64,000 nucleotides of DNA from Pyrenula massariospora (Eukaryota > Ascomycota > Eurotiomycetes > Pyrenulales > Pyrenulaceae). Below are positions 1-64,000 of this stretch, piece by piece (position 1 is the stretch's first letter; each line of letters begins with the position of its first letter). A program made the position numbers and the translations under genes. The notes under the pieces were generated by a model. That model was not told the origin of the DNA, searched no databases, and was given only the letters and a program-made list of their open reading frames with translations. Where the stretch lies: positions 248,001 to 312,000 of the forward strand of contig JAGFMI010000017.1 in assembly GCA_021030905.1 (NCBI GenBank), written 5' to 3'.

Positions 1-175
1 TACGCATCGGGTTTACCGTCGCTCACCTTGCATATCCCCAGCTGCTCCCGTCAAACCATTTGAGCCCTCGGATCTACCCCGAAGCCCTTGTGTTCCCTCC
101 ACCAACTCAGCTGCAACTTCCATCGTTCAAGCTCCCGCCTCCAAGGCTTGCTGAGATCGTAATCCATTGTTTTCG

Positions 176-1665
176 ATGGATCGATTCTCGCTGGTGCAGT
201 CTCGCAATGGGTCGACTGGTTCAGCCGGACGACAATTTACGTGCGATTGGCAAAAGTCGGAGTGTGGAAAGGTATGCACCCCCTCTACGAAGCTGCAGGC
301 AAATGAAGCTTCAAATGAGTCGGCGATCTCGGCCAGCTAATATCTCGCACGTATAGGTCTTCAATCGAAAGTCCGATCTAGCCAGGCACTATCGCATTCA
401 CACAAACGAGCGACCCTATTCATGTACATGGGAAGGGTGCGACAAAGCCTTCATTCAGCGAAGCGCCTTGACAGTCCACATTCGAACACATACTGGCGAG
501 AAGCCCCATCGGTGCGACTTTGAGAACTGCCGTAAAAGCTTTTCCGACGTGAGTGACAGGCATGTGTTGATGGCTCGAGCTGGTGCTAACATCTCACAAG
601 TCTTCGAGTCTTGCACGTCATCGACGCATCCATACCGGTAACCGCCCCTATAAATGTCAGGACTGCGAGCGAAGGTATGCCGAAACGCACATTTCTACGA
701 TCTGGACCTAACACTGACTGGCCTGCAGCTTCTGCCGCAAGACTACACTGACTAAGCACCGGAGACGGTCTCATCGTTTCGACGGCGGCTCCCCCGTTGA
801 CTCTAGCGAAACTTCAGACACTGAAAGCGAGGTTTCCCCTACTGACCCAGCACACCCTGTCTTCAATCCAAGTCAATGGAACCAACTCCGAGCTCCCTTC
901 GATGGCATGCCCCATCGTTCTCAATCGATGAATAATCTCGTGAAAATGGAAAATGAACCAATGTACAGCCCGGGTATCCAGCATGGCCACAGGTACAGCA
1001 TGTCCGGCGACGCACATATTGGGAATGGGGCAGTGCCAAACAACGGATCTCGGCCTAATCAACCACACCCCAGTCAATTACACTCACAGAACTTGCCTGC
1101 ACAGCAATGGGACTATCGTAAACTCTCAAACCGCATGACACCGACAGTCATCCGCACAGAAATGCAACCCCACACCATGGCCAACAACAACTTGACATCC
1201 GCCCAGTTACAGACGAGTCCCAGCACCATGTCTCCCGCTGATTCCTCGCCTCGCGATCCATCTCAGGCCTACAGCCAGTCCATGCAGAATGCGGCTCAGA
1301 ATTTTGCAGTCGTGCAAAAGCCTGCCGATGCGGCTATACACTATCGGCAATATCCTCAAGCTCAGCCCCATCAACGAGTGCACGTCATCCCACCTCCCCA
1401 GGATACGGGCAATCAGGCTATAGCGACAATCTCACCTCAGTCTCAGACGTATCAATCACCGACAATGGAGGAGCATCAACACATACTGTACGAACAGATC
1501 GGTTTTCAAGAACCTGTCGGAGTTGTTCAGGCTCAACAATTTAACGGCCTTCAATTCCCATATGGCATTTCTGCATCTGCTGATATGTACAAGCCTGAGG
1601 ACTACGGCTTCAATACAACCTACGAGCACATGTTGCCTAGTGAGCGGGCCATGAACAGCTTCTAA
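176..1665 (+). CDS. C2H2 zinc-finger transcription factor (4 exons)
   Basis: Proposed exons are 176-271, 357-548, 601-674 and 729-1665 (432 aa). All three introns have GT..AG ends and keep frame. The ATG at 176 follows an in-frame TGA at 152. The N-terminal part carries consecutive Cys2His2 fingers. The first begins [12 protein letters not shown] and continues across intron 1 into a DLARHYRIH helix; the second and third have the standard HTGEKP-type linkers; the last ends KHRRRSHRF. After the fingers comes a long Gln/Pro/Ser-rich tail typical of an activation or low-complexity region. The family acts as nuclear DNA-binding regulators; the target genes cannot be told from sequence. The exact orthologue is not recognised, so no symbol is given. 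If a further 5' exon exists it lies outside the window. Confidence 0.85.
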
Positions 1666-2618
1666 ACAAGCTCATGACACGAATTTCATACCTCATTCTG
1701 GCCCGGCCTTTCTGCTAAGAAGGCTTCTCTGCTCGGGCTCGGTTCATTTTCATGGATTGATCTCCTTCCGGGAGGTCATTTCCGGATCAAAAGCGCTTTC
1801 GATCTTAATTGCGTATCTAGTTTGGATTAATTGTATAATATTCTCCGGGCTCTGCGATGATTGACGAATTTCTTTCTCGATTCAGCCATTTATTGCTTTC
1901 TGGGGATGATGAAATTCTTGACGATTTTCAATTCAGAGATACCCTCTACAATGGGCTGGAATTATGGGGGTGGATTGATGATGTTGACGATAGTTTCTGA
2001 GATAACACATGTTTTGAAGGATTGTTTTCTTGACTCACTATGTGGATTGGTTGGTGGGTCTGACAAGATTGGCACTGTCAGGCACTGTGGTAATGGATGA
2101 TGTTGGGTGAACGAATAGTCACTTGCTGCCATTGTTCTGCAGAAATAGTCTGTGCAAAGTTTAGTGACAAAGTAAATCAAAATATCTCTACGGTCATATT
2201 AAGCCTCTCGCATTTCCCCAGTGGTTAAATCTGGTAAAAGGCTAACTTGAGCAATATACGTAGCCGCTGACTATTTTCTAGGTATAACGACTATGTATAT
2301 TAGCCCTTCATCCACTTATCCAGTGTTCGGTTGCCATAAGGTGAACAGTCACGTGTCGAAACTCGGTGATCGTACAGAAATTTCGCCGATTGGCCAAGCC
2401 TCCAGTGCTAAAGTGGTGGGCTCACCCGCTCGTCGACTTAGCCCTGCAGGTTCTCGTTGTCTACCATCTCTTCAGCCGAACTATTCGTCTGCATTTCATT
2501 CCTTTGACAAGGCGCAATTTTCTCATGATTTTCTTTAGTTGAGCGTGTTTATTTTTCCATCTTTTCAACCTACCATCGTGCTTTGGCAGCTCACGGCATT
2601 GACCGGGCGAAGTCGAAC
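1666..2618. other. Intergenic: 3' end of the zinc-finger gene and promoter of the i-AAA protease gene
   Basis: No gene is seen here. The open frames present are short and most lack an ATG. The stretch just before 2619 is pyrimidine-rich, as expected of a fungal promoter and 5' leader. Confidence 0.5.
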
Positions 2619-5279
2619 ATGGCCCTGCAATCTTCGATATCTCAGCTTCCTGTAGGTCTTGCGCCTCGCCATATATGTTTAAACCGTGGCCGGAAAACTA
2701 ATCTGGGGCCTTTACAGAGTTTTTCGCAGTCTGTCGGATCGCTACCTTCTGTATCGACCGCACTCGAGACGTCGTGGAATCTACTTCGCCACTCTGCCAA
2801 TGAGGTGTCGGCAACAGGAAAGCGGAAGAAGAGCAGACTCCCTCAGAGGCAGACCGGATTGAAGCAACATACTGTATGTGATAGCCTCCCATGCAGCAGG
2901 TTTTCGCTGACATGTAGTCAGCCTGTGAGCAGTGCGAAGCTCCCCGAATGTCTTGAGTCTGCCTCTCTCTCGTCCTTGCAAGCGTCTCGTTCCCTCGATT
3001 TTTCGACAGTGAATGGCCGTCCAGCTGCAGCACAAAATGTGTTGCAGCGATGGTCACGATCCTTGGCACATAGCAATCGCGGTAGTACGCCATGGGTGGG
3101 ACAGTCATGTACTCCAAGAGGTGGCAGACTTTTATCGTCAATATTTGATCCATTGCATGCAAGATCATTTTCGACCGGCACCAATATTAATCGTCGAATC
3201 TATGACTCGAGGCTACCTACGCAAATTCTCTTCGCCACCCCGCGCAGATACGCATCAACTTCGTCATTAAACCGTATGGAACGAAATGTACTTGGCCATC
3301 TGGAGCGAAATGCGAATTCACATCCACAAAGTGCAGTACACCAAGAAGCTTTCTATGATATGCTAATTGCCAATGACCTGCCGAAAATTGTTATCGAGCG
3401 ATACAACACTGGACGTTACGCTACGAATGACAGGATCGACGCTGCCTACATGAGGGCTCTACGTCTGACAGGAGCTCTACCCGCCTCCAGTGCTGCCAAT
3501 TCACCTTCTCAGGATGGTCATCATGGCCTTAGCCAGGAGACTCTTAATGCTGTTGGCCAAGCCGTGGCTGCTCACACCACCGGCAGCCACGTCAGTTCCG
3601 TTAGCGGGTCTACGAAGTCAGGAAATGGCAGCAAGGAAGCGCCGCTTCATGTGGTTGTAAATCAATCTAAGGGATCGGTAGCCCTTCAGTGGTTCAGACT
3701 TTTTGTCATAATGGGTGTCTCCGCCTATTTCCTCGTGGTCACACTCACGATGGTGTCCGAGGCATTTGGCGGGATTCGCACGCGAGGCATTCAGAGCAAT
3801 GAAGTACAGGCGCAGAACCAGACTGTCCGTTTCAGCGATGTACATGGTTGCGACGAAGCCAAGGACGAAGTTCAGGAGCTTGTGGAATTTCTCAAGAATC
3901 CTGACCGCTTCAACGCTCTTGGTGGGAAATTGCCAAAGGGGGTTCTTATGGTGGGCCCTCCTGGAACTGGCAAGACACTGTTAGCGAAAGCTGTAGCTGG
4001 TGAAGCTGGTGTCCCCTTCTTCTACATGTCTGGCTCTGAGTTCGACGAGCTCTATGTTGGTGTCGGTGCGAAGCGTGTTCGGGATCTTTTTGCACAGGCT
4101 CGGGCCAAGTCACCGGCTATTATTTTCATCGATGAGCTTGATGCAGTAGGCGGGAAGCGGAATCCGCGAGACCCCAATTACGCGAAACAGACGCTAAACC
4201 AGCTGCTTACGGAGCTCGATGGCTTTAACCCGTCTACAGGCATTGTTCTAATCGCCGCCACGAACGCACCAGATGCTCTCGACAAAGCCTTAACGCGACC
4301 TGGACGGTTCGATCGCCGTGTTGTGGTCGACCTTCCTGACGTAAGAGGTCGTATCGCTATCTTAAAGCATCACATGCGCAACGTTCAAGTCTCCACCGAA
4401 GTTGACGCAACTCTTATCGCCCGTGGAACGTCCGGCTTCAGTGGCGCTGACCTTGAAAACCTCATTAACCAAGCTGCCGTCCGTGCTTCCCGCCTCAAGC
4501 AAAAGAAAGTCACCTCGATCGACCTGGAATGGGCCAAAGACAAGATTCTCATGGGTGCCGAAAACCGCTCTAAAGTCATCCAAGAAAAAGACAGGATCCT
4601 CACCGCGTACCACGAAGCCGGCCATGCTCTGGTCAGTCTCTGCACGCCCGCCGCCATGCCCTTGCACAAGATGACCATCTTACCCCGCGGCCACGCCCTT
4701 GGCATCACCTTCTCCCTTCCCGAAATGGACATTGTAAGCCAAACCTACATCGAATACCTCGCCCAGATCGACTCGGCCATGGGCGGCCGCGCCGCGGAAG
4801 AACTCCTCAACGGGCCCGAGAACGTGAGCAGCGGCTGCTCCTCGGACATCCAGGCCGCCACCCGCATCGCCTACCGGCTCGTCACGGACATGGGCTTCAG
4901 CAAGAAGCTCGGCAGCGTCGACATGTACAGCAACTACGCGGAGCTGTCGTCGGAGACGAAGAAGGAGATCGAGGAGGAGGTGCGGGACATCATCAACGGG
5001 GCGTACGAGCGGGCGACGCGGATCCTGAAGGAGAATCGGGGGACGTTAGAGCGGTTGAAGGATGCGGTGCTGGAGTTTGAGACGTTGACCAGGGAGGAGA
5101 TGGAGACCATCTACAAGGGGGGGAAGCTGGATAAGATTAAGCCGGCGGAGATGGGGAAGGGGGGCAATAGTAATAATAGTGGGGAGGGGGAGGAAAAGGA
5201 GAAGGAGAAGGAGAAGAGCGGGTTGAAGGGGGTACCGATTAAGTTGCCCGAGGTGCTTTTGCCGACGGGGAAGAAGTGA
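2619..5279 (+). CDS. YME1: Mitochondrial i-AAA protease, Yme1/FtsH family
   Basis: A single exon of 886 aa. The ATG at 2619 is the first in frame; an open run of about 12 codons before it has none. The N-terminal ~350 residues are Ser/Arg-rich with few acidic residues, fitting a long mitochondrial presequence. One transmembrane segment follows at about residues 353-375. The AAA module has Walker A GPPGTGKT (446-453) and Walker B IIFIDELD (about 501-508). The M41 metalloprotease module has the zinc motif HEAGH (665-669) and a likely third ligand Asp743. Known members sit in the mitochondrial inner membrane with the active site facing the intermembrane space and degrade or extract membrane proteins. 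One membrane segment rather than two supports i-AAA over m-AAA. The Lys/Glu-rich C-terminal tail is an extension. It is longer than yeast Yme1 (747 aa), mostly at the N-terminus. Confidence 0.95.
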
Positions 5280-6111
5280 ACTGAAGTGAGAGGAGCGGAG
5301 AGAAAGATAAGAAAAAGAATGAAATAATTATCTACGCTCTTAGGGAGGCGATTGATTCGGTTTTTTGGGGGAGACTTGGCAACTCTTAAGTTGGGTCTGT
5401 AGAGTACAATGACTACCCAATTGTTTTTTTTTTTTCGGTTTGGATATCGGATCGGAGACGATCTGATCCCTCTACCCTACCCTGCACTACCGTAGCCCAT
5501 CCTGCCTGACTATATGTAGACATTCGAAACTTTCACCGCTTCCCGCCCCTCCTCTCCTCTCCCACTCCTTAGCGCCTAAGAGTGTTTGATTATTAGTGCA
5601 GGGACCTTTTTCCTTTGCTCTGCTCTGCTTTACTCTGCTTTGCGGCGGCATGGAGCGGCCAAGGCTTGGAGTGGAGAATGCCGAGAGAAGGGGGAGGGGG
5701 GGGTTGGAGAAGCTGGGCGGGAGAAGAGGGGAGCGAAAAAGAGGATCTATAGGTTTCATTTCTTTTCTTGCGGCTGGTCGGGGTGGATTGTGGGTAGGGT
5801 ATGTGGGTAGAGGGTATGGGAGGGGGTGGTGTTGCTGTTGCTTGTGCTGGGGGTTGAAGGGTGTAGAGTGGTTCCCGCGGGGTTGTTGGGTGGGATATAC
5901 TATAGGATGGGTGGATAGAGAACAAATTCCCGTTAAGGGCGGGAGTTCTTTGGGAAATAGAGGGATGGGCTCGTGTTGGGGAGATGTCGGTATGGTAGAA
6001 GATGTGAGTATTTCTTGCTCAATGCTGCTGGATTCAGCCTCCTCAAGAGACCACCTAGCTACAACATATGTCTATCTGGATGAATATCCCCATATATCCG
6101 TGCCCATGTAT
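5280..6111. other. Intergenic between convergent genes, low-complexity
   Basis: This lies between the 3' ends of the protease gene (+) and the WBP2-like gene (-). It holds a long T run near 5425-5437 and a strongly G-rich, strand-biased stretch at about 5640-5900. A long plus-strand open frame runs through it but looks like compositional chance. Confidence 0.5.
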
Positions 6112-7337
6112 TTAATCACAGCTCATCCGCCTCTCCAACTCGGCGACAACGCTCTGCTGCTGCGCTTCCTCGTAGCCCGGCGGCGGCTCCGACGGCGGCG
6201 TGAAAACCTCCTCCCTCGGCGACTCGACAACAGCCGCAGCGGCGGGCGCGGTGTCGTTGGTGGCAGACGGCGTGATGCGCGTGCCCATGAGCCCGATCGT
6301 GATGTCGTCCTCCTGCCGCTCTGTTGATGATCGAGGGGGTTCGTAGGCGGGGAGTTGCTCGAGGTCGACAACGACCGGATTGTTGTTGTTGGTGGTGGGA
6401 TTGGAGAGGGAGTGGGTTTCGTGGGCCTGGGAGAGGCGCTCTTTGATCTGCTCGAAGCGGGTGTGGAGGTCGAAGACGCCGCCGTCTTTGAAGGTGAGGC
6501 GCAGGGAGAGGGCGGAGGGCGTGGGGGGGATGTTGCCGTTGGGGACGGGTTGGAGGGTTGCGGCCCATGCGTCTACGCTGGGTGTGAGTGGGCGAGGGGA
6601 GAAGGGATAGGAGGGGTGAAGGAGGTAGAGGTGTGAGAAGGTACAGATAAGAAGGAGAAGGGGAAAGGGGAAAGAGGGAATGGGGCCGAGGGGGAAATAG
6701 TATTAGGACAGCGAACGAAAGGAAGGTTCGGCTTACTTGGACCGAATATAGGGGACGTTACATGAGTGTCCTTCTCACGCGAGATCAGCTAGTCGTTCCA
6801 AATAAAGCAGACAGCTTAGGGACGGTGTACGAACATGCAAGTTTCCTAATGGAGCAGAAAAGCTTTGAAACGCGTCTGTCGAAGTCGTGGGTAGATAAAT
6901 CATACGCTGATTGGTGAGATAGACTATCCCTGTGGGGGAGGATATCGAGACCGCGTTTCCGGGGTACCCCTTTGGCGTACTGATGGATAGTGATACTCGA
7001 GAAGGCGTTGTATGAAGTGTACGTTCATTGGGAAGGGGGATGAAGGGTAACCCTGAGGGAGAAGGATTGGTGCGGGTGGGTAACATCACCCAGCTATGGG
7101 AACGACATTAGTCGAGATTGTGAATAGCAGCGTAGTAAAGGAGACGAAAGAATAAGTCTTTGCAAGCTATGAAGACTTATAACTTGAAAAAAGTTAGGGA
7201 ACAGAAAGCCATCCTCTATTTGGTGTGAAGTAGAGTGGACTGGAAGTAGGTAATAGGGTGGAACGGATGCCAAGTCTAGGAAGTGAAAGCAAAGACCGCA
7301 ATGATTTTCAGAAGTAAAACACTTACTTTATCGACAT
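6112..7337 (-). CDS. WBP2-like GRAM-domain protein with PPxY motif (UPF0664 type)
   Basis: Exons on the minus strand are 7337-7327, 7093-6835, 6770-6737 and 6572-6112 (254 aa). The first exon is only 11 nt (ATG TCG ATA AA) and joins to give MSINWVML, the N-terminus I recall for fungal WBP2-like proteins. The GRAM/PH-like region follows, with IVYLTNQRMIYLP, FQSFSAPL, a short exon coding DTHVTSPIFGPN, then a VFDLHTRFEQIKERL stretch. The C-terminus has a Pro-rich segment with PPPGYEEA, a PPxY motif of the kind bound by WW domains of Nedd4/Rsp5 ubiquitin ligases. Family members are small cytosolic adaptors; the fission-yeast relative is described as stress-induced. Intron donors are GTAAGT, GTTCGT (weak) and GTAAGC. 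The main coding frame of the last exon has no early ATG, so simple ORF calling misses it. Confidence 0.85.
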
Positions 7338-8286
7338 TCTGGTACCTCGCACGTGTGTGGCTTAGCTATGCTTGAGACATCGAGCAGCGGCAGCAGGTGG
7401 ATTATCTAAGACACGAGGACAAGGCGCAGGTCATCGGCGCATGCGTTAGCGTTCTGGGCCCACGAGGAAACCTCGAACAGGTGCGTTGATAATTAGTAGT
7501 TCAAGAGATAATTTCGATCTCTACCTGCTGCGTCTGACGTTTGATGGCGTGAGGAGCTGAAAAGCGATACGAAATTTGAAACTTTCATCTATCTCGTGTA
7601 ACCGCAGCGGCCAAAGACCAGACCACCAGAGACAGAGTTTTAGAGGTGCGGGATTGAAGATAATGATGACCCCTAGAAGAAATCGTCAAGTATCACAAAC
7701 GCTTCTTTAGTGAGGGTAAGATGACTTGACTTGCTGGATCCTGAGGAATCTCAATATCAGATTATCGTCGACGGAGCGTTCCCAGAATTCAAATGACATG
7801 ATTCTTTGACACATGACCGTGAACACGGCCGTCGTGACATGGGCACACAGCAAGAAACCATCGATCTACATGACCTGCGTATTTGTACAGATGTCTATAT
7901 CAATAGTCGAAAGAATATCCTAGGTTCCGTAACCACGCCAAACCCTACTATCTTAACCCCGGGATTTTCCATGCACGCAAAATGACATTTCAACGTCACG
8001 CAGGATGGGGTCCAAAAGGCGTTCCCCAAACGTCCAACCACACAGCCTTGTGCTGAAACGGCTGCCTGAGGCTGATAGTAGAGGCACTGAAACCATTGAT
8101 CGTATTTCTCTTCTCTTCTCTTCTTCTCGCATCTGCCTGATATCTATGATCCCAATGATTTCAAAGACTTCTTCTTAGCTGACTTTTTGCACAACTTTTC
8201 GCAGCCGATGACCGTCCGACATGGCTCCAGCACCGTCGCAGCTATGCACCTGAGAGCAGCGCGCTACGGCGTGCGCCAGACTTCCC
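7338..8286. other. Divergent promoter region
   Basis: This separates the start of the WBP2-like gene (-) from the coiled-coil protein gene (+). No ORF with coding character was seen. The plus-strand end is CT-rich (about 8105-8135), a common feature upstream of fungal starts. Confidence 0.5.
8221..8253 (+). promoter_or_regulatory. Possible upstream ORF (10 codons) ahead of the 8287 gene
   Basis: ATG at 8221 opens a 10-codon frame, MAPAPSQLCT, that ends at TGA 8251-8253, 33 nt before the ATG at 8287. If it lies in the leader it could lower translation of the main frame. It could also fall upstream of the transcription start. Confidence 0.25.
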
Positions 8287-9957
8287 ATGGAGCATAGAGA
8301 AAACGCCAGCGCTGAGGCTACATCTTCGAGGCTCTGGTCGCCGGCATCGCATTTCACCCCAGCGATGCAATTGATTTCAGATCATTTTGCCAGCGCCCAA
8401 AGAGCCAGACCAGGATCACGTGCTTCGACAGCCCGGGACTCGCTTGATCTTTCGAGGGCCGACACAGTATCTTCGCCCAGGCTGTCAATATCAGATTACA
8501 TGGATTTTCCTCCAGCAGTGCAGAACAGACCGCCTTCGATCCATTCGCGGACAAGTAGGGCAAGCTCGGTCAGATCAACCCGCACAGGAGTCAGCATCGC
8601 CACTATCCAAGATGATGCTCGTAGTATTGACCTCCAATTTGGCGGGCAATCATTCCGTATTACTAGAGATGGATCAAGGATCTTAACAGATGACCCAGAA
8701 TATCTGCCGCCTTATTCAACGGCCCTTCCACATGTCGAGGAAGAAGATATTGACGATGATGACTCCAGCACTTGGACCGCCTACCCTGGAGAATCTACAG
8801 CGGAATCGGATACAGAAGGCCCTTCGATGACTGCTTCGTATCCGTGGACCAATATATTTACACCGACCAGTAGCCAGGGTTCGGAAGTTGCGCCTGAGAG
8901 GCAGCGGTCGAGATCAGACGCTCCACAGCCCTCTCTTCAATCACCTAGCAGCTCTGGGGATCGAGGACTTAGGAGGTCTTTATCTTACAGATCACCAAAA
9001 GATATCAACCGGAACCCATCCTTTACTGCCGGTCCCGAAAGGATCAGTGTGGATAAAAGACGGACAGTATCCGAAGGTGATGTACTGACCATGACGTTAC
9101 CTGCGGCGATAAATGTGCCTTTGAAGCGAAGAAATGGGATCAGATTGCCGAAACTCCTCATTAATGGTGGAGCACCTCTGAGTCCAAGTAGCGGAAGCGG
9201 TTATCTTCTCGTTGACAATAGAGTCAGCCCTTCAAGCTCCCGTGAGACCCAGTCAGCCGGTCCTACCTTTGGCTCGTCTATCCCGCAACGTCAAAGCGAA
9301 GAAGACGGTCCTGCCCCATCGTCGCCAACTTTCATCGGCCGTGATGCCCCAGGAGTCTTTCCGTTTCCACCGCCGAAGATTGTCATCTCACAGCGTGAGA
9401 ATTCAGTCACGGACGAAACAGGCCACCTGACCCCAACTGGGACCGGCTACATTTTACAAAGCCCTGCGCAGATTGAAGAGAATTTCGCCGAATCACGCAC
9501 GCCGCCTGCTATGGACAGTGAGAATGACATCTCTATTCATTATACCCGCATGATTCGAAGCATCGATCGTGACTATCGCAAAGCTTTGCATGAGAGGGAC
9601 ACCGAGTTGACCAATTTACGCGTGAGACTCAATGAAAAGGATACGGTATACCGGCAGGAATTGAGAGCCCGGGATTTCTTGATCGACGATCTGAAGGCAA
9701 GGATGACCCACCTTGAAGAAGAAGTATCACGGAGGGTAGAAAGCGCTCGAAATGAAGTGGAGGAGTTGTGGGAGTCGAGATGGAAAGATCGAGATCACCA
9801 TCTTGTTGAGCGTATGAGAAGAATCGAGACAGACAGTCAGAAGCAGGTTGAGAGAGCTGTGGCGGAAAGGGACAGGGAGTGGGCCGTGGAATGGCAGGAG
9901 AAACAGGGACAATTGATCGAGAGAGTCCGGGTCGCTGAGAGACTACGGGAGGCGTGA
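8287..9957 (+). CDS. Conserved-looking protein with C-terminal coiled coil, function unknown
   Basis: A single exon of 556 aa from ATG 8287 with clean coding character. Residues 1-400 are Ser/Pro/Arg-rich and probably disordered, with several short acidic or SDxD-like patches. From about residue 415 the protein becomes a charged helical stretch, including RMIRSIDRDYRKALHERD, then heptad-like Leu/Arg/Glu repeats to the end, so a coiled coil of about 130 residues is likely. No catalytic motif, signal peptide or membrane segment was seen. I do not recognise the family. A scaffold or cytoskeleton-linked role would fit the architecture but is only a guess. Confidence 0.75.
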   Translation: MEHRENASAEATSSRLWSPASHFTPAMQLISDHFASAQRARPGSRASTARDSLDLSRADTVSSPRLSISDYMDFPPAVQNRPPSIHSRTSRASSVRSTRTGVSIATIQDDARSIDLQFGGQSFRITRDGSRILTDDPEYLPPYSTALPHVEEEDIDDDDSSTWTAYPGESTAESDTEGPSMTASYPWTNIFTPTSSQGSEVAPERQRSRSDAPQPSLQSPSSSGDRGLRRSLSYRSPKDINRNPSFTAGPERISVDKRRTVSEGDVLTMTLPAAINVPLKRRNGIRLPKLLINGGAPLSPSSGSGYLLVDNRVSPSSSRETQSAGPTFGSSIPQRQSEEDGPAPSSPTFIGRDAPGVFPFPPPKIVISQRENSVTDETGHLTPTGTGYILQSPAQIEENFAESRTPPAMDSENDISIHYTRMIRSIDRDYRKALHERDTELTNLRVRLNEKDTVYRQELRARDFLIDDLKARMTHLEEEVSRRVESARNEVEELWESRWKDRDHHLVERMRRIETDSQKQVERAVAERDREWAVEWQEKQGQLIERVRVAERLREA

Positions 9958-10671
9958 GATCTTCTTTGATTATATAGGAACGGCATAAACACAGGGTTGC
10001 AATAATAGGAGGGATATAACAAGTTCGATGGGCAAAAGGCGGATTTGACTAGTTTAGGTATGTAGCTGTGCGAGCAAACGAATTTGGAACGAATGGATTT
10101 GGGGTCAACCCATGTTCCGTCAGCTGATCGATGAACGCAATTGAGTTTTCCATGCAAGCCATCAGCTCCTTACAGGACTCTAAGTTCATGGAGCAACCAG
10201 ACGATTTTAAGATTTTTGATGTCTCGCAAGCACAGCGACGACGTCATTTGGCGGGCCGCTTTGGTTACATAGCGCGGGGAAGGCTTCCGGTGTACTATGC
10301 AGGTCAACAAGTTCTCAACGGTTTCACACAATCCACACCCCCAATTCTTCTGAGGCCCTTGTCTGTTTGCTTTCACCTCTCTTGAAGAAGCAGATTTAGC
10401 TTCATGATGCCAAATTTTGGTCCTCATCATCAGTTGTCTTGCATAATTCACTCCGACAGGCGCCAATGAGAAGCTTCGAAAGGCAGCATTGTACTCTCAT
10501 TTCGGAGCACGCGAGCTCGAGATCCACACCTCAGTCATTCCATACTGATTTAACAGCTATATATCTGAAGAGGTTTCGGTGAAAGTTTCTTTGCTTACTG
10601 GAGGGGCTCACGTGTTCAGGTTTGACGAGGTCCATCCTCAAGAACTTGTATTTGATAACAGATCTCCTACC
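9958..10671. other. Intergenic
   Basis: No supported gene. An 84-codon ATG frame at 10131-10385 has no recognisable features. The last ~170 bases are probably the promoter and leader of the acyltransferase gene. Confidence 0.5.
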
Positions 10672-13121
10672 ATGGCGGGCAAGACAAAGATAAAAGCAGG
10701 GATGATACCATGGCTATATGACCTGTCCTTATGGACGCTGTCAGTCCTAATCGACCTCTTTTTCCGGGAGGTACATCCTAGAGGAGCTTGGAAAATTCCC
10801 AAAAGAGGACCGATAATACTCGTCGCGGCTCCTCATGCCAACCAGGTAAGCATGAGCTGTCTCTGCACCGCACGATGCTAAGCGATTCTTAGTTTGTCGA
10901 TTCCCTAATACTTATGCGCGTTCTCCGACAAGAAGCGAAGCGGCGGATATATTGGCTTATCGCAGAAAGCTCTACGCAGCGAGCCTTTATTGGTACAATG
11001 TCGAAAGCCATAGGCTCTTTGCCGGTCGCGAGGGCCCTAGACTTTCTGAAGCCCGCCAAGGGGAAGATATACTTACCTGACCCTGAAAATGATCCAACGC
11101 TGCTCCGCGGTGTCGGTACAGACTTTACCTCGAAAGCTTTCATGGTTGGCGGGCTCATAGTGCTGCCGCAGGTCAAAAAGCAAACGCCGAGCACTGAAAT
11201 CGGGAAGATTCTTGGCCCTGAAGAGCTACGATTAAAGAAGCCGTTCAAGACCCCAGGCGCCATTGGTCTGTTGACCGGCAAGCAGGAGTCCCAAGAAGAC
11301 GACATGCCAGCAAATGAACATGCAAACGGAGATGTCCCTTTTGAAGGAACAGAATTCAAGGTCGCGCCTCACGTTGACCAGTCACAAGTTTACGATACCG
11401 TGTTCCAAGTTCTCAAACAGGAGGGCTGCATAGGTATCTTTCCAGAAGGTGGCAGCCATGACCGCCCAGACCTATTACCCCTAAAAGGTATTTTGATTCT
11501 ATGCACAAATTAGAATGCAGAACATTGACATCATGATAGCCGGAGTGGCCATTATGGCTCTCGGAGCATTAGCTGCAGATCCTAATTGCGGAGTTACGAT
11601 AATACCATGTGGCATGAATTACTTCCATCCGCATAAATTTCGCTCTCGCGCAGTCATCGAATTTGGTCACCCTATCGAAGCACATCCTGACCAGGTTGAA
11701 GCTTACAAGAATGGAGACCGACGAGGCGCCGTTGGTTCACTTCTTGAGACAGTGTATCAAGGCCTGGTCGCAGTAACGCAAAGCAGTCCAGACTACGAAA
11801 CGCTGATGGTAAGCTCACGTTTCGTTGACGAACCAAATTGCTGACTGTGGAATAGTTGGTGCAAGCAGCTCGGAGATTATACAATCCTACAGGAAAAAAG
11901 CTTCCGTTGCCGCTCGTAGTAGAGCTCAACCGAAGACTGGTAAAAGGCTATACCCAGTATAAGGACGATCCTAGGATTGTGAACCTAAGGGGATCCGTTC
12001 TCAAATATAACGCTGAGCTTAGGAAACTCGGCGTTCGAGATCACCAAGTCGAATGGGGAGACACTAAGAAACGTCCCTGGATCATGGTCCTTGGCATCTT
12101 GTTTTATCGGGTTGCTAAGCTCATTGTCCTCGCTATCGGTACACTTCCCGGTCTGGCAATGTTTTGGCCGATCTTCGTTGCAACAAAAGTGATATCTCGT
12201 AAGAAGTCGAAGGAGGCTCTAGCTAAGTCGACCGTTAAATTAGCCGGTCGAGATGTCATTTCTACTTGGAAACTCCTCGTTGCTCTTTTCCTTGCCCCGA
12301 CTCTGTATGCTTACTACACTATCATTCTTACACTATGGACACACTACAACCGCGTCGGCGGCTATTATACGGATCGCTTTCCTTGGTGGACCCGCGCAAC
12401 GACCTATATCCCTAACTGGGTTCCTCTCTGGGTCGTAGCTATCCTCAGCCTCGTCGTATGCACCTCCGTCACTTTCGCTGCTCTCCGCATTGGGGAGATC
12501 GGCATGGACATTGTCAAATCCCTTCCACCTCTCATCATTGCCCTGAATCCACGCTCGTCAAATCGTCTTGCTCAACTCGTCCAACGTCGCGAACAGCTTT
12601 CGAAAGAAGTCACCGACATCATCAACACGCTAGGACCGGAAGTCTTCCCCGATTTTGACGCGGAGCGCATCGTAGCGGATCCCTTCCGTGACGGTGCGTA
12701 TCAGTCTCAACTCAAGGAGGGTGACCAAATCCCCGAGCCTAAGACCCCAGCTGAAGTCGAGCCTGAGGCCGCCGCAAGCGAGCCCGTGACCCCAGCTACG
12801 CCTACGAATGCCCCTCACAGCCGGCTTCCTCGAAATGAGGACTTCAAAAATATTGGCGCTTTTGGATTCTTTGCTACGAGACCACCAAGTCGCAGTCGGA
12901 GCCGGAGTAGCTCGACTGGGGCGGGGCTGGGAGATGGTGATCTGACGATGTCGGCGCCGATACGGACGATGAGTCAGTTGGGAGACAAGAGTAGCGTTGA
13001 CGAGGTTACGAGAAGGATACGAGGGGCCATGAAAGAAAGGGGGAAGGAGAGAAGAAGGAAGGGGAGAGAGGAGGATGAGAGTGAGGACGATGGAGAGCCT
13101 GAAGAGAAGAAGGAGCGGTAG
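10672..13121 (+). CDS. SCT1: Glycerol-3-phosphate/dihydroxyacetone-phosphate acyltransferase, Sct1/Gpt2 type (4 exons)
   Basis: Exons are 10672-10845, 10893-11487, 11540-11808 and 11856-13121 (767 aa), all with GT..AG introns of 47-52 nt. The first acyltransferase block is split by intron 1 and reads APHANQ then FVDSL; GSLPVARALD and the glycerol-phosphate-binding block FPEGGSHDRPDLLPLKAG follow. The long insert between blocks, the PCGMNYFHPHKF stretch and the C-terminal hydrophobic segments (including WIMVLGILFYRVAKLIVLAIG and LLVALFLAPTLYAYY) match the fungal Gat1/Gat2 family. These ER enzymes acylate sn-1 of glycerol-3-phosphate, the first step of phospholipid and triacylglycerol synthesis. 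The tail has an Arg/Ser-rich run and an acidic/basic end that may be phosphorylated, as reported for yeast Sct1. Which of the two yeast paralogues it best matches cannot be told here. Confidence 0.92.
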
Positions 13122-13567
13122 TGCTTGTTGAGAGCTTGTTGAGTCTGTACTGTGTAACACGAAAAAAACAGAAGCGTGGAGTTTGGACGGTTGGTTGCTT
13201 GCAAATATCAGACGAGGTGGTGTTTTGAGATTCTTTCATCTACGGTTCGCACAGACGCGGAAGATACGTACGGGAGGAAGAATATCTTCAGCCGAGCTGG
13301 AGGCTGCTGCAACGAGTATGTTAAACATTGCGTAATTCTACCGTCTATATTCACACCTTTCCTTGCCATGTAGTACGCCTTGTATAGCTCTTGTATCACA
13401 TCCGATCCCCGATATACCTCCAGCGCCGGAATCTTTTCAACCCCTGTATACCTCCCCAAATGTATGTACAGCACCCTCAATCGTCCACTGTCCTGCTCTC
13501 TCCAAGCCTCAACGCGACCAATACAGCCCTCCTCTCTTAACTTGCCATCCCAACCCCATCCATCCTC
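13122..13567. other. Intergenic between convergent genes
   Basis: Holds the 3' ends of the acyltransferase gene (+) and the Mrp10 gene (-). Frames present are short and C-rich; nothing supported. Confidence 0.45.
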
Positions 13568-14056
13568 TCACCCCAAACTCCCCCCCCTCTTCGTCGGCCC
13601 CTTGATCTTCGGATACAGCCGTCCCAGGTGGTAATTGATCGACGACTTTTTCTGGTGCGCGCCCCTCTGTCCTATGCGTCAGCATCCATGCCTTTTCCCC
13701 CGAGTACTCACTGATGGAATGGAGAAGGGGGGGGGGGGGGTTGGGCAAAGAGACGCACCGGTTTATCCGCGCACTCACGCAGCATCTGCTCGACCTTGGC
13801 GCACTCGGCGAGGGAGTAGTTGCTGGATGCCCAGCAGCCTGGATAGAGCGAGGGTTAGCACTTTTTTTTTTCTTGGATTTTGAGGGTCGGGAGAGGGAGG
13901 GGAAGGGGGGAATCTTGGGGGGGACGGACTGAGGACGGAGCTCATCTCGGCGAGGCAGGGGGCGGCGTCTTCTTTGTCTGGGTGGCGGATGCGCAGGGAG
14001 GAGACGGATTGGAGGCGTTTTGGTTTGAGGGTTGTGGGGACGCCTTTTGGGGGCAT
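13568..14056 (-). CDS. MRP10: Mitochondrial small-subunit ribosomal protein Mrp10, CHCH type (3 exons)
   Basis: Minus-strand exons are 14056-13930, 13838-13759 and 13666-13568 (101 aa). The start MPPKGVPTTLKPKRLQ is typical of the family. Exon joins give twin CX9C motifs: C-LAEMSSVLS-C and C-AKVEQMLRE-C. The conserved SINYHLGRLYPK C-terminus follows. Such proteins are oxidised by the Mia40 pathway and assemble into the mitoribosomal small subunit. Keeping the second CX9C intact argues for the GTGCGT donor at 13758 rather than the tempting GTGAGT inside the exon. The last acceptor (before 13666) is less certain; a site a few codons downstream would also keep frame. The first donor GTCCGT is non-consensus. 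The 5' leader is extremely C-rich on this strand. Confidence 0.82.
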
Positions 14057-14669
14057 TGTTGGGGAGTGTGGGTTGGAAGGTGGAGGGTTGGGGGTGGGGA
14101 GGGGGAGAGGAGGAGGAGGAGGTGGTGGTGGTGGTGTTGGGTGTAGGTCAATCTGGCGTGGGTGATTGATGTAGATCGATGGGCAACGGTGTTTACTAGA
14201 GAAGTGTCATCAATTAGGTGTTGCCGTTGAGAATATGAATTGCTAAAGTGCGAATTGGACCTTAGACGAGAAAAAGGTCGCGCTCTGTTGGCGGTGATGC
14301 CGAGGATTAGCCGGCCGTATCAGAATCAAGGAATCGTTCTATCGATATGTTAACCCCCATTGACTAGAAATCTTATGCTCTGGAGATTTGTCCCTTTCCG
14401 GGTGTAGACCTTTCTAGCTTGGTATTTCCCTACCGCCTTTTGATTAAAGCAGCCTGTTTTCAACAATGTAAGGCTTTCCGAAAATGTTACTACCATGATC
14501 ATATGTAACTTAACAAGGCTGAAGTTCTGCGTCACACTATCATGCGCATCTACGGAGCGTCTCATTAGTAGGGCGTTGACACTTCGTCCCACTTCTTTCC
14601 TAGTACTGAAATATTTTTTGACCTCCTAGATTCATTTCATGCGCCTGCTCTATCTCTTACGCCCCCATA
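14057..14669. other. Divergent intergenic region
   Basis: Between the start of Mrp10 (-) and the first stand-alone domain gene (+). It contains G/GGT-rich low complexity at about 14090-14145. No gene seen. Confidence 0.45.
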
Positions 14670-15383
14670 ATGTCATTCCTACGCCATTCCAGCAAATCGC
14701 CTCCTCCACTAAAGGAGTACAACCCTCTTCTTAGTCACAAGAAGCAGGCAACTAAAGCATCCCCAACTCCGAAACCCGGGCGCCTTGAAATTATTGAGAC
14801 AGTCTATGAGAAATCTCCTGAGCCACAAGATCTAGAAACATCCTCAAAGGGCCTGTCAAAACTCGCCAAACGAGGCCCTAGTCACTTGGGTGCAGCAACA
14901 GAAGTTCAAGTTAAGGGCAAATGGTCGAGCAAATCCACCAGGGAATTTTCCGAGTCGATACTAGATGAAGTACCAAGATCATCCCCTAACGAGTACGCAT
15001 TACGCGTGCAACATAGAGTCAATGCAAATGGAGACCTTGAAGAAGTCTATCTTTGGATCTGCTCACCCATCATCGTGGATGTAGTGAATTCGCTTCTTCC
15101 CCTAGAGTTTCGATTACCAGACGCAGACCATGTTTCGCATTCCATCCTCGGCATGCATCAGGCTTTTCTGTGGTTGATTCGTAATCGGACCCGATTTTTA
15201 AATTACAGTAACGCTCCAGAAAGGACATGGGAGGAGAGAGAGCATCTGAGGTTGCTGACAGATGAGTTTTTTGATAGGTATTATGGCAAAGAGCAATATC
15301 AGAAGGTGTGGGATGGGATGGTGGATAGTGCGATCGGATACGGCCCAATCGATGAATTAGTCTGGCCAGCTAATACATTATGA
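14670..15383 (+). CDS. Stand-alone DUF7025-like N-domain protein, copy 1 (no ATPase domain)
   Basis: A single exon of 237 aa from ATG 14670. A basic, Pro/Ser/Lys-rich N-terminus (MSFLRHSSKSPPPLKEYNPL) is followed by a domain with YALRVQHRVNANGDLEEVYLW, SPIIVDVVNSLLP, ERTWEEREHLRLLTDEFF and a final GPIDELVWP. The same elements occur in order in the gene at 15752 and in the AAA ATPase gene at 21473 (YALQVIQKVNKDG, SPII, ERSPEEILHMKLLTERF, LLW). In fungi this domain normally precedes an AAA ATPase module; here the protein ends where that linker would start. The start context (CGCCC..CATAATGTC) is shared with copy 2, so they look like tandem duplicates. The biochemical role is unknown. Confidence 0.75.
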   Translation: MSFLRHSSKSPPPLKEYNPLLSHKKQATKASPTPKPGRLEIIETVYEKSPEPQDLETSSKGLSKLAKRGPSHLGAATEVQVKGKWSSKSTREFSESILDEVPRSSPNEYALRVQHRVNANGDLEEVYLWICSPIIVDVVNSLLPLEFRLPDADHVSHSILGMHQAFLWLIRNRTRFLNYSNAPERTWEEREHLRLLTDEFFDRYYGKEQYQKVWDGMVDSAIGYGPIDELVWPANTL

Positions 15384-15751
15384 AGCATTGGCTTATATGC
15401 GAGACGGTCAAGGCTGAAGATAGCGCAAGCATTTTGATCAATTAGATTGGAGTGGTAATGCATGGTAAAGCCACTCTAAAGCATCACAACGCTTAGCGGC
15501 ATGACCAATATAAATGAGAAACAGTCGTACATTAGTATATGATCAGAAGAAGAAACCTTGAAAGACGGCGTCGTCTAAGGTAGAACTTCTTGAAGACCTT
15601 CGATGACGCATCCAAGGCAACCCCGCGATTCCCCATGGTTACACAGTATCGAATAAGTATTCAGCCTCGTGGCGGTGCTGACCTCTTTCGGACCTCTTTC
15701 GCATGTCGACGCTGACAAGATGACCTTTCAACAATACGGAGGACGCCCATA
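15384..15751. other. Short intergenic between tandem domain copies
   Basis: 368 bases with no coding features. The last ~20 bases before 15752 resemble those before 14670, marking the edge of the duplication. Confidence 0.45.
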
Positions 15752-16594
15752 ATGTCGTTCGGTAATCATCCCCGTAAACCACCCTCTCCGACCAAAAAGC
15801 ACCCTCTCATCGCGAAACTTAAGAAGCAGGTACGTGAGGAAGACAGCGATTCTTCCTCCGAGAACGATGACAAGAGGAAAAAGCCGCTGCTCGATCACAA
15901 GAAAGGAAGGCCTCCCTCTAATCGCAAGGACCGGGCAGGAAAAAAGCACAAGCTTCCTTTTCGTCACAAGAAGCAAATAGATGATCCTGATGATACTTAT
16001 ATGATCCTCAAAATCTGCCATTCGACATACAGGCAACCTCCCCATCGTGATATACCGCCAAATAAATCTTTGCCTCGCGGTCCAACGTTCCTCAAGCGGC
16101 AAAATACCAGCTCTAAGTTTCCGAAACCGCGCTCTCACGGGCAATGGTTGAGCAATCACACCCTGAGCGGATCTAACCAAAAGGGAATTCCGAATCCACC
16201 GCCAATCTTTAGATACGCACTAGTATTAGAACGCCGTTTAGACGAACATGGCGAATTCATCCGGATCGAGCTCTGGGTCTATTCTCCCATCATCGCCCGT
16301 GCAATATGGAATCTTTTCCCGCTACACCTTCAAGAAAATTTCCGCCAGCAGCCGCAAGGCTTCTTGTCGAGCGCCCCGGCATTTCGATGGCTGATGGACA
16401 ACAGGGACAATATTAGGGCCTATGCCGACGCCCACGAGCGGACGGAGGAGGAGAGGGAGCATTTGGCAGTTCTGACGTCGGAGCTCTTCGGGGCTTATCT
16501 CGGCAACGACCACAACTTGACTAAGGCACGCGAACAGAATAATGAGCTATGGATACCGCTGGATCTACTAAAGCATGACGCGGTATCTACTTGA
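15752..16594 (+). CDS. Stand-alone DUF7025-like N-domain protein, copy 2 (no ATPase domain)
   Basis: A single exon of 280 aa from ATG 15752. The N-terminal ~140 residues are very basic (runs such as KKHPLIAKLKKQ, RKKPLLDHKKGR, KKHKLPFRHKK), with a Ser/acidic patch, and could carry nuclear-localisation signals. The conserved part starts near residue 153 with FRYALVLERRLDEHGEF. It continues with ELWVYSPIIARAIWNLFP, a WLMDNRDNIRAYADAHERT stretch, EEEREHLAVLTSELFGAYLG and ends ELWIPLDLLKHD. It parallels the 14670 protein and the N-terminal part of the 21473 gene. No Walker motifs are present and the frame closes normally, so this is not simply a cut-off ATPase exon. Function unknown. Confidence 0.75.
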   Translation: MSFGNHPRKPPSPTKKHPLIAKLKKQVREEDSDSSSENDDKRKKPLLDHKKGRPPSNRKDRAGKKHKLPFRHKKQIDDPDDTYMILKICHSTYRQPPHRDIPPNKSLPRGPTFLKRQNTSSKFPKPRSHGQWLSNHTLSGSNQKGIPNPPPIFRYALVLERRLDEHGEFIRIELWVYSPIIARAIWNLFPLHLQENFRQQPQGFLSSAPAFRWLMDNRDNIRAYADAHERTEEEREHLAVLTSELFGAYLGNDHNLTKAREQNNELWIPLDLLKHDAVST

Positions 16595-17921
16595 CGCTAT
16601 CTCGTAGCTTACGTTGTTTATAGTCTCAATGATTAATTCAGGCTTGATAGAAGTGGATAAACCCAGCCACTCTCGTTATCGTCGCCTCCGTCGTTCCCCT
16701 CAGCTCCCGCTCCACTTCCAAAGGTCCATTATCCGATCGCTCTCTCAGCACCCTATCCTCACTTTCGTCTCGCATCACGGATTACTTACGGACTTGTACA
16801 TATACAAGATATGTAAATGAACTGTGCGCGATACTCTAATTCGGTGGGATCAAAATGGTCTAACACTAGGCTGACTTGGGAATGGAAACATCACGACATT
16901 TTCTCTACGAGAACGACGTTCTAGATGTTAGATTCAGAACACAACTGTAGCCGAAATCTACGTGATTGGGCGCTGTCTAGGAAACCAGGGGCATGGGTCG
17001 ACGGTGGATGATTTGAAATGCTCAGAAGGGATCGAGAGGTGCTGCTTAGAAAGCGACGTCCAGGAGCTGGTGATATTAGTGGGGTCGTTTTATTTACTTG
17101 ATTTGGAGGTTTTGAAATGCATGGTAGTGAATCTACATTAAGATACACTACCACGGAAAGTTCTTCAAGATCTCAGGGAATATCTGGTCATCCATTAATG
17201 GTCTGTATCTCCCAACAAGGAGTATTTTTTACTCAGTAGCCTCGTGGCGATCATCACTCAGCCGCACAGTCTTGTGCTCGCACCCGTGGGGTAGAATGAG
17301 GATTTCCACTTACAGTCCTTACGTATTTACTGGTATTGCTGTTGATTGTGCAACTGTTATACGCCTAACGAGGCTGGGTGACAGAAATCGTGGCCGATCG
17401 AGAGTGGTCCTCAGCTAGGTGTCACAGGTCGCGGCTCATCTGACTGTCAGCACTGACGCCCGCCGGGGGCATATGAAATTCGCCACGACTTCTGATACCT
17501 AGCATCGATCTGCCACAATTTCTGTCACCTAGCCTCGTAACTGGGCGGTGGTGGGGGCGGACGGGCCTTGGGAGGCTGCCTGGAATGGAAATAATAATAT
17601 GTTATATCCTCTATCCCTTGCTCGGTTACAGATGCGCCAAATTTCTGTTTGGATTGGCTAATCCAAAAGGACGTACGGAGAATCTAAGATAATTAAATGG
17701 ATTGGTCAACTCTATTGAAATATAAGCTTGTATTTGATTGGCTGTCAAGATTGATGGATTTGTAACCGGATAAGGGATACTGACTTCCCTTCCCCCTTCT
17801 TGACACCGCTGGAGTAGACCATTACTACTGTACTATGGTAATAGGAAAAAGGAGATCAAGCGAGGTGATACGGTCTAGCATAGTTAGGGCTCAAGCACTG
17901 GTACAGTCAACGTTCCAGTAT
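16595..17921. other. Intergenic with an inverted-repeat element
   Basis: No gene seen. It carries the inverted-repeat element at 17369-17537 (separate entry) and AT-rich sequence at about 17585-17760. Confidence 0.5.
17369..17537. repeat. MITE-like inverted-repeat element, copy 1
   Basis: Two 26-bp ends (17369-17394 and 17512-17537) are inverted copies with two mismatches, starting CGAGGCT and containing GTGACAGAAAT. TAA flanks both sides, which fits a 3-bp target duplication of the PIF/Harbinger kind (TWA). Two weaker copies of the same 26-bp unit lie just inside (about 17410-17435 and 17482-17507), so the element is a nested palindrome. There is no coding capacity. Confidence 0.7.
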
Positions 17922-20559
17922 TTAGCCAAACCTCGAAGGGCCGATGTAAACCCCAAGAATACGATGAATCCGAAACTTGACCGTGCTCAACTTCTTCACC
18001 TTGTCGATGTTACGCGCATTGCCCGCGGGGTTGTTTCGCTGCGAAGCCTGCTTGCGGCTCAAGCTAAGGTCCTTGGTCGTCCTTGTGTCGTCGTAATTCT
18101 CGAGATCCATGCAAGCCACGTACTCCATTTCTTCGCGTAGTAAGGGAAATTGACCTTTTGTGCCCTTGCGCACGTCGAGGCAGATGAGATGTTCTCCATA
18201 TTCGTTTAAGACCTTTAATACGACGAATCCGCTGGCGAGCATTGTGGAGATATGTGATGATTCGTCAACGGCGAAGCCAGTACTGTCCTTAGTCTTGCGA
18301 GAGAACATACCGTTGTACGGGCCTTTGGTCCGGAGGGTTGTCGTTTGCTCTTCTAGGAGTAGGTACATGAGCACAATCTGTGAGTCGAAGCCGGTGACAT
18401 CGCAGACGTCCTTGACACTGCGACAAATCACATGCCCGTGGATGAAGTCATGCCATGGCCACTCACTCACGTACCTGCTTTTGGCAACGATGGCTATGAA
18501 ACCTGCAAGAACCCAGGTGAAGGTGGTAAGTTGAAACGGGTCGACTCCGTGGATTCTTCCGCCGACGGAGAACGGGATGGCAATGCCACCACAGACAATT
18601 AGGAGAGTGATAGCGATAACTGCCTGCACATAGCGGTGGCATTTAATAATAACGGAGCCTTCTGCTATGATCCATTTGTCCATCCTGGACTTGTCACGAT
18701 GATAGCGCTCTAGCGCCTTCGCGGTCTTTTCTTGCGTGGCTACATTGACCGGTCGATCAAAATCGGTATCGTGTAGGAAGATGCTTGTTCCCGCTTCTAA
18801 TTGTGAGATTAGATCCTGTGACTGAGCGGAGGCTTACCTCTGATACCAAATCTCATGGGGCTTTTGGCCAGCGACCTTATCTCATCGTCCCTGTATTGGC
18901 TACGAGAAAGTGATTGATCTTTCACCATCCATTCAGGCGACGATACCGTAACAAGAGCCTGGAAGTCTCGAGGTGGAGACTCAAATTGTAAGATCGGGTC
19001 TGAGTCACCGGCCGTGAGAGCCGTACAACCAACAAGAAAATTAAGCGTGTGTGACGTAAAAGTACTCGTAAGGGAAAGCGGAACCACCACTGATAAGACA
19101 TGATTGATATCCGGTGTCCAGAGGGTCTCGTGCCTCGAAGGGTCGCCTGGGTAGTAGTTTTCCCAATCCCACTTAATCTTCGTTTGTTGGTCTTGAACGA
19201 ATTGATTCGAAGGTGGAACAGCGTTTAACTTAGTCTTAATAAGTTCAAGGTTCTTTAAGACGAGCTCGAGCGCGGTACTAGTACATTTGACATGGAAGGA
19301 ATCCGATGAAGCCGAGATCTGGCCGAGGCGATCACTGCTAAGCGTTGTAGGAGCACCATCTAAGCCAGCCTTGTAGAGTACTGTGCAAATCTCGAAGCAG
19401 CCGGGAGAGGATGCATTGCGGCGGGACACGGTCAAATCATTTAGGATGACCGTTATCAAATTTCGAAGTTGGGTATTGAGATAAATGTTTTCAAGGTGGT
19501 AGAGTCCACTTATATCAGTCTCCGTGTCTAAAGTGTCAACATCCATGTCCTTGGCTGCTCCATTAGGTGCTGCTTTGATTCTGATGAACATTTCTTGCTT
19601 AGAGGCAAACCTTTGATTGAACTCCTCGACAGCATGCTCAGCTGATTCGATGCTGAAGCTGGCGAAACGTCTCGGATTGTACGACAATACTTTAAGTTTT
19701 GCAGCCCAACAAGCGAGGTAAGATAGTAATCGTCGATGCCAATATGCATTTGAGGCAGTCCGTACCATCAACCGAGCGATTGCTGAGGTAATATAATCAA
19801 CCAAAGCGAAATAAAGGGCCTGGTTTCGCTCTGGTGGTTTCAATATCTTCGGTTCTGATTCCTGAACGCGAGTTTGATCATTATTGAAACGACCCAACAG
19901 AATGCGCCTCGATTGTCGCAAATCGTCAATTGTTGACTCATGAGCACCCGCACCATATACCAGCGATAATCTAGCAATGTCAAGCCGGATGATTTCGGTG
20001 TTGCAACGTATTTGATCAGCAACATTAGATATGTCTTCGAAAGACAATCCATGGATGGGGTGAGAAGTAGTAGCACTATCGAATAGAAGAGCTCCCTCAG
20101 CCTGAGCATCTTGAACAAGTCGGCGAACTTCAAGTCGCAAGATATCCCGTTCGGAGGCCTCTAATATCCCATAACCAGTACAGTCTAAGTACTTGTCCAA
20201 TTCTGTCAGTATCGTTCCATTGAAAGAGTATTTGACATGCTGCTGCGTGTCTTCAAAAATTTGCTCTTCGTGCAATTTGATGGCATGGTCTCTGCGCGAC
20301 AATATGCCTCGTCGCACACGTGCTTTGGGCGCGTTGACTTCACTAAATGCATAGTGGCTACGCTTCCAGAAACTGCTGTAAAATGCAATTAGAGAAATTC
20401 TACGCAAATGATTAGAAAGCTTGAATCTCACCTCGTACTCCGTCTAGACGAGTGCTGCTGGGGCTTATTCTGGTCCGGCGATTTACTGGCACGTTTCTCG
20501 GGCTCCGTGCTGACTTGGCTTGCTCCGGAGTCAATACCGTTCTGCGAACTTTTCAACAT
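17922..20559 (-). CDS. Large protein with C-terminal membrane segments, fungal family of unknown function (3 exons)
   Basis: Minus-strand exons are 20559-20432, 20375-18838 and 18796-17922 (846 aa). Introns are 56 and 41 nt. The N-terminus is Ser/Gln/Lys-rich. The middle (~residues 70-560) is helical without a motif I know. The C-terminal third has two probable membrane helices (VQAVIAITLLIVCGGIAIPF and TTFTWVLAGFIAIVAK). A conserved-looking block follows: EWPWHDFIHGHVICRSV, QIVLMYLLLEEQTTTLRTKG, PYNGMFSRK, GEHLICLDVRKG. I recall similar WPWHDF..G.VVCRSV and RGPYNGMF strings in many uncharacterised Pezizomycotina proteins, but no assigned function. It lies antisense between the two DUF7025-like copies and the broken AAA gene. 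The joins are supported by continuous coding on both sides. Confidence 0.75.
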
Positions 20560-21472
20560 AATGCACTATCAAGAAGCTTAACGAAGAATTAAAGCTAGGG
20601 GAAACAGGCGGGACAGAATGCAGTGGTTAAATCAACAATTTAACATGGAACAGGTCTAAAGCAGCCTTTGTTATAGAAGTTTAGATATTTGAAGCTTAGG
20701 ATCTAGAAAGGAGCTTCGCCTCTCTGATATCCTGCTCTCACCTCTTCTTAGTCAATATCGTAAAGTTTAGTCTCACGTTTCGGGGAAGTTGACGAAGTAA
20801 AAGAGCGACACTCTCTCACCCAGTATCTGAGGGACCATTGTACCAGTACACCTGAAGTACGCCTTGTCCGGCTGGAAAAGAACTGTGCGCAAGAACTGAC
20901 ACTTCCGAAGCTGCTGACTGGATGAAGCCCGGTGGTTGTACAGCGGAGTAACCTCACGCAGTGAATACAATGCATCTGATAGTTGGGCTGAACGCAACTG
21001 CGTCCGAGATGGGTTTAGCGGGGTCGGACGATGCCAATAGAAGGATTGGAAAGGAGCCGGCGCCGCTTTCCAGCCCTTGGGCACTCATGCATGTTCGTTT
21101 TCTTTTTCTCTTGCTCAGCCTCCCATTTCTGCTCCTCCAGGCTCCAGAACTTGATGACAACGCTGCTACGACTTGAAAGGACAGGTCAAGTCGGCAAAAC
21201 CTGATTGATCTAGTAATAACATGCGTACATAAGATCTGGAGCTTCAAGCATAATGACCCGCGAGGCTACCTTTAGGCGTTCTCGCTGCACTAACGATCCA
21301 CTGAAGTTCTGCCTTGCTCCCTCTAGTATGCTTAATATTTTAAAGGACTGTTAAATAGTACTGTCTATTTTTCGCTGTTCCTGCCTTTGTCCTTTCCATA
21401 ATATTCTCTATTCTTTCATATCAAGTCCTATCACAGCTTTGGAGAGATTATTTAAGCTGGAAAAGGGTGGAA
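20560..21472. other. Divergent promoter region
   Basis: Between the membrane-type protein (-) and the AAA gene (+). Short frames of up to 103 codons occur but none has a recognisable start, domain or partner exon. Confidence 0.45.
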
Positions 21473-23700
21473 ATGTCGCTCATTGACGTTTATAATGATG
21501 CCGTTTCTACCGCTGCGGACCAGATGAAACTTTTCAATTTTGAGAAAGAGGCTTTACATGTCATGAACGAGATAGAAGCAACTGGAATAGACTCACCTGC
21601 ACCAGTCACACGAATTGAATTGATCGAGCTCACTGACAAGGAGCGACCGGGTGGTGGTCAGCCCATAAGGACCATTACCAGTGCCTTTAGGAGGGCGAGA
21701 GATGATTCCGGCCGATACGGTGAATACGCTTTGCAAGTGATCCAGAAGGTAAACAAAGATGGAAGTGAGGTTGGAACGGAGCTAAATGTTCGTTCTCCGA
21801 TCATTTGCCAAGCTCTAAGATCTGTTCTAGCTAGCTATACTTATCTGAATCTTGCAGCGGAACCTATCATAATCGAGAAGCCATACGAGTCTCTGTTCCA
21901 CCACAGGAAGGAATTAGTAGCATATGCCAATGCCACAGAAAGAAGTCCAGAAGAGATATTGCACATGAAACTACTCACGGAGCGGTTTCACAGCCTCTAT
22001 ATTAAGCCGGTGGAGAAAGTGTACTTGGAAGAGGTACCGAAAGGAAAAATTCGATTTGATCTTTTGTGGACTTTATTTCGAGCAGAGGATGATGTTGTGG
22101 TTGAAACGGAATACTACCGAGAAATACACCGCGTTGTTTACTGCAAAGAGAAAACACGTTTAGAAGCGGAGAGGCAGTTCCTTATCTCTACGTGGCGGTG
22201 GGGATACAACGCCGGGCAATTTGGTCCGGCCTCAGAGACTATCGTGATCAAACACTTTCCGGGGACACGACACATCGAGCAAATGCAATGCTTTCCTGCC
22301 CGATTCCTTGACCCTGCGGAGCAAGCAAAACTTTATGCAGAGCTGGCTGCCCGAGGACATCGTTGGCGTAGCCTTATCCGACCAGCACACCGGCATTATG
22401 AAGGCACGCTGAGCATTTAATCTCATGAGTGTTCACTAACAAAAACGTAGGTCCAATATGGGTCGATCCTCCAGGGGAGCGAGCCAGGTCAATAGGAAAC
22501 CTTGATATTCATTTTGTAAGCGATATCCAAAAATAAGAAATATTAGCGCTAACCTCGTAGGCTGAGGAAAGAATCATGCTTGATCAAAAGCTCCATGTCC
22601 AGGCAAATCCCTACTTGGTGGATCAATTCGTTGTTACGAACGGCTTTTCAGGAAATAAACAAGCTCGGTCTTCTGAAATCAGCCCTTCTCTTCTTCCACC
22701 TGCTCAACTTGGGTCTATAGAAGAGAGAATGCAGCCTTCCAGAACAGGCAACGCCCAGAAAATAATACTTAGCAGGGTACAGTGCTTCTACGACGACGTT
22801 GATTACGTCATGACGGATGAAGAAGCAAGCCTAAGTCCTGCTCGTGTTCGTGGATTTTGTCTCATGGAAAAGAGGTGGGCTCTATTTCTCGTCCAAAACG
22901 TTAGCATAATAGATTTCAGAGAAGATTCCTTTGCATCCCTCGAAATGGAACAAGAGTTAAAAGAGATAATTCGGGCCTTGGTCGAAATGCATCGTCTCAC
23001 CGCACAAAAATTTGATGATCTGGTGGCCGGTAAAGGTAAAGGTGTCATCATGTCTCTGGAAGGCCCCCCTGGTTCAGGCAAGACCCTGACTGCAGGTTAG
23101 TAGCTTCCGCTTTACAAATGCCCCAATATCTAATCTAAACTTTTCCCGTCAGAAAGCATAGCCGAATTGGCCCACAGGCCGCTTTACTCGATTAGCACTG
23201 CTGAGTTAACTAATAACGTCACCATTGCCGAACCCGCCCTGCGCGGGATATTCAACCGCGCAATGCGCTAGAACGCCATCGTCCTGCTTGACGAAGCTGA
23301 CCTCTTCCTTACCAAACGCACTGCCAATGATATGCAACGCAACGCTTTCGTAACCATCTTCCTCCGGCTTCTAGAATACTACCAAGGCATTATGTTTTTG
23401 ACCTCTAACCGTGTTGAAGAGATTGATCCAGCATTCAACTCGCGCATCCATCTTAAGGTCAAATTTGAACAGCCGGGCATGCACACACGATCTGCCATAT
23501 GGGCCAATTTCCTGCGCACCAATGATGACTGTAAGAACTGGGACCAAAAGACTTTCAATCGACTAGGAAACGATCTCGACATTAATGGCCGGGAGATCAA
23601 AAACATGATACGAACCGCTTTGGCTATTGCTGCATACAGGAAACAGCCGCTATCCGAGGAGATACTTCTGTCGGTGCACGCGATTAACCACGGTCGGTAG
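21473..23700 (+). pseudogene. AAA ATPase with DUF7025-like N-domain, interrupted by an in-frame stop
   Basis: The reading follows 21473-22412, 22451-22515, 22561-23095 and 23153-23700. The N-domain spans YALQVIQKVNKDG to LLTERF; then come IWVDPPGER, a Walker A GPPGSGKT, IAELAHRPLYSISTAEL, Walker B IVLLDEADLF, sensor MFLTSNRV and arginine-finger-type SRIH. These are standard for the family. Two defects are visible. The codon at 23269-23271 is TAG where relatives carry Trp just before the Walker B strand, and the reading continues perfectly for 143 codons beyond. The first intron would need a GC donor (GCATTT at 22413) since no GT lies before the frame's stop, although its branch site and acceptor look normal. 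TGG to TAG is a TpG to TpA change, the kind RIP makes. A sequencing error is the main alternative. The ends of the family protein are present, so decay looks recent. Confidence 0.75.
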
Positions 23701-23883
23701 GACTTGAATGAGCTTTGGAACAATGGTTTCAATGGATATTTGTATGGACAATTGAATGTCTTTCTATCTGTGAAACATCAATTCTCCACGGCCAATTTCG
23801 TCCTATCTTCTCCCCCATCCGCACCGCTCTTTTTCACATAATCTTGATCACCCCTTCAACCAAACCATCAAACCCCCCATCCT

Positions 23884-24252
23884 TCAAACAGCACACCCTG
23901 GATCCGCCTCCGGGACCTCCCCACAAAGCCCCCCCGGCCCATGCTCCAACCCCTCGCTGCACACCTGGTCGCACGCCACGCCCTCGCCCACAAACACGAG
24001 GAACTCGTACTGCGGGATGGGCAGGCGGAAGGAGACGTCGGTGGCGGAGGCCTTGTAGCCGGCGCGGCAGGCGCAGTGGTAGGTGCTGCCCGTGTTGATG
24101 CACGAAGTGGTGATGTCGCAGCGGTTGAGGCCGGCGGTCGGGTTGCAGGTGCCTGGGCAGTGGGGGACGGGGTAATCGGGGACCGGGGCTGGGGCCGGGG
24201 AGGAGAGAGTTAGGGGGAGGAGGGGGAGGAGGAGGGCGAGGAAAGCGTGCAT
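23884..24252 (-). CDS. Small secreted EGF-like cysteine-rich protein
   Basis: A single exon of 122 aa from ATG 24252. A strong signal peptide (MHAFLALLLPLLPLTLSSPA) is followed by a Cys-rich region: HCPGTCNPTAGLNRCDITTSC, INTGSTYHCACRAGYKA, then a segment with FRLPIPQYEFLVFVGEG and four late cysteines (ACDQVC, GLCGEV, GCAV). The C-x-N-T-G-S-x-Y-x-C-x-C pattern is EGF-like. From memory, uncharacterised secreted proteins of this layout are common in Dothideomycetes; no function is known. The GC-rich codon use is stronger than in neighbouring genes. Confidence 0.72.
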   Translation of the reverse strand: MHAFLALLLPLLPLTLSSPAPAPVPDYPVPHCPGTCNPTAGLNRCDITTSCINTGSTYHCACRAGYKASATDVSFRLPIPQYEFLVFVGEGVACDQVCSEGLEHGPGGLCGEVPEADPGCAV

Positions 24253-24466
24253 TTTGGGTGGGTTGTGGTGGAAGTTTTTGGGTTGGTGGGTTTTTGTGGG
24301 TGGTTTGGTTTCGAGAGAGGCGAGGGTTTGCTTGGTTTCTTGAAGAAGCTGTAGCTTTGGATAGAAGGGAGTTGGATAGTGAATACAGAACTAGACATGG
24401 CACAACAACGAAAAGACGCTACTTATACCCTCTTTCCCCAGATCCTCAGGCTCGTAATCTCACACC

Positions 24467-24952
24467 CTAAGCCCTTCCTCTTACGTCCATCCAAAGACAA
24501 AATACGAGAAACATCCTCCCGTCGAAACCCGCAACCACAAAATCTCTCACAGCGAAGCAAAGGGAAAAGAGAGAAACACCCTCGCGATTCGACAACCGAG
24601 AATACTTGGCAGCATCCCGCCGAGCTGACTCGCGGATCATGCGCTCGCGGCTACGGCGCTCAGCCTCATCAGGCTGTCTGAAAATCCGGGGCAGTGGCTC
24701 GTCTGACACGGACACGGACACGCCATGAGGCTGAGAGGTTAGGTAGCTTGGCGGGGAAAAGAGCCGCGATGGGCTGGAGGCATCGTCGGGCAGGATTGGG
24801 AATACGGGGTTGACTGAAGCGTCAGTAGAACCCGACGCCGTGGCTTCGGGATTGCACGATGATGGGGGACTAGGCGGCGGTGGGGAGGCCTCGTATTGGG
24901 AGCGCGGAAGAGGATCGGGAACACGAGGTAGGATGGGGCTTAGGGTTTTACT
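24467..24952 (-). pseudogene. Possible gene remnant or internal exon, unidentified
   Basis: An uninterrupted minus-strand frame of 161 codons with protein-like composition. It has a Ser/Pro-rich first half (SQYEASPPPP, SPSRLFSPPSYL) and a charged helical second half (RIFRQPDEAERRSRERMIRE, SARRDAAKYSRLSNRE). The first ATG is at 24721, late in the frame, so the stretch looks like an exon whose upstream part I could not find. It may be a relic or belong to a spliced gene. No family recognised. Confidence 0.3.
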
Positions 24953-25476
24953 TCAATATGATGGAAGGGAAACTTTTGATCATAGCTTGTTTCTTGAAGG
25001 TAATTGGAGAGGTTTGACGTGCATATGATCAGGTAGGCTGACGTCGAAGAGATCTATGATAGGGCTATAATTCGATGAAACATTGACGCTGGAATGAGGG
25101 GATGGGAAATACACAGGATGAGAACATGGATTGTTGTTTATCTTAGGGCTCCTACTACGGCTATAGAAGTAATGGTTGTTTGTGCATCTCCTGTAAGTTC
25201 AGTAAAGAATGGTAAATATCTGGAAAATGCTTTAACTAATATAGCAAAATTATTGTATGTGTACGAACATGTGGTGGGGAAGAGGCCGCTAACATTGACA
25301 ACGCATGTAGCTGCAGCAATGGATGAACCAGCTTTGGGAAACGGCATGGCGATCATTCTATGTCTTCTGATAGTGACAATGAATTTGACAGGAACAATAT
25401 AGCAAAAATTTGACCAAGAGGCTGAAGACGAGAAAATATCTATATAAATTCAGATATCGGAATATACGAGGGTCTG
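24953..25476. other. Intergenic upstream of tRNA-Ser
   Basis: AT-rich. A 102-codon ATG frame (25094-25402, +) and an opposing 72-codon frame overlap here; neither has recognisable features. Confidence 0.4.
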
Positions 25477-25557
25477 GACGCTTTGGCGGAGTGGTTAACG
25501 CGATGCCCTGCTAAGGCATTTCCCTCGGGAGCGCAGGTTCGAATCCTGCAGGCGTCG
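25477..25557 (+). tRNA. tRNA-Ser(GCT)
   Basis: An 81-nt cloverleaf without intron. The acceptor stem GACGCTT pairs with AGGCGTC and has discriminator G. The D-arm has GAGTGGTTAA. The anticodon stem GATGCC/GGCATT encloses loop CTGCTAA with anticodon GCT. A class II variable arm (tccctcggga) and T-arm GCAGGTTCGAATCCTGC follow. The first T run, a likely Pol III terminator, begins about 25590. Confidence 0.95.
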
Positions 25558-25785
25558 TTGGCGATTCAGAAGGGTGGGATCCATTCAAATTTTTGCCCTA
25601 TCGTCTCGTTCTCTTCATGTTTAATTTTTTTTTTTTTTTTCATTTTCCCCATATTTTGATATTGTAATGATTCCAATTTGACCTTCGGAGAAGAACCCGC
25701 GGAACCTTTCTAAATGAGAAGGGTTCTTGGCACACTTTTATTTGGATGCGCCTGTAGCACATAATCCTTTATAGTTGTAACGGAT
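25558..25785 (+). repeat. tRNA-linked tail repeat, copy A
   Basis: The ~220 bp after this tRNA resemble the ~230 bp after tRNA-Ser(AGA) at 34058. A 25-bp identical block (25591-25615 here) starts with the T run. Later blocks match too: ACCTT..CTAA..GAAGG, TTCTTGGCA and GCGCCTGTA, with CTTTATAG near the end. A hairpin around the ACCTTTCT/AGAAGGGT arms is kept in both copies. Nature unknown: duplication scar or a tRNA-targeted element. Confidence 0.7.
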
Positions 25786-25839
25786 ACAGATCAAAATAGA
25801 GTACTATCCCGCATAGCCGCTGATAGAACCAAAGACCAA

Positions 25840-25930
25840 TAAGGGGGTGAAATCAAAGTCCGAGCCACTTCTCCTAACAAACAACCTTTTTGTGAGGGGA
25901 AGTGGCCCGGACTTTGATGTCACCCCCTTA
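25840..25930. repeat. Foldback MITE-like palindrome
   Basis: Two arms of about 35 bp (25840-25874 and 25896-25930) are inverted copies with about three mismatches, ends TAAGGGGGTGA/TCACCCCCTTA, with a ~20-bp spacer. CCAA lies just outside on both sides, or TA if the element starts at AGGGGG, so a 4-bp or TA target duplication is possible. No coding capacity. Confidence 0.65.
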
Positions 25931-26248
25931 CCAAGTTGACAGAGCGCTATCTAGTTCCTTTACTACGATATATGACGCTCTCTGACATCTTGCCCCTGCT
26001 ATTTACTCTTAAAAATCCCGTCGGTGCTCGGTAAAAGGTGCCTTTTCCGCAAACGGCAAGTAACTTACTGTTTTGGCGACAGAGCATGAGAAAGCGTTAA
26101 TCGCTTTAGTTGAAGGATTTCAGGTATTGGAATAGACTCACTTACGCCATGGATGTATATTTCATTTATCAAAGCCAAGAGTGAGAGTTTAGTATGAAGC
26201 CAAAGCTTACTACAAAACAAACAGCGTTGCATGCCCGTTTCAACTACC

Positions 26249-27955
26249 TTAGGCTTTCGCTCTTTCTCCCCACAGATCCCTCCAAAACTCCTTAAACCCA
26301 TAGCCTTTCCTCCCCAAGTCCTCATCATATATCCTTGCCTTTTCACCCGCTCCAAACCTTTCCAACATCCCTCCTTCCTTGTGAGACATGATCTCTACTC
26401 TGACCTTCTTCGGCGCTGTAGCCCTCTCGCGGATCACAGAGGGCAGTTGCTGCGCGACATCAGCATAGCAGCGATTGAGTTCGCGTTGAAGGTTGAAATA
26501 AGGTTTCTGGGCGAGTTTAGGAGCCTGAAGATTGTAGGAACGAGTTTGGGTGTTGAGATCGGTGATGGCAAGAGTGTGGTAAGCGTTTTCGGTGGCTTCC
26601 CAGGTAGCATCGCGGAACGGGTGAGGAGCAGGAAGGGTCGAAGTAGATGTAGCTTGAGGTTGGGGAGGTGGAAGAGAAGAGGAAAGTGATTCAGAGGAAG
26701 GCTCAGGTGAAGCAGTTGGGGCCGCACGATCGGACTCGGTAACAGTAATCGTGGTTTCAGGAGTAGACGTGTTGCCAGATTCGAGAATAATTTGTTCGGT
26801 GACGTCTGATGGCTTTTGTTCAACGGTGACTGTCGAGACGTTGCCTTGCAAATCGATACGAGTAAGCGTCTCTCTCTTTGGCGTTATTGGGTTGACGAGC
26901 TCCTCTGCCAAAGCGTAGGCCGTTGCTCTTTTGATCTGAGCTTCAAGATTTCCACCCTGACTGGCTATTGTCCTGGAAGCGTGCCTCTTCCAATCGTTTC
27001 GCAACCTCTTTCTGAAGGTCGCTGTAGCTTTCACGAGTTCTTGTTGCTTTTCGATCCAGGGCGGCACTATCTCTTGTTTCTGAATAATCTTGTTCATGAA
27101 GTATTCAGTAGTGTCGAGAAAAGGACTATTTGCATTGTGGTCACGCTCGGTATGTTTGCCTTTGCCTCTTGGCAGGTTCTTGAATTGCCCACGCGCAATT
27201 GCATCCTCGATGCGTTCGTTCGCAAGACTGGTAAGACCCTGAAGACTCGTAGGCATAGGGCGGGCGCCAGGGGTAAAGCGATCTTTTAGCTCTTTGCGCA
27301 TCTGTTCCCGCTCTTTTTCTGTCATATCGGATTGTTGCGACAGGGCATAGATCGAGGTTCTGTCGCGAGCGTTAGCTAGTCGTGTCCCTGCTGAGGCAGC
27401 TTTAGGCTTGGGTGCAGGTCTGAGATTAGCCGAAGTTGGGACTCGAGGTGCTCGTATAGGAGCGCGAAGCTTTCTGTGACTATCATCGAGCATTCTAAGA
27501 GCAGAGTCTTGAATTGATTCTTGCCCAGTCCATGGTTGTGCAGCAGCTGTTGCTCGTGTCCCTGCACCGGCTGCAGATGGCATTTCAACCTCTGCAAAAG
27601 CTTGTGGATTCTGACTTCGAAAAGAAGCTCCAGAAATGCGGTCCTCTAGTTGTTTCTTTAGCTCTTCGGAGAAGCCTGCCTCCACTACTGCTTTTCGAGC
27701 CAAGCGATCTCCTGAGTCGATTGATTCCTCTGCCATCCTAGCGAGTCGCTGAGACATTGCACCTTCCTCTTTCCCATGGTTGACATTGTCCTTCGATGAT
27801 TGTTCATGGCTACCAGGGTCATGAGCTTGGCCATGTCTAGGCGTGGAGGAAATCTTTCTTCGGTGGATAGTAGGAGTAAGAGTGACGCCGCGGCTTTTAG
27901 GGAACCGCGATCTGAGGCAGCGACGACAGATCCAGGGTGTGATGACACCGCTCAT
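26249..27955 (-). CDS. DnaJ homologue subfamily C member 28-like protein (DUF1992), probably mitochondrial
   Basis: A single exon of 568 aa, read from the ATG at 27955 (MSGVITPWICRRCLRSRFPK). The frame is open upstream but has no earlier ATG. The N-terminus is Arg-rich with few acids and has a CRRC pair, fitting a mitochondrial targeting sequence. The DUF1992 region lies around residues 245-330: LANERIEDAIARGQFKNLPR, GKGK, FLDTTEYFMNKIIQKQ and PPWIEKQQEL. This is the conserved core of DNAJC28-type proteins; in fungi these usually lack a J domain, and none is seen here. The C-terminal half has a Thr/Ser/Pro-rich linker followed by a conserved-looking block (YFNLQRELNRCYADVAQQLP) and an aromatic end. 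The molecular role is poorly known. Confidence 0.85.
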   Translation of the reverse strand: MSGVITPWICRRCLRSRFPKSRGVTLTPTIHRRKISSTPRHGQAHDPGSHEQSSKDNVNHGKEEGAMSQRLARMAEESIDSGDRLARKAVVEAGFSEELKKQLEDRISGASFRSQNPQAFAEVEMPSAAGAGTRATAAAQPWTGQESIQDSALRMLDDSHRKLRAPIRAPRVPTSANLRPAPKPKAASAGTRLANARDRTSIYALSQQSDMTEKEREQMRKELKDRFTPGARPMPTSLQGLTSLANERIEDAIARGQFKNLPRGKGKHTERDHNANSPFLDTTEYFMNKIIQKQEIVPPWIEKQQELVKATATFRKRLRNDWKRHASRTIASQGGNLEAQIKRATAYALAEELVNPITPKRETLTRIDLQGNVSTVTVEQKPSDVTEQIILESGNTSTPETTITVTESDRAAPTASPEPSSESLSSSLPPPQPQATSTSTLPAPHPFRDATWEATENAYHTLAITDLNTQTRSYNLQAPKLAQKPYFNLQRELNRCYADVAQQLPSVIRERATAPKKVRVEIMSHKEGGMLERFGAGEKARIYDEDLGRKGYGFKEFWRDLWGERAKA

Positions 27956-28816
27956 TCTGCATACTGTATGGCATCTATGCGAGCTGTAGAAGGAGACAAT
28001 TTCACGCCACAGCGACGGATGACGGTTGTCGAGGGTGTGTCGAGGTACATTCGCCAATCGGAGATAGCCTCGGCAATAACAGCCTTGCGACTTTTTAAAG
28101 GGGCACAAGAGGCTGTAGGAGAAGCCGACGCCTGGAGATGTTCGAAGGGATGGGATTTATCATGCCATTCTCTATTCTTCAAGGAGGCATTCAAAAGTAG
28201 TAAAGCAAAATAATCTTTCTCCAAGGGCTATACTAACACCACCATGACTTTCAGCCAAAGCTTCGCCAGCGTCGAGACATGCTCTCGCCCATGGAAGAGG
28301 CTGACAGGAGAAGTGTACTGTGAATTCCTTAGGATATCAGTAGACTTTCAGTGCTCAGTCTTCACTCATTGGATCTGGATTGCTGCCAGCAGGAAAATTT
28401 ATATTGGCTTCCGTTAAGCATAGCGGAGATTCGAGATGTGGGAAGCTCCAAGGATTGGTCAAAGGCGCCGGCTTGCCATGATAACCTTGCCTAACCACTG
28501 CCCGGACCCCCGATCAGGCTATCGCCGACTCTGGGCAACCGGAACGCCCCCAAAGGTTCAAAGCCTTCCCTCTTGGAGACTTCTCCCATTGCGCCATTGC
28601 AGCTTCGCAAAGGAGGTCGCCGCATCCTTCTCCAACATGGATGCTTCTTCTCCTTTTTCCAAAAGTTTAATCTGATCTCTTCGTAAATTCGCACGATTTC
28701 TGGCGGTCGGCAGCATTTCACCTGTCGTGCATTACACTCGTTCTTCTTCCGCTGCCTATGCCTCCCTCTTGACGGCTGATCTATTCCGTTCAGCACCGAC
28801 ACGGTCTGTGTTCACG
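27956..28816. other. Divergent promoter region
   Basis: Between the DUF1992 gene (-) and the GT90 gene (+). Small frames only; CT-rich towards 28817. Confidence 0.45.
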
Positions 28817-30139
28817 ATGCTGTCTCCACGAGCAGGCCTTTTGCTCTGCATCCCCACCGTCTTGGTCTTGATCTTTTTTTTCTCCAACAGCTTTAGGGCT
28901 GTGCCGTCCTCATCCAGCCTTGAATGGCTATCTTCCACCAGCTCCCACAAATCTTCGCCATCGAGCACTTCCACCTCCGTCAGAACCCAAGAAGCCAAAG
29001 AAGCTGCCGAATCCTGCCGCAAACACCACTCAATCCTGTACAAAGATGTTGAAAGGACGGAAAGATACTGGTCTAAAGTCGGCGGCATGACTCTCGATGA
29101 CCTCCACCTGACCCGTGACATCTGCGCCCGCGACGGAAACTGCCCAATTCTCAAACTCTACAACTCAGCTCTCTACATCCGCTTTCCCTTGGAGAAACCG
29201 CTCTCCTTCCAATCACGCGCCCACGCTATGCTCATGCTCCTATCTCGCGTCGATTTTACCCTCACTCCAGACGCTGACTTCGTCATCAATACTCAAGACG
29301 GCGTCCGCGTCAACGAACCCTGCTTCCTCGAGATGGATAAACACATCAATGAGGCTGCCTCAACATCCCGTTCCACCCTCAACCACTTCTTGCTCCCCGA
29401 TTTTACGACATACGATTGGTTTGAAGTACGCTTCCCTGCCTTCCAAACCGCTCTCACGTCGCTCTCCTCCATGGCCCCTGCTTTCTCTGAAAAGACGCCC
29501 AAACTCTTTTGGCGTGGTAGCACTTCCCTCCAACAAGGTACCCAACGGACCGATCTTGTCGCCCAGCTCGAACCCCTCACGCATATTGCAGACGTCAAGT
29601 CTACTGAACGGAACGGCTCATCACGTGTCGTCCAGCAACCAGACTACAAAACACTCCCTGAAATGTGCGGATATCGCTACATCATCTACACGGAAGGCAT
29701 CACCTATTCCGGCCGCCTGAAATACACCGCTCTCTGCGATTCCGTTCAAATTGGTCATCCTATCACGTTCATCGAGTTCTGGTCCCACCTTCTCGACCCT
29801 TACTATGTCAAAGTCTCCAATTGGGATGACGCAGTGACGAAGATGCAACAACTTGAATCGAACCTCCCGCGTGCAAAGAAATTATCATCTGGTCTCGTTG
29901 AAACCTTACGGGACCAGCTCACCACTAAAGGGATCGACTGCTACGTCCAGCGCATGATGGAGGGTTATGCGAAGAGTCAGCGATGGGATGTGCTGAGTCC
30001 AGACGAGGATATAAGAGGAAAAAATATGGCTGGAGAGGATGTAGCCGACTTCTACTGGGTGCCGTTGGAGCATTTCCTCACGCGCAGCCTCTGGGCGGGA
30101 AATCCGACCATGGAGGGATATGGCAATGTGACGTGGTAG
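28817..30139 (+). CDS. Glycosyltransferase family 90 (CAP10/KTEL-type) membrane protein
   Basis: A single exon of 440 aa from ATG 28817. An N-terminal signal anchor (LLLCIPTVLVLIFFFSNSF) predicts a type II Golgi/ER protein, followed by a Ser/Thr stem. The catalytic part has FWRGSTSLQQG, CGYRYIIYTEGITYSGRLKY, the CDSVQIGHP stretch and a late WVPLEHFLTR, matching GT90 (CAP10, POGLUT) proteins. Fungal members transfer xylose, glucose or similar sugars to glycans or proteins; the donor here cannot be told. The frame is open for 30 codons upstream without an ATG. Confidence 0.88.
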   Translation: MLSPRAGLLLCIPTVLVLIFFFSNSFRAVPSSSSLEWLSSTSSHKSSPSSTSTSVRTQEAKEAAESCRKHHSILYKDVERTERYWSKVGGMTLDDLHLTRDICARDGNCPILKLYNSALYIRFPLEKPLSFQSRAHAMLMLLSRVDFTLTPDADFVINTQDGVRVNEPCFLEMDKHINEAASTSRSTLNHFLLPDFTTYDWFEVRFPAFQTALTSLSSMAPAFSEKTPKLFWRGSTSLQQGTQRTDLVAQLEPLTHIADVKSTERNGSSRVVQQPDYKTLPEMCGYRYIIYTEGITYSGRLKYTALCDSVQIGHPITFIEFWSHLLDPYYVKVSNWDDAVTKMQQLESNLPRAKKLSSGLVETLRDQLTTKGIDCYVQRMMEGYAKSQRWDVLSPDEDIRGKNMAGEDVADFYWVPLEHFLTRSLWAGNPTMEGYGNVTW

Positions 30140-31667
30140 AATTTCGGACCAAGATCATATCACGCGAGACATATTTGGTGGGCTTTAACGGCGGTTAATT
30201 GGCATTTGCATTGGTCTATATCTTCTTTTGCATTTCAGCGGGCCGGCGCGGGGGCGTTTCGACCGAGCTCGATCTCTATGATATTCTGGGTATAAAGTAC
30301 CGAGCGGATCGAGATTTTGGGAAAATACAGGTTGAGAAGATATTCGATGTACAGTGGTCTAGATTATAGCCTTTTGTGGACCACCTAGGGGAGCGAAGAC
30401 AAAGAAACTAGGTAGTAATCACGGCGAGCTACGGGAGAGATAGCATGCATATAGATGGCTCACAGAATGTAAAATATATTCGTGATAATGAGTTTGTACC
30501 AAATGCTTCCATTCAAGCGTTTGACAACTTGTGTAAAACGCGCTGAAGATGCTGGGTTTTAGGATAGGGAGTTAAAGTTGTCTCGTTGACCTAGACAATA
30601 TATTTTATATGTAGCCGATGCCCTTGCTAAATTCCTTGGGGAGTGGCTGCATCGAGGTAGATTCCAAGCTCACACTGCAATGTACAACGAGAGCGAGATC
30701 AGGCTAGAGAAAGGAAGGAAGGACCTTGGGATCCCGGATCGAGTATGCACTGCTTTGGTGGCTTGTCACGAGAGATATTTGTCTTTGGGACTAGGTAGAA
30801 TGTAATGAGTGGGTCTGGATCCGGTTTGGCGAAGTAGATAGGGGACCATGATGGGAACTGGATGGGGAAGGGTGTGTTGGTACTTGTGGGTTGATGAGGC
30901 CGGCCATCCTAGTCTGAGAAATGCCTCTTATGCGTTTTTGTTGTCTTGTATTGTATAGCGTCTCCTCTCTTCAACCAGTCTTTCTCTTTCTTTATGAACC
31001 CACGATGCTCATCGCCATCGTCTCCCCTCCCCGCCCCCTTCCAGTCCAACGCTTCCACGTCCAGAACACCAACCCAGCCTCCATCCCTATCACACCCGGG
31101 CTTTCTGCCCAGCTCAAATCCACGGCTGAAACCTCTTTTTCAACCCCTCTAACACCAAACAACCCGGTTTCTCCTTCACCGGCACTAATCTCATTTCCGA
31201 TTCCGAAGCGGTCCCCAACATTGTGCCTGACTCGTTTGGCCTCCTGCTGTGCTTTCTGGGACGTCTGTGCCTCCGGCGGGGTGATCGTTGAGAGTCAGGT
31301 TTGTCAGGGCGGAGGAAGATTGGGGTCTGCAAATGTACGTAGTCTGTCCTGCTGGGTTCTGGATATCCTGGCGGGGATAAGATGTATCTTATCTCGAAAG
31401 ATCCAGTAAGTCACAGGGCAGGCTGAACGTTCCACTGCAGCCTTAGAGCGAAGGAGAGTGGAGGTATGTATGCGCATTTTGCTCTTCTGGGGCGCCCAGC
31501 GCTGCGGCGGACAAGAGATATATACCTCAATTCCAACGAACTAGATGCCTACAGGGCCAGTAGGGTCGGAGAGTCTCACTATGGTGTCTGCGTAGCAAAG
31601 CAAAATCAACACCGACAACCTCGAATCGATGAAATGGTAGTTGCAACGGATTCTTGCTTGTGCAAGC
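30140..31667. other. Intergenic between convergent genes
   Basis: A 1.5-kb stretch between the GT90 gene (+) and the gluconokinase-like gene (-). A Pro/Ser-rich 162-codon frame at 30921-31409 has no domain or coding signature I trust. Confidence 0.45.
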
Positions 31668-32345
31668 TTAAATCGAGGCATCATGGATAGCTTTCAGCGC
31701 AGCGCTCAACTGCGCCTCCACGGACCCCTGTGCGTCGACGACAACCGCGTCCGTTTCGTCCGCATCCGGTGCCGCCAGGTTGTCCATCTTCTCGCGGAAA
31801 TTGCGCTCCGCGAGCTCCGGGGTCTCGGCGCCGAGGAAGCGGTGGCGTAGGGTTTCCTCAGTGATGAGTAGCAGAATGAATTGCGTAGTGATGGGCTGAG
31901 CACCATCAATGGTTACGAGAGCGTTGCGTAGCGCTTCCCGGTGCTGTTTGCGGTGCGCAGGGAAGGTTAGGATTAGGTACTCCGGCGCGCCGCAGTTCCC
32001 CGTTCTCATGGGGAGGGTGTCGTCATCACGCCGCTCTCGAACGGCGATGCCCATGCGGTTCATGCGCGCGACGGCGTTGCGGCGGTAGATCTGTTTCCAA
32101 GTGGCGGAGCCTTCGTTGCTAGGGCCGGCGAGCATGTTGGCGGAGGAGTGGGCGAAGGCGTGGATGGGGGAGCCGTCGAGCCAAGGGCAGCGGAGGCGGA
32201 GAGCGAGGGAGGAGGCGAGGTGGGTGAGGCCCATGACGTGGGTGCCGCAGAGGAGAAGGAGGTGGGTGGGCGCGTGCTGGGCGGCGTTGAAACCGAATTG
32301 GACTCTGGAGTCGCGGGGGAGAGAGGGGGTTGGGGGGCGGTGCAT
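31668..32345 (-). CDS. Gluconokinase-like P-loop protein with degenerate Walker A
   Basis: A single exon of 225 aa from ATG 32345. The fold elements follow gluconokinase order: a beta strand and loop THLLLLCGTHVMGLTHLA where the P-loop belongs, RLRCPWLDGSPIHAF (compare the family's PFIEGDDFH), an M..G...W region, EYLILTFPAHRKQHREALR (compare CSALKRKYRD) and a C-terminal VDAQGSVEAQLSAALKAI like the family's VDVNQSIEE..A. The P-loop Lys is missing (GLT instead of GKS/GKT), as are the inner glycines, so ATP binding is doubtful. It may be a pseudokinase or regulatory protein. The homology call is from pattern memory, not a search. Confidence 0.6.
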   Translation of the reverse strand: MHRPPTPSLPRDSRVQFGFNAAQHAPTHLLLLCGTHVMGLTHLASSLALRLRCPWLDGSPIHAFAHSSANMLAGPSNEGSATWKQIYRRNAVARMNRMGIAVRERRDDDTLPMRTGNCGAPEYLILTFPAHRKQHREALRNALVTIDGAQPITTQFILLLITEETLRHRFLGAETPELAERNFREKMDNLAAPDADETDAVVVDAQGSVEAQLSAALKAIHDASI

Positions 32346-33959
32346 GGTGGGTGGATGTGGGCTGTGGAAGATGGGAGGTGATGGAGAGATTTATGCAGCA
32401 GACTGGGCAAGTGTATGGAAAATCAATAGTATATGTAAGAGAGATCTAATTTGTTAACTTGTCTTGCTCCTGAATCTTGAACTAAGACTCATATGGTGAC
32501 AGCAATGGAGACCGGTGGACGTTTCTCTACCTTGCAATGTTCTTCAATGGACTTGGTGGTATGATGAAAGGACTTAGAAGTCGTCTTGTGACATCGAGAA
32601 GTTGGTTTCCTGACACCATGGCAAGTTAACGTACAATTGGAGGCTGCCTAATTGTAAGGCGGGCTGCGGCTAAAATCCGGCGGTCTTGAAAACGAATTCA
32701 TGTCAAGGGTTGCGTTCCGCTTTGACGGCCTTCAAGGACCCTTTGGACAAAACTTAAGTCCGGACGCCAAGGAATGCTCCTTTTTCCACTTGGTGTCCTT
32801 TCCCTAGATTCGTTGATAAATCCTGTTCCATTGCTCACAACCACGTGGCAAAGACGTCTGTTGCTCTTTGATATCCTGTATGGCCGTCATCACAGATTCA
32901 TTTTGAGCATGCTTCTGAATGAATGGATCCAGTTCACGCATAAATCTAAACTTCGAGACGACGAAGAAGCTACATATCCTCAGAAAAATTTGAGCAAGAA
33001 TCCGACCCGGAACCAGTACGAGGAATTGGATGGCTGAGCATTCAAGGCAGTCAAGGGAGATATGATAATTTAGAGCAGTTGAACCGCTGAAAATTGAGAG
33101 TATTTAAGGAAGAGAATCGTTATCTAAGTGAGCTATTAAATAAATTTAAGATATTGTCGAAAATAAATTTGCTGTTCGCGTCTACTAGAGCGGCGCGGAT
33201 AAGGAAACGTAATTTTTGAAGTATAGGGGCCCAGAGACGGTGAGAAATCAGCCAATCAATTAAAGTGGGACCTACACAGGCGACGCCGTTCGGACCGTGT
33301 CCTCGCGTCTGGCTTCACACGATGGTGCACCTTCTTGCATTTACTACAGTACACGTTCGCTTATCTACATCTGGAAAGACAACTGTGCCCATCACAAATC
33401 GATAATATCCTTACCTTCAAGCGGCTTACGCGCCGGAGCTGGCAGCATACACAGAACATCATAGAGAGCGAGACATAGCCTTCCAAGAGCTCGCAACCGG
33501 CTCTGTAGCTGGCAATATGATATAATTGATGGCGTACTTGATCTCGTGCTTGATCCTGTGTGTATAGACGCGTTTCTAGGTATATATAGCTCTCTGTTAT
33601 CCTTTATGTTATTGTTTTTCTTTTCTATTTACATGCCTGTTTTGATGGCGTCCATCCACACGATCACAGCTGCGTTTTCGCGGTATGTTATTGTGATAAG
33701 CTCCAACCTAATGCCGTAATTCTCCGCAGAAGCCTACTTCGTGATACTTTCAGACTAGGGCTAGAACTCTTATAATATTAGATGAGACAGGGTCAGCCCT
33801 ACACTTATAGGTATTCCCACTTGCACGAAATCTTCCCGTCTGTATCGGCAATGATAGAAGCCCAAGTTATCTACTGAACAAGGACGAAGGGTTTGGAGAA
33901 GACCTAGAGATAAGTTTTTTTACGAATTAGATTCCTATGCGACGCTGTAAAATTCGTAA
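32346..33959. other. Intergenic, AT-rich in part
   Basis: No supported gene. An 87-codon frame near 32774-33037 lacks features. Sequence at 33060-33180 is AT-rich. Confidence 0.4.
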
Positions 33960-34057
33960 GACGTGATGGCCGAGCGGTCTAAGGCGATTGACTAGAATCA
34001 TCTAAGTTCTGCTATCAATTCTCTTCGGAGGCGTAGGTTCAAATCCTACTCACGTCG
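33960..34057 (+). tRNA. tRNA-Ser(AGA) with a 16-nt intron
   Basis: A 98-nt gene. The acceptor stem GACGTGA pairs with TCACGTC. D-arm GGCCGAGCGGTCTAAGGC is typical of serine tRNAs. The anticodon stem ATTGA/TCAAT (33987-33991 and 34015-34019) holds CT-AGA-A, with the intron 33998-34013 right after position 37. A class II variable arm and T-arm GTAGGTTCAAATCCTAC follow. A T run starts at 34102. Confidence 0.92.
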
Positions 34058-34285
34058 TTAGAAAGGGGTCGAAGATATACAAGGGTGGAATAGAACCAAA
34101 GTTTTGCCCTATCGTCTCGTTCTCTTTGTATTTTGGTTGTCTCTCATCTCGTTTTCTTTACTTTGTAATGGTTCTACAGTTGACCGTTGGAGCAGCCCGC
34201 GAAACCTTCCTAATTGGGAAGGATTCTTGGCATACCTTTATCTATGTGCGCCTGTACGCACAACTCTGTGATCCTTTATAGCTGA
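34058..34285 (+). repeat. tRNA-linked tail repeat, copy B
   Basis: Counterpart of the repeat at 25558-25785. The identical 25-bp block is at 34102-34126. Later shared blocks cover the CCTTCC/GGAAGG hairpin, TTCTTGGCA and GCGCCTGTA. The tRNA genes in front differ in anticodon and intron, so the tail is more alike than a whole-locus copy would predict. Confidence 0.7.
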
Positions 34286-35579
34286 ATATCCGTAACATCG
34301 GCTCATATTCATAGGCCTTTACCCCCTAGGCAGCGATCCATTACAACTTCGTCAATCGATCAAGAATTACAATGGATGGAGGACTACTTTTAGGTCCGGT
34401 GTTTGTCTGAAGGATCTCAATCTATCAATGAGGCTAAGATGTCGATGTATATTTTCAATCTTCTATCACAGAAGAAGTGCAGAATAAATTGCACATCTCT
34501 TAATTTTTAGCTCAGTCCTTCTGATGGCCCCAAGATAGCTGAAGAGATTTGGCTACCGCAGACGCCGCATGTCACACCAAAGAGGGAAGTAACTACGACT
34601 CATGAGGACGTTATGTCTGCGGACACATTACTTGCCCACTACGCCTCCATGAAGTCCGCAGTTGCGCCCCTGGGCCATGAAGTTGATGCTCGATGTATAT
34701 GCTTCCCTACCTATCTGACTTCCTGCAGTCCTGCTCTGTCCGCTGATGTTTTATGTTGGTCCGTGCCCCAAGAGCTCCGACAAACCCGAGGCTTGGGCAC
34801 ACAGGTCGTGGCCGCCCCTTCAGGCTCTTCATGCCGACTGTCAGCCATGATTTCTGTCACCCAGCCTCGAGCCGCACCCCAGGACTGCACCAGTCCAAGG
34901 ATGGTAAGGTGCTTTTCTTACCCCGCATTCTGCGCCAAGGCCAGCTTGAAAAGCGACGTCGCCAAGCAATCCCCTCCTCACCTACATCCATCACCTCAAT
35001 GGTATACAGGATGCCACCTCACGATAATCTTGCTGATTTCTCCGTGATTGTATTCTGGCTGACGATCCCGGACTATCGACCCTGCTAGTCAGGGACGTTC
35101 TCGCAGCTGTTGGCTACTTGATAGTCACCCGAGGTCCTAGCACGGCCACATGCTGGCATGGACCTCATTTTCCAAATAACGTACAGTATAACGTCCGAGG
35201 CCCAACCTATACCTGAGTCCTCCATCTCCATTCGCCTTCTTCCCCTGCATAATTCGTCATCACCCACGAATCGGATTATCTGGAGTCGCGCTCCCCTGTC
35301 TTTTTCCCCAGACTTTTCCCCAGATTGTTCTAAACTTTGCCGTCAGCCAAACGTCTTCTGAAACAAGAAGCGCACCATGGACCGAGGCTTCCATTGCCTA
35401 TAGGTGGCACATGTGAGTGTGGGCTGAATGGCATGGTCATCGGACTTCTTTTAAGAAGCCTCTGACCTGCCTCATTTCCTATGACGCCTTCAATTTCATC
35501 CGTCTAGGTTGCTCTGGTACCTCATTATCGATTCCATCAAATCTTGCATTTACACACTTTCATTAAACAAAGGCCCGCC
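34286..35579. other. Intergenic upstream of the HsbA gene
   Basis: No supported gene. A 144-codon ATG frame (34613-35047) crosses the inverted-repeat element at 34787-34869 and is probably chance. The last ~300 bases look like promoter and leader (pyrimidine-rich). Confidence 0.45.
34787..34869. repeat. MITE-like inverted-repeat element, copy 2
   Basis: An 83-bp palindromic copy. The left end begins CGAGGCTTGGG; the right end (34844-34869) is nearly identical to the right end of copy 1 at 17512-17537. It is shorter than copy 1, with the middle reduced; no clear target duplication. Confidence 0.6.
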
Positions 35580-36407
35580 ATGAAATTCCTCGTAACGCTC
35601 TTTGCAGCTGGCGCCATTGCCTCTTCCTTGGGCACTCCCTTGGTCAAGAAAGCCTCCCTCATTGAGCGCGATGCTGCCACCGTTACTAGTGCCATCGCTT
35701 CCATCAGTGATGCCACCAAAAGCTTAGACACTGCAGTCAAAGGCTTCAATGGCGCTGGACAAGCTCCTGGTGTCCAAGCAGCCTCGCAAAAGGTGATCGA
35801 TGCTATCAAAGGTGGCACCACTGCCGTTCAAGGATCAGGAGACCTGTCTCAAACCGAAGCTCTTACCCTCACACAACCAGTCCAGGACCTCGGAAACCTC
35901 GTTAACACCACAGTGAACGATGCCATCTCTAAAAAGCAGGCTTTCGCCTCTGCCGGCGTCGGCTCTGTCGTCCTCGACCAGCTCACTCAGCAACGCGACG
36001 CCGCCAAAACCTTCTCCGACACCGTAACATCTAAGGTTCCTCAAGCACTTCAAGGTGTTGCCGCCGGTCTCGCGAACCCGATCAACCAGGCTCTCGACAA
36101 CGGCGTACAACAGTTCTCAGACCAGAAAGGCTCTGGTGGTGGCGGCAGCTCCAGCGCCAGTGGGAGTGCCTCTGCTTCTGCCACCGGCTCATCGGGTAGC
36201 AGTGCTTCATCTGCCGGCTCGTCATCCGCCGCTGCCAGCACCACAGCTAGCGCTACTGGTGGCTCAGTCGGCACAACGACCTTACCGAGCTCGTCATCCG
36301 CCGTCTCACCCAGCATTTCGTCATTCACTGGTGCTGCTATGCCGACCGCCTTTGCCAATGTCGGTGCAGCTGCCGTCGCTGCATTCGCTGCTGTCGCTGC
36401 TCTCTGA
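35580..36407 (+). CDS. hsbA: Hydrophobic surface-binding protein A (HsbA) family, cell-wall/secreted
   Basis: A single exon of 275 aa from ATG 35580 (MKFLVTLFAAGAIASSLGTP), a clear signal peptide. The HsbA-type helical domain follows (about residues 25-180): VTSAIASISDATKSLDTAVK, alternating polar/hydrophobic repeats and VLDQLTQQRDAAKTFSD. Then come a Gly/Ser/Ala/Thr-rich linker, probably O-glycosylated, and a hydrophobic C-terminus (AAAVAAFAAVAAL) that suggests a GPI anchor. HsbA proteins coat hydrophobic surfaces and help recruit cutinase in Aspergillus; related galactomannoproteins sit in the wall. The precise role here is unknown. Confidence 0.88.
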   Translation: MKFLVTLFAAGAIASSLGTPLVKKASLIERDAATVTSAIASISDATKSLDTAVKGFNGAGQAPGVQAASQKVIDAIKGGTTAVQGSGDLSQTEALTLTQPVQDLGNLVNTTVNDAISKKQAFASAGVGSVVLDQLTQQRDAAKTFSDTVTSKVPQALQGVAAGLANPINQALDNGVQQFSDQKGSGGGGSSSASGSASASATGSSGSSASSAGSSSAAASTTASATGGSVGTTTLPSSSSAVSPSISSFTGAAMPTAFANVGAAAVAAFAAVAAL

Positions 36408-37564
36408 GCGTTAGAAAAGTCATTTTCTATCATTCTAGATCAGGCGCTGACAGGAATAAGTGGGGGGATCATGTTTTGACGTGTTGTGGAGGTAATGGCA
36501 GATGAAGTCGCGTGCTGTATCGTTTTGATCATGTAAAATACTACTGGTAGTATAAAAGAAGGAAAACATGTTTAAATTCTGCCCTGTAGGGAGATGCGCA
36601 TAAGCAATTCCACCAGCCACGTGATTCTTACCGAAGTCAGCGTAATACCTGACGCTACTCGTCGAAAAAAATCACCCTAGAAGCAGGAAAATTAAAAACG
36701 TGACTCGTTCGAGAATATCTCATAGCTCGTAGTCATGCTTTGGGGGTCTGATGATTGCATGTGATGTCGGCTTCAGACGTGACCTGTGAAATTATTGAGT
36801 GGCTCATCGCAATGCCAGTTGTTGTCCCGCCTAAAACCGGGAAACCTGCGGCAGACAGCGATCAACCTGTAAAGAAGGGGTATCCAGTTCTAGTTGCTAA
36901 ACTTCCGCAAGGATATAGTAAATACTTTCCATCAGGGGTAGTGAGTTGTCTCAGATCATAGCTATAGAATCCTGCTAGGTTTGTACGCCTTTATTTGAGA
37001 TTAGAATAGGAGAGTACAGTGTTCCACAATAGCGGAAGGGTAGAGGGTCTGGTAAGTGGAGTAGTCAGGGGTGTGACTGACTCATTTCAGTCGAAATTTT
37101 TGGATGGGGACATCCAAGACAGGCCGCGGCATTTCCTTGATTAAATTAGTGCTTATAGGGGAGCTCTTAGCTTTTCAAATGCGAAGGATCTTTGGGAGAT
37201 TAGTGAACGCTTTATATAGAGAAAATATTTGCCGCAGCATTTGGCTGCTGAATTTTTCTGTAGTGAAAGGCAGACTCCGACAACCGCATTTCAGCCTCCG
37301 AAACACATTTCCGAGAGTACCTTTGAATCCGATTGGGTTCTCACTCTCCTCTTCGTAGAGTAAAATCCAGGATGGACAAATTCACTGACCGAAGGACCGA
37401 GTTTGGACTTATCAAATGATACTCGCCTGTGGCGTGAAGGTGCCGGATCTCCGACCCAACTCTCCTGCTCGAACTTTATTCCAAAGCACAAACAGAATGC
37501 CTGCTTAGTCGCAGGATCAATCATACATTGGGAATATTTTGTTGGACCATTCGGAGCAGAGAAC
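36408..37564. other. Intergenic
   Basis: No supported gene; two frames of 68 and 84 codons (near 36755 and 37104) are AT-rich and featureless. Confidence 0.4.
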
Positions 37565-39508
37565 ATGAAGCTTACAGACCTCCCACCAGAAATTGTCTCG
37601 CAGATAGCATGCTGTCTCGACACTGCTTCAAACGTTATCAGCTTAGCCCTCGCGTGCCGTAAGCTACATGCTCAGCTTTCTCAAGACGAGTTTATTGTAT
37701 TAAAAGGCTTGGTTGAACGCTTCTACCCTGCTGTGCGTCCCGCTGGACTATGGAAAGACACCGCTCGAGCTCTGTTGTCTCGATCTAGAGCTTGGGATCG
37801 GCACTCATTCTTTGGGCGAGTGCTAGAACCTGTGGTGCCCGAAATCTCTCAATCTATCCGGCATAAAATAGGGTATCGTCCAGCCATAGATTGCTATGAC
37901 CACTGGACTGGGGGAAGATATTCTGATCGAAGGGAGATATTGGCATGGGGAGCAGGGCCACGGGTTATCATGCGAAGACGGCGAGCGTCAGCGATTGATT
38001 ACGAAGAAGATGATCGACCGGTCAAGCCTAGAGTTGAATGGAGCTACTATGATTCTGGAGGGACTGGATCTGCTCATGAAGATATCCTGGATCTCAAGAT
38101 CTTGCGGCCGGGGCAGAGAAGAGATGTGCATGGTGAAGAGATATTGATCCGAAGGGCGAATGATGAGATCTCAATGCTTAATTTCGACTACCTCAAGAAT
38201 GAATTCACACCACAAGCCAGCCTCAGAGTCGAGGGAACAGTCGACTGCGTGGACATCAACGCCGCCACAGACCCTCTCATAGCGGTCTGCCAAAAAGATG
38301 CAGGAACTAGTCTCTTCCCCATCCGCGGTCATGATACCGGTGCAATTATTTCCGTTGGTCGGATTGCTAAGGATCCCTTGGAACATCACAGCATGAAAAA
38401 TCGCACGGTTAAGTTCTTGAATAACGAGCGTGTGGCCATTGCGAAGCATTCTCCGGATTTCTCTGGCCCATGCCCAGTCAACGTGTACCAGGTTAGGCCC
38501 GACGGTTCTGACAATCACATATTTCAAGCTGAGGAGACTTTCCACCCCCTTCCCGGCGAAGGCTTCAATTCTCAAAATCCTCGAGGGCACGCTAATACCA
38601 TCGCCACGCTCCCTCTGCAATCCATCCTCGGCGGGAACGACGGCGACATCTTCCTAACGGGTTGGTCTGACGGCCTTGTAAGGTATGTTTCCCCTCTCAT
38701 CCCCACCTATCATATCACACCACCTCCCATCAAAGCCACGTCCCTAACCACCCACCCAACCCGCAGACTCCACGACCTCCGCTCCCCATCCACCCTCACC
38801 ACCTACGGCACCCCCCACCCCACAACCTTCCTCGACACCGCCGAACCCGACGCCCAAATCTTCTCCCTCCTCCCCCTCTCCCCCACCCACTTCCTCGCCG
38901 GCTCCTCCCAAAACGCAACCCTCAAAACCTTCGACCTCCGCCTCCCCACGCTCCCCCTCTACTCCCACCTCCACGCCACCCCCTTCTTCCCCTCCAACCC
39001 CCGCCGCCCCGCCACCCGCAGCGCGGCAGAAACCTCACACCTCCTCCTCGCCACGCCCAGGCCGCCGATCAATCTACTGCTGAGCATCCCGTTTGCGGCG
39101 GCCACGCAATCACACACCCGCGCAACCAACCGGCGCTACGGCGGGCCCGTGTACGCCCTTTCCTCCCCCTCCCCCTTATCCCGCACCGTCTTCGCCGGCA
39201 TAAGCAACCATGTGCTGCAGCTCGACCTGGCATCGACAGATGACATACTCTCCCCACACAAGCTATCGCACGACTGGGATGTGCTGGGCGGACGCGAAGC
39301 GGGAGGCGCGGCAGGGAGAGTTGGAGGGGAAGGAAGCGAGGGGGTGTTGGAGTTGAGCTGCTACGAGCGGCCAGCGGGGACGAGCGTGGCGCCGGTGCTG
39401 AGGAAGCAGGCGCGGTGGGGGAATATGTGGGTTGGGGCGCGGGATGGGTGTCTGGGGTGGGATGGGCGGTGGGGGGTTGCGGGGGGTGGTGGGAGTTGGA
39501 GGGGGTGA
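37565..39508 (+). CDS. F-box protein with WD-like C-terminal region (2 exons)
   Basis: Exons are 37565-38682 and 38767-39508 (619 aa). The ATG at 37565 starts MKLTDLPPEIVSQIACCLD, a standard F-box that binds Skp1 in SCF ubiquitin ligases. The rest has beta-propeller-like strings (DGLVRLHDLRSP, ATLKTFDLRLP, GPVYALSSPSPL), suggesting WD40-type substrate recognition. The intron (GTATGT..CCGCAG, 84 nt) has a length divisible by three and no stop, so unspliced RNA would still read through; splicing restores the LVRLHDLRSP strand. The downstream third is very C/G-rich, unlike the first exon. The substrate is unknown. Confidence 0.78.
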   Translation: MKLTDLPPEIVSQIACCLDTASNVISLALACRKLHAQLSQDEFIVLKGLVERFYPAVRPAGLWKDTARALLSRSRAWDRHSFFGRVLEPVVPEISQSIRHKIGYRPAIDCYDHWTGGRYSDRREILAWGAGPRVIMRRRRASAIDYEEDDRPVKPRVEWSYYDSGGTGSAHEDILDLKILRPGQRRDVHGEEILIRRANDEISMLNFDYLKNEFTPQASLRVEGTVDCVDINAATDPLIAVCQKDAGTSLFPIRGHDTGAIISVGRIAKDPLEHHSMKNRTVKFLNNERVAIAKHSPDFSGPCPVNVYQVRPDGSDNHIFQAEETFHPLPGEGFNSQNPRGHANTIATLPLQSILGGNDGDIFLTGWSDGLVRYVSPLIPTYHITPPPIKATSLTTHPTRRLHDLRSPSTLTTYGTPHPTTFLDTAEPDAQIFSLLPLSPTHFLAGSSQNATLKTFDLRLPTLPLYSHLHATPFFPSNPRRPATRSAAETSHLLLATPRPPINLLLSIPFAAATQSHTRATNRRYGGPVYALSSPSPLSRTVFAGISNHVLQLDLASTDDILSPHKLSHDWDVLGGREAGGAAGRVGGEGSEGVLELSCYERPAGTSVAPVLRKQARWGNMWVGARDGCLGWDGRWGVAGGGGSWRG

Positions 39509-40420
39509 AGGGTGGGAGGGGAGGGGGGGAGATCTAGGATGCATTGGGCGAACATTGTGGTTACTTAGATACTACGGAGGGAGAGGGACCAGGTTCGAGA
39601 GGATTGCATAAGGTATCAAGGGTTATAGAGTGGAGTCGGGGATTGATTGGGTGTTCTTTGTCCGATAGACTGGTTAGACTTTGTTTAATGCTTGATTTGT
39701 CGAGAGTCCTTGTCCTGACACAGCCCATATATCCCGCACATTTCTATGTGCATAGTTTTGAGTGTAAAAACATCAACCCAAATCTTCTCCAGCACTCGAC
39801 AGTTCGGCGTATCGAGGTCTTCTTCGTACCACACGGGCTGTTCTAGCATTTAACTAGGCCCCTCCCGAGCTCTTTTAACTCTCAAATGCACGTATTCAAG
39901 CTTCAGCAACGCAGCACGGGCGGCATTGCTTTCCTGCCTTCGCTGACCGCAGTCTTTCTTTCTGGAAGAGGCGGCGTAGCGTGGTACCGATTCTTCGAAG
40001 AGTCCACTAATAAGGCCACAAGGAAGGTAATCCAGATCTCGTTGCTATTGGAGATTGCGTGTTACCTGACACTGCGGCTCATTGGGTTCGTTTTTCACAG
40101 GCTCGCCATCTTTGATCTTGCGCTTTATGACATCCGAGCAGATCTGCCCTACAGCTATCACATGCTGTGTAGACATGATGAAACAACAACCCCCCTTCTC
40201 CATCGCTAGGGCAGCTTTCCCCGTGGATTAGGCAGCCGGCTCGGGAAATTCTTCGAGTCAGCGCGTCCACCACTTTCACCCTGGCTCGTATGGAAGACCT
40301 TAACCGCCCACCATTGTACGCAATTATCTCGTAGACGACCAAGACCAGAAGCGACACTCCTGCGAGCTGAAATCGTTACCCCTCACATATCGTTCGTTTC
40401 AGAATTTGCTCGAAAGTAGG
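39509..40420. other. Intergenic between convergent genes
   Basis: No supported gene. A 107-codon ATG frame at 39886-40209 lacks recognisable features. Confidence 0.4.
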
Positions 40421-40747
40421 CTATCCTTTTCCCGGAGCTTTAGGATCCATCTCAACAGGCAAGTCCATCCCCACCCTCCTCGCAGTCAACCTCACCCGCT
40501 CCTCCTCACTCATGTCCATGCCCGGATTGTACCGCTCGAGCAGCATCTTGTACGTACGCTGCGCGCGTGCGAACTGGAGGAACTGCTCGGCTTCTTGGAT
40601 CTTGCGGAGCGGGGTGGGGTGGGGGCTGGCGAGGGAGGCGCGGATGTGGGATTGTAGGGGGGATACGGTGGAGTGGGGCGGGAGTTCGCGGAGGAGGCGT
40701 CGGTAGAGGGAGCGAAGGGCGGGGGTGTGGTGGGTTGAGGGGGACAT
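40421..40747 (-). CDS. FMC1: LYR-motif ATP synthase assembly factor Fmc1
   Basis: A single exon of 108 aa from ATG 40747. It has the LYR tripeptide early (ALRSLYRRLLRELP), a short helical middle, EAEQFLQFARAQRTYKMLLE, RYNPGMDMSEEERVRLTARR and VGMDLPVE near the end, as in the fungal Fmc1 family. In yeast Fmc1 helps assemble mitochondrial F1-ATPase in the matrix, with Atp12. The frame is open six codons upstream without an ATG. The gene is compact and GC-rich. Confidence 0.85.
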   Translation of the reverse strand: MSPSTHHTPALRSLYRRLLRELPPHSTVSPLQSHIRASLASPHPTPLRKIQEAEQFLQFARAQRTYKMLLERYNPGMDMSEEERVRLTARRVGMDLPVEMDPKAPGKG

Positions 40748-41179
40748 TGTGAGGACAGGTGACAACTGTGGGAAGAAGTGGTGAGTTTATAAGTGTTGCT
40801 GGGGATGATGTCGAAAAGCCCGGATGATGGATGAGATGAGGTGGGATGGGAAGGTTAGGCGAGAGGTTGGTCTGTGCGGGTGTTGGGCTCTTTCCCCGTT
40901 CTCATCCTCGCTAGTATTTTTGGTCAATCACCCTAATCAAATTCTAGACCCTTATTTTAGTTATCCTTCTCTAGCCGCTCGCACATGCATTTGATGTCTA
41001 GACTCTCGAGCCTCTAGGCCGTACTTAATTACACTGATGATCATAGTCATACAATTAAAGACCCTTTGAACAACTGTGATACAATTACGCGCTTCCTCAA
41101 AATCCCACTTACAACCGCAATTGCAAAACCCCCTTTCCTCTCTCTCAATGCTCTACATCTCTTCGTCTCTCCCACCCAC
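40748..41179. other. Intergenic
   Basis: Promoter side of the Fmc1 gene and 3' side of the secreted peptide gene; nothing else seen. Confidence 0.4.
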
Positions 41180-41534
41180 TCACGGGCAGTTACTGCACTG
41201 ATAATAATTATTCAACGGCCCATCGCAAGTCCCCGTGTTGACCTTGTTGCACGTCCCGCCCTGGCAGTGACCCTGACACGGATGTCCCGCAGCCACATCC
41301 GCGCAGTTGGGGATGTACCATGGGTTGGAGGGGGAGTTGGGGATACAGTCGCTGTAGCGTGTCAGGTATAGCTTCTCATGTAGGTAGGTAGGGGTTTGAG
41401 GAGTAGGGGGAGGTGAGGATGTACCGCTTCTCGAGGAGCATGGCGCCTTCGTCCGAGGCGAGGGGACCGGCTGAGACGTAAGTCGCGGCTGCTGCGAGGA
41501 GGAGGGTGATGGCTTTGGTACTGGGGAACAGCAT
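41180..41534 (-). CDS. Small secreted cysteine-rich protein with Kex2 site (2 exons)
   Basis: Minus-strand exons are 41534-41425 and 41351-41180 (93 aa). The 73-nt intron starts GTACAT and ends CTACAG. Exon 1 codes a signal peptide (MLFPSTKAITLLLAAAATYV), a short pro-segment and LLEKR. The Lys-Arg is a Kex2 site completed across the splice junction, so the mature part should begin DCIPNSPSNPWYIPNC. It has eight cysteines (DC, NC, PC, HC, TC, TC, QC, NC) in about 56 residues. The layout fits a disulfide-stabilised apoplastic or antimicrobial peptide; no family is recognised. Confidence 0.72.
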
Positions 41535-43454
41535 CTTGAGGTTTGGTGAGGTGGGTATGGGTGTTATATAGAGGAGAGAGGACGGTGTGGTGCAGTACGT
41601 CGGGAACAGCTATTAGGTAGGGATTGGCTGATAATGTGATTGCTGTTGGGATTTGAAGGTGATAGACGAGGTATAAAGCAGAGACACAAGGAAGCAGGGG
41701 AGTGTTGTTCTCTCGACTTTTATATATCGTTTCTCCAGTCGACGCGATGTGGGCAACATGTTTGGTCTTCTTCTCCTGACCACTCTTGTCCATAGTTGTG
41801 CCATATTGGGCCAACAGACTAGACGGCGTCTACCTGAACTTCAGAGGATGCGTTGTTTCCATAACGGGGCGGAAACAACGTCTAAGTGCGAAATGACAGC
41901 CCCCTCATTGGCTGACCAGCGGTACCTGTCTACAATGGAGCGAGGAATCAACCTTGGGAAAGGAGAATTATTTAATAGCAGCATCGGTTGGTCCCTCTGG
42001 ATGTGGAATGTGGAGTCCTGGCCATAGGCTTGATAGTGCAACCAACACGGGTGCCATTCTTGGAAATGCTTGCAAAAAGCAAAAATCGGCATCTCCGGAC
42101 TTTTAGACATAGAGATACGTGGCCTCTTACCTGGTCATCGCACGATTGTCATCCCCAAATAAATCCACTTGCTGTTTTCTCGAGATAGTGTCTGTATAGA
42201 AAATATGAGACAGCTTTCCTAGGAATAATGCGGTCAAGAGAAGATAACCTGCTAGAAATTACGCGTGCTTGATCTGCAATTGAAGGGCTGAGATGGGAGT
42301 GGGGGCTGCGGCTCAACAAGCCAGACGGCATGAAGTCCACTAGGACGACCAATTCTGTATTCGGTCGACAATCCTTGCAATCCTAAGAAGATCGAATTTT
42401 GTGGGCGGTCTCCTAACGAGGTAAGGCAACTGCGACGAAATAATGCCCCTTTTCACCCGACAAGAGCTAGATAGACGGGAGAACACGCAAGAGATAGGTC
42501 CCTCACAGCTCAGTCTAGCGAAAGACGAGAAAAATGGGACCCTACTCTTCTACTGTGTCTTCCTCAGCTCCATGCTGGTGTCGCCAGTTATGGCAATCCT
42601 ATTACAACTTCAGTAGTATCTCCGTCCTTTCACAATTATCCTCTCTGTCCCCTTCGGCACCCTCTGCTTGAGCATCGTCGTGCCATGAACTTCCCCGTCA
42701 CGGTCATTAAGCGCAGCCTCCCACCCGCTGCTTCGAAAGTTATTCTCCTTCCTAAGCGCCTCACGTTCGTCCACGCGAACCGCCTCCCTCCACGTCCCTA
42801 CTCTCGCCACGCCCGTGCTTGTCTTCCCGAGCGTCCCCGCCAGCGGCTCCCGCGACCACAGAGCTAGCAAAAGCGTCTTGCACATAGCAGCCGTAGCGGA
42901 GCTCCCGAGACGTAGAGGTCTGGAGAGAATTATTACAAGCGTTTAGAGCAGAATGACTTTACAATTAAAATCAGGCTTAGTATTAGTTCTAGGACGCGTA
43001 CTGAGTTAAGGGGATTAAGGTCTGGATAAGTCTTGAGTTCGCTATGTCAGAGACAAGAATAGAGGACAGAACTGAGATACGAGGTATGACTTTGAATGTC
43101 TACAGTCTGTAGGATCCTATCTTATCTATCTGAGGCAAGATAGCCACAAAGGCTACACAGAACAGACAAGTCCAGCCCTGGACCAGGCTTACGGTGTCAA
43201 TGACTTAGATACTCACCATCCTTGCTTAGTCTGGACCATGAACACAGCATCGGAATACATGCAACTTCCTGCAAGGTTGACAAGCACTGAGATCGGCTTC
43301 TTCGCGACCAATAACCTACCTTAATATCGACGTCTTAGGTGATCGCGGTTCGGCCAAAAGCTCGAACAAGGCTAGAGTACTTACCAAGAGAAGCGTCATG
43401 CCAGAGCAGGTTGCCGTGACCTTCCTGAAATCTGGATTGCCCATGTCGTGTCCT
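41535..43454. other. Intergenic, mostly empty
   Basis: The only frame of note is the minus ATG frame at 42610-42885 (next entry). Otherwise nothing is supported. Confidence 0.4.
42610..42885 (-). CDS. Unidentified small ORF (91 codons), doubtful
   Basis: ATG 42885 opens MCKTLLLALWSREPLAG and runs through a charged stretch to a TERIIVKGRRYY end. The frame continues open upstream (SSATAAMCKT), so it could be the last exon of a spliced gene, but no partner exon was found. No domain or signal recognised. Confidence 0.25.
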   Translation of the reverse strand: MCKTLLLALWSREPLAGTLGKTSTGVARVGTWREAVRVDEREALRKENNFRSSGWEAALNDRDGEVHGTTMLKQRVPKGTERIIVKGRRYY

Positions 43455-45182
43455 TCACAGCCAACACACGCCTCTCTTGTTATCTTTGCACTTCTGATCT
43501 GTGCATGTGCAGGTTTTGACGCTTCCAGGAAAGCGCTGAAAGTCACACGATTCGTAATTGCCGCCGCTTGGGCATGACTTGCAATTATTTTTGTTATCCG
43601 TGGACCACTTGGCGTATCCATCAGCATCCTTGTCGTCTGGTACAGGATCCGGACATCCTGCTGCTACGTCGTTTAGCAGGCTGCTCCACTTTTGCTGGAC
43701 CTTTTGCAGGTCGCCTTGGTTACGGAAGCGTCGCAAAGGCGATGGGTTGTCAGCTCTCAAGCATGCGCAGCCTATCCATGCTCCTCCAGGTAGCTGTGGC
43801 AATTAAATTAGTAGATAGGTAAGATTGCGTCGATTTAACGATTGACTTACGCCTTTACACCCCATGCCACCCCCAGCGTCACCACCGCAGTTATCGCAAA
43901 AAGGAGTAGACTCTGCCTTGGGGCAGTCGTCCACGCATTGGCATCTGGGGAAGTATGGGGCATCCGGTGCACATTTCCCGCCCATCCCTCTACAGTACTG
44001 ATCGTTACACCGGAGCATTTCCTTCGGTGGGCAGAATTTTTGGTCTGTTTGATCTTGGTCCTCTTTCGCCACCCGCACAATGGTACGGTCATGCTTTTGG
44101 ACAAGGATTCGGTCGAGGACTTCCCAATAGGTCGTGACTAGGAGAGCACGCCAACTCTCGTCGTGAAGCTGAAGTTGCTGCTGTACGTCCATAACTTCCA
44201 GGCCGGCTCCAGCAACAATGGCTAATGCTTCCGGTTGCGCTGGGCGTGCTGCTACACGGCCCCGCTGATTTAATCGTGCGAGCGCTGCCACACTTCCCTG
44301 GTAGATCTGACGGAGGAGGATGACCATGCTAGCAGTTAGGCAGAGAATAAGCTCAGGTGATAAGAACGCATTGCGCTTCTCGATAGTTTGGGTAAGGCTG
44401 CGCTTGTGTGACGACGCTGGGCAGTCGTGAGTGTTATTGGCCAGGATGCCATCGATTGCTGTTACAAGATCTTGAGGCATCTGTATCGTATAGTCCCCAT
44501 TATCTTCCTTTTCCACGAATGGACTGTAGGCGTAGTCAGTAAGAATCTCTGATTGAGAGCCACTTCTACCCACGGCCTGTCAGCTTCTGTCACCTCAACC
44601 ACGAGCGGCTCAGGGTGGTTTGTTGCGAACGCAACCGCAACAGCACTGGCGCTCGTAGAAGGTTGTGCTTGATGGACATTTTCAATTGGAATACGCCAAT
44701 TTGGAGGTGCTTCTAGCTTTTGGGGACTTGAAGCGTAGGCTAGTAGTCCGACAAGTAGAGCTATCACGATAATAGCTACTCGTAGGAGGGCAAGACTGAT
44801 GATAATTTGTCGTTTCTGAAGCTGCTCATCATCCTCGGCGTCATTATCGAATAGAGCTTGAAGCTGTGAATGGCATTCGACGTTCCCGATATCTCCACAT
44901 TTGTCTTGAAGAACTTTGTCGAGTGATTTCCGTAGGTCGTCGCCGACGTATATGTCAATACCTGAAGCACCTTCATTGAACGAAGTCTCATTGCCTTTAG
45001 GTTTTGGCGCCCCTGGAGTCTATACAATGCCATTAGCTGTTGTCGAAGACATGAGATGCCAAGCGTACCGGTGAAGGGAAATATTCTGCAGCAGGTGCAG
45101 CAGTAATTGTTGCTGTCGGGTCTGCACGTTTCTCTAAAGCAGACGCGGAAAATGTCAAAAAAGAGAGAATGAGCACGAGCAT
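43455..45182 (-). CDS. Cysteine-rich secreted/membrane protein, unknown family (4 exons)
   Basis: Minus-strand exons are 45182-45069, 45019-44594, 44546-43851 and 43793-43455 (524 aa); introns are 49, 47 and 57 nt and all keep frame. The N-terminus is a signal peptide ending near FSASALEKR (possible Kex2 site). A first membrane helix lies about residues 103-127 (SLALLRVAIIVIALLVGLLA) and a second near residue 235 (ELILCLTASMVILL). The last ~190 residues are a Cys-rich domain: FCPPKEMLRCNDQYC, CRGMGGKCAPD, FPRCQCVDDCP, FCDNCGGDAGGGMGCKG, then WIGCACLR and a C-terminal CTCTDQKC. Similar C..C-x-G..GKC repeats occur in uncharacterised filamentous-fungal secreted proteins. It is divergent from the peptidase gene at 45833. 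Confidence 0.72.
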
Positions 45183-45832
45183 TTTGCGTTGGAAACGGCC
45201 TTTGAAATGAACACAGATGCGACGACGGTAAGGTCTTTTCAAGATATGTTTTCCAAGCCATCCTGCTAGAGCTGGACGGTCCGCCTAGCGGAGTCCGCAT
45301 TTTGGGTCAGCCGGTCGAGAAGACCGGATGAGGAGGAGGTACACTCAACCTGGAGCGTTGGCACGCAGAGAGTTGATAGCTAGGTACCTACCTACCTAGG
45401 AATGTTGGGTTGTGGGATAGTGACGGACCTGAGTTGTGCTCGATTGCTGCCAAGCCCGGAACAACAAGGCCGCGTGCACCGCCTTACTTAGGCAGCCTTA
45501 CCTTACATCTTCCGCCCCGCAACCACAAGGCTCCGGCCACCTTCTTCCCCTTTTGCTTCTTCCGCCTTCGCCAACCCCGTACACTTAACCTATCCCGCCG
45601 CTGTCGATCCTCTGCCGTTTTTCATGACAGATTATTTGCCCAACCGACATCCACAATGATGTCTTGGGAAGCCGTTACGCCAACACAAGGTGAGGCTCCG
45701 CTGATTAGAAGTGGATCGTTAGGCTGAAGAAGTTTGTTTCTATTTGACTCCCTGTGAGGTACGTTCTGCTACTCTCACTGACCGTGGGGAGACTCGTCCA
45801 TTTTGTATACAAAATTGACACTGCAAGACAGC
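45183..45832. other. Divergent promoter region shared by the Cys-rich protein and peptidase genes
   Basis: 650 bases between two outward-facing starts. No separate gene seen; a minus ATG frame reaching 45300 is out of frame with the signal-peptide exon. A short TACC repeat lies near 45385-45398. Confidence 0.4.
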
Positions 45833-47200
45833 ATGAGAAAATCTGCGATACTTTTAATCCTAACTTTGAGCTTGCCGAGCTCCGCGCAATTCACGTACTG
45901 GGTTGATAGTTCCTGTGATTATCGACCTGGGACTTTATTTGCTCGTAGCCTTGACGGAGCTAAAAATATGGCGAGGCAAGCAAAGGAAAGACTCACCAGT
46001 CCCACGGAGATTTATCAAAAGGACATATTCCATAGGATCTTTAAAACCACCACGCAGGATACTGATGCCGTTGAGCAAGTCGTTTGTGAGCGTGTCTTTG
46101 ATTACCGGCCTGAATTCCGCATTAACACAATAGCTGCAAGACGTTTTGACTTCACTGGCAGAGATGACCAACATTGCCAATCGAGAAGAGTCAAACTATC
46201 GGTACTATTGCGATGATGATCCGCAGGATATAGATGGTTCAAGCAGATGGACACTTCGTCCAGATCCTAGTCCGCCACCTCAAGGATATGTCCCGCAAGG
46301 AGCCCGCCGTCGTGGACCACTGCCACCATATCAAGAATGGGAGGACCTGGCTAATGGTATAGTCATGGGTCCAGTTTATGGTTGCAAAGATGGCGAAACG
46401 ATCGCATTGACTTACTGGTGCCACTCACATGAGAATCCTTTTGATGTCGCACCAGTCCGATATCGTGGACAACCCTACATAAGGGCTACGTGTACAGTGC
46501 GTATACACTTCTCCCGGCTCGGGTAAAGTCGATGCTAACGCAAGTGTTACTCCAGTTTTGCGACTTTCTATTAAAGAATCCCAATGCATATGCAGATCTT
46601 CCTCTGGTTCCACTCGATCCATATCTTGTTCCCGACTTTGAATACATGCTTGCTTTCGATATTGTGCACGAGGTGTGTCTCGGCCTAGCTGGCGTCTAAA
46701 TTCCCGGTTTCTCACACGATACAGTTTTGTCATTTTCCTCCCTTCTACTGTCAGTATGCTCTCTATTCCTCTATCTGTCCATATGGTGCGCTGTTGTTGC
46801 TACCATACCCGGTTAGAGCACATTTTGCTTTCTAGTCACATCTCTTCCTATAACCCCTGCTCTCTTTTGTACTGTTTGTCTTATGTTATTAGATTCCGAT
46901 CAAAAAAACCCAATTCCAGGCGACCAGGGGTTGGCATATGGTTGGAAGCCTGTCCTAGGGCTCGGGCGCGATGAGGCACTGCAAAATCCGGACAACATTG
47001 CCTTTTTTGTTCTCCTTGCAGCTCTCGCAGATCGTGGTTATGCGCTCTCTGCTAATGAGGCAGATGCGATAGAAGGGAAGCTGGAATGGAGGGAATCTGT
47101 GACCAAAAGAAACATCGAGCTCCATGGGGAGAGCCTCAGTATAGACGATATGTTGTCTTCGCGGAAGAATGGAAGCCTATACGCGGAATTTCGGGCCTAG
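45833..47200 (+). CDS. Secreted metallopeptidase-like protein with HExxH motif (5 exons)
   Basis: Exons are 45833-46081, 46134-46496, 46556-46672, 46725-46749 and 46893-47200 (353 aa). A signal peptide (MRKSAILLILTLSLPSSAQ) leads to FTYWVDSSCD. Then come a helical part, YRYYCDDDPQDIDGSSRW, a TYWC segment, and VHE joined across an intron to FCH, giving HEFCH, the zinc-peptidase HExxH. After a 25-nt exon the protein continues YSDQKNPIPGDQG and NPDNIAFFVLLAALADRGY. The order matches the fungal putative-peptidase group I know (TYFVD start, CDND, HELCH, NADS.AY..LAxLADLGY). The tiny exon is chosen because it alone supplies both halves of HExxH and keeps frame. Catalytic activity is likely but unproven; the third ligand was not fixed. 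Confidence 0.75.
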
Positions 47201-49128
47201 ATTGGATATCTCCCAAACGACTAATGTCTATCGTTTCGCACCAGAATTAAACAAGCCCGGTAAGTGAGCCCCCGGAAAATCTCTGGAGCTAGTCGCAAGC
47301 CCGCCAAAGTATAGGTACACTTTGTGGAAACGACAAGACACGCTTAGAGCAAACGATAAGCGAAGCAAAGCTTTTTAGCTTGGTAAAATTTGTCGGATTT
47401 GCGATGTGGGTAGCGATTTTCATATTAAAGTTGTCTTTGCGTTGCTACTAGCTACTCCCATGTGCTCTTCCTTTCCCGATCAATGAAAATGATTTCATAT
47501 TACTACTTCTTACTAAGGACATCACTAAAAACTCTGTCCTCTCACTGTCTTGGCTAATCCGCTTTCCTGGAGAAGGCTATCACCGCCGCACTTGCTATAT
47601 GAAGGGACAGTTCAGTAGAGTTCACTTTTGTTTTCCTGGCTATTATAACCTCGCGCATATCGTTCAATAGTACCATTCATCTTAAAGGTAAAGATTGAAT
47701 AAGTATATTACGATAATATACTGATAACCTGACTGGCTAAAAGTAACTTGTTGCAAACCATGTGGCTCGCGCGAGAAATGGAGAGGATAGGGCTGCAGCG
47801 ACCCGAGCCGGAACGAGGCTCAGTTACAGAAGTCGTAGCCAAACACTTGGCTGGTTGGGATTTCCGTCACTAAGCCTCGGAAGAAAGTGACCTGCGCCGG
47901 CCAAAGTGGATCATGGCATTCAATATTACGTATACATTATCATGGTCGTCTTTACAAACTGTAGAGGCTTTCCTAAGCGACATACGTCTCACTACCATAA
48001 ACCTGCTCACTGTGACAAACCCCCAGCATTATTCTAGGAGCATCTAAGGTGGAATATAGCGCACACGAATTGACCACTTCGCGGACGTTGTCCCTGTGGC
48101 CTGTTGCACTTCTTGCGCAAAAAATGCAGTTTGCTGCTCGATCATTTCCTGTATCAATTCTCTGTAAGAAAATAATTTACTCTGCTCTCCTTTGCTCTTG
48201 AAGCAGTATGCTGGTGTACTCATGTGCCAGGGAAGTTTTTTCCAGCCCTGAGCTGTGGCATATCATTACAGTGATCGTCGACGGTACCTATTTATCAGTT
48301 TACTGGACTAGAATTCGTCGAACTTGCCCACGGAACGCTTAATTGTCTAACGTGCCTCCGTGGCACTGGCCGCCAACACAGCGTGCTGCTCCCCAAACTG
48401 AGACCATGGGTATATGTTGGTGCGCCAGTGCGACAGCCTTGGTAGAAAACCCTTTGAGGACCAATCCTGGGCCATTGCTGCTGTTTGCTTGGTATTTACT
48501 TGATGACACTATTTCAACTTTACAGCTTAGCCTACACGGTGGAGCAGCCTTGTCTTGCAAATGTTTTCAACTGTTGTGAAGTATAGATTCTTGCAAACAA
48601 CTCTGTTCATATCGTTTGGCGCGTCGGTCTTGATCTCATCCCGTTCAACATCGGTATGTCATTTGGCCTTATTAGAAACTGACTAGCTTGAGTTCGGGTC
48701 AAATCAACAAGACTAAAATGGAGCAAAATCAATGACCGAGTACAAAACTACTCTAAATTATCATACAAACATATCGAGCCATGGTCGGACTTCAATTGTT
48801 TAGTCTCATCATTGTCTGCACACAGTTAGAGCCTTTCAAAGTCACTGCTGCTAACTGACGCGTTCAGCAATCCAATATCTGCCACCAGAGCGTCGCGTCG
48901 GATGCCCGCATCCACCTCATCTTGAGACTCGATCAAATAGCCTCGATAGCTCCATCTTCGAATTCGTTATGGTCATCAATGTCTTCGGCGCTTGTGGAAT
49001 TAAGGCTTCTCTTGGTGTGGCATTGCTTAAGAACTTTATCCGGGGAGCACTGAGCCCCTTTTCAACCATTAGTCACAAGCTCAGAGCCCTCCATGCAAGA
49101 AAATGGACCGCCTATTCGTCCTCGTGTA
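47201..49128. other. Intergenic with a third inverted-repeat copy
   Basis: Holds the element at 47814-47879. A minus frame 48339-48560 ends in a Cys-rich RCVGGQCHGG tail but has no start or signal peptide. Confidence 0.4.
47814..47879. repeat. MITE-like inverted-repeat element, copy 3
   Basis: 66 bp, with ends CGAGGCT and AGCCTCG at 47814 and 47873-47879. The left arm reads on as CAGTTACAGAAGTCGTAGCC, a diverged form of the copy 1 end, and the right arm carries TTTCCGTCACTAAGCCTCG. Almost no spacer remains. Confidence 0.55.
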
Positions 49129-49519
49129 TTAGCCAGCAACCTTGGGCGGTGCGCTAAGCTGAGATTGAGGGGATGTAGAGTTCGAGAAGAGTTTTGGCGG
49201 AACAATGGTGTGGAGGAATATCTTACAGTGTTTAACCGACGTCCATCTGTACCATGAGTGTGCCTTGCGCTTTCGTGGCTTGTTGCAACTGACCTGCACA
49301 GCGGTCCGGCTACGTTAGCAAGAGACTGAGGTTGAGATCCGTAAATTTGTGGAAGATGGGCGGGCCACTTACGACATCGCAATTATTCTTTGAACACTTC
49401 AAGTTTGTGTTGACGGATGCATCGCATCTGGTGCCTTCAGGGCCGTTGCCGGCAACGACGAGAGATGAAAGCGAAAAGACAGTGGCCAGCAATGGGAAAA
49501 GGATGTTAGACAGTTGCAT
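49129..49519 (-). CDS. Secreted cysteine-rich protein, CDV-intron family member 1 (2 exons, 3' end uncertain)
   Basis: Exon 1 is 49519-49373, exon 2 proposed 49293-49129 (103 aa). Exon 1 codes a signal peptide (MQLSNILFPLLATVFSLSSL) and a mature start with RCDAS, LKCSKNNCDV. It ends at a GTAAGT donor right after the Asp-Val of C-x4-C-D-V. Exon 2 starts VSCNKPRKRKAHSW and has one more Cys (VKHC). The exon junction, phase 0, and first exon-2 residues (x-S-C-x-K) match the gene at 50900. The tail after KHC is low in Cys and may not be real: a GTAAG donor inside TGT-AAG offers an alternative further intron. So the N-terminal half is firm and the end is not. Confidence 0.6.
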
Positions 49520-50899
49520 ATTGACGGCGAGCTGCTCGGAAGATTCGAGAGTAATATTCGAAAGGACGAATCCTAGGTACAGGGTTTGAGAATATCCAGT
49601 TGCAATTCGAGGCAGCTTGATTTTCAGCAGAGAACCGATAGCGGAAGCTAGCTGGTAGCAAATGAGGACGTAGGGCACGAAAGATGTAAAAGGAAACAAA
49701 AGAGCGAACTTCCTGCGCCTTAAGTAGGGAAAAGATTGACCATGAATCATCTGCGAAGAGTCATGGGGAACAGCTGCAAGATAAAGGCTCTTCTTCACTG
49801 TAGCTGGGGCTCTAATTTAAGCTGCACTATCCAACATCACAATCCCTGTGTTCCGTGTAGAAACCCTAGTGACCTTATAATGAGTAATATCATCTTGCTG
49901 TGCTCAGTTGAATCGTGCAATCATTCAATCATTGCATGAAATGAGGGAGTGACCTCGCAAAATCTAAGCGCCGCCTTGACGTCTGGATCTCGGCGATGGT
50001 AACCGGTGGCCATTAGCCGTTAGTGCACCTGCAAAGGCTTTGAACAAGCGCGGATAGCGGTTGCTCTTGGATTTTCTAACTAATGCGATTTGGTTTAATA
50101 TCCTGAGCGACCCCTAGCTTTGCCGGTGGTCAGGTCTGAGCCATTGTTACTCTATCTGAATGGGGATAAAATGGCGTTGGAGAGGCCGAGGTGGCGTTTA
50201 CGTAAGTCTATGGAGTCACAATCCCGTCCCGAATGACATGGAATTGCGACTAGATCAGAGAAAATAATAACTGTCTGGTGTTCTATTCACTCTGCACTGA
50301 AACGGTTTCGCAACTTTACTTTCGGTGGTACTGTGACATCCATATAAGATATAACGCTTGATGGCGCTGCACCATCTTTTTATTTTATTATATTATAAAG
50401 ATTACCCTGTTTAAAGTTTGCCGCTTTATTTTTTTTAAATTTTATAGTAAAAATATTGACTTAAAATCGAGTAAAGTACTATTAAGTTCGATAATACTTT
50501 GTCAGCGATTTATCGCCCCTATAGTAATACTTTACTCTCTATATACAGTTAGTCTTTTTATGTAATTAATATTTGCTTTATTAACTTTTTCGCCCTTCTA
50601 TTAACTTGACATCTTATTTAATATTGAAGTCACGGTAGGACACTAGGTGCACGGCCCAAAGAGTTGCGAAACCGTTCCACTGACTAATGTGTGATATAAG
50701 CTAAGATTTGGGGTGTAAAATAGGTAGAGTATGAATGATAAAAAATCAACGTTCAAGCAATCTTTGCATTAGTATGGGCTACATCGCAGAATGACGCCAT
50801 CATATCCCTCTGAAAAGATCGGAAAGCATTCCGACGTACACAATAATCCGCCTCAAAGAAGTACTATAGAGAGCCACGTTGTTTGCAACCTGCACAGCA
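49520..50899. other. Intergenic with AT-rich element
   Basis: Contains the inverted-repeat-bounded AT-rich element at 50299-50678; no gene seen. Confidence 0.45.
50299..50678. mobile_element. AT-rich DNA element with terminal inverted repeats, non-coding
   Basis: The ends 50299-50315 (GAAACGGTTTCGCAACT) and 50662-50678 are inverted copies with one mismatch, and weaker similarity runs a further ~12 bp. ACT lies on both sides, a possible 3-bp target duplication. The ~330-bp interior is very AT-rich compared with surroundings, suggesting RIP-type decay or a non-autonomous element. No ORF. Confidence 0.6.
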
Positions 50900-51338
50900 C
50901 TATCCCACATACGTCCCAGCTGTCCTGGTCCCAACCACTGGGCACCTTTCCTTTGCATCACTCTTAGTATCGCAACCCGCAATCATAGTATCTGTCGCGA
51001 CCTGATTCCAGGAACAGAGATACTTTGGACCGCAGTGTATTCGACCTTGCCAGGTATACTTCTTGGTAGTTGGGTCCTTATGGCAGGAAATCTGGAAAGG
51101 TGTTCTGTAAGCGTCTAAATTTTGCGAGAGATGAAGGAATACATTATGGGAAAGCTAGACTGACCACATCACAACCGTTGCGAGAGCAGGCTGACTGTTG
51201 CGACTCCTGGATTTTCGCTTCGCACGGATCGCCAATTTGAGGGCCACTGTGGTGGTCAACGCTAACGCCCAATACAAAAGAAACGAAGAGGAAGAGGGCG
51301 AGTGCGAAGATGAATAAGGTCTGAGTAAGCCCTTGCAT
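50900..51338 (-). CDS. Secreted cysteine-rich protein, CDV-intron family member 2 (2 exons)
   Basis: Exon 1 is 51338-51165 (174 nt), exon 2 51091-50900 (121 aa). The signal peptide is a long hydrophobic run (LFIFALALFLFVSFVLGV). The mature part holds DPCEAK, SACSRNGCDV at the end of exon 1, then ISCHKDPTTKKYTW, IHCGPKYLCSW, AGCDTK and ERCPVV, eight cysteines in all. The donor is GTCAGT, the acceptor TTCCAG, phase 0. Exon 1 is the same length as in the 52173 gene and the junction follows the same C-x4-C-[DN]-[VI]. An apoplastic effector or antimicrobial role is possible but only inferred. Confidence 0.68.
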
Positions 51339-52172
51339 TTTCGTCTCTGTACTAAAAACTTCTTGGTTGGAATAGTATAAGTATTACTTTAGCTTCTGCG
51401 CACAATATACTTCGAAAGGCACTTCCTTACCTAATGCATCAAGTGACCAACGTTGTTCGAAACATCAATGAAATTCGTGAAAGGGCATTAGCTAGCACGT
51501 TATCCTTTTGTTCCATCTCCTTTGTTACGTTCTCAACCAATCAGAGTCTGCATTGAGGTGTCTTCTATCACGACAGCAGACACCCATTGTTAAGAGACTA
51601 CAGCTTGCTACCCGTCGTAAACTGTTTGATTACATTCACGCTGCTATCAATATCCACAAACATTGCAACCTTGTCTTTGTTAGAGTTGCACAGACAATTT
51701 AGTCCAGAATAAATCATGCTCTTCAAAACCGGAGAAAGCGAGAGGTGTCAACTCTAAAGCATCTCTAACAATATTGCACCCGATTGTGGAGCAGGTATTC
51801 TCAAGATGCGAGCTAGCTACCCGTGAGACTTATTCTTTGTAGTGCCCATCGTTGATATTTGGAGAAATAATGCAGAGAAGAGCAAGCTGAACGTGACCCG
51901 ACCCAATTTTGCTGATCATCGATGTGTTGTTTTCGAATTACACAAATTAAGTTGATCGGCCGAGTGACGATGGCCAATGGCCACATGAATTTCTAGTTCC
52001 CCTTTTTCCCACACTGCCACAACGAAGCCATATACTCAAAGGGCGCACACCGAGCCAACACCGAACACCAAGAATGTCCGTGCCCACTTCCCTTCAAGAC
52101 TATGTGAGTTGAAGAAACATGTCCCCCGAAATACCTCTATGTCCACACATCCCCCACCTCCCCCTTTCTCCC
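51339..52172. other. Intergenic
   Basis: No gene seen; a 64-codon frame near 51508 has no features. Confidence 0.4.
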
Positions 52173-52633
52173 TCACATAATCGCAAAAACCCACGAATCC
52201 CTCCCCCTCTCCCTCTTCCGTTCCGCTGGTCTCTTCACATCCAGACATCTCCCCTCCTCGAACGGCCCCTCATCGCACCACGCCGACCAGCCCCCCTTCG
52301 TATTTTCCTCCGTCCAGTCCCATTTCTGCACGCACTGGTTCCCGGGCGTGCAGCGCTTCAGGAATTCAGCTGCGTGGGCGCCTTTGAGGGTTTGTGAGCA
52401 TTTTATCTGCGGGGAATGTTAGGGAGGTTGCGGAGGGAAAAGGGGGTGGGGAAGATTACGATGTTGCAGTGCGAGATGTCGCAGGTTAGTTCGGCGCGTT
52501 GGGCGGCGGGGGCGTTGCAGATGGGGATTTTGTCTCTGCGGAGGAGGGCGTGCTCGGCTCGGGCTAGATTGGATGTTGTTAGGAGAAGGAGGGTGATGGC
52601 GAGGAGAGTTGACGGCTCGGCGTGGGGATGCAT
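52173..52633 (-). CDS. Secreted cysteine-rich protein, CDV-intron family member 3 (2 exons)
   Basis: Exon 1 is 52633-52460 (174 nt), exon 2 52406-52173 (135 aa). The signal peptide spans STLLAITLLLLTTSNLARA. Mature cysteines: PICNAP, LTCDISHCNI (end of exon 1), then IKCSQT, KRCTPGNQCVQKWDW, SAWCDEG and GRCLDV, eight in all. The tail is strongly basic (KRPAERKRERGR). The donor is GTAATC, the acceptor CGCAG, phase 0. The spacing of exon 1, the junction position and the C-x-P-x3-C element in exon 2 link it to the 50900 gene despite low overall identity, implying an old duplication with fast divergence. Confidence 0.68.
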
Positions 52634-54888
52634 GGCGGGTTCGATGTGGAGAAGCGGGAAAGTGGCCGGAAGATGTCGGTACGTTGTTGGTATGCTTTGG
52701 TCAAAGGGTGGACGGCGACAAAGGCGGAGTGGCTGCTTGAAAGTGGTGAAAGAAAATGATAGCACCAAGTCTTCGTTCTAGTCACGTGCGAATGCTTTGA
52801 TACCGGTGGTAGATCCAATGTTGCTTCTTGAGGGCAGACTTCCTAATCAGAGAAGAGTCATGAATGGGAGTCATTAAACAGGAAATTAAGACTTCTGGAT
52901 AGATATCCAGGGCTCTAGAAGGCCAGGAGCGATTGTCACGCTACAAAAGACCCTTGGTCTAGCACGTACATAAGAAGTTATTTACGTAGGAATCTCAGGA
53001 GTGTCAAGTGGGCTGCCAACTTGGCTATCGCCGCCAACACCTCAACGGAACATTTTCAAATTGTCAAATATATGATTTGTACCGTATTTCAGCTATTCTG
53101 ATCAGTTATATAAATCAATCGTAATTGACTATGTTATCATTTACTAATGACTTCACTACCAACCCAGGTCGTTTATTACATATTATCTTTTCTTGCTGAT
53201 GCCGATCTGGTTGCCATCTAGGTACTCTTGTATGCCAATATGTCCTGGAGGCACAAACCTTTAAAGACAGAGACCTTGAGAAGGGCCAAAACAGATCTGT
53301 GTTAGCTTTCATACAATGTTTTATGTGCAGAGTATGCCAAGAGTTATTGGCGGCGACCGCCGCGTGATGGTCGGATTGACAGTCCTGAGGCGCTTGCGTT
53401 GTTTACGTCTATCCGATAAGTCTAAGGATAGGGAGATGAGGCAGGATCAGCGAGCATCGTACCGTAGTCGCAACAGGAAATCTGACGAAAGAGTGGTCGA
53501 AAATCTAGGCAACAGTGCAGGTGTTGCCGCAAGGCTGGGAATTTGTTTGTGGGTCTTGAAAATTTGAACCTCACTTCATCCGCTACACTACCTTAAAACG
53601 CGACATCTCGCACAGCTTTCCCTCTGAAACGAGCGACTAACGCTCTACATCCTGTGTATGGACCACTTTTCGCAAAGACCGCTTTCATTCTATCAACACG
53701 GCGGTCTCTTTTGTCGTGAATTCCATCACATTCGCCAATTGGGTTTTCTCTGCAGGTGATATTGCTACCATTTCAGGCGCTGGCCGTATAATTGGGACTT
53801 GGGTAATGACCCAGATTACGGACCAGAACCTCCTGGATTTTATGAAACGGATCCCGGAGATCTAATTCCGCGGAAAGGTAAAATAGATACTATTGCGTTT
53901 TACGAGCAATAGGATACCTCTCTTTGATTGCTCCAAACTGGTCGCAAGCGCGTTGTCCAAAATCAAGGTGCAACCATGATTGAGAGCTTGCCAGAGTCAA
54001 GCTGCAGGCCATAGAAAGCTAGCGTGTCGGTAGCAGGAGGTTCTCACATATACTGATACACCTGGGATATCCATTTAAAGGACTTTGGGTTTGCATTGTT
54101 CAAATTCCTGGGGCAAGATGTCGTGTCCGTCAATTTTTTGGGCAAGTATTTTGGAAGCCCGTAGAGACGGTTCTTGCTGGTGAACTTCTAAGGCATCCAA
54201 GAGCTTTGTGTACATAGAAACCGCCATTTGACATTGGTGAGAATCAAGAAAGAACGTAGAGATTCTTTCAAGCTAATGACTGATCTCATACCTTTATCTT
54301 ATGCAGATACTCAGCTGGCTGATGGCATCCTATAAAGCTTCTTTTTTCTAAGCCTTAAAGAGGATGGATTTTTTGAAGGAGCTGTGGATGAGCAAATCAA
54401 AAAATACTTTGAAAACCTTTCCGCAATGGCCATTTCCAGTTCAAACTCAAAGGGGCTTGAATTAACATGCGCCGCTTTTACAATGTAAGCATGTCAAATT
54501 TTGATAGAAGAGTTCTACTTGTTGAAGAAGACGTGGGCCTCGGCCTTAAGAAAGCACATCATCTAGAAATTCCAGTGCTGCTGAAAATGATGGAATGTTT
54601 GAAATTGAAGATTAAGACGTCTAAAATTATAGAATATAATATACTTTCTTGATAATGGTACCGGCATGTCCTTTTCCACCTCTCTCGATTGAAGACGAAC
54701 GACCTTGATCCAAGAGCTCGATAGGGATCGATGACGGCTCACAAGAAAGTGAGGTCTGATATACTCTGAATCAGTCGTTGAAATTCTGCCCGAATAATAA
54801 TCTCACAGCAATAGAGTGACCTGCGCTGGTTTTGAACTCTTCTCGGAAGATATCCAGAATTTTCATGTCGCAAAAGCAGATATTTTCA
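52634..54888. other. Intergenic, with possible decayed coding traces
   Basis: A 2.3-kb stretch. Plus-strand fragments at about 53776-53878 (NWDLGNDPDYGPEPPGFYE) and 54358-54480 (FFEGAVDEQIKKYFENLS) look protein-like, but I could not join them into a gene. This may be a decayed gene; otherwise nothing supported. Confidence 0.3.
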
Positions 54889-57053
54889 TCACCGTAAACT
54901 TGAAGGAACTTCTCGCACAGACCATAATTGATTTGTATGGAATTTCGACATGTATATCCAGGCTTCTAAACGCTCTTTCTGGACGTCAAATCCCTTAGAA
55001 ACCCTGATATAGACCCTTTTGAATAGTCGAGTGTCCTCTTGTCTCTGTGTTAGAGCTAAGAAGTTGCCAGCTGGAATAGAGGCTCTTTGGCCATGCTCAT
55101 TATCTACCTTTTTGGTCATAACGTCGATTTCTGTGCAACAGCCTACTAAGTCCTCGGTCTCGAATTGTGATACATTAGGGTCATGGGGGTTGTTCGTGTC
55201 ATGTTTCCTATATATCGCCCCAGCATAGTGAAAGTCTAAGCAGCATTCTGAACTGCTTATTATTAGTTCAGCTTCAAAACACATAGACATCACACGTACC
55301 AGGTAACTTCTGTATCAAATCGAAAATCTTTCGCGGGATATAGACATCTCGGGCAGATTGCTATCTCATCCTCAAACTGGTCCAAGCAAACGGCCATTGT
55401 AACGTTAATTTGATCATGTGCCAACCTGGGCCATTCTTTTGGTAAGATAATCTTGCTAGTGCTTTGATCAAGCAATCGATATTGACTTGTAGCTACTTTA
55501 TATTCACCAGGCATGCCCTTGAACTGATCGCGGATATACGTGTTAAGAAGCTTGTGCAGAGTTAGTGCCGAAATTTCAAAATTGAATCAAAAATGTTTGT
55601 GCCAATACATAGCCAAGGTCTTATGTGAATGAAACCAGTGTAGGGAATACTATCTTGGACATGATTGACTCCATGTTCACACCCACGTTTAGCGGTATAG
55701 CCAAAATGAAGATGGTGAGTGGTCCGCGAAGAAGCTGCCGGCGTGGCTCTACGCTTTCACCAGAGCATCCAAGCTCAAGTACTTAGTGGAAGTGGCAGAT
55801 TCATCTGAAACAACAAGGATAGCTTGGCTTACTTTCCAGCTCTGGAAGAACTCCAAGGGTAGATATTTCTTCCTTCCCAGCACATCTTCAAAAAGGATAT
55901 CGTTAGTCTGCAACAGTTTTGGTAGACTTGATACTAGACGCTGAAAGGTCCTGGCATAACGCCCTAGTTGCGGAGCTAATACTTGTCTAAAGCGTGTCAG
56001 CACTGCCTACAGCTTGAAATAGGTCATCTGACTTACATCACCGTAGAGATCAAATTCTGAATGTATGTAGCAAGTATAAGTAAGCTTGATGGGTTAGATT
56101 TGCTCATTTAAGGACAAAATAGGAATGGACTTGTCTCATACCACTGACGTGCGTGCTGCCAAAGATCCTTCCATTGTGTGGAGGTGGCAACAGTAGCTGA
56201 TGTAGATATCGGCCCGTCAATTCTGCAATTCAAACGATCAGTGACAATGTTGTGTATGGCTTGAACGTTCGATGTGTTTTCCAAAATGGCTTGGTGCATC
56301 TGGCGCTGTGCCAAAATGTGCCGATCTTCTGTCATCGTTAGATGATCGTGTATTGATTTAGCGTTCTCCTTCTCCTGAATGGTAAGTCTCGACAAGGCGT
56401 CGCCGACCATCGGGTTTGATAGGCAATTGACGGAATGCTGTGAAGAAATAGTATCCTTTATAGACCATATTTGTGCTTGAAGTCGAGGCATAAAGTCGCC
56501 TTGTATAGCAAGAGCCACGGTTTCCTTTATTTCGCAGGGCAATTCAGTCTTCATTGAAGCCATTGTATCTCTGTAAGACAAGAAATCAGCCGACAGTGTA
56601 GATATACGAAGGTCAGGTCAATACTTGCAGTAGGATCAGTCCCAAATTGGTGTTCATCGTGGCTATTGGTAGGCTGATTTTCTCTTGTAATTTGGCAACT
56701 TTCTTAGACGTGTGAACAGCCCACTGGACCTTTCTGAAGGCTCCATGTTGGAAGCCTCGCCGCCGCTGATGCCCTAGAGCGTGGTCAAACTTCTCGACAT
56801 CGTCAATAAATATACTTAACGCATTGCTGATTGAGCGAGCATGTTCATGAAGCAATGCCGCATGGCAGCTACTCATGAGCAGAGGGCGTAATCTATAGAG
56901 ATTTTGAATTGTAAGCTCGAGGGTGCAGAGGAAGTCGACCGAACTTTTGTAGGAAGAGGCAGCTCCACCACATTCACGCAGCGCTCCTGCGACTTTGACA
57001 ACAAATTTTGTGCCTTCAACAAGATCAGCGACAGACCATCCAAAGCCTGCCAT
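54889..57053 (-). CDS. Fungal ubiquitin-like-domain (ULD-type) protein with helical N-terminus (6 exons)
   Basis: Minus-strand exons are 57053-56629, 56570-56149, 56056-56037, 56006-55833, 55550-55300 and 55255-54889 (552 aa). The start MAGFGWSVADLVEGTKFVVK resembles the N-terminal helical region of many fungal NLR-like and ankyrin proteins. A coiled helical middle follows. The ubiquitin-like domain covers ILFEDVLGRKKYLPLEFFQSWK joined to LLNTYIRDQFKGMPGEYKV, YRLLDQSTSKIILPKEW and ICPRCLYP. Spacing from the Trp to MPGE equals what I recall for the family, supporting the long 282-nt intron. The last exon carries CCLDFHYAG and DTRLFKRVYIRVSK. Intron 1 needs a GC donor (GCAAGT, the usual GC-AG form). 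Exon 3 is only 20 nt. Function unknown; relatives are often near immunity-like genes, and a HET gene lies 1.3 kb away. Confidence 0.7.
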
Positions 57054-58343
57054 TCTGACATATCAAAAGTCGCTAGAAACATTTTTAGAACAGTGGAATA
57101 TCCTCTGAAGAAAAAGATTTTGCAGATGAAACTGCTAACATGGGCTTCCTCGGCAGATGAGGCTCCTGGGATGGCTTTCCTAGAGCTGCGGGACAGGGAG
57201 GCGGTGCGTGCTCGGAAGCCTAGTACTGCGCAATATCTTCAGGGGTTGCAAAGTCGGAATTGAGCCTCGAAGGTAGGACAATAATTACGAAGTGTGGCTC
57301 AGCGAATATGCATTGATTGTTCTTGCAGCGGAAAGGGCAGACATCTTTTGTCAAACAGCCGAGCCACGAACTTTGTTTTGGCCATCAACCTCCGTTGCTG
57401 ATAATGCTGCTTCTCGCGAGTCTCCACAACGAGAGGAGAAATTGAGGAGAAACTTCGTGTATACGATCAGTCAGTTGGAGTAATTCCTGATTTTAAGTGG
57501 AATTTTGAGATAGGTATCTAAAATTCTAAGATAGTTGTCGTCCACAGGCGCACTAATCTAAGCCATGTGCGACCTTTCAATATAGTCACATGTTTAGCGC
57601 TACCCGTTCATCCCATGAGCTGCAGACCTCTGCACAGATTTCTCATGCTAACAAAAAAGGCAGCGGATCTGACGTCGCTTTCTGCATCCAAATCATAGAT
57701 AACAAGCGATCTACACAATCAAACTTGGCCTTGGCGTCGGAGCAAACTGAATATTTTGTGGGTCTAGCCTGGGCAACCTCGATAGACCGTGCCATTTGAA
57801 AACCCACCTCCGCGCGACTTGCCCTTCATCTCACCGTCGCCCTGGCTGTCACGTCTATCCTAAACTAACCTACATGTCCTCACCACCAAAACAACTCCAA
57901 GTAATATATCACTCGGTGAAGTTATTTCTACGTTCTTGTCATCGGCTCTAGATTTTCATTTGTCTCCTTACCATCAAAAACTGCGTTCTCGGCTATGTCT
58001 TCCAACCAAGTAGCAGACAGACAGCCGAGAAACAGAGGTATTCGAGTTCTCCCAGCGGAGCATCCAGTGAGCGGGGCGGCCAGTGTGAGAATCTGTAACA
58101 TGTGAAGCATATTTAATTCACGATGAGGTGAGATTGGGAGAATTTGTACCACCCGTTCCTTCAATTTACATTTACGAAAGCCGTATGCGAACATAAGAAA
58201 AAGGAGCGCGGCGTTGCGTCTAACATCTGTGAATAGCGCACGGTTTCTCCTCTCCAAATAATTGCTAGTACCGGAAAGGATGTTTAGAATGAGAGCTACG
58301 ATACAGACGCCCTCACGTAGCGTAGCTCGGTCCGTGTTTATCT
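57054..58343. other. Intergenic
   Basis: Frames here are short; the 109-codon minus frame at 57928-58257 has no ATG start. No gene seen. Confidence 0.4.
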
Positions 58344-60324
58344 CTACCCCAGCGTGACTTCGATCTCCTCTTTACCAGGGATTTCCTCCCATGCCTGTCT
58401 GTCGACCCGTCCGATGCCGCGGCGATACGCGATCCTATTTTCCCATTTGATCCAAAGAACGTTGTAGAACTCCCAATTCACCATGTCGGGTTTGTGTCTT
58501 CTTACGAAGCCATGTTCGACGATGTTACAGTCGTCGGAGTACTGCGTGGTAACAACGGAACCGGCTGAAATGACGATGAGTTCGTACTTGTCGTCTGGTG
58601 AGCGCTGGTACTTGGAAGACGAAAAAAGTTCTGCTTTGACGTGAGTTTCCAGGCAACCGATCCACTCGCCAGAATCGGTGACTAGGCTGACTACGTCTGC
58701 AACATAGTGGCCTGAAGAGCCTGGGACGAAGGCGCGTTTGGCCTTGGTGACGAGAAGGTGTGATTGAGGAGTGCTAGGCACAGAGCCGCTGGAGGAAACG
58801 AGGGGGATGGGGTAGTTGAAGCTGGTGTCGGGATCGGAGTCGTGGATAAAGTGATCGTCTTTGCGATGCCAGCCAGAGGGCAAAGGCAATGACTTGTCCT
58901 GGGCGTATGCTGCAAACTGCAGCCATGAATTTGAGACTGCTCTCTCGCCGCTGTCAGTTTTGATTCGCCACAAGCATATAGGGCTAGTAGTCATGTCGAC
59001 TTTGTCGAATGCACTGCCCCATGTACTAGTTCGTTCTTTTGGTTTCCTATTTGCTTTAACGAAGCGGTACCCACTCTGCCACGCCTTCAAATTGAGAGCC
59101 CCAGTATTTCTGTACCCGGTGTGCCACCCCATCCAGGACCAGCTAGGAAGTTCTGTCTTGTAGTGATCGATGTTATCCATTTCATAGTCATTCAGACATC
59201 CTTGCTGGCGCCATAGAAGTGCCACATCAAAGAAAATTGCGGGCAACCCATAGAGAAAGCCATCTCGGAAGCTTCTGTCAAGAACGTTGGTGATTCCACT
59301 GAAGGCTCTGACAATGTCGCTTTGGAAAGTAAGTTCCCTTTCGCTATAATCTCGTACTAGGCGCGCATATTCTTCAAGATCTGGCCAGGAGCCGTACTGA
59401 AGACCATTAGCTTCTTTTGTGAAGCGCGCCAGACATGAATACGGTTGATTATCCATGGCTACTTTCTCGTGTCGAATGGCGCAATGACATTCCCATGTGA
59501 AGGTGTGATTATGAAAGAAGAGAGCTCGGCGGGAGAAAACAAGTTCTTGCAGGGTCCAGCCTCTCGTTTTCCATTTGGAACTACTAATCAGTCCATGGTG
59601 ATGCTGATAACCCTGCCAGACCTCGACCTGGCCTTGGTGCTGAACGAGGAACTTGGAAAGCTCTTTCTCATAAAACGAAGTCGTCTTTGCTTCAGAGACG
59701 GATGGAATTCCAGGTATGCCGTGCCAGGCGTCAGTTCCAGTTGCGGCAACGACAGTCAGATATGCGTTAGCATAGATTTTCGCCATGTTGTCGATCTGTT
59801 GAGCTTGAGCAATAGCATCGTCTTGTAATATGCAGAGTCTGTCGACGAAAAGATATCGCAGACCAATCAATTTTACCAAATCAATGGCGTTTCGGATAGT
59901 ATCAGGAAGTCGTTCTGCATATCTGGTCCGTAGAGCATCAGGCATTTGAAGTCCGTGTAGACGCTTGGACGATAGTTCAATTCCCCTTTTGCGATGGCGC
60001 CGCGGACCCCAAACGTAGCTTAGTGCTACATATGGCATGTCGTTTGAGTATGCAACGATACAGCCTTTGTCAACGTCAATAATCCACAGCGGAGTCTCTG
60101 ATAAGGCTCGCTCATAATTAGTATTCCTTTGGCAATGTGCATGGGTTGCATCGCATTCTGCTATCCATCTTTTGACGGTGTTCAGATCAATCCATTCTGG
60201 ATCTGAGTGAGGTAAGCTTTGCACAAATAACGACCACGGAAACCTCACAATCGTTTTCAAAAGCTTTTTCTGCGGCATTCCATTTCGCCTGTCGCTTGGC
60301 GTATTCAGGTCCGGGGGCAGGCAT
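58344..60324 (-). CDS. HET (heterokaryon incompatibility) domain protein (2 exons)
   Basis: Minus-strand exons are 60324-60249 and 60202-58344 (644 aa). The short first exon codes MPAPGPEYAKRQAKWNAAEK and joins via a 46-nt intron (GTGAGG..CTCAG) to PEWIDLNTVKRWIAECDATH. The ATG at 60278 lies in a different frame of exon 1 and is less likely. The HET domain motifs are clear: YVALSYVWG, LPDTIRNAIDLVKLIGLRYL, FVDRLCILQDD, AYLTVVAATG and RGWTLQELVFSRRALFF. HET proteins trigger cell death on non-self recognition in filamentous fungi. The C-terminal part is variable and contains LPSWSWMGW, common in the group. Confidence 0.88.
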
Positions 60325-60875
60325 GGTAAGAGTGATCAATTAAGGGTTGCATGTAGAGGGACCACTTGGGAAACCTACCTATGTGTCGTACTTGCCTTAC
60401 GTACAACTTTTATTCTGAGGAGACACAAGATACTTGGACTGTGCGGGCCTTGCGACGTAAATAAAATTTTCTGTGGCGCTCGGCACGAGGCTCGTGTCTC
60501 ACTTCTTTTCAGCCATGGTGGAGCCTTGTTGCTCGTGGCGCAGAGTTTTGGGGGGGAACGCGTAAGGAATGCTCGAAAAGATTCTCATCACGTTCGACAT
60601 AGCCATCTTGTGTGATCGTCTAGAAGGTGACCGAAGTCTCAAATCTGTCGTCATGCACCTCTTGGTGCCGACTTCGCGGAACTCATCTACCACTATTGCG
60701 CTGTCGAGGTATGAAAATTGCTACGGGCCACGATCAGGCATTTTTCGTCTTGGCTTCCGTCTCAGCCTTGGCAGTTTCCTACCTATCTGCTCGCCTATGC
60801 CACCTTGTTGCCCTTTTCAGAGGCATCTGGAACCGCCTCCCTTGTCTCCTTACCGCATAGCCTCTTTCTTTCATC
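60325..60875. other. Intergenic
   Basis: 5' region of the HET gene. Short frames only, most without ATG. Confidence 0.4.
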
Positions 60876-61430
60876 CTACACCTGCACGTCTTCAGGAAGA
60901 TATGTAAGACGGTGGAATCTCGCCAAGTCTTTGCACGGATAATTTTGACGATGGACGAGGAAGTCGATTTGGTAACAATCCTCCAGACTTTTTACACTGG
61001 AAGGGCAAGACGCAGCCTGTGTCCCAACGCCGGAATGTAGCTTCAAGAGGCTGCAAAATAGCCAAGTTGAGAGATATAGAAATAGGGTCTCCCAAGACAA
61101 GGAAGGAACCACAACTAGCGCGAGCAATATAATGGCAAGCTGGTAAGACGCGTAGACTCCGATCACGCCAATATGGCCAAAAGGATCCTCAAGACTAGCT
61201 AATTCTGAGCCGAGATGCGCTGTCTGTATAGATTCGGCGATGGAAAAAGCCGGAAACAAACTCAGGGTACACGCATCGGGGGCATAAGCCAAGTGACAAT
61301 CCAATTCTATACCGTATATACCAAGCGAGGGATGGCCTAGAGCAATGTAGAGAAGGTTCAGCAAAGCCAACTCCGGAAAAACTATAGCAGCACAAAACCC
61401 ACCCCGTAGACCTGGTCGAGCTAGATACAT
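60876..61430 (-). CDS. Possible membrane protein ORF, unidentified
   Basis: A minus frame of 184 codons from ATG 61430, beginning MYLARPGLRGGFCAAIVFPE. It has hydrophobic stretches near residues 10-35 and 95-140 (SYQLAIILLALVVVPSLSWE, LFLYLSTWLFC), so two or more membrane helices are predicted. Its start lies 55 bp downstream of the repeat-peptide gene's stop on the same strand, so it might be a neighbour in a small cluster, or simply lie in the 3' UTR. No UstYa-type HxxHC motif or other family sign was found. Coding status doubtful. Confidence 0.3.
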   Translation of the reverse strand: MYLARPGLRGGFCAAIVFPELALLNLLYIALGHPSLGIYGIELDCHLAYAPDACTLSLFPAFSIAESIQTAHLGSELASLEDPFGHIGVIGVYASYQLAIILLALVVVPSLSWETLFLYLSTWLFCSLLKLHSGVGTQAASCPSSVKSLEDCYQIDFLVHRQNYPCKDLARFHRLTYLPEDVQV

Positions 61431-61484
61431 GCACCCACCGCCCCCCCTTCCTCCAACCAAAAGCAAACTCCAGCTTCCACCCTC

Positions 61485-62009
61485 TCACGAACCATTGTCT
61501 TCAACATCAGCAAAGTTCGCCGCAGCGTTCCAAACTCCCGCTTCTGCTACCGGAGCAGCCTTGGCTTCTCGCTTGAAGGGTTCCGGGTCAGGAGCGCACA
61601 CGCCGGTACCTTCCGTGGTGGTGGTGCATTTCTTCTTCTTTGGGTCCCTAGTTTCCATATTGCGCCCACGATGAATGCTGCGGTGGAACGGGAGGGGGCT
61701 GGCATCTCTCTTTGCGGGCGGCGGGTCAGGAGCGCACGCGCCCGTCCCTTCTAGGAGGGGTGTGCATTTTTTCTTTGGGTCTCGAGTTTCTATGCTGCGC
61801 TCACGATGGATGCTACGGTCGTACAGAGGAGGGTTCTGGCTAAGGCTAGGCGGGGTGATTAGTTAGGGTTGGGTGAGTGGTGTGGTTGCGTGGGGAGAAG
61901 AGACGAGAAGAGGGGCTACTCACCTTCGGTCAGTGAAGTGGGAAGCTGGGGCTGCTGTGCTAAGTGATACCGCGAGAACGACGAGAAGGAGTTGTGAGAG
62001 CTGCATCAT
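61485..62009 (-). CDS. Secreted repeat precursor, kexin-processed (RiPP-like) peptide candidate (2 exons)
   Basis: Exon 1 is 62009-61924, exon 2 61845-61485 (148 aa). The GTGAGT donor and CGCCTAG acceptor join in phase with a CTAAC branch site. The signal peptide is MMQLSQLLLVVLAVSLSTAA. The body holds two near-identical units, about residues 39-75 and 84-121. Each reads RSIH-R-x-R-x-x-ETRDPKKK(K), then C-T-x3-EGTG-x-C (C56..C66 and C102..C112, nine residues apart), then APDP and Lys-Arg (74-75, 120-121). The Lys-Arg is followed by Asp-Ala or Glu-Ala; Glu-Ala is the classic Kex2 then Ste13 trimming signal. The DNA repeats as well. This layout is that of repeat-type fungal precursors cleaved in the Golgi; dikaritin RiPPs and mating pheromones share it. 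The final product might be a disulfide loop of 11 residues. A structural cell-wall role cannot be excluded. Confidence 0.7.
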
Positions 62010-63719
62010 GGGTGAGATTTTCAATGGAAGCAGCTTGATGGATCAGGGGATGCGTGGTGCTAGTGGGTCTGCAGGACGATGGAAACGAGAAGGTCGGTGA
62101 CGTTAGCTCTTGGAGTGTTGCTCGACTCTTTGAACTTGTAGAGGAATAAGGCGGTTTTTATACACGCCTCCATTTTGTTCAGCTGTCTCACCCCTTCTTG
62201 GACGCGCAATGCATTCCCCGATATTATTCTAGCATTCGAATTGAAGTGACGAAGTTCTTCTCTACTAAGAACGGAATATGCGACTGACTTAAAACAAAGT
62301 CAAACCATCTCAAGGAGCAGATGCAAAATATCGACAGGAGACAAGGGACCTGTAGTCCTTGATCAGATGTACCAACAGCACCGTAAACGCGTAATGCCGA
62401 TGCATTCAACCCGCCACTCTTTGACCCTAGGTGAGCCTTTCAACCGCCCAGCGGTTCATGCAGAAGAAATGTTCAGGCGATCAGCATGACGACGGCGCGA
62501 TCCTGTTACACAGAAAGTGGTTGGCTGAGAGATGGCGGCGAAGTACCAGATCTGTCGTAAGTGCTTAACCAGATTTGACGGGTCTCAGTGATCTCCAGTA
62601 AGTCGAGTCTCAGAAGCTGCCTCAGTTCGGCGGTTCTGTAAATTCTGCTAGGTGCTCCCCGAGTCCCCGAAGATCGGCAAGCCTTTCTTGCAGAATCATC
62701 AATGCTTGAAAGCACACCTGGATGATTGTCGTCGTCATTCCCTAGGTGCAGTCCATATGTCTGGATTTTTAGTCTTGATGCGATGCTGTCCGGAACGCTC
62801 CAAAGGTTTCAATGTAGGTTTTCCATGGGTTGCACCACAGTTGCAGGAGCGGCGTGGTCAATGCCGCCTCCAGCAGTATTCTCTTTGCCGTGGTCTTCCA
62901 TTATGCCCAACCGGACGAGCACTTACACAATAGTCCGCCTATCTGCGGACACGTTTGCGAATAATTACTCTCTCGAAGTCGCCACAGATGAACACGAAGT
63001 CACATAGCCCAAACTTTAGGAATGCGGCCAGCGAGAGCTGAGAGATAATTTTCACAAAGCTTTTCGGTCTTCTCTAACTGCTCTGGGATAAGTCGGAAAA
63101 GACGTCAAGATACCGCTGGCGCTAAGAATGAAAGATGCTTACGGGTTGAACCTGAGGGTAAGTCTTCTTTGTCATGTCCTATAAGTTCCTTTGGTTTTGG
63201 AAATTCGATATACGACTAATTTCCCCTGTTCCTCTTTCTTTTCCAGGATGCTATCTCCTTTGGATGGTAGGATCAAAAGAAAGGTGACTGTGAATTTCTT
63301 TCTCGACAAGATACCCCTTTTGAGTGCCCGCAACTGCACACACCTGTAGTACATGCTTCGCAGGCTATAAGAACAAATTTCTCGCTTCACTGCCTGAGAA
63401 CTTCTACGAGCACAGTTTCTGTCGAGACAGGTGTCCCAATACGAAATTAAGACGAAAGCTGCTAATATTTAAGAATCGAAAGAGCGTCTATTTCTTGCCC
63501 CCTATAATACCAACTTGCACATGTCCAAATGAGCATATGCCTAAATGATCCTTGCCTAAGAAAGTGCGTGCAAGCGAGACTAGTCGAAGAATGGATGCAC
63601 CTCTATGGGAACTAGACAGTGCCAAACGACTCTTTCCTCCGCAGCCTGGTTTTTGCTCATTCCTGATCGCGAGAGTTGACTACAGTGACCGTCGGTATAC
63701 TCTACGCCAGTCGCCTATT
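62010..63719. other. Intergenic
   Basis: No supported gene. Frames at 62652-63007 (+) lack signal or domain; AT-rich towards 63200-63550. Confidence 0.4.
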
Positions 63720-64000
63720 CTATTCGTTGATTGAAGCAGACCCGGCGGGAGAATGAGAGTGGGAGAACCAACCCCTGTAGTTCTGATCCTCCGTCAAGTT
63801 GAGTGGACAGACTGGTGTGACGTCCTCAAAGCTTCTGCTGGGGAGATTGTGCATTTCAGCGACGGACATGGCATGCTGTGAATTCTCTGTGCCGCCTTCA
63901 ATCAGGGCCACTGATGAGTTTGAAAAACGATCAGAGTCAGGAGGGTCCGGGTTGGCTGGAGTCTCTTGGAGCGCTTGTTCAACGATGGTATCGCTGTCTT
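63720..64000 (-). CDS. 3' part of an unidentified gene running off the window edge
   Basis: The minus frame is open from the window end to the TGA at 63720-63722 (93 codons). Composition is Ser/Asp/Pro-rich (DSDTIVEQALQETPANPDPP, RSFEDVTPVCPLNLTED), typical of a disordered C-terminal tail. The rest of the gene lies beyond 64000, so no family can be named. Confidence 0.45.
   Translation of the reverse strand, partial: DSDTIVEQALQETPANPDPPDSDRFSNSSVALIEGGTENSQHAMSVAEMHNLPSRSFEDVTPVCPLNLTEDQNYRGWFSHSHSPAGSASINE

What the first reader, a model, noticed from the sequence alone, without database searches (positions are those of the whole stretch)
61485..62009. Candidate kexin-processed repeat peptide gene with two CX9C loops
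The spliced reading gives a signal peptide and two near-identical units, each with a basic KKK run, a Cys-x9-Cys loop (CTxxxEGTGxC), APDP and a terminal Lys-Arg. The second Lys-Arg is followed by Glu-Ala. Hypervariable loop centres (PLL versus TTT) inside conserved flanks are what repeat-type precursor genes show. Two copies of a short disulfide loop would be an unusual core for this class.
Basis: partly seen in the sequence, partly recalled or inferred. Interest (0 to 1): 0.78.

Follow-up and report, generated by a model that had tools for sequence, protein, structure and literature searches.

The report
Two-unit Kex2-processed fungal peptide precursor
A small fungal gene looks like the precursor of two secreted peptides, each with one disulfide-type loop, cut out by the kind of proteases that mature yeast mating factor; it is a plausible variant of a known kind of gene with no relative found, and its function is unproven.

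Summary
The gene reads as described: minus strand, 62009-61924 plus 61845-61485, over a 78-nt intron with GTGAGT, CTAAC and CTAG signals. It gives 148 aa with a hydrophobic start and two tandem units (29 of 42 residues identical), each with a Cys-x9-Cys loop and a terminal Lys-Arg. The units diverged under coding constraint (dN 0.21, dS 0.86; best of six frames). Both Lys-Arg sites are followed by X-Ala/X-Pro runs (3 and 5), the Ste13 signature. No relative was found in the same genome, the protein database or Pfam. The nearest UstYa gene is 15.9 kb away with one HxxHC motif altered; two of three other UstYa loci read carry textbook precursors about 1 kb from UstYa. With two repeats it fails the published KEP threshold of three. 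Best reading: an alpha-factor-like secreted precursor of two disulfide-loop peptides. 'Hypervariable' loops are not shown by two copies, and two-Cys cores are known in alpha-pheromones. A divergent alpha-type pheromone is not excluded: STE2 is present and five patterns revealed no ordinary alpha-pheromone.

The parts
61924..62009 (-). exon 1 (86 nt)
   Evidence: ATG to GTGAGT donor
61846..61923 (-). 78-nt intron with in-frame stops; CTAAC branch-like site starting 21 nt before its end
61485..61845 (-). exon 2 including stop
61953..62009 (-). signal-peptide-like segment MMQLSQLLLVVLAVSLSTA (cleavage point assumed)
   Evidence: hydropathy up to 3.2 over 9 residues; coordinates; no predictor run
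61707..61832 (-). repeat unit 1 ending in Lys-Arg
61734..61766 (-). C-x9-C loop 1 CTPLLEGTGAC
61689..61706 (-). Ste13-like run after first Lys-Arg: DA-SP-LP (overlaps the first residues of unit 2)
61569..61697 (-). repeat unit 2 ending in Lys-Arg
61596..61628 (-). C-x9-C loop 2 CTTTTEGTGVC
61539..61568 (-). Ste13-like run after second Lys-Arg: EA-KA-AP-VA-EA
61488..61538 (-). non-repeated C-terminal tail GVWNAAANFADVEDNGS
62155..62162 (-). TATAAAAA, 153 nt upstream of the first ATG (possible TATA box)
   Evidence: sequence; function inferred

Best explanation
A gene for a small secreted precursor that matures like yeast alpha-factor. Shown from sequence: signal-like N-terminus, one well-formed intron, two tandem units under coding constraint, two Lys-Arg sites each followed by X-Ala/X-Pro runs; the genome also has a Kex2-type P-domain match and two DPPIV-type matches. 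Inferred: signal peptidase removes the leader, each loop closes by a disulfide in the ER, Kex2 cuts after the two Lys-Arg sites in the Golgi, Kex1 removes the basic pair and a Ste13-type peptidase trims DA-SP-LP and EA-KA-AP-VA-EA. That would yield two peptides of roughly 38-54 residues, each a linker rich in basic residues plus one C-x9-C loop (shorter if Kex2 also cuts at KKK), and a 17-residue tail. No UstYa-type ring closure is needed. The likeliest role is an extracellular signalling (hormone-like) peptide; this last step is a guess from the Ste13 signature.
For: Gene model and intron signals. Coding constraint between units: 29/42 residues, dN 0.21, dS 0.86, best of six frames. Ste13-like runs of 3 and 5, shuffle frequency 6.5e-5 for that summed length; 0.06 merely for both sites being followed by one such dipeptide. 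One Kex2-type P-domain match on C9 (57 of 86 positions, one stop inside, presumably an intron) and two DPPIV_N matches; that these are Kex2 and Ste13 is inferred. The Ste13 signature is said to be absent from precursors of cyclic toxins and epichloecyclins and to mark candidate hormones (PMC6339444, section 12 part 1).
Against: No transcript, peptide or homologue seen: nothing at E <= 1 in the protein database and no paralogue at E <= 10, so conservation of Lys-Arg and Cys across species is untested. Only two repeats, below both published thresholds. No Lys-Arg before unit 1 or directly before either loop. The longer Ste13-like run precedes the non-repeated tail rather than a repeat. Ala+Pro is 24% of the mature part, which favours such runs (allowed for in the shuffle). 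The pieces have net charge of only +1 and +2, so an antimicrobial role has no special support. AlphaFold2 on exon 2 alone (no alignment) is unstructured, mean pLDDT 51, uninformative.
Confidence: 0.6

Rival explanations
1. An uncut (or only pro-domain-cut) small secreted cysteine protein: the two loops stay on one chain as two small disulfide modules formed by internal duplication, and Lys-Arg matters little or only for removing an N-terminal piece.
For: Only two Lys-Arg sites; a survey of 120 secreted effectors finds putative Kex2 pro-domains in about 30% (PMC8528282, passages). Four cysteines could pair within one chain.
Against: Both unit ends carry Lys-Arg followed by Ste13-like runs, which a stable two-module protein does not need.
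Confidence: 0.2
2. A divergent alpha-type mating pheromone precursor of this fungus.
For: STE2 receptor gene present (C7:144318-145082); Ste13-like runs; two-Cys cores occur in alpha-pheromones; five DNA patterns revealed no ordinary alpha-pheromone gene (contexts).
Against: Core CTxxxEGTGxC has no Trp, no Gly-Gln and 9 rather than 6 residues between the Cys (the usual pattern is partly recalled). The patterns covered only published or recalled motifs, exact and without introns, so an ordinary pheromone gene may simply have been missed.
Confidence: 0.08
3. Precursor of a dikaritin-type RiPP cyclised by the UstYa/tyrosinase genes 13-19 kb away.
For: UstYa match at extended coordinates 77867-78265, tyrosinase pieces at 75204-76102 and a FAD-binding monooxygenase beside them, all beyond the window. 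By open frames about half a dozen genes lie between (my estimate), so under Umemura's count of the 15 closest genes it would be 'accompanied' by DUF3328; tyrosinase genes lie 7 and 8 genes from the ustiloxin and phomopsin precursors. Only 4.0% of the genome lies within 16 kb of a UstYa match. No other repeat precursor was seen in the 94 kb scanned (15 best of 1272 segments printed).
Against: Distance 15.9 kb; of three other UstYa loci read (10 kb each, chosen among strong or multiple matches), two have repeat precursors about 1 kb from a UstYa match (positions). This UstYa reads HILYC where HxxHC is expected, the second motif HLQHC being intact (criterion in PMC12048977 passages). No Tyr, Trp or Phe inside the loops. 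The Ste13 signature is said to be absent in such precursors.
Confidence: 0.05
4. Not a functional gene: a chance open frame over a degenerating tandem duplication.
For: No homologue or paralogue found, no transcript data.
Against: Synonymous excess, no stops in either unit, well-formed intron and hydrophobic start together.
Confidence: 0.07

Closest known systems
Kex2-processed repeat proteins (KEPs), Le Marquer 2019 / Umemura 2020
   Same: Signal-like N-terminus, tandem repeats, Lys-Arg at unit ends
   Different: Two repeats instead of at least three; no Lys-Arg before unit 1; no sequence relative found
Ascomycete alpha-pheromone precursors with two-Cys cores
   Same: Kex2 plus Ste13-type (X-Ala/X-Pro) signature; one Cys pair per repeat
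   Different: C-x9-C, not C-x6-C (usual spacing recalled); no Trp or Gly-Gln; long linker before the loop; the longer Ste13-like run precedes a tail, not a repeat
Dikaritin precursors (ustiloxin, phomopsin, asperipin type) with UstYa oxidases
   Same: Secreted repeat precursor; a UstYa, a tyrosinase and a monooxygenase gene on the same contig
   Different: 16 kb away, one altered HxxHC, no aromatic loop residue, only two repeats; the in-genome comparators at L056 and L058 look quite different
Kex2-processed pro-domain effectors (K2PP)
   Same: Secretory signal and Kex2 site in a small cysteine protein
   Different: Two Lys-Arg sites at repeat ends rather than one after an N-terminal pro-domain

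Membership tests
KEP (Umemura 2020; Le Marquer 2019) | Signal peptide for the ER | tested here: inconclusive
   Hydrophobic N-terminus by hydropathy; SignalP not available
KEP (Umemura 2020; Le Marquer 2019) | At least three repeats between Kex2 sites (Umemura: repeats of 8 or more aa; Le Marquer: at least three similar fragments) | tested here: not met
   Two units; thresholds read
KEP (Umemura 2020; Le Marquer 2019) | Kex2 site (KR/RR/KK) delimiting each repeat | tested here: inconclusive
   KR after each unit; only KKK/KKKK before each loop; no KR before unit 1
Ascomycete alpha-pheromone precursor | Ste13 signature (XA/XP) after Kex2 sites | tested here: met
   Runs of 3 and 5; definition
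Ascomycete alpha-pheromone precursor | Known core motif (two-Cys WC...GQ.C type, partly recalled, or PYG[LM]P[IV]G) | tested here: not met
   Core CTxxxEGTGxC, from the sequence
Ascomycete alpha-pheromone precursor | Activates STE2 | not testable with these tools
   STE2 gene present
Dikaritin RiPP cluster | DUF3328/UstYa protein with two HxxHC motifs | tested here: not met
   Nearest UstYa has HILYC and HLQHC (PF11807 match); criterion
Dikaritin RiPP cluster | DUF3328 gene near the precursor (Umemura: within the 15 closest genes, mean 3.09 genes) | tested here: inconclusive
   15.9 kb away, about half a dozen genes by open frames; genes were not annotated
Dikaritin RiPP cluster | Cyclised core, usually through Tyr | tested here: inconclusive
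   No Tyr in the loops; Tyr only in the unit 1 linker; product unknown
Any Pfam or NCBIfam family | Profile match | tested here: not met
   0 families at E <= 10 in Pfam, 0 at E <= 1 in NCBIfam, a prokaryote library

The most novel reading that the evidence does not exclude
The gene encodes a divergent alpha-type pheromone or pheromone-like hormone of this fungus: two disulfide-loop peptides of a new core type, C-T-x3-E-G-T-G-x-C, matured by Kex2 and Ste13 and read by STE2 or another receptor, in a genome where five motif patterns revealed no ordinary alpha-pheromone.
Probability: 0.08. Interest if true: 0.7.

Novelty: new variant of a known kind. Interest (0 to 1): 0.4.

Why it matters
If true, it adds a disulfide-loop core outside the known two-Cys alpha-pheromone motif to alpha-factor-like precursors, and is an example of the short precursors that surveys demanding three repeats leave out. 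Reading the culture peptides with and without kex2 would test it directly. As it stands it is an attractive orphan rather than a surprise.

Tried and rejected
That the database holds fungal proteins was checked with the neighbouring HET protein (839 hits, 120 listed, many named as NCBI fungal proteins) and an incomplete STE2 frame (1 hit of 1800 candidates, 90% identity over 74%). IMG/VR scan: 2 pattern matches, none confirmed. Pfam, NCBIfam and PDB sequences: nothing. The dikaritin reading was set low on distance, altered motif and in-genome comparators. The strand was checked because third codon positions of one plus frame coincide with those of the minus frame: that plus frame gives 25/41 residues, dN 0.26, dS 0.54 and one stop; minus gives 29/42, 0.21, 0.86 and none.

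Alpha-pheromone patterns (four core motifs, one Ste13-type spacer): matches 10, 20, 0, 6 and 13, against 6, 1, 0, 3 and 6 for the backward control patterns. In the contexts printed (one of the six loci was read through its neighbour 48 nt away) I judged by eye that none lies in a frame with a signal-like start and Lys-Arg-bounded repeats; two hits lie in long frames with 5 and 6 Lys-Arg but no such layout. The excess of 20 over 1 is unexplained. The spacer pattern is narrow: it would not match the present gene itself. AlphaFold2 on exon 2 alone gave no structure.

An earlier count said at least seven repeats for the L056 precursor; one search shows five, and five is right.

Full report
What is there. 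The window lies in an unnamed 37.8-Mb genome in 33 contigs (C8:248001-312000). The neighbouring HET-domain protein has 839 relatives; the best-scoring is from Trichoglossum hirsutum (41% identity over 96%), followed among named hits by a lichen fungus and Fusarium species, so this is very probably a filamentous ascomycete; I did not identify it further. On the minus strand, 62009-61924 and 61845-61485 join over a 78-nt intron with a GTGAGT donor, CTAAC starting 21 nt before the end and a CTAG acceptor. Without splicing the frame stops at once. The product is 148 aa: a hydrophobic start, two tandem units, and a 17-residue tail. A TATAAAAA lies 153 nt upstream of the first ATG.

Is it more than chance? 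The two units align over 42 codons with one codon inserted in unit 2 (KKK against KKKK). 29 of 42 residues are identical; the 33 base changes fall 8, 10 and 15 on codon positions 1, 2 and 3; dN 0.21 and dS 0.86. Random placement of 33 such changes kept 29 or more residues in 0.07% of 20,000 trials, and 54% of the trials gained a stop. Among all six frames the minus frame +0 has the highest identity, the lowest dN, the highest dS and no stop. The plus frame whose third positions coincide is the runner-up (25/41, one stop), so codon-position bias alone would not settle the strand; the hydrophobic start, the intron and the Lys-Arg sites favour minus.

Processing signals. There are two Lys-Arg sites, at residues 74-75 and 120-121, one after each unit, and KKK/KKKK just before each loop. 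Both Lys-Arg sites are followed by X-Ala/X-Pro dipeptides: DA-SP-LP and EA-KA-AP-VA-EA. With the residues shuffled around fixed Lys-Arg positions, a summed run of 8 or more occurred with frequency 6.5e-5; merely having one such dipeptide after both sites is unremarkable (0.06). Le Marquer and colleagues describe this Ste13 signature as generally dedicated to alpha-type pheromones in Ascomycota, absent from proteins releasing toxic cyclic peptides and from epichloecyclin precursors, and a mark of candidate hormones (PMC6339444, sections 4 and 12 part 1). The genome has one P-domain match of the Kex2 type, two DPPIV_N matches and one STE2 match.

Relatives. Nothing else in the genome matches exon 2 at E <= 10 (1 match, itself). 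The protein database gave 0 at E <= 1 of 129 candidates, although it holds NCBI fungal proteins. Pfam, NCBIfam and PDB sequences gave nothing, nor did IMG/VR.

Neighbourhood. Adding 30 kb beyond the window (extended coordinates continue the window's) shows tyrosinase pieces at 75204-76102 (PF00264), a UstYa gene matched at 77867-78265 (one splice model of 234 aa, among many that one search printed, scores 54.1 bits against PF11807) and a monooxygenase at about 79534-80943 with an FAD_binding_3 match in its last piece. These are 13-19 kb from the precursor gene, with roughly half a dozen genes between by open frames. By Umemura's count of the 15 closest genes this would be a precursor accompanied by DUF3328, as 22% of KEPs are; that speaks for the dikaritin rival. 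UstYa gives 88 exon matches at E <= 0.01 in the genome (79 over Pfam's cut-off), about 59 genes in 46 loci, and 4.0% of the genome lies within 16 kb of one, so the proximity is weak evidence. This UstYa reads HILYC and HLQHC where two HxxHC motifs are held to mark RiPP-related members (PMC12048977, passages). Two contain clear repeat precursors: L056 (five DSDAATLWDSDGVSE-like repeats, about 1.1 kb from the UstYa match) and L058 (three PHIYAEYIREAEPE-like repeats, about 0.8 kb from the nearest UstYa match). In the third, L057, the scan showed none (UstYa positions). Our gene differs from both in distance, repeat number and the lack of an aromatic residue in the loop.

Where it belongs. Umemura requires three or more repeats of 8 or more residues between Kex2 sites (PMC7329392, section read), Le Marquer at least three similar fragments; two units do not qualify, so I do not file it as a KEP, though on paper it works like one. 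Literature searches (7, 0, 2, 7, 2 and 41 papers, the last with 10 listed) showed no paper that, by title and abstract start, describes such a precursor. I read sections of two papers (PMC7329392, PMC6339444) and passages of three more (PMC9769878, PMC8528282, PMC12048977), no supplementary tables, so absence from print is not claimed. In PMC9769878 (passages) peptides from KEPs with Ste13 motifs were detected in mushrooms.

Pheromone test. Five DNA patterns gave 10, 20, 0, 6 and 13 matches, against 6, 1, 0, 3 and 6 for the backward controls; I judged none to lie in a frame laid out like an alpha-pheromone precursor. With STE2 present, the fungus's own alpha-pheromone remains unidentified, which leaves the pheromone reading open but unsupported by the core sequence.

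Verdict. A plausible real gene for a two-unit, Kex2/Ste13-type secreted precursor with one disulfide-type loop per unit; the reading frame and the signals are shown, the cleavage, the disulfides and the role are inferred. Interest 0.4.

Noticed in passing
L056:3277-3942 (+), G000:C32: Textbook repeat precursor with five DSDAATLWDSDGVSE-like cores between Lys-Arg sites, about 1.1 kb from the genome's best UstYa match; resembles by eye the conserved DADAATXYV[A/V]D motif of Le Marquer 2019.
   Followed up: partly
L058:5266-5661 (+), G000:C32: Repeat precursor with three PHIYAEYIREAEPE-like cores among UstYa genes; Tyr-containing, dikaritin-like.
   Followed up: partly
beyond the window, extended 88393-90024 (+), in L015: Aminotransferase-like open frame (name by eye) with an exact in-frame 23-residue tandem duplication, LLFEKGYHGSTISGRNRTATSIN twice: recent duplication or assembly artefact.
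   Followed up: no
G000, whole genome: 88 UstYa exon matches at E <= 0.01, about 59 genes in 46 loci; no other genome was compared.
   Followed up: partly
L014:1-375 (-): Small secreted-looking cysteine-rich protein beside the tyrosinase; continuation over an intron read by eye only; no Pfam match to its first frame.
   Followed up: no
G000:C28:328386-328460: Two identical 27-nt pattern matches 48 nt apart, i.e. a local tandem DNA repeat.
   Followed up: no
G000, whole genome: The pattern for C-x2-P-G-Q-x-C occurs 20 times against 1 for its backward control; not explained by the contexts read.
   Followed up: partly
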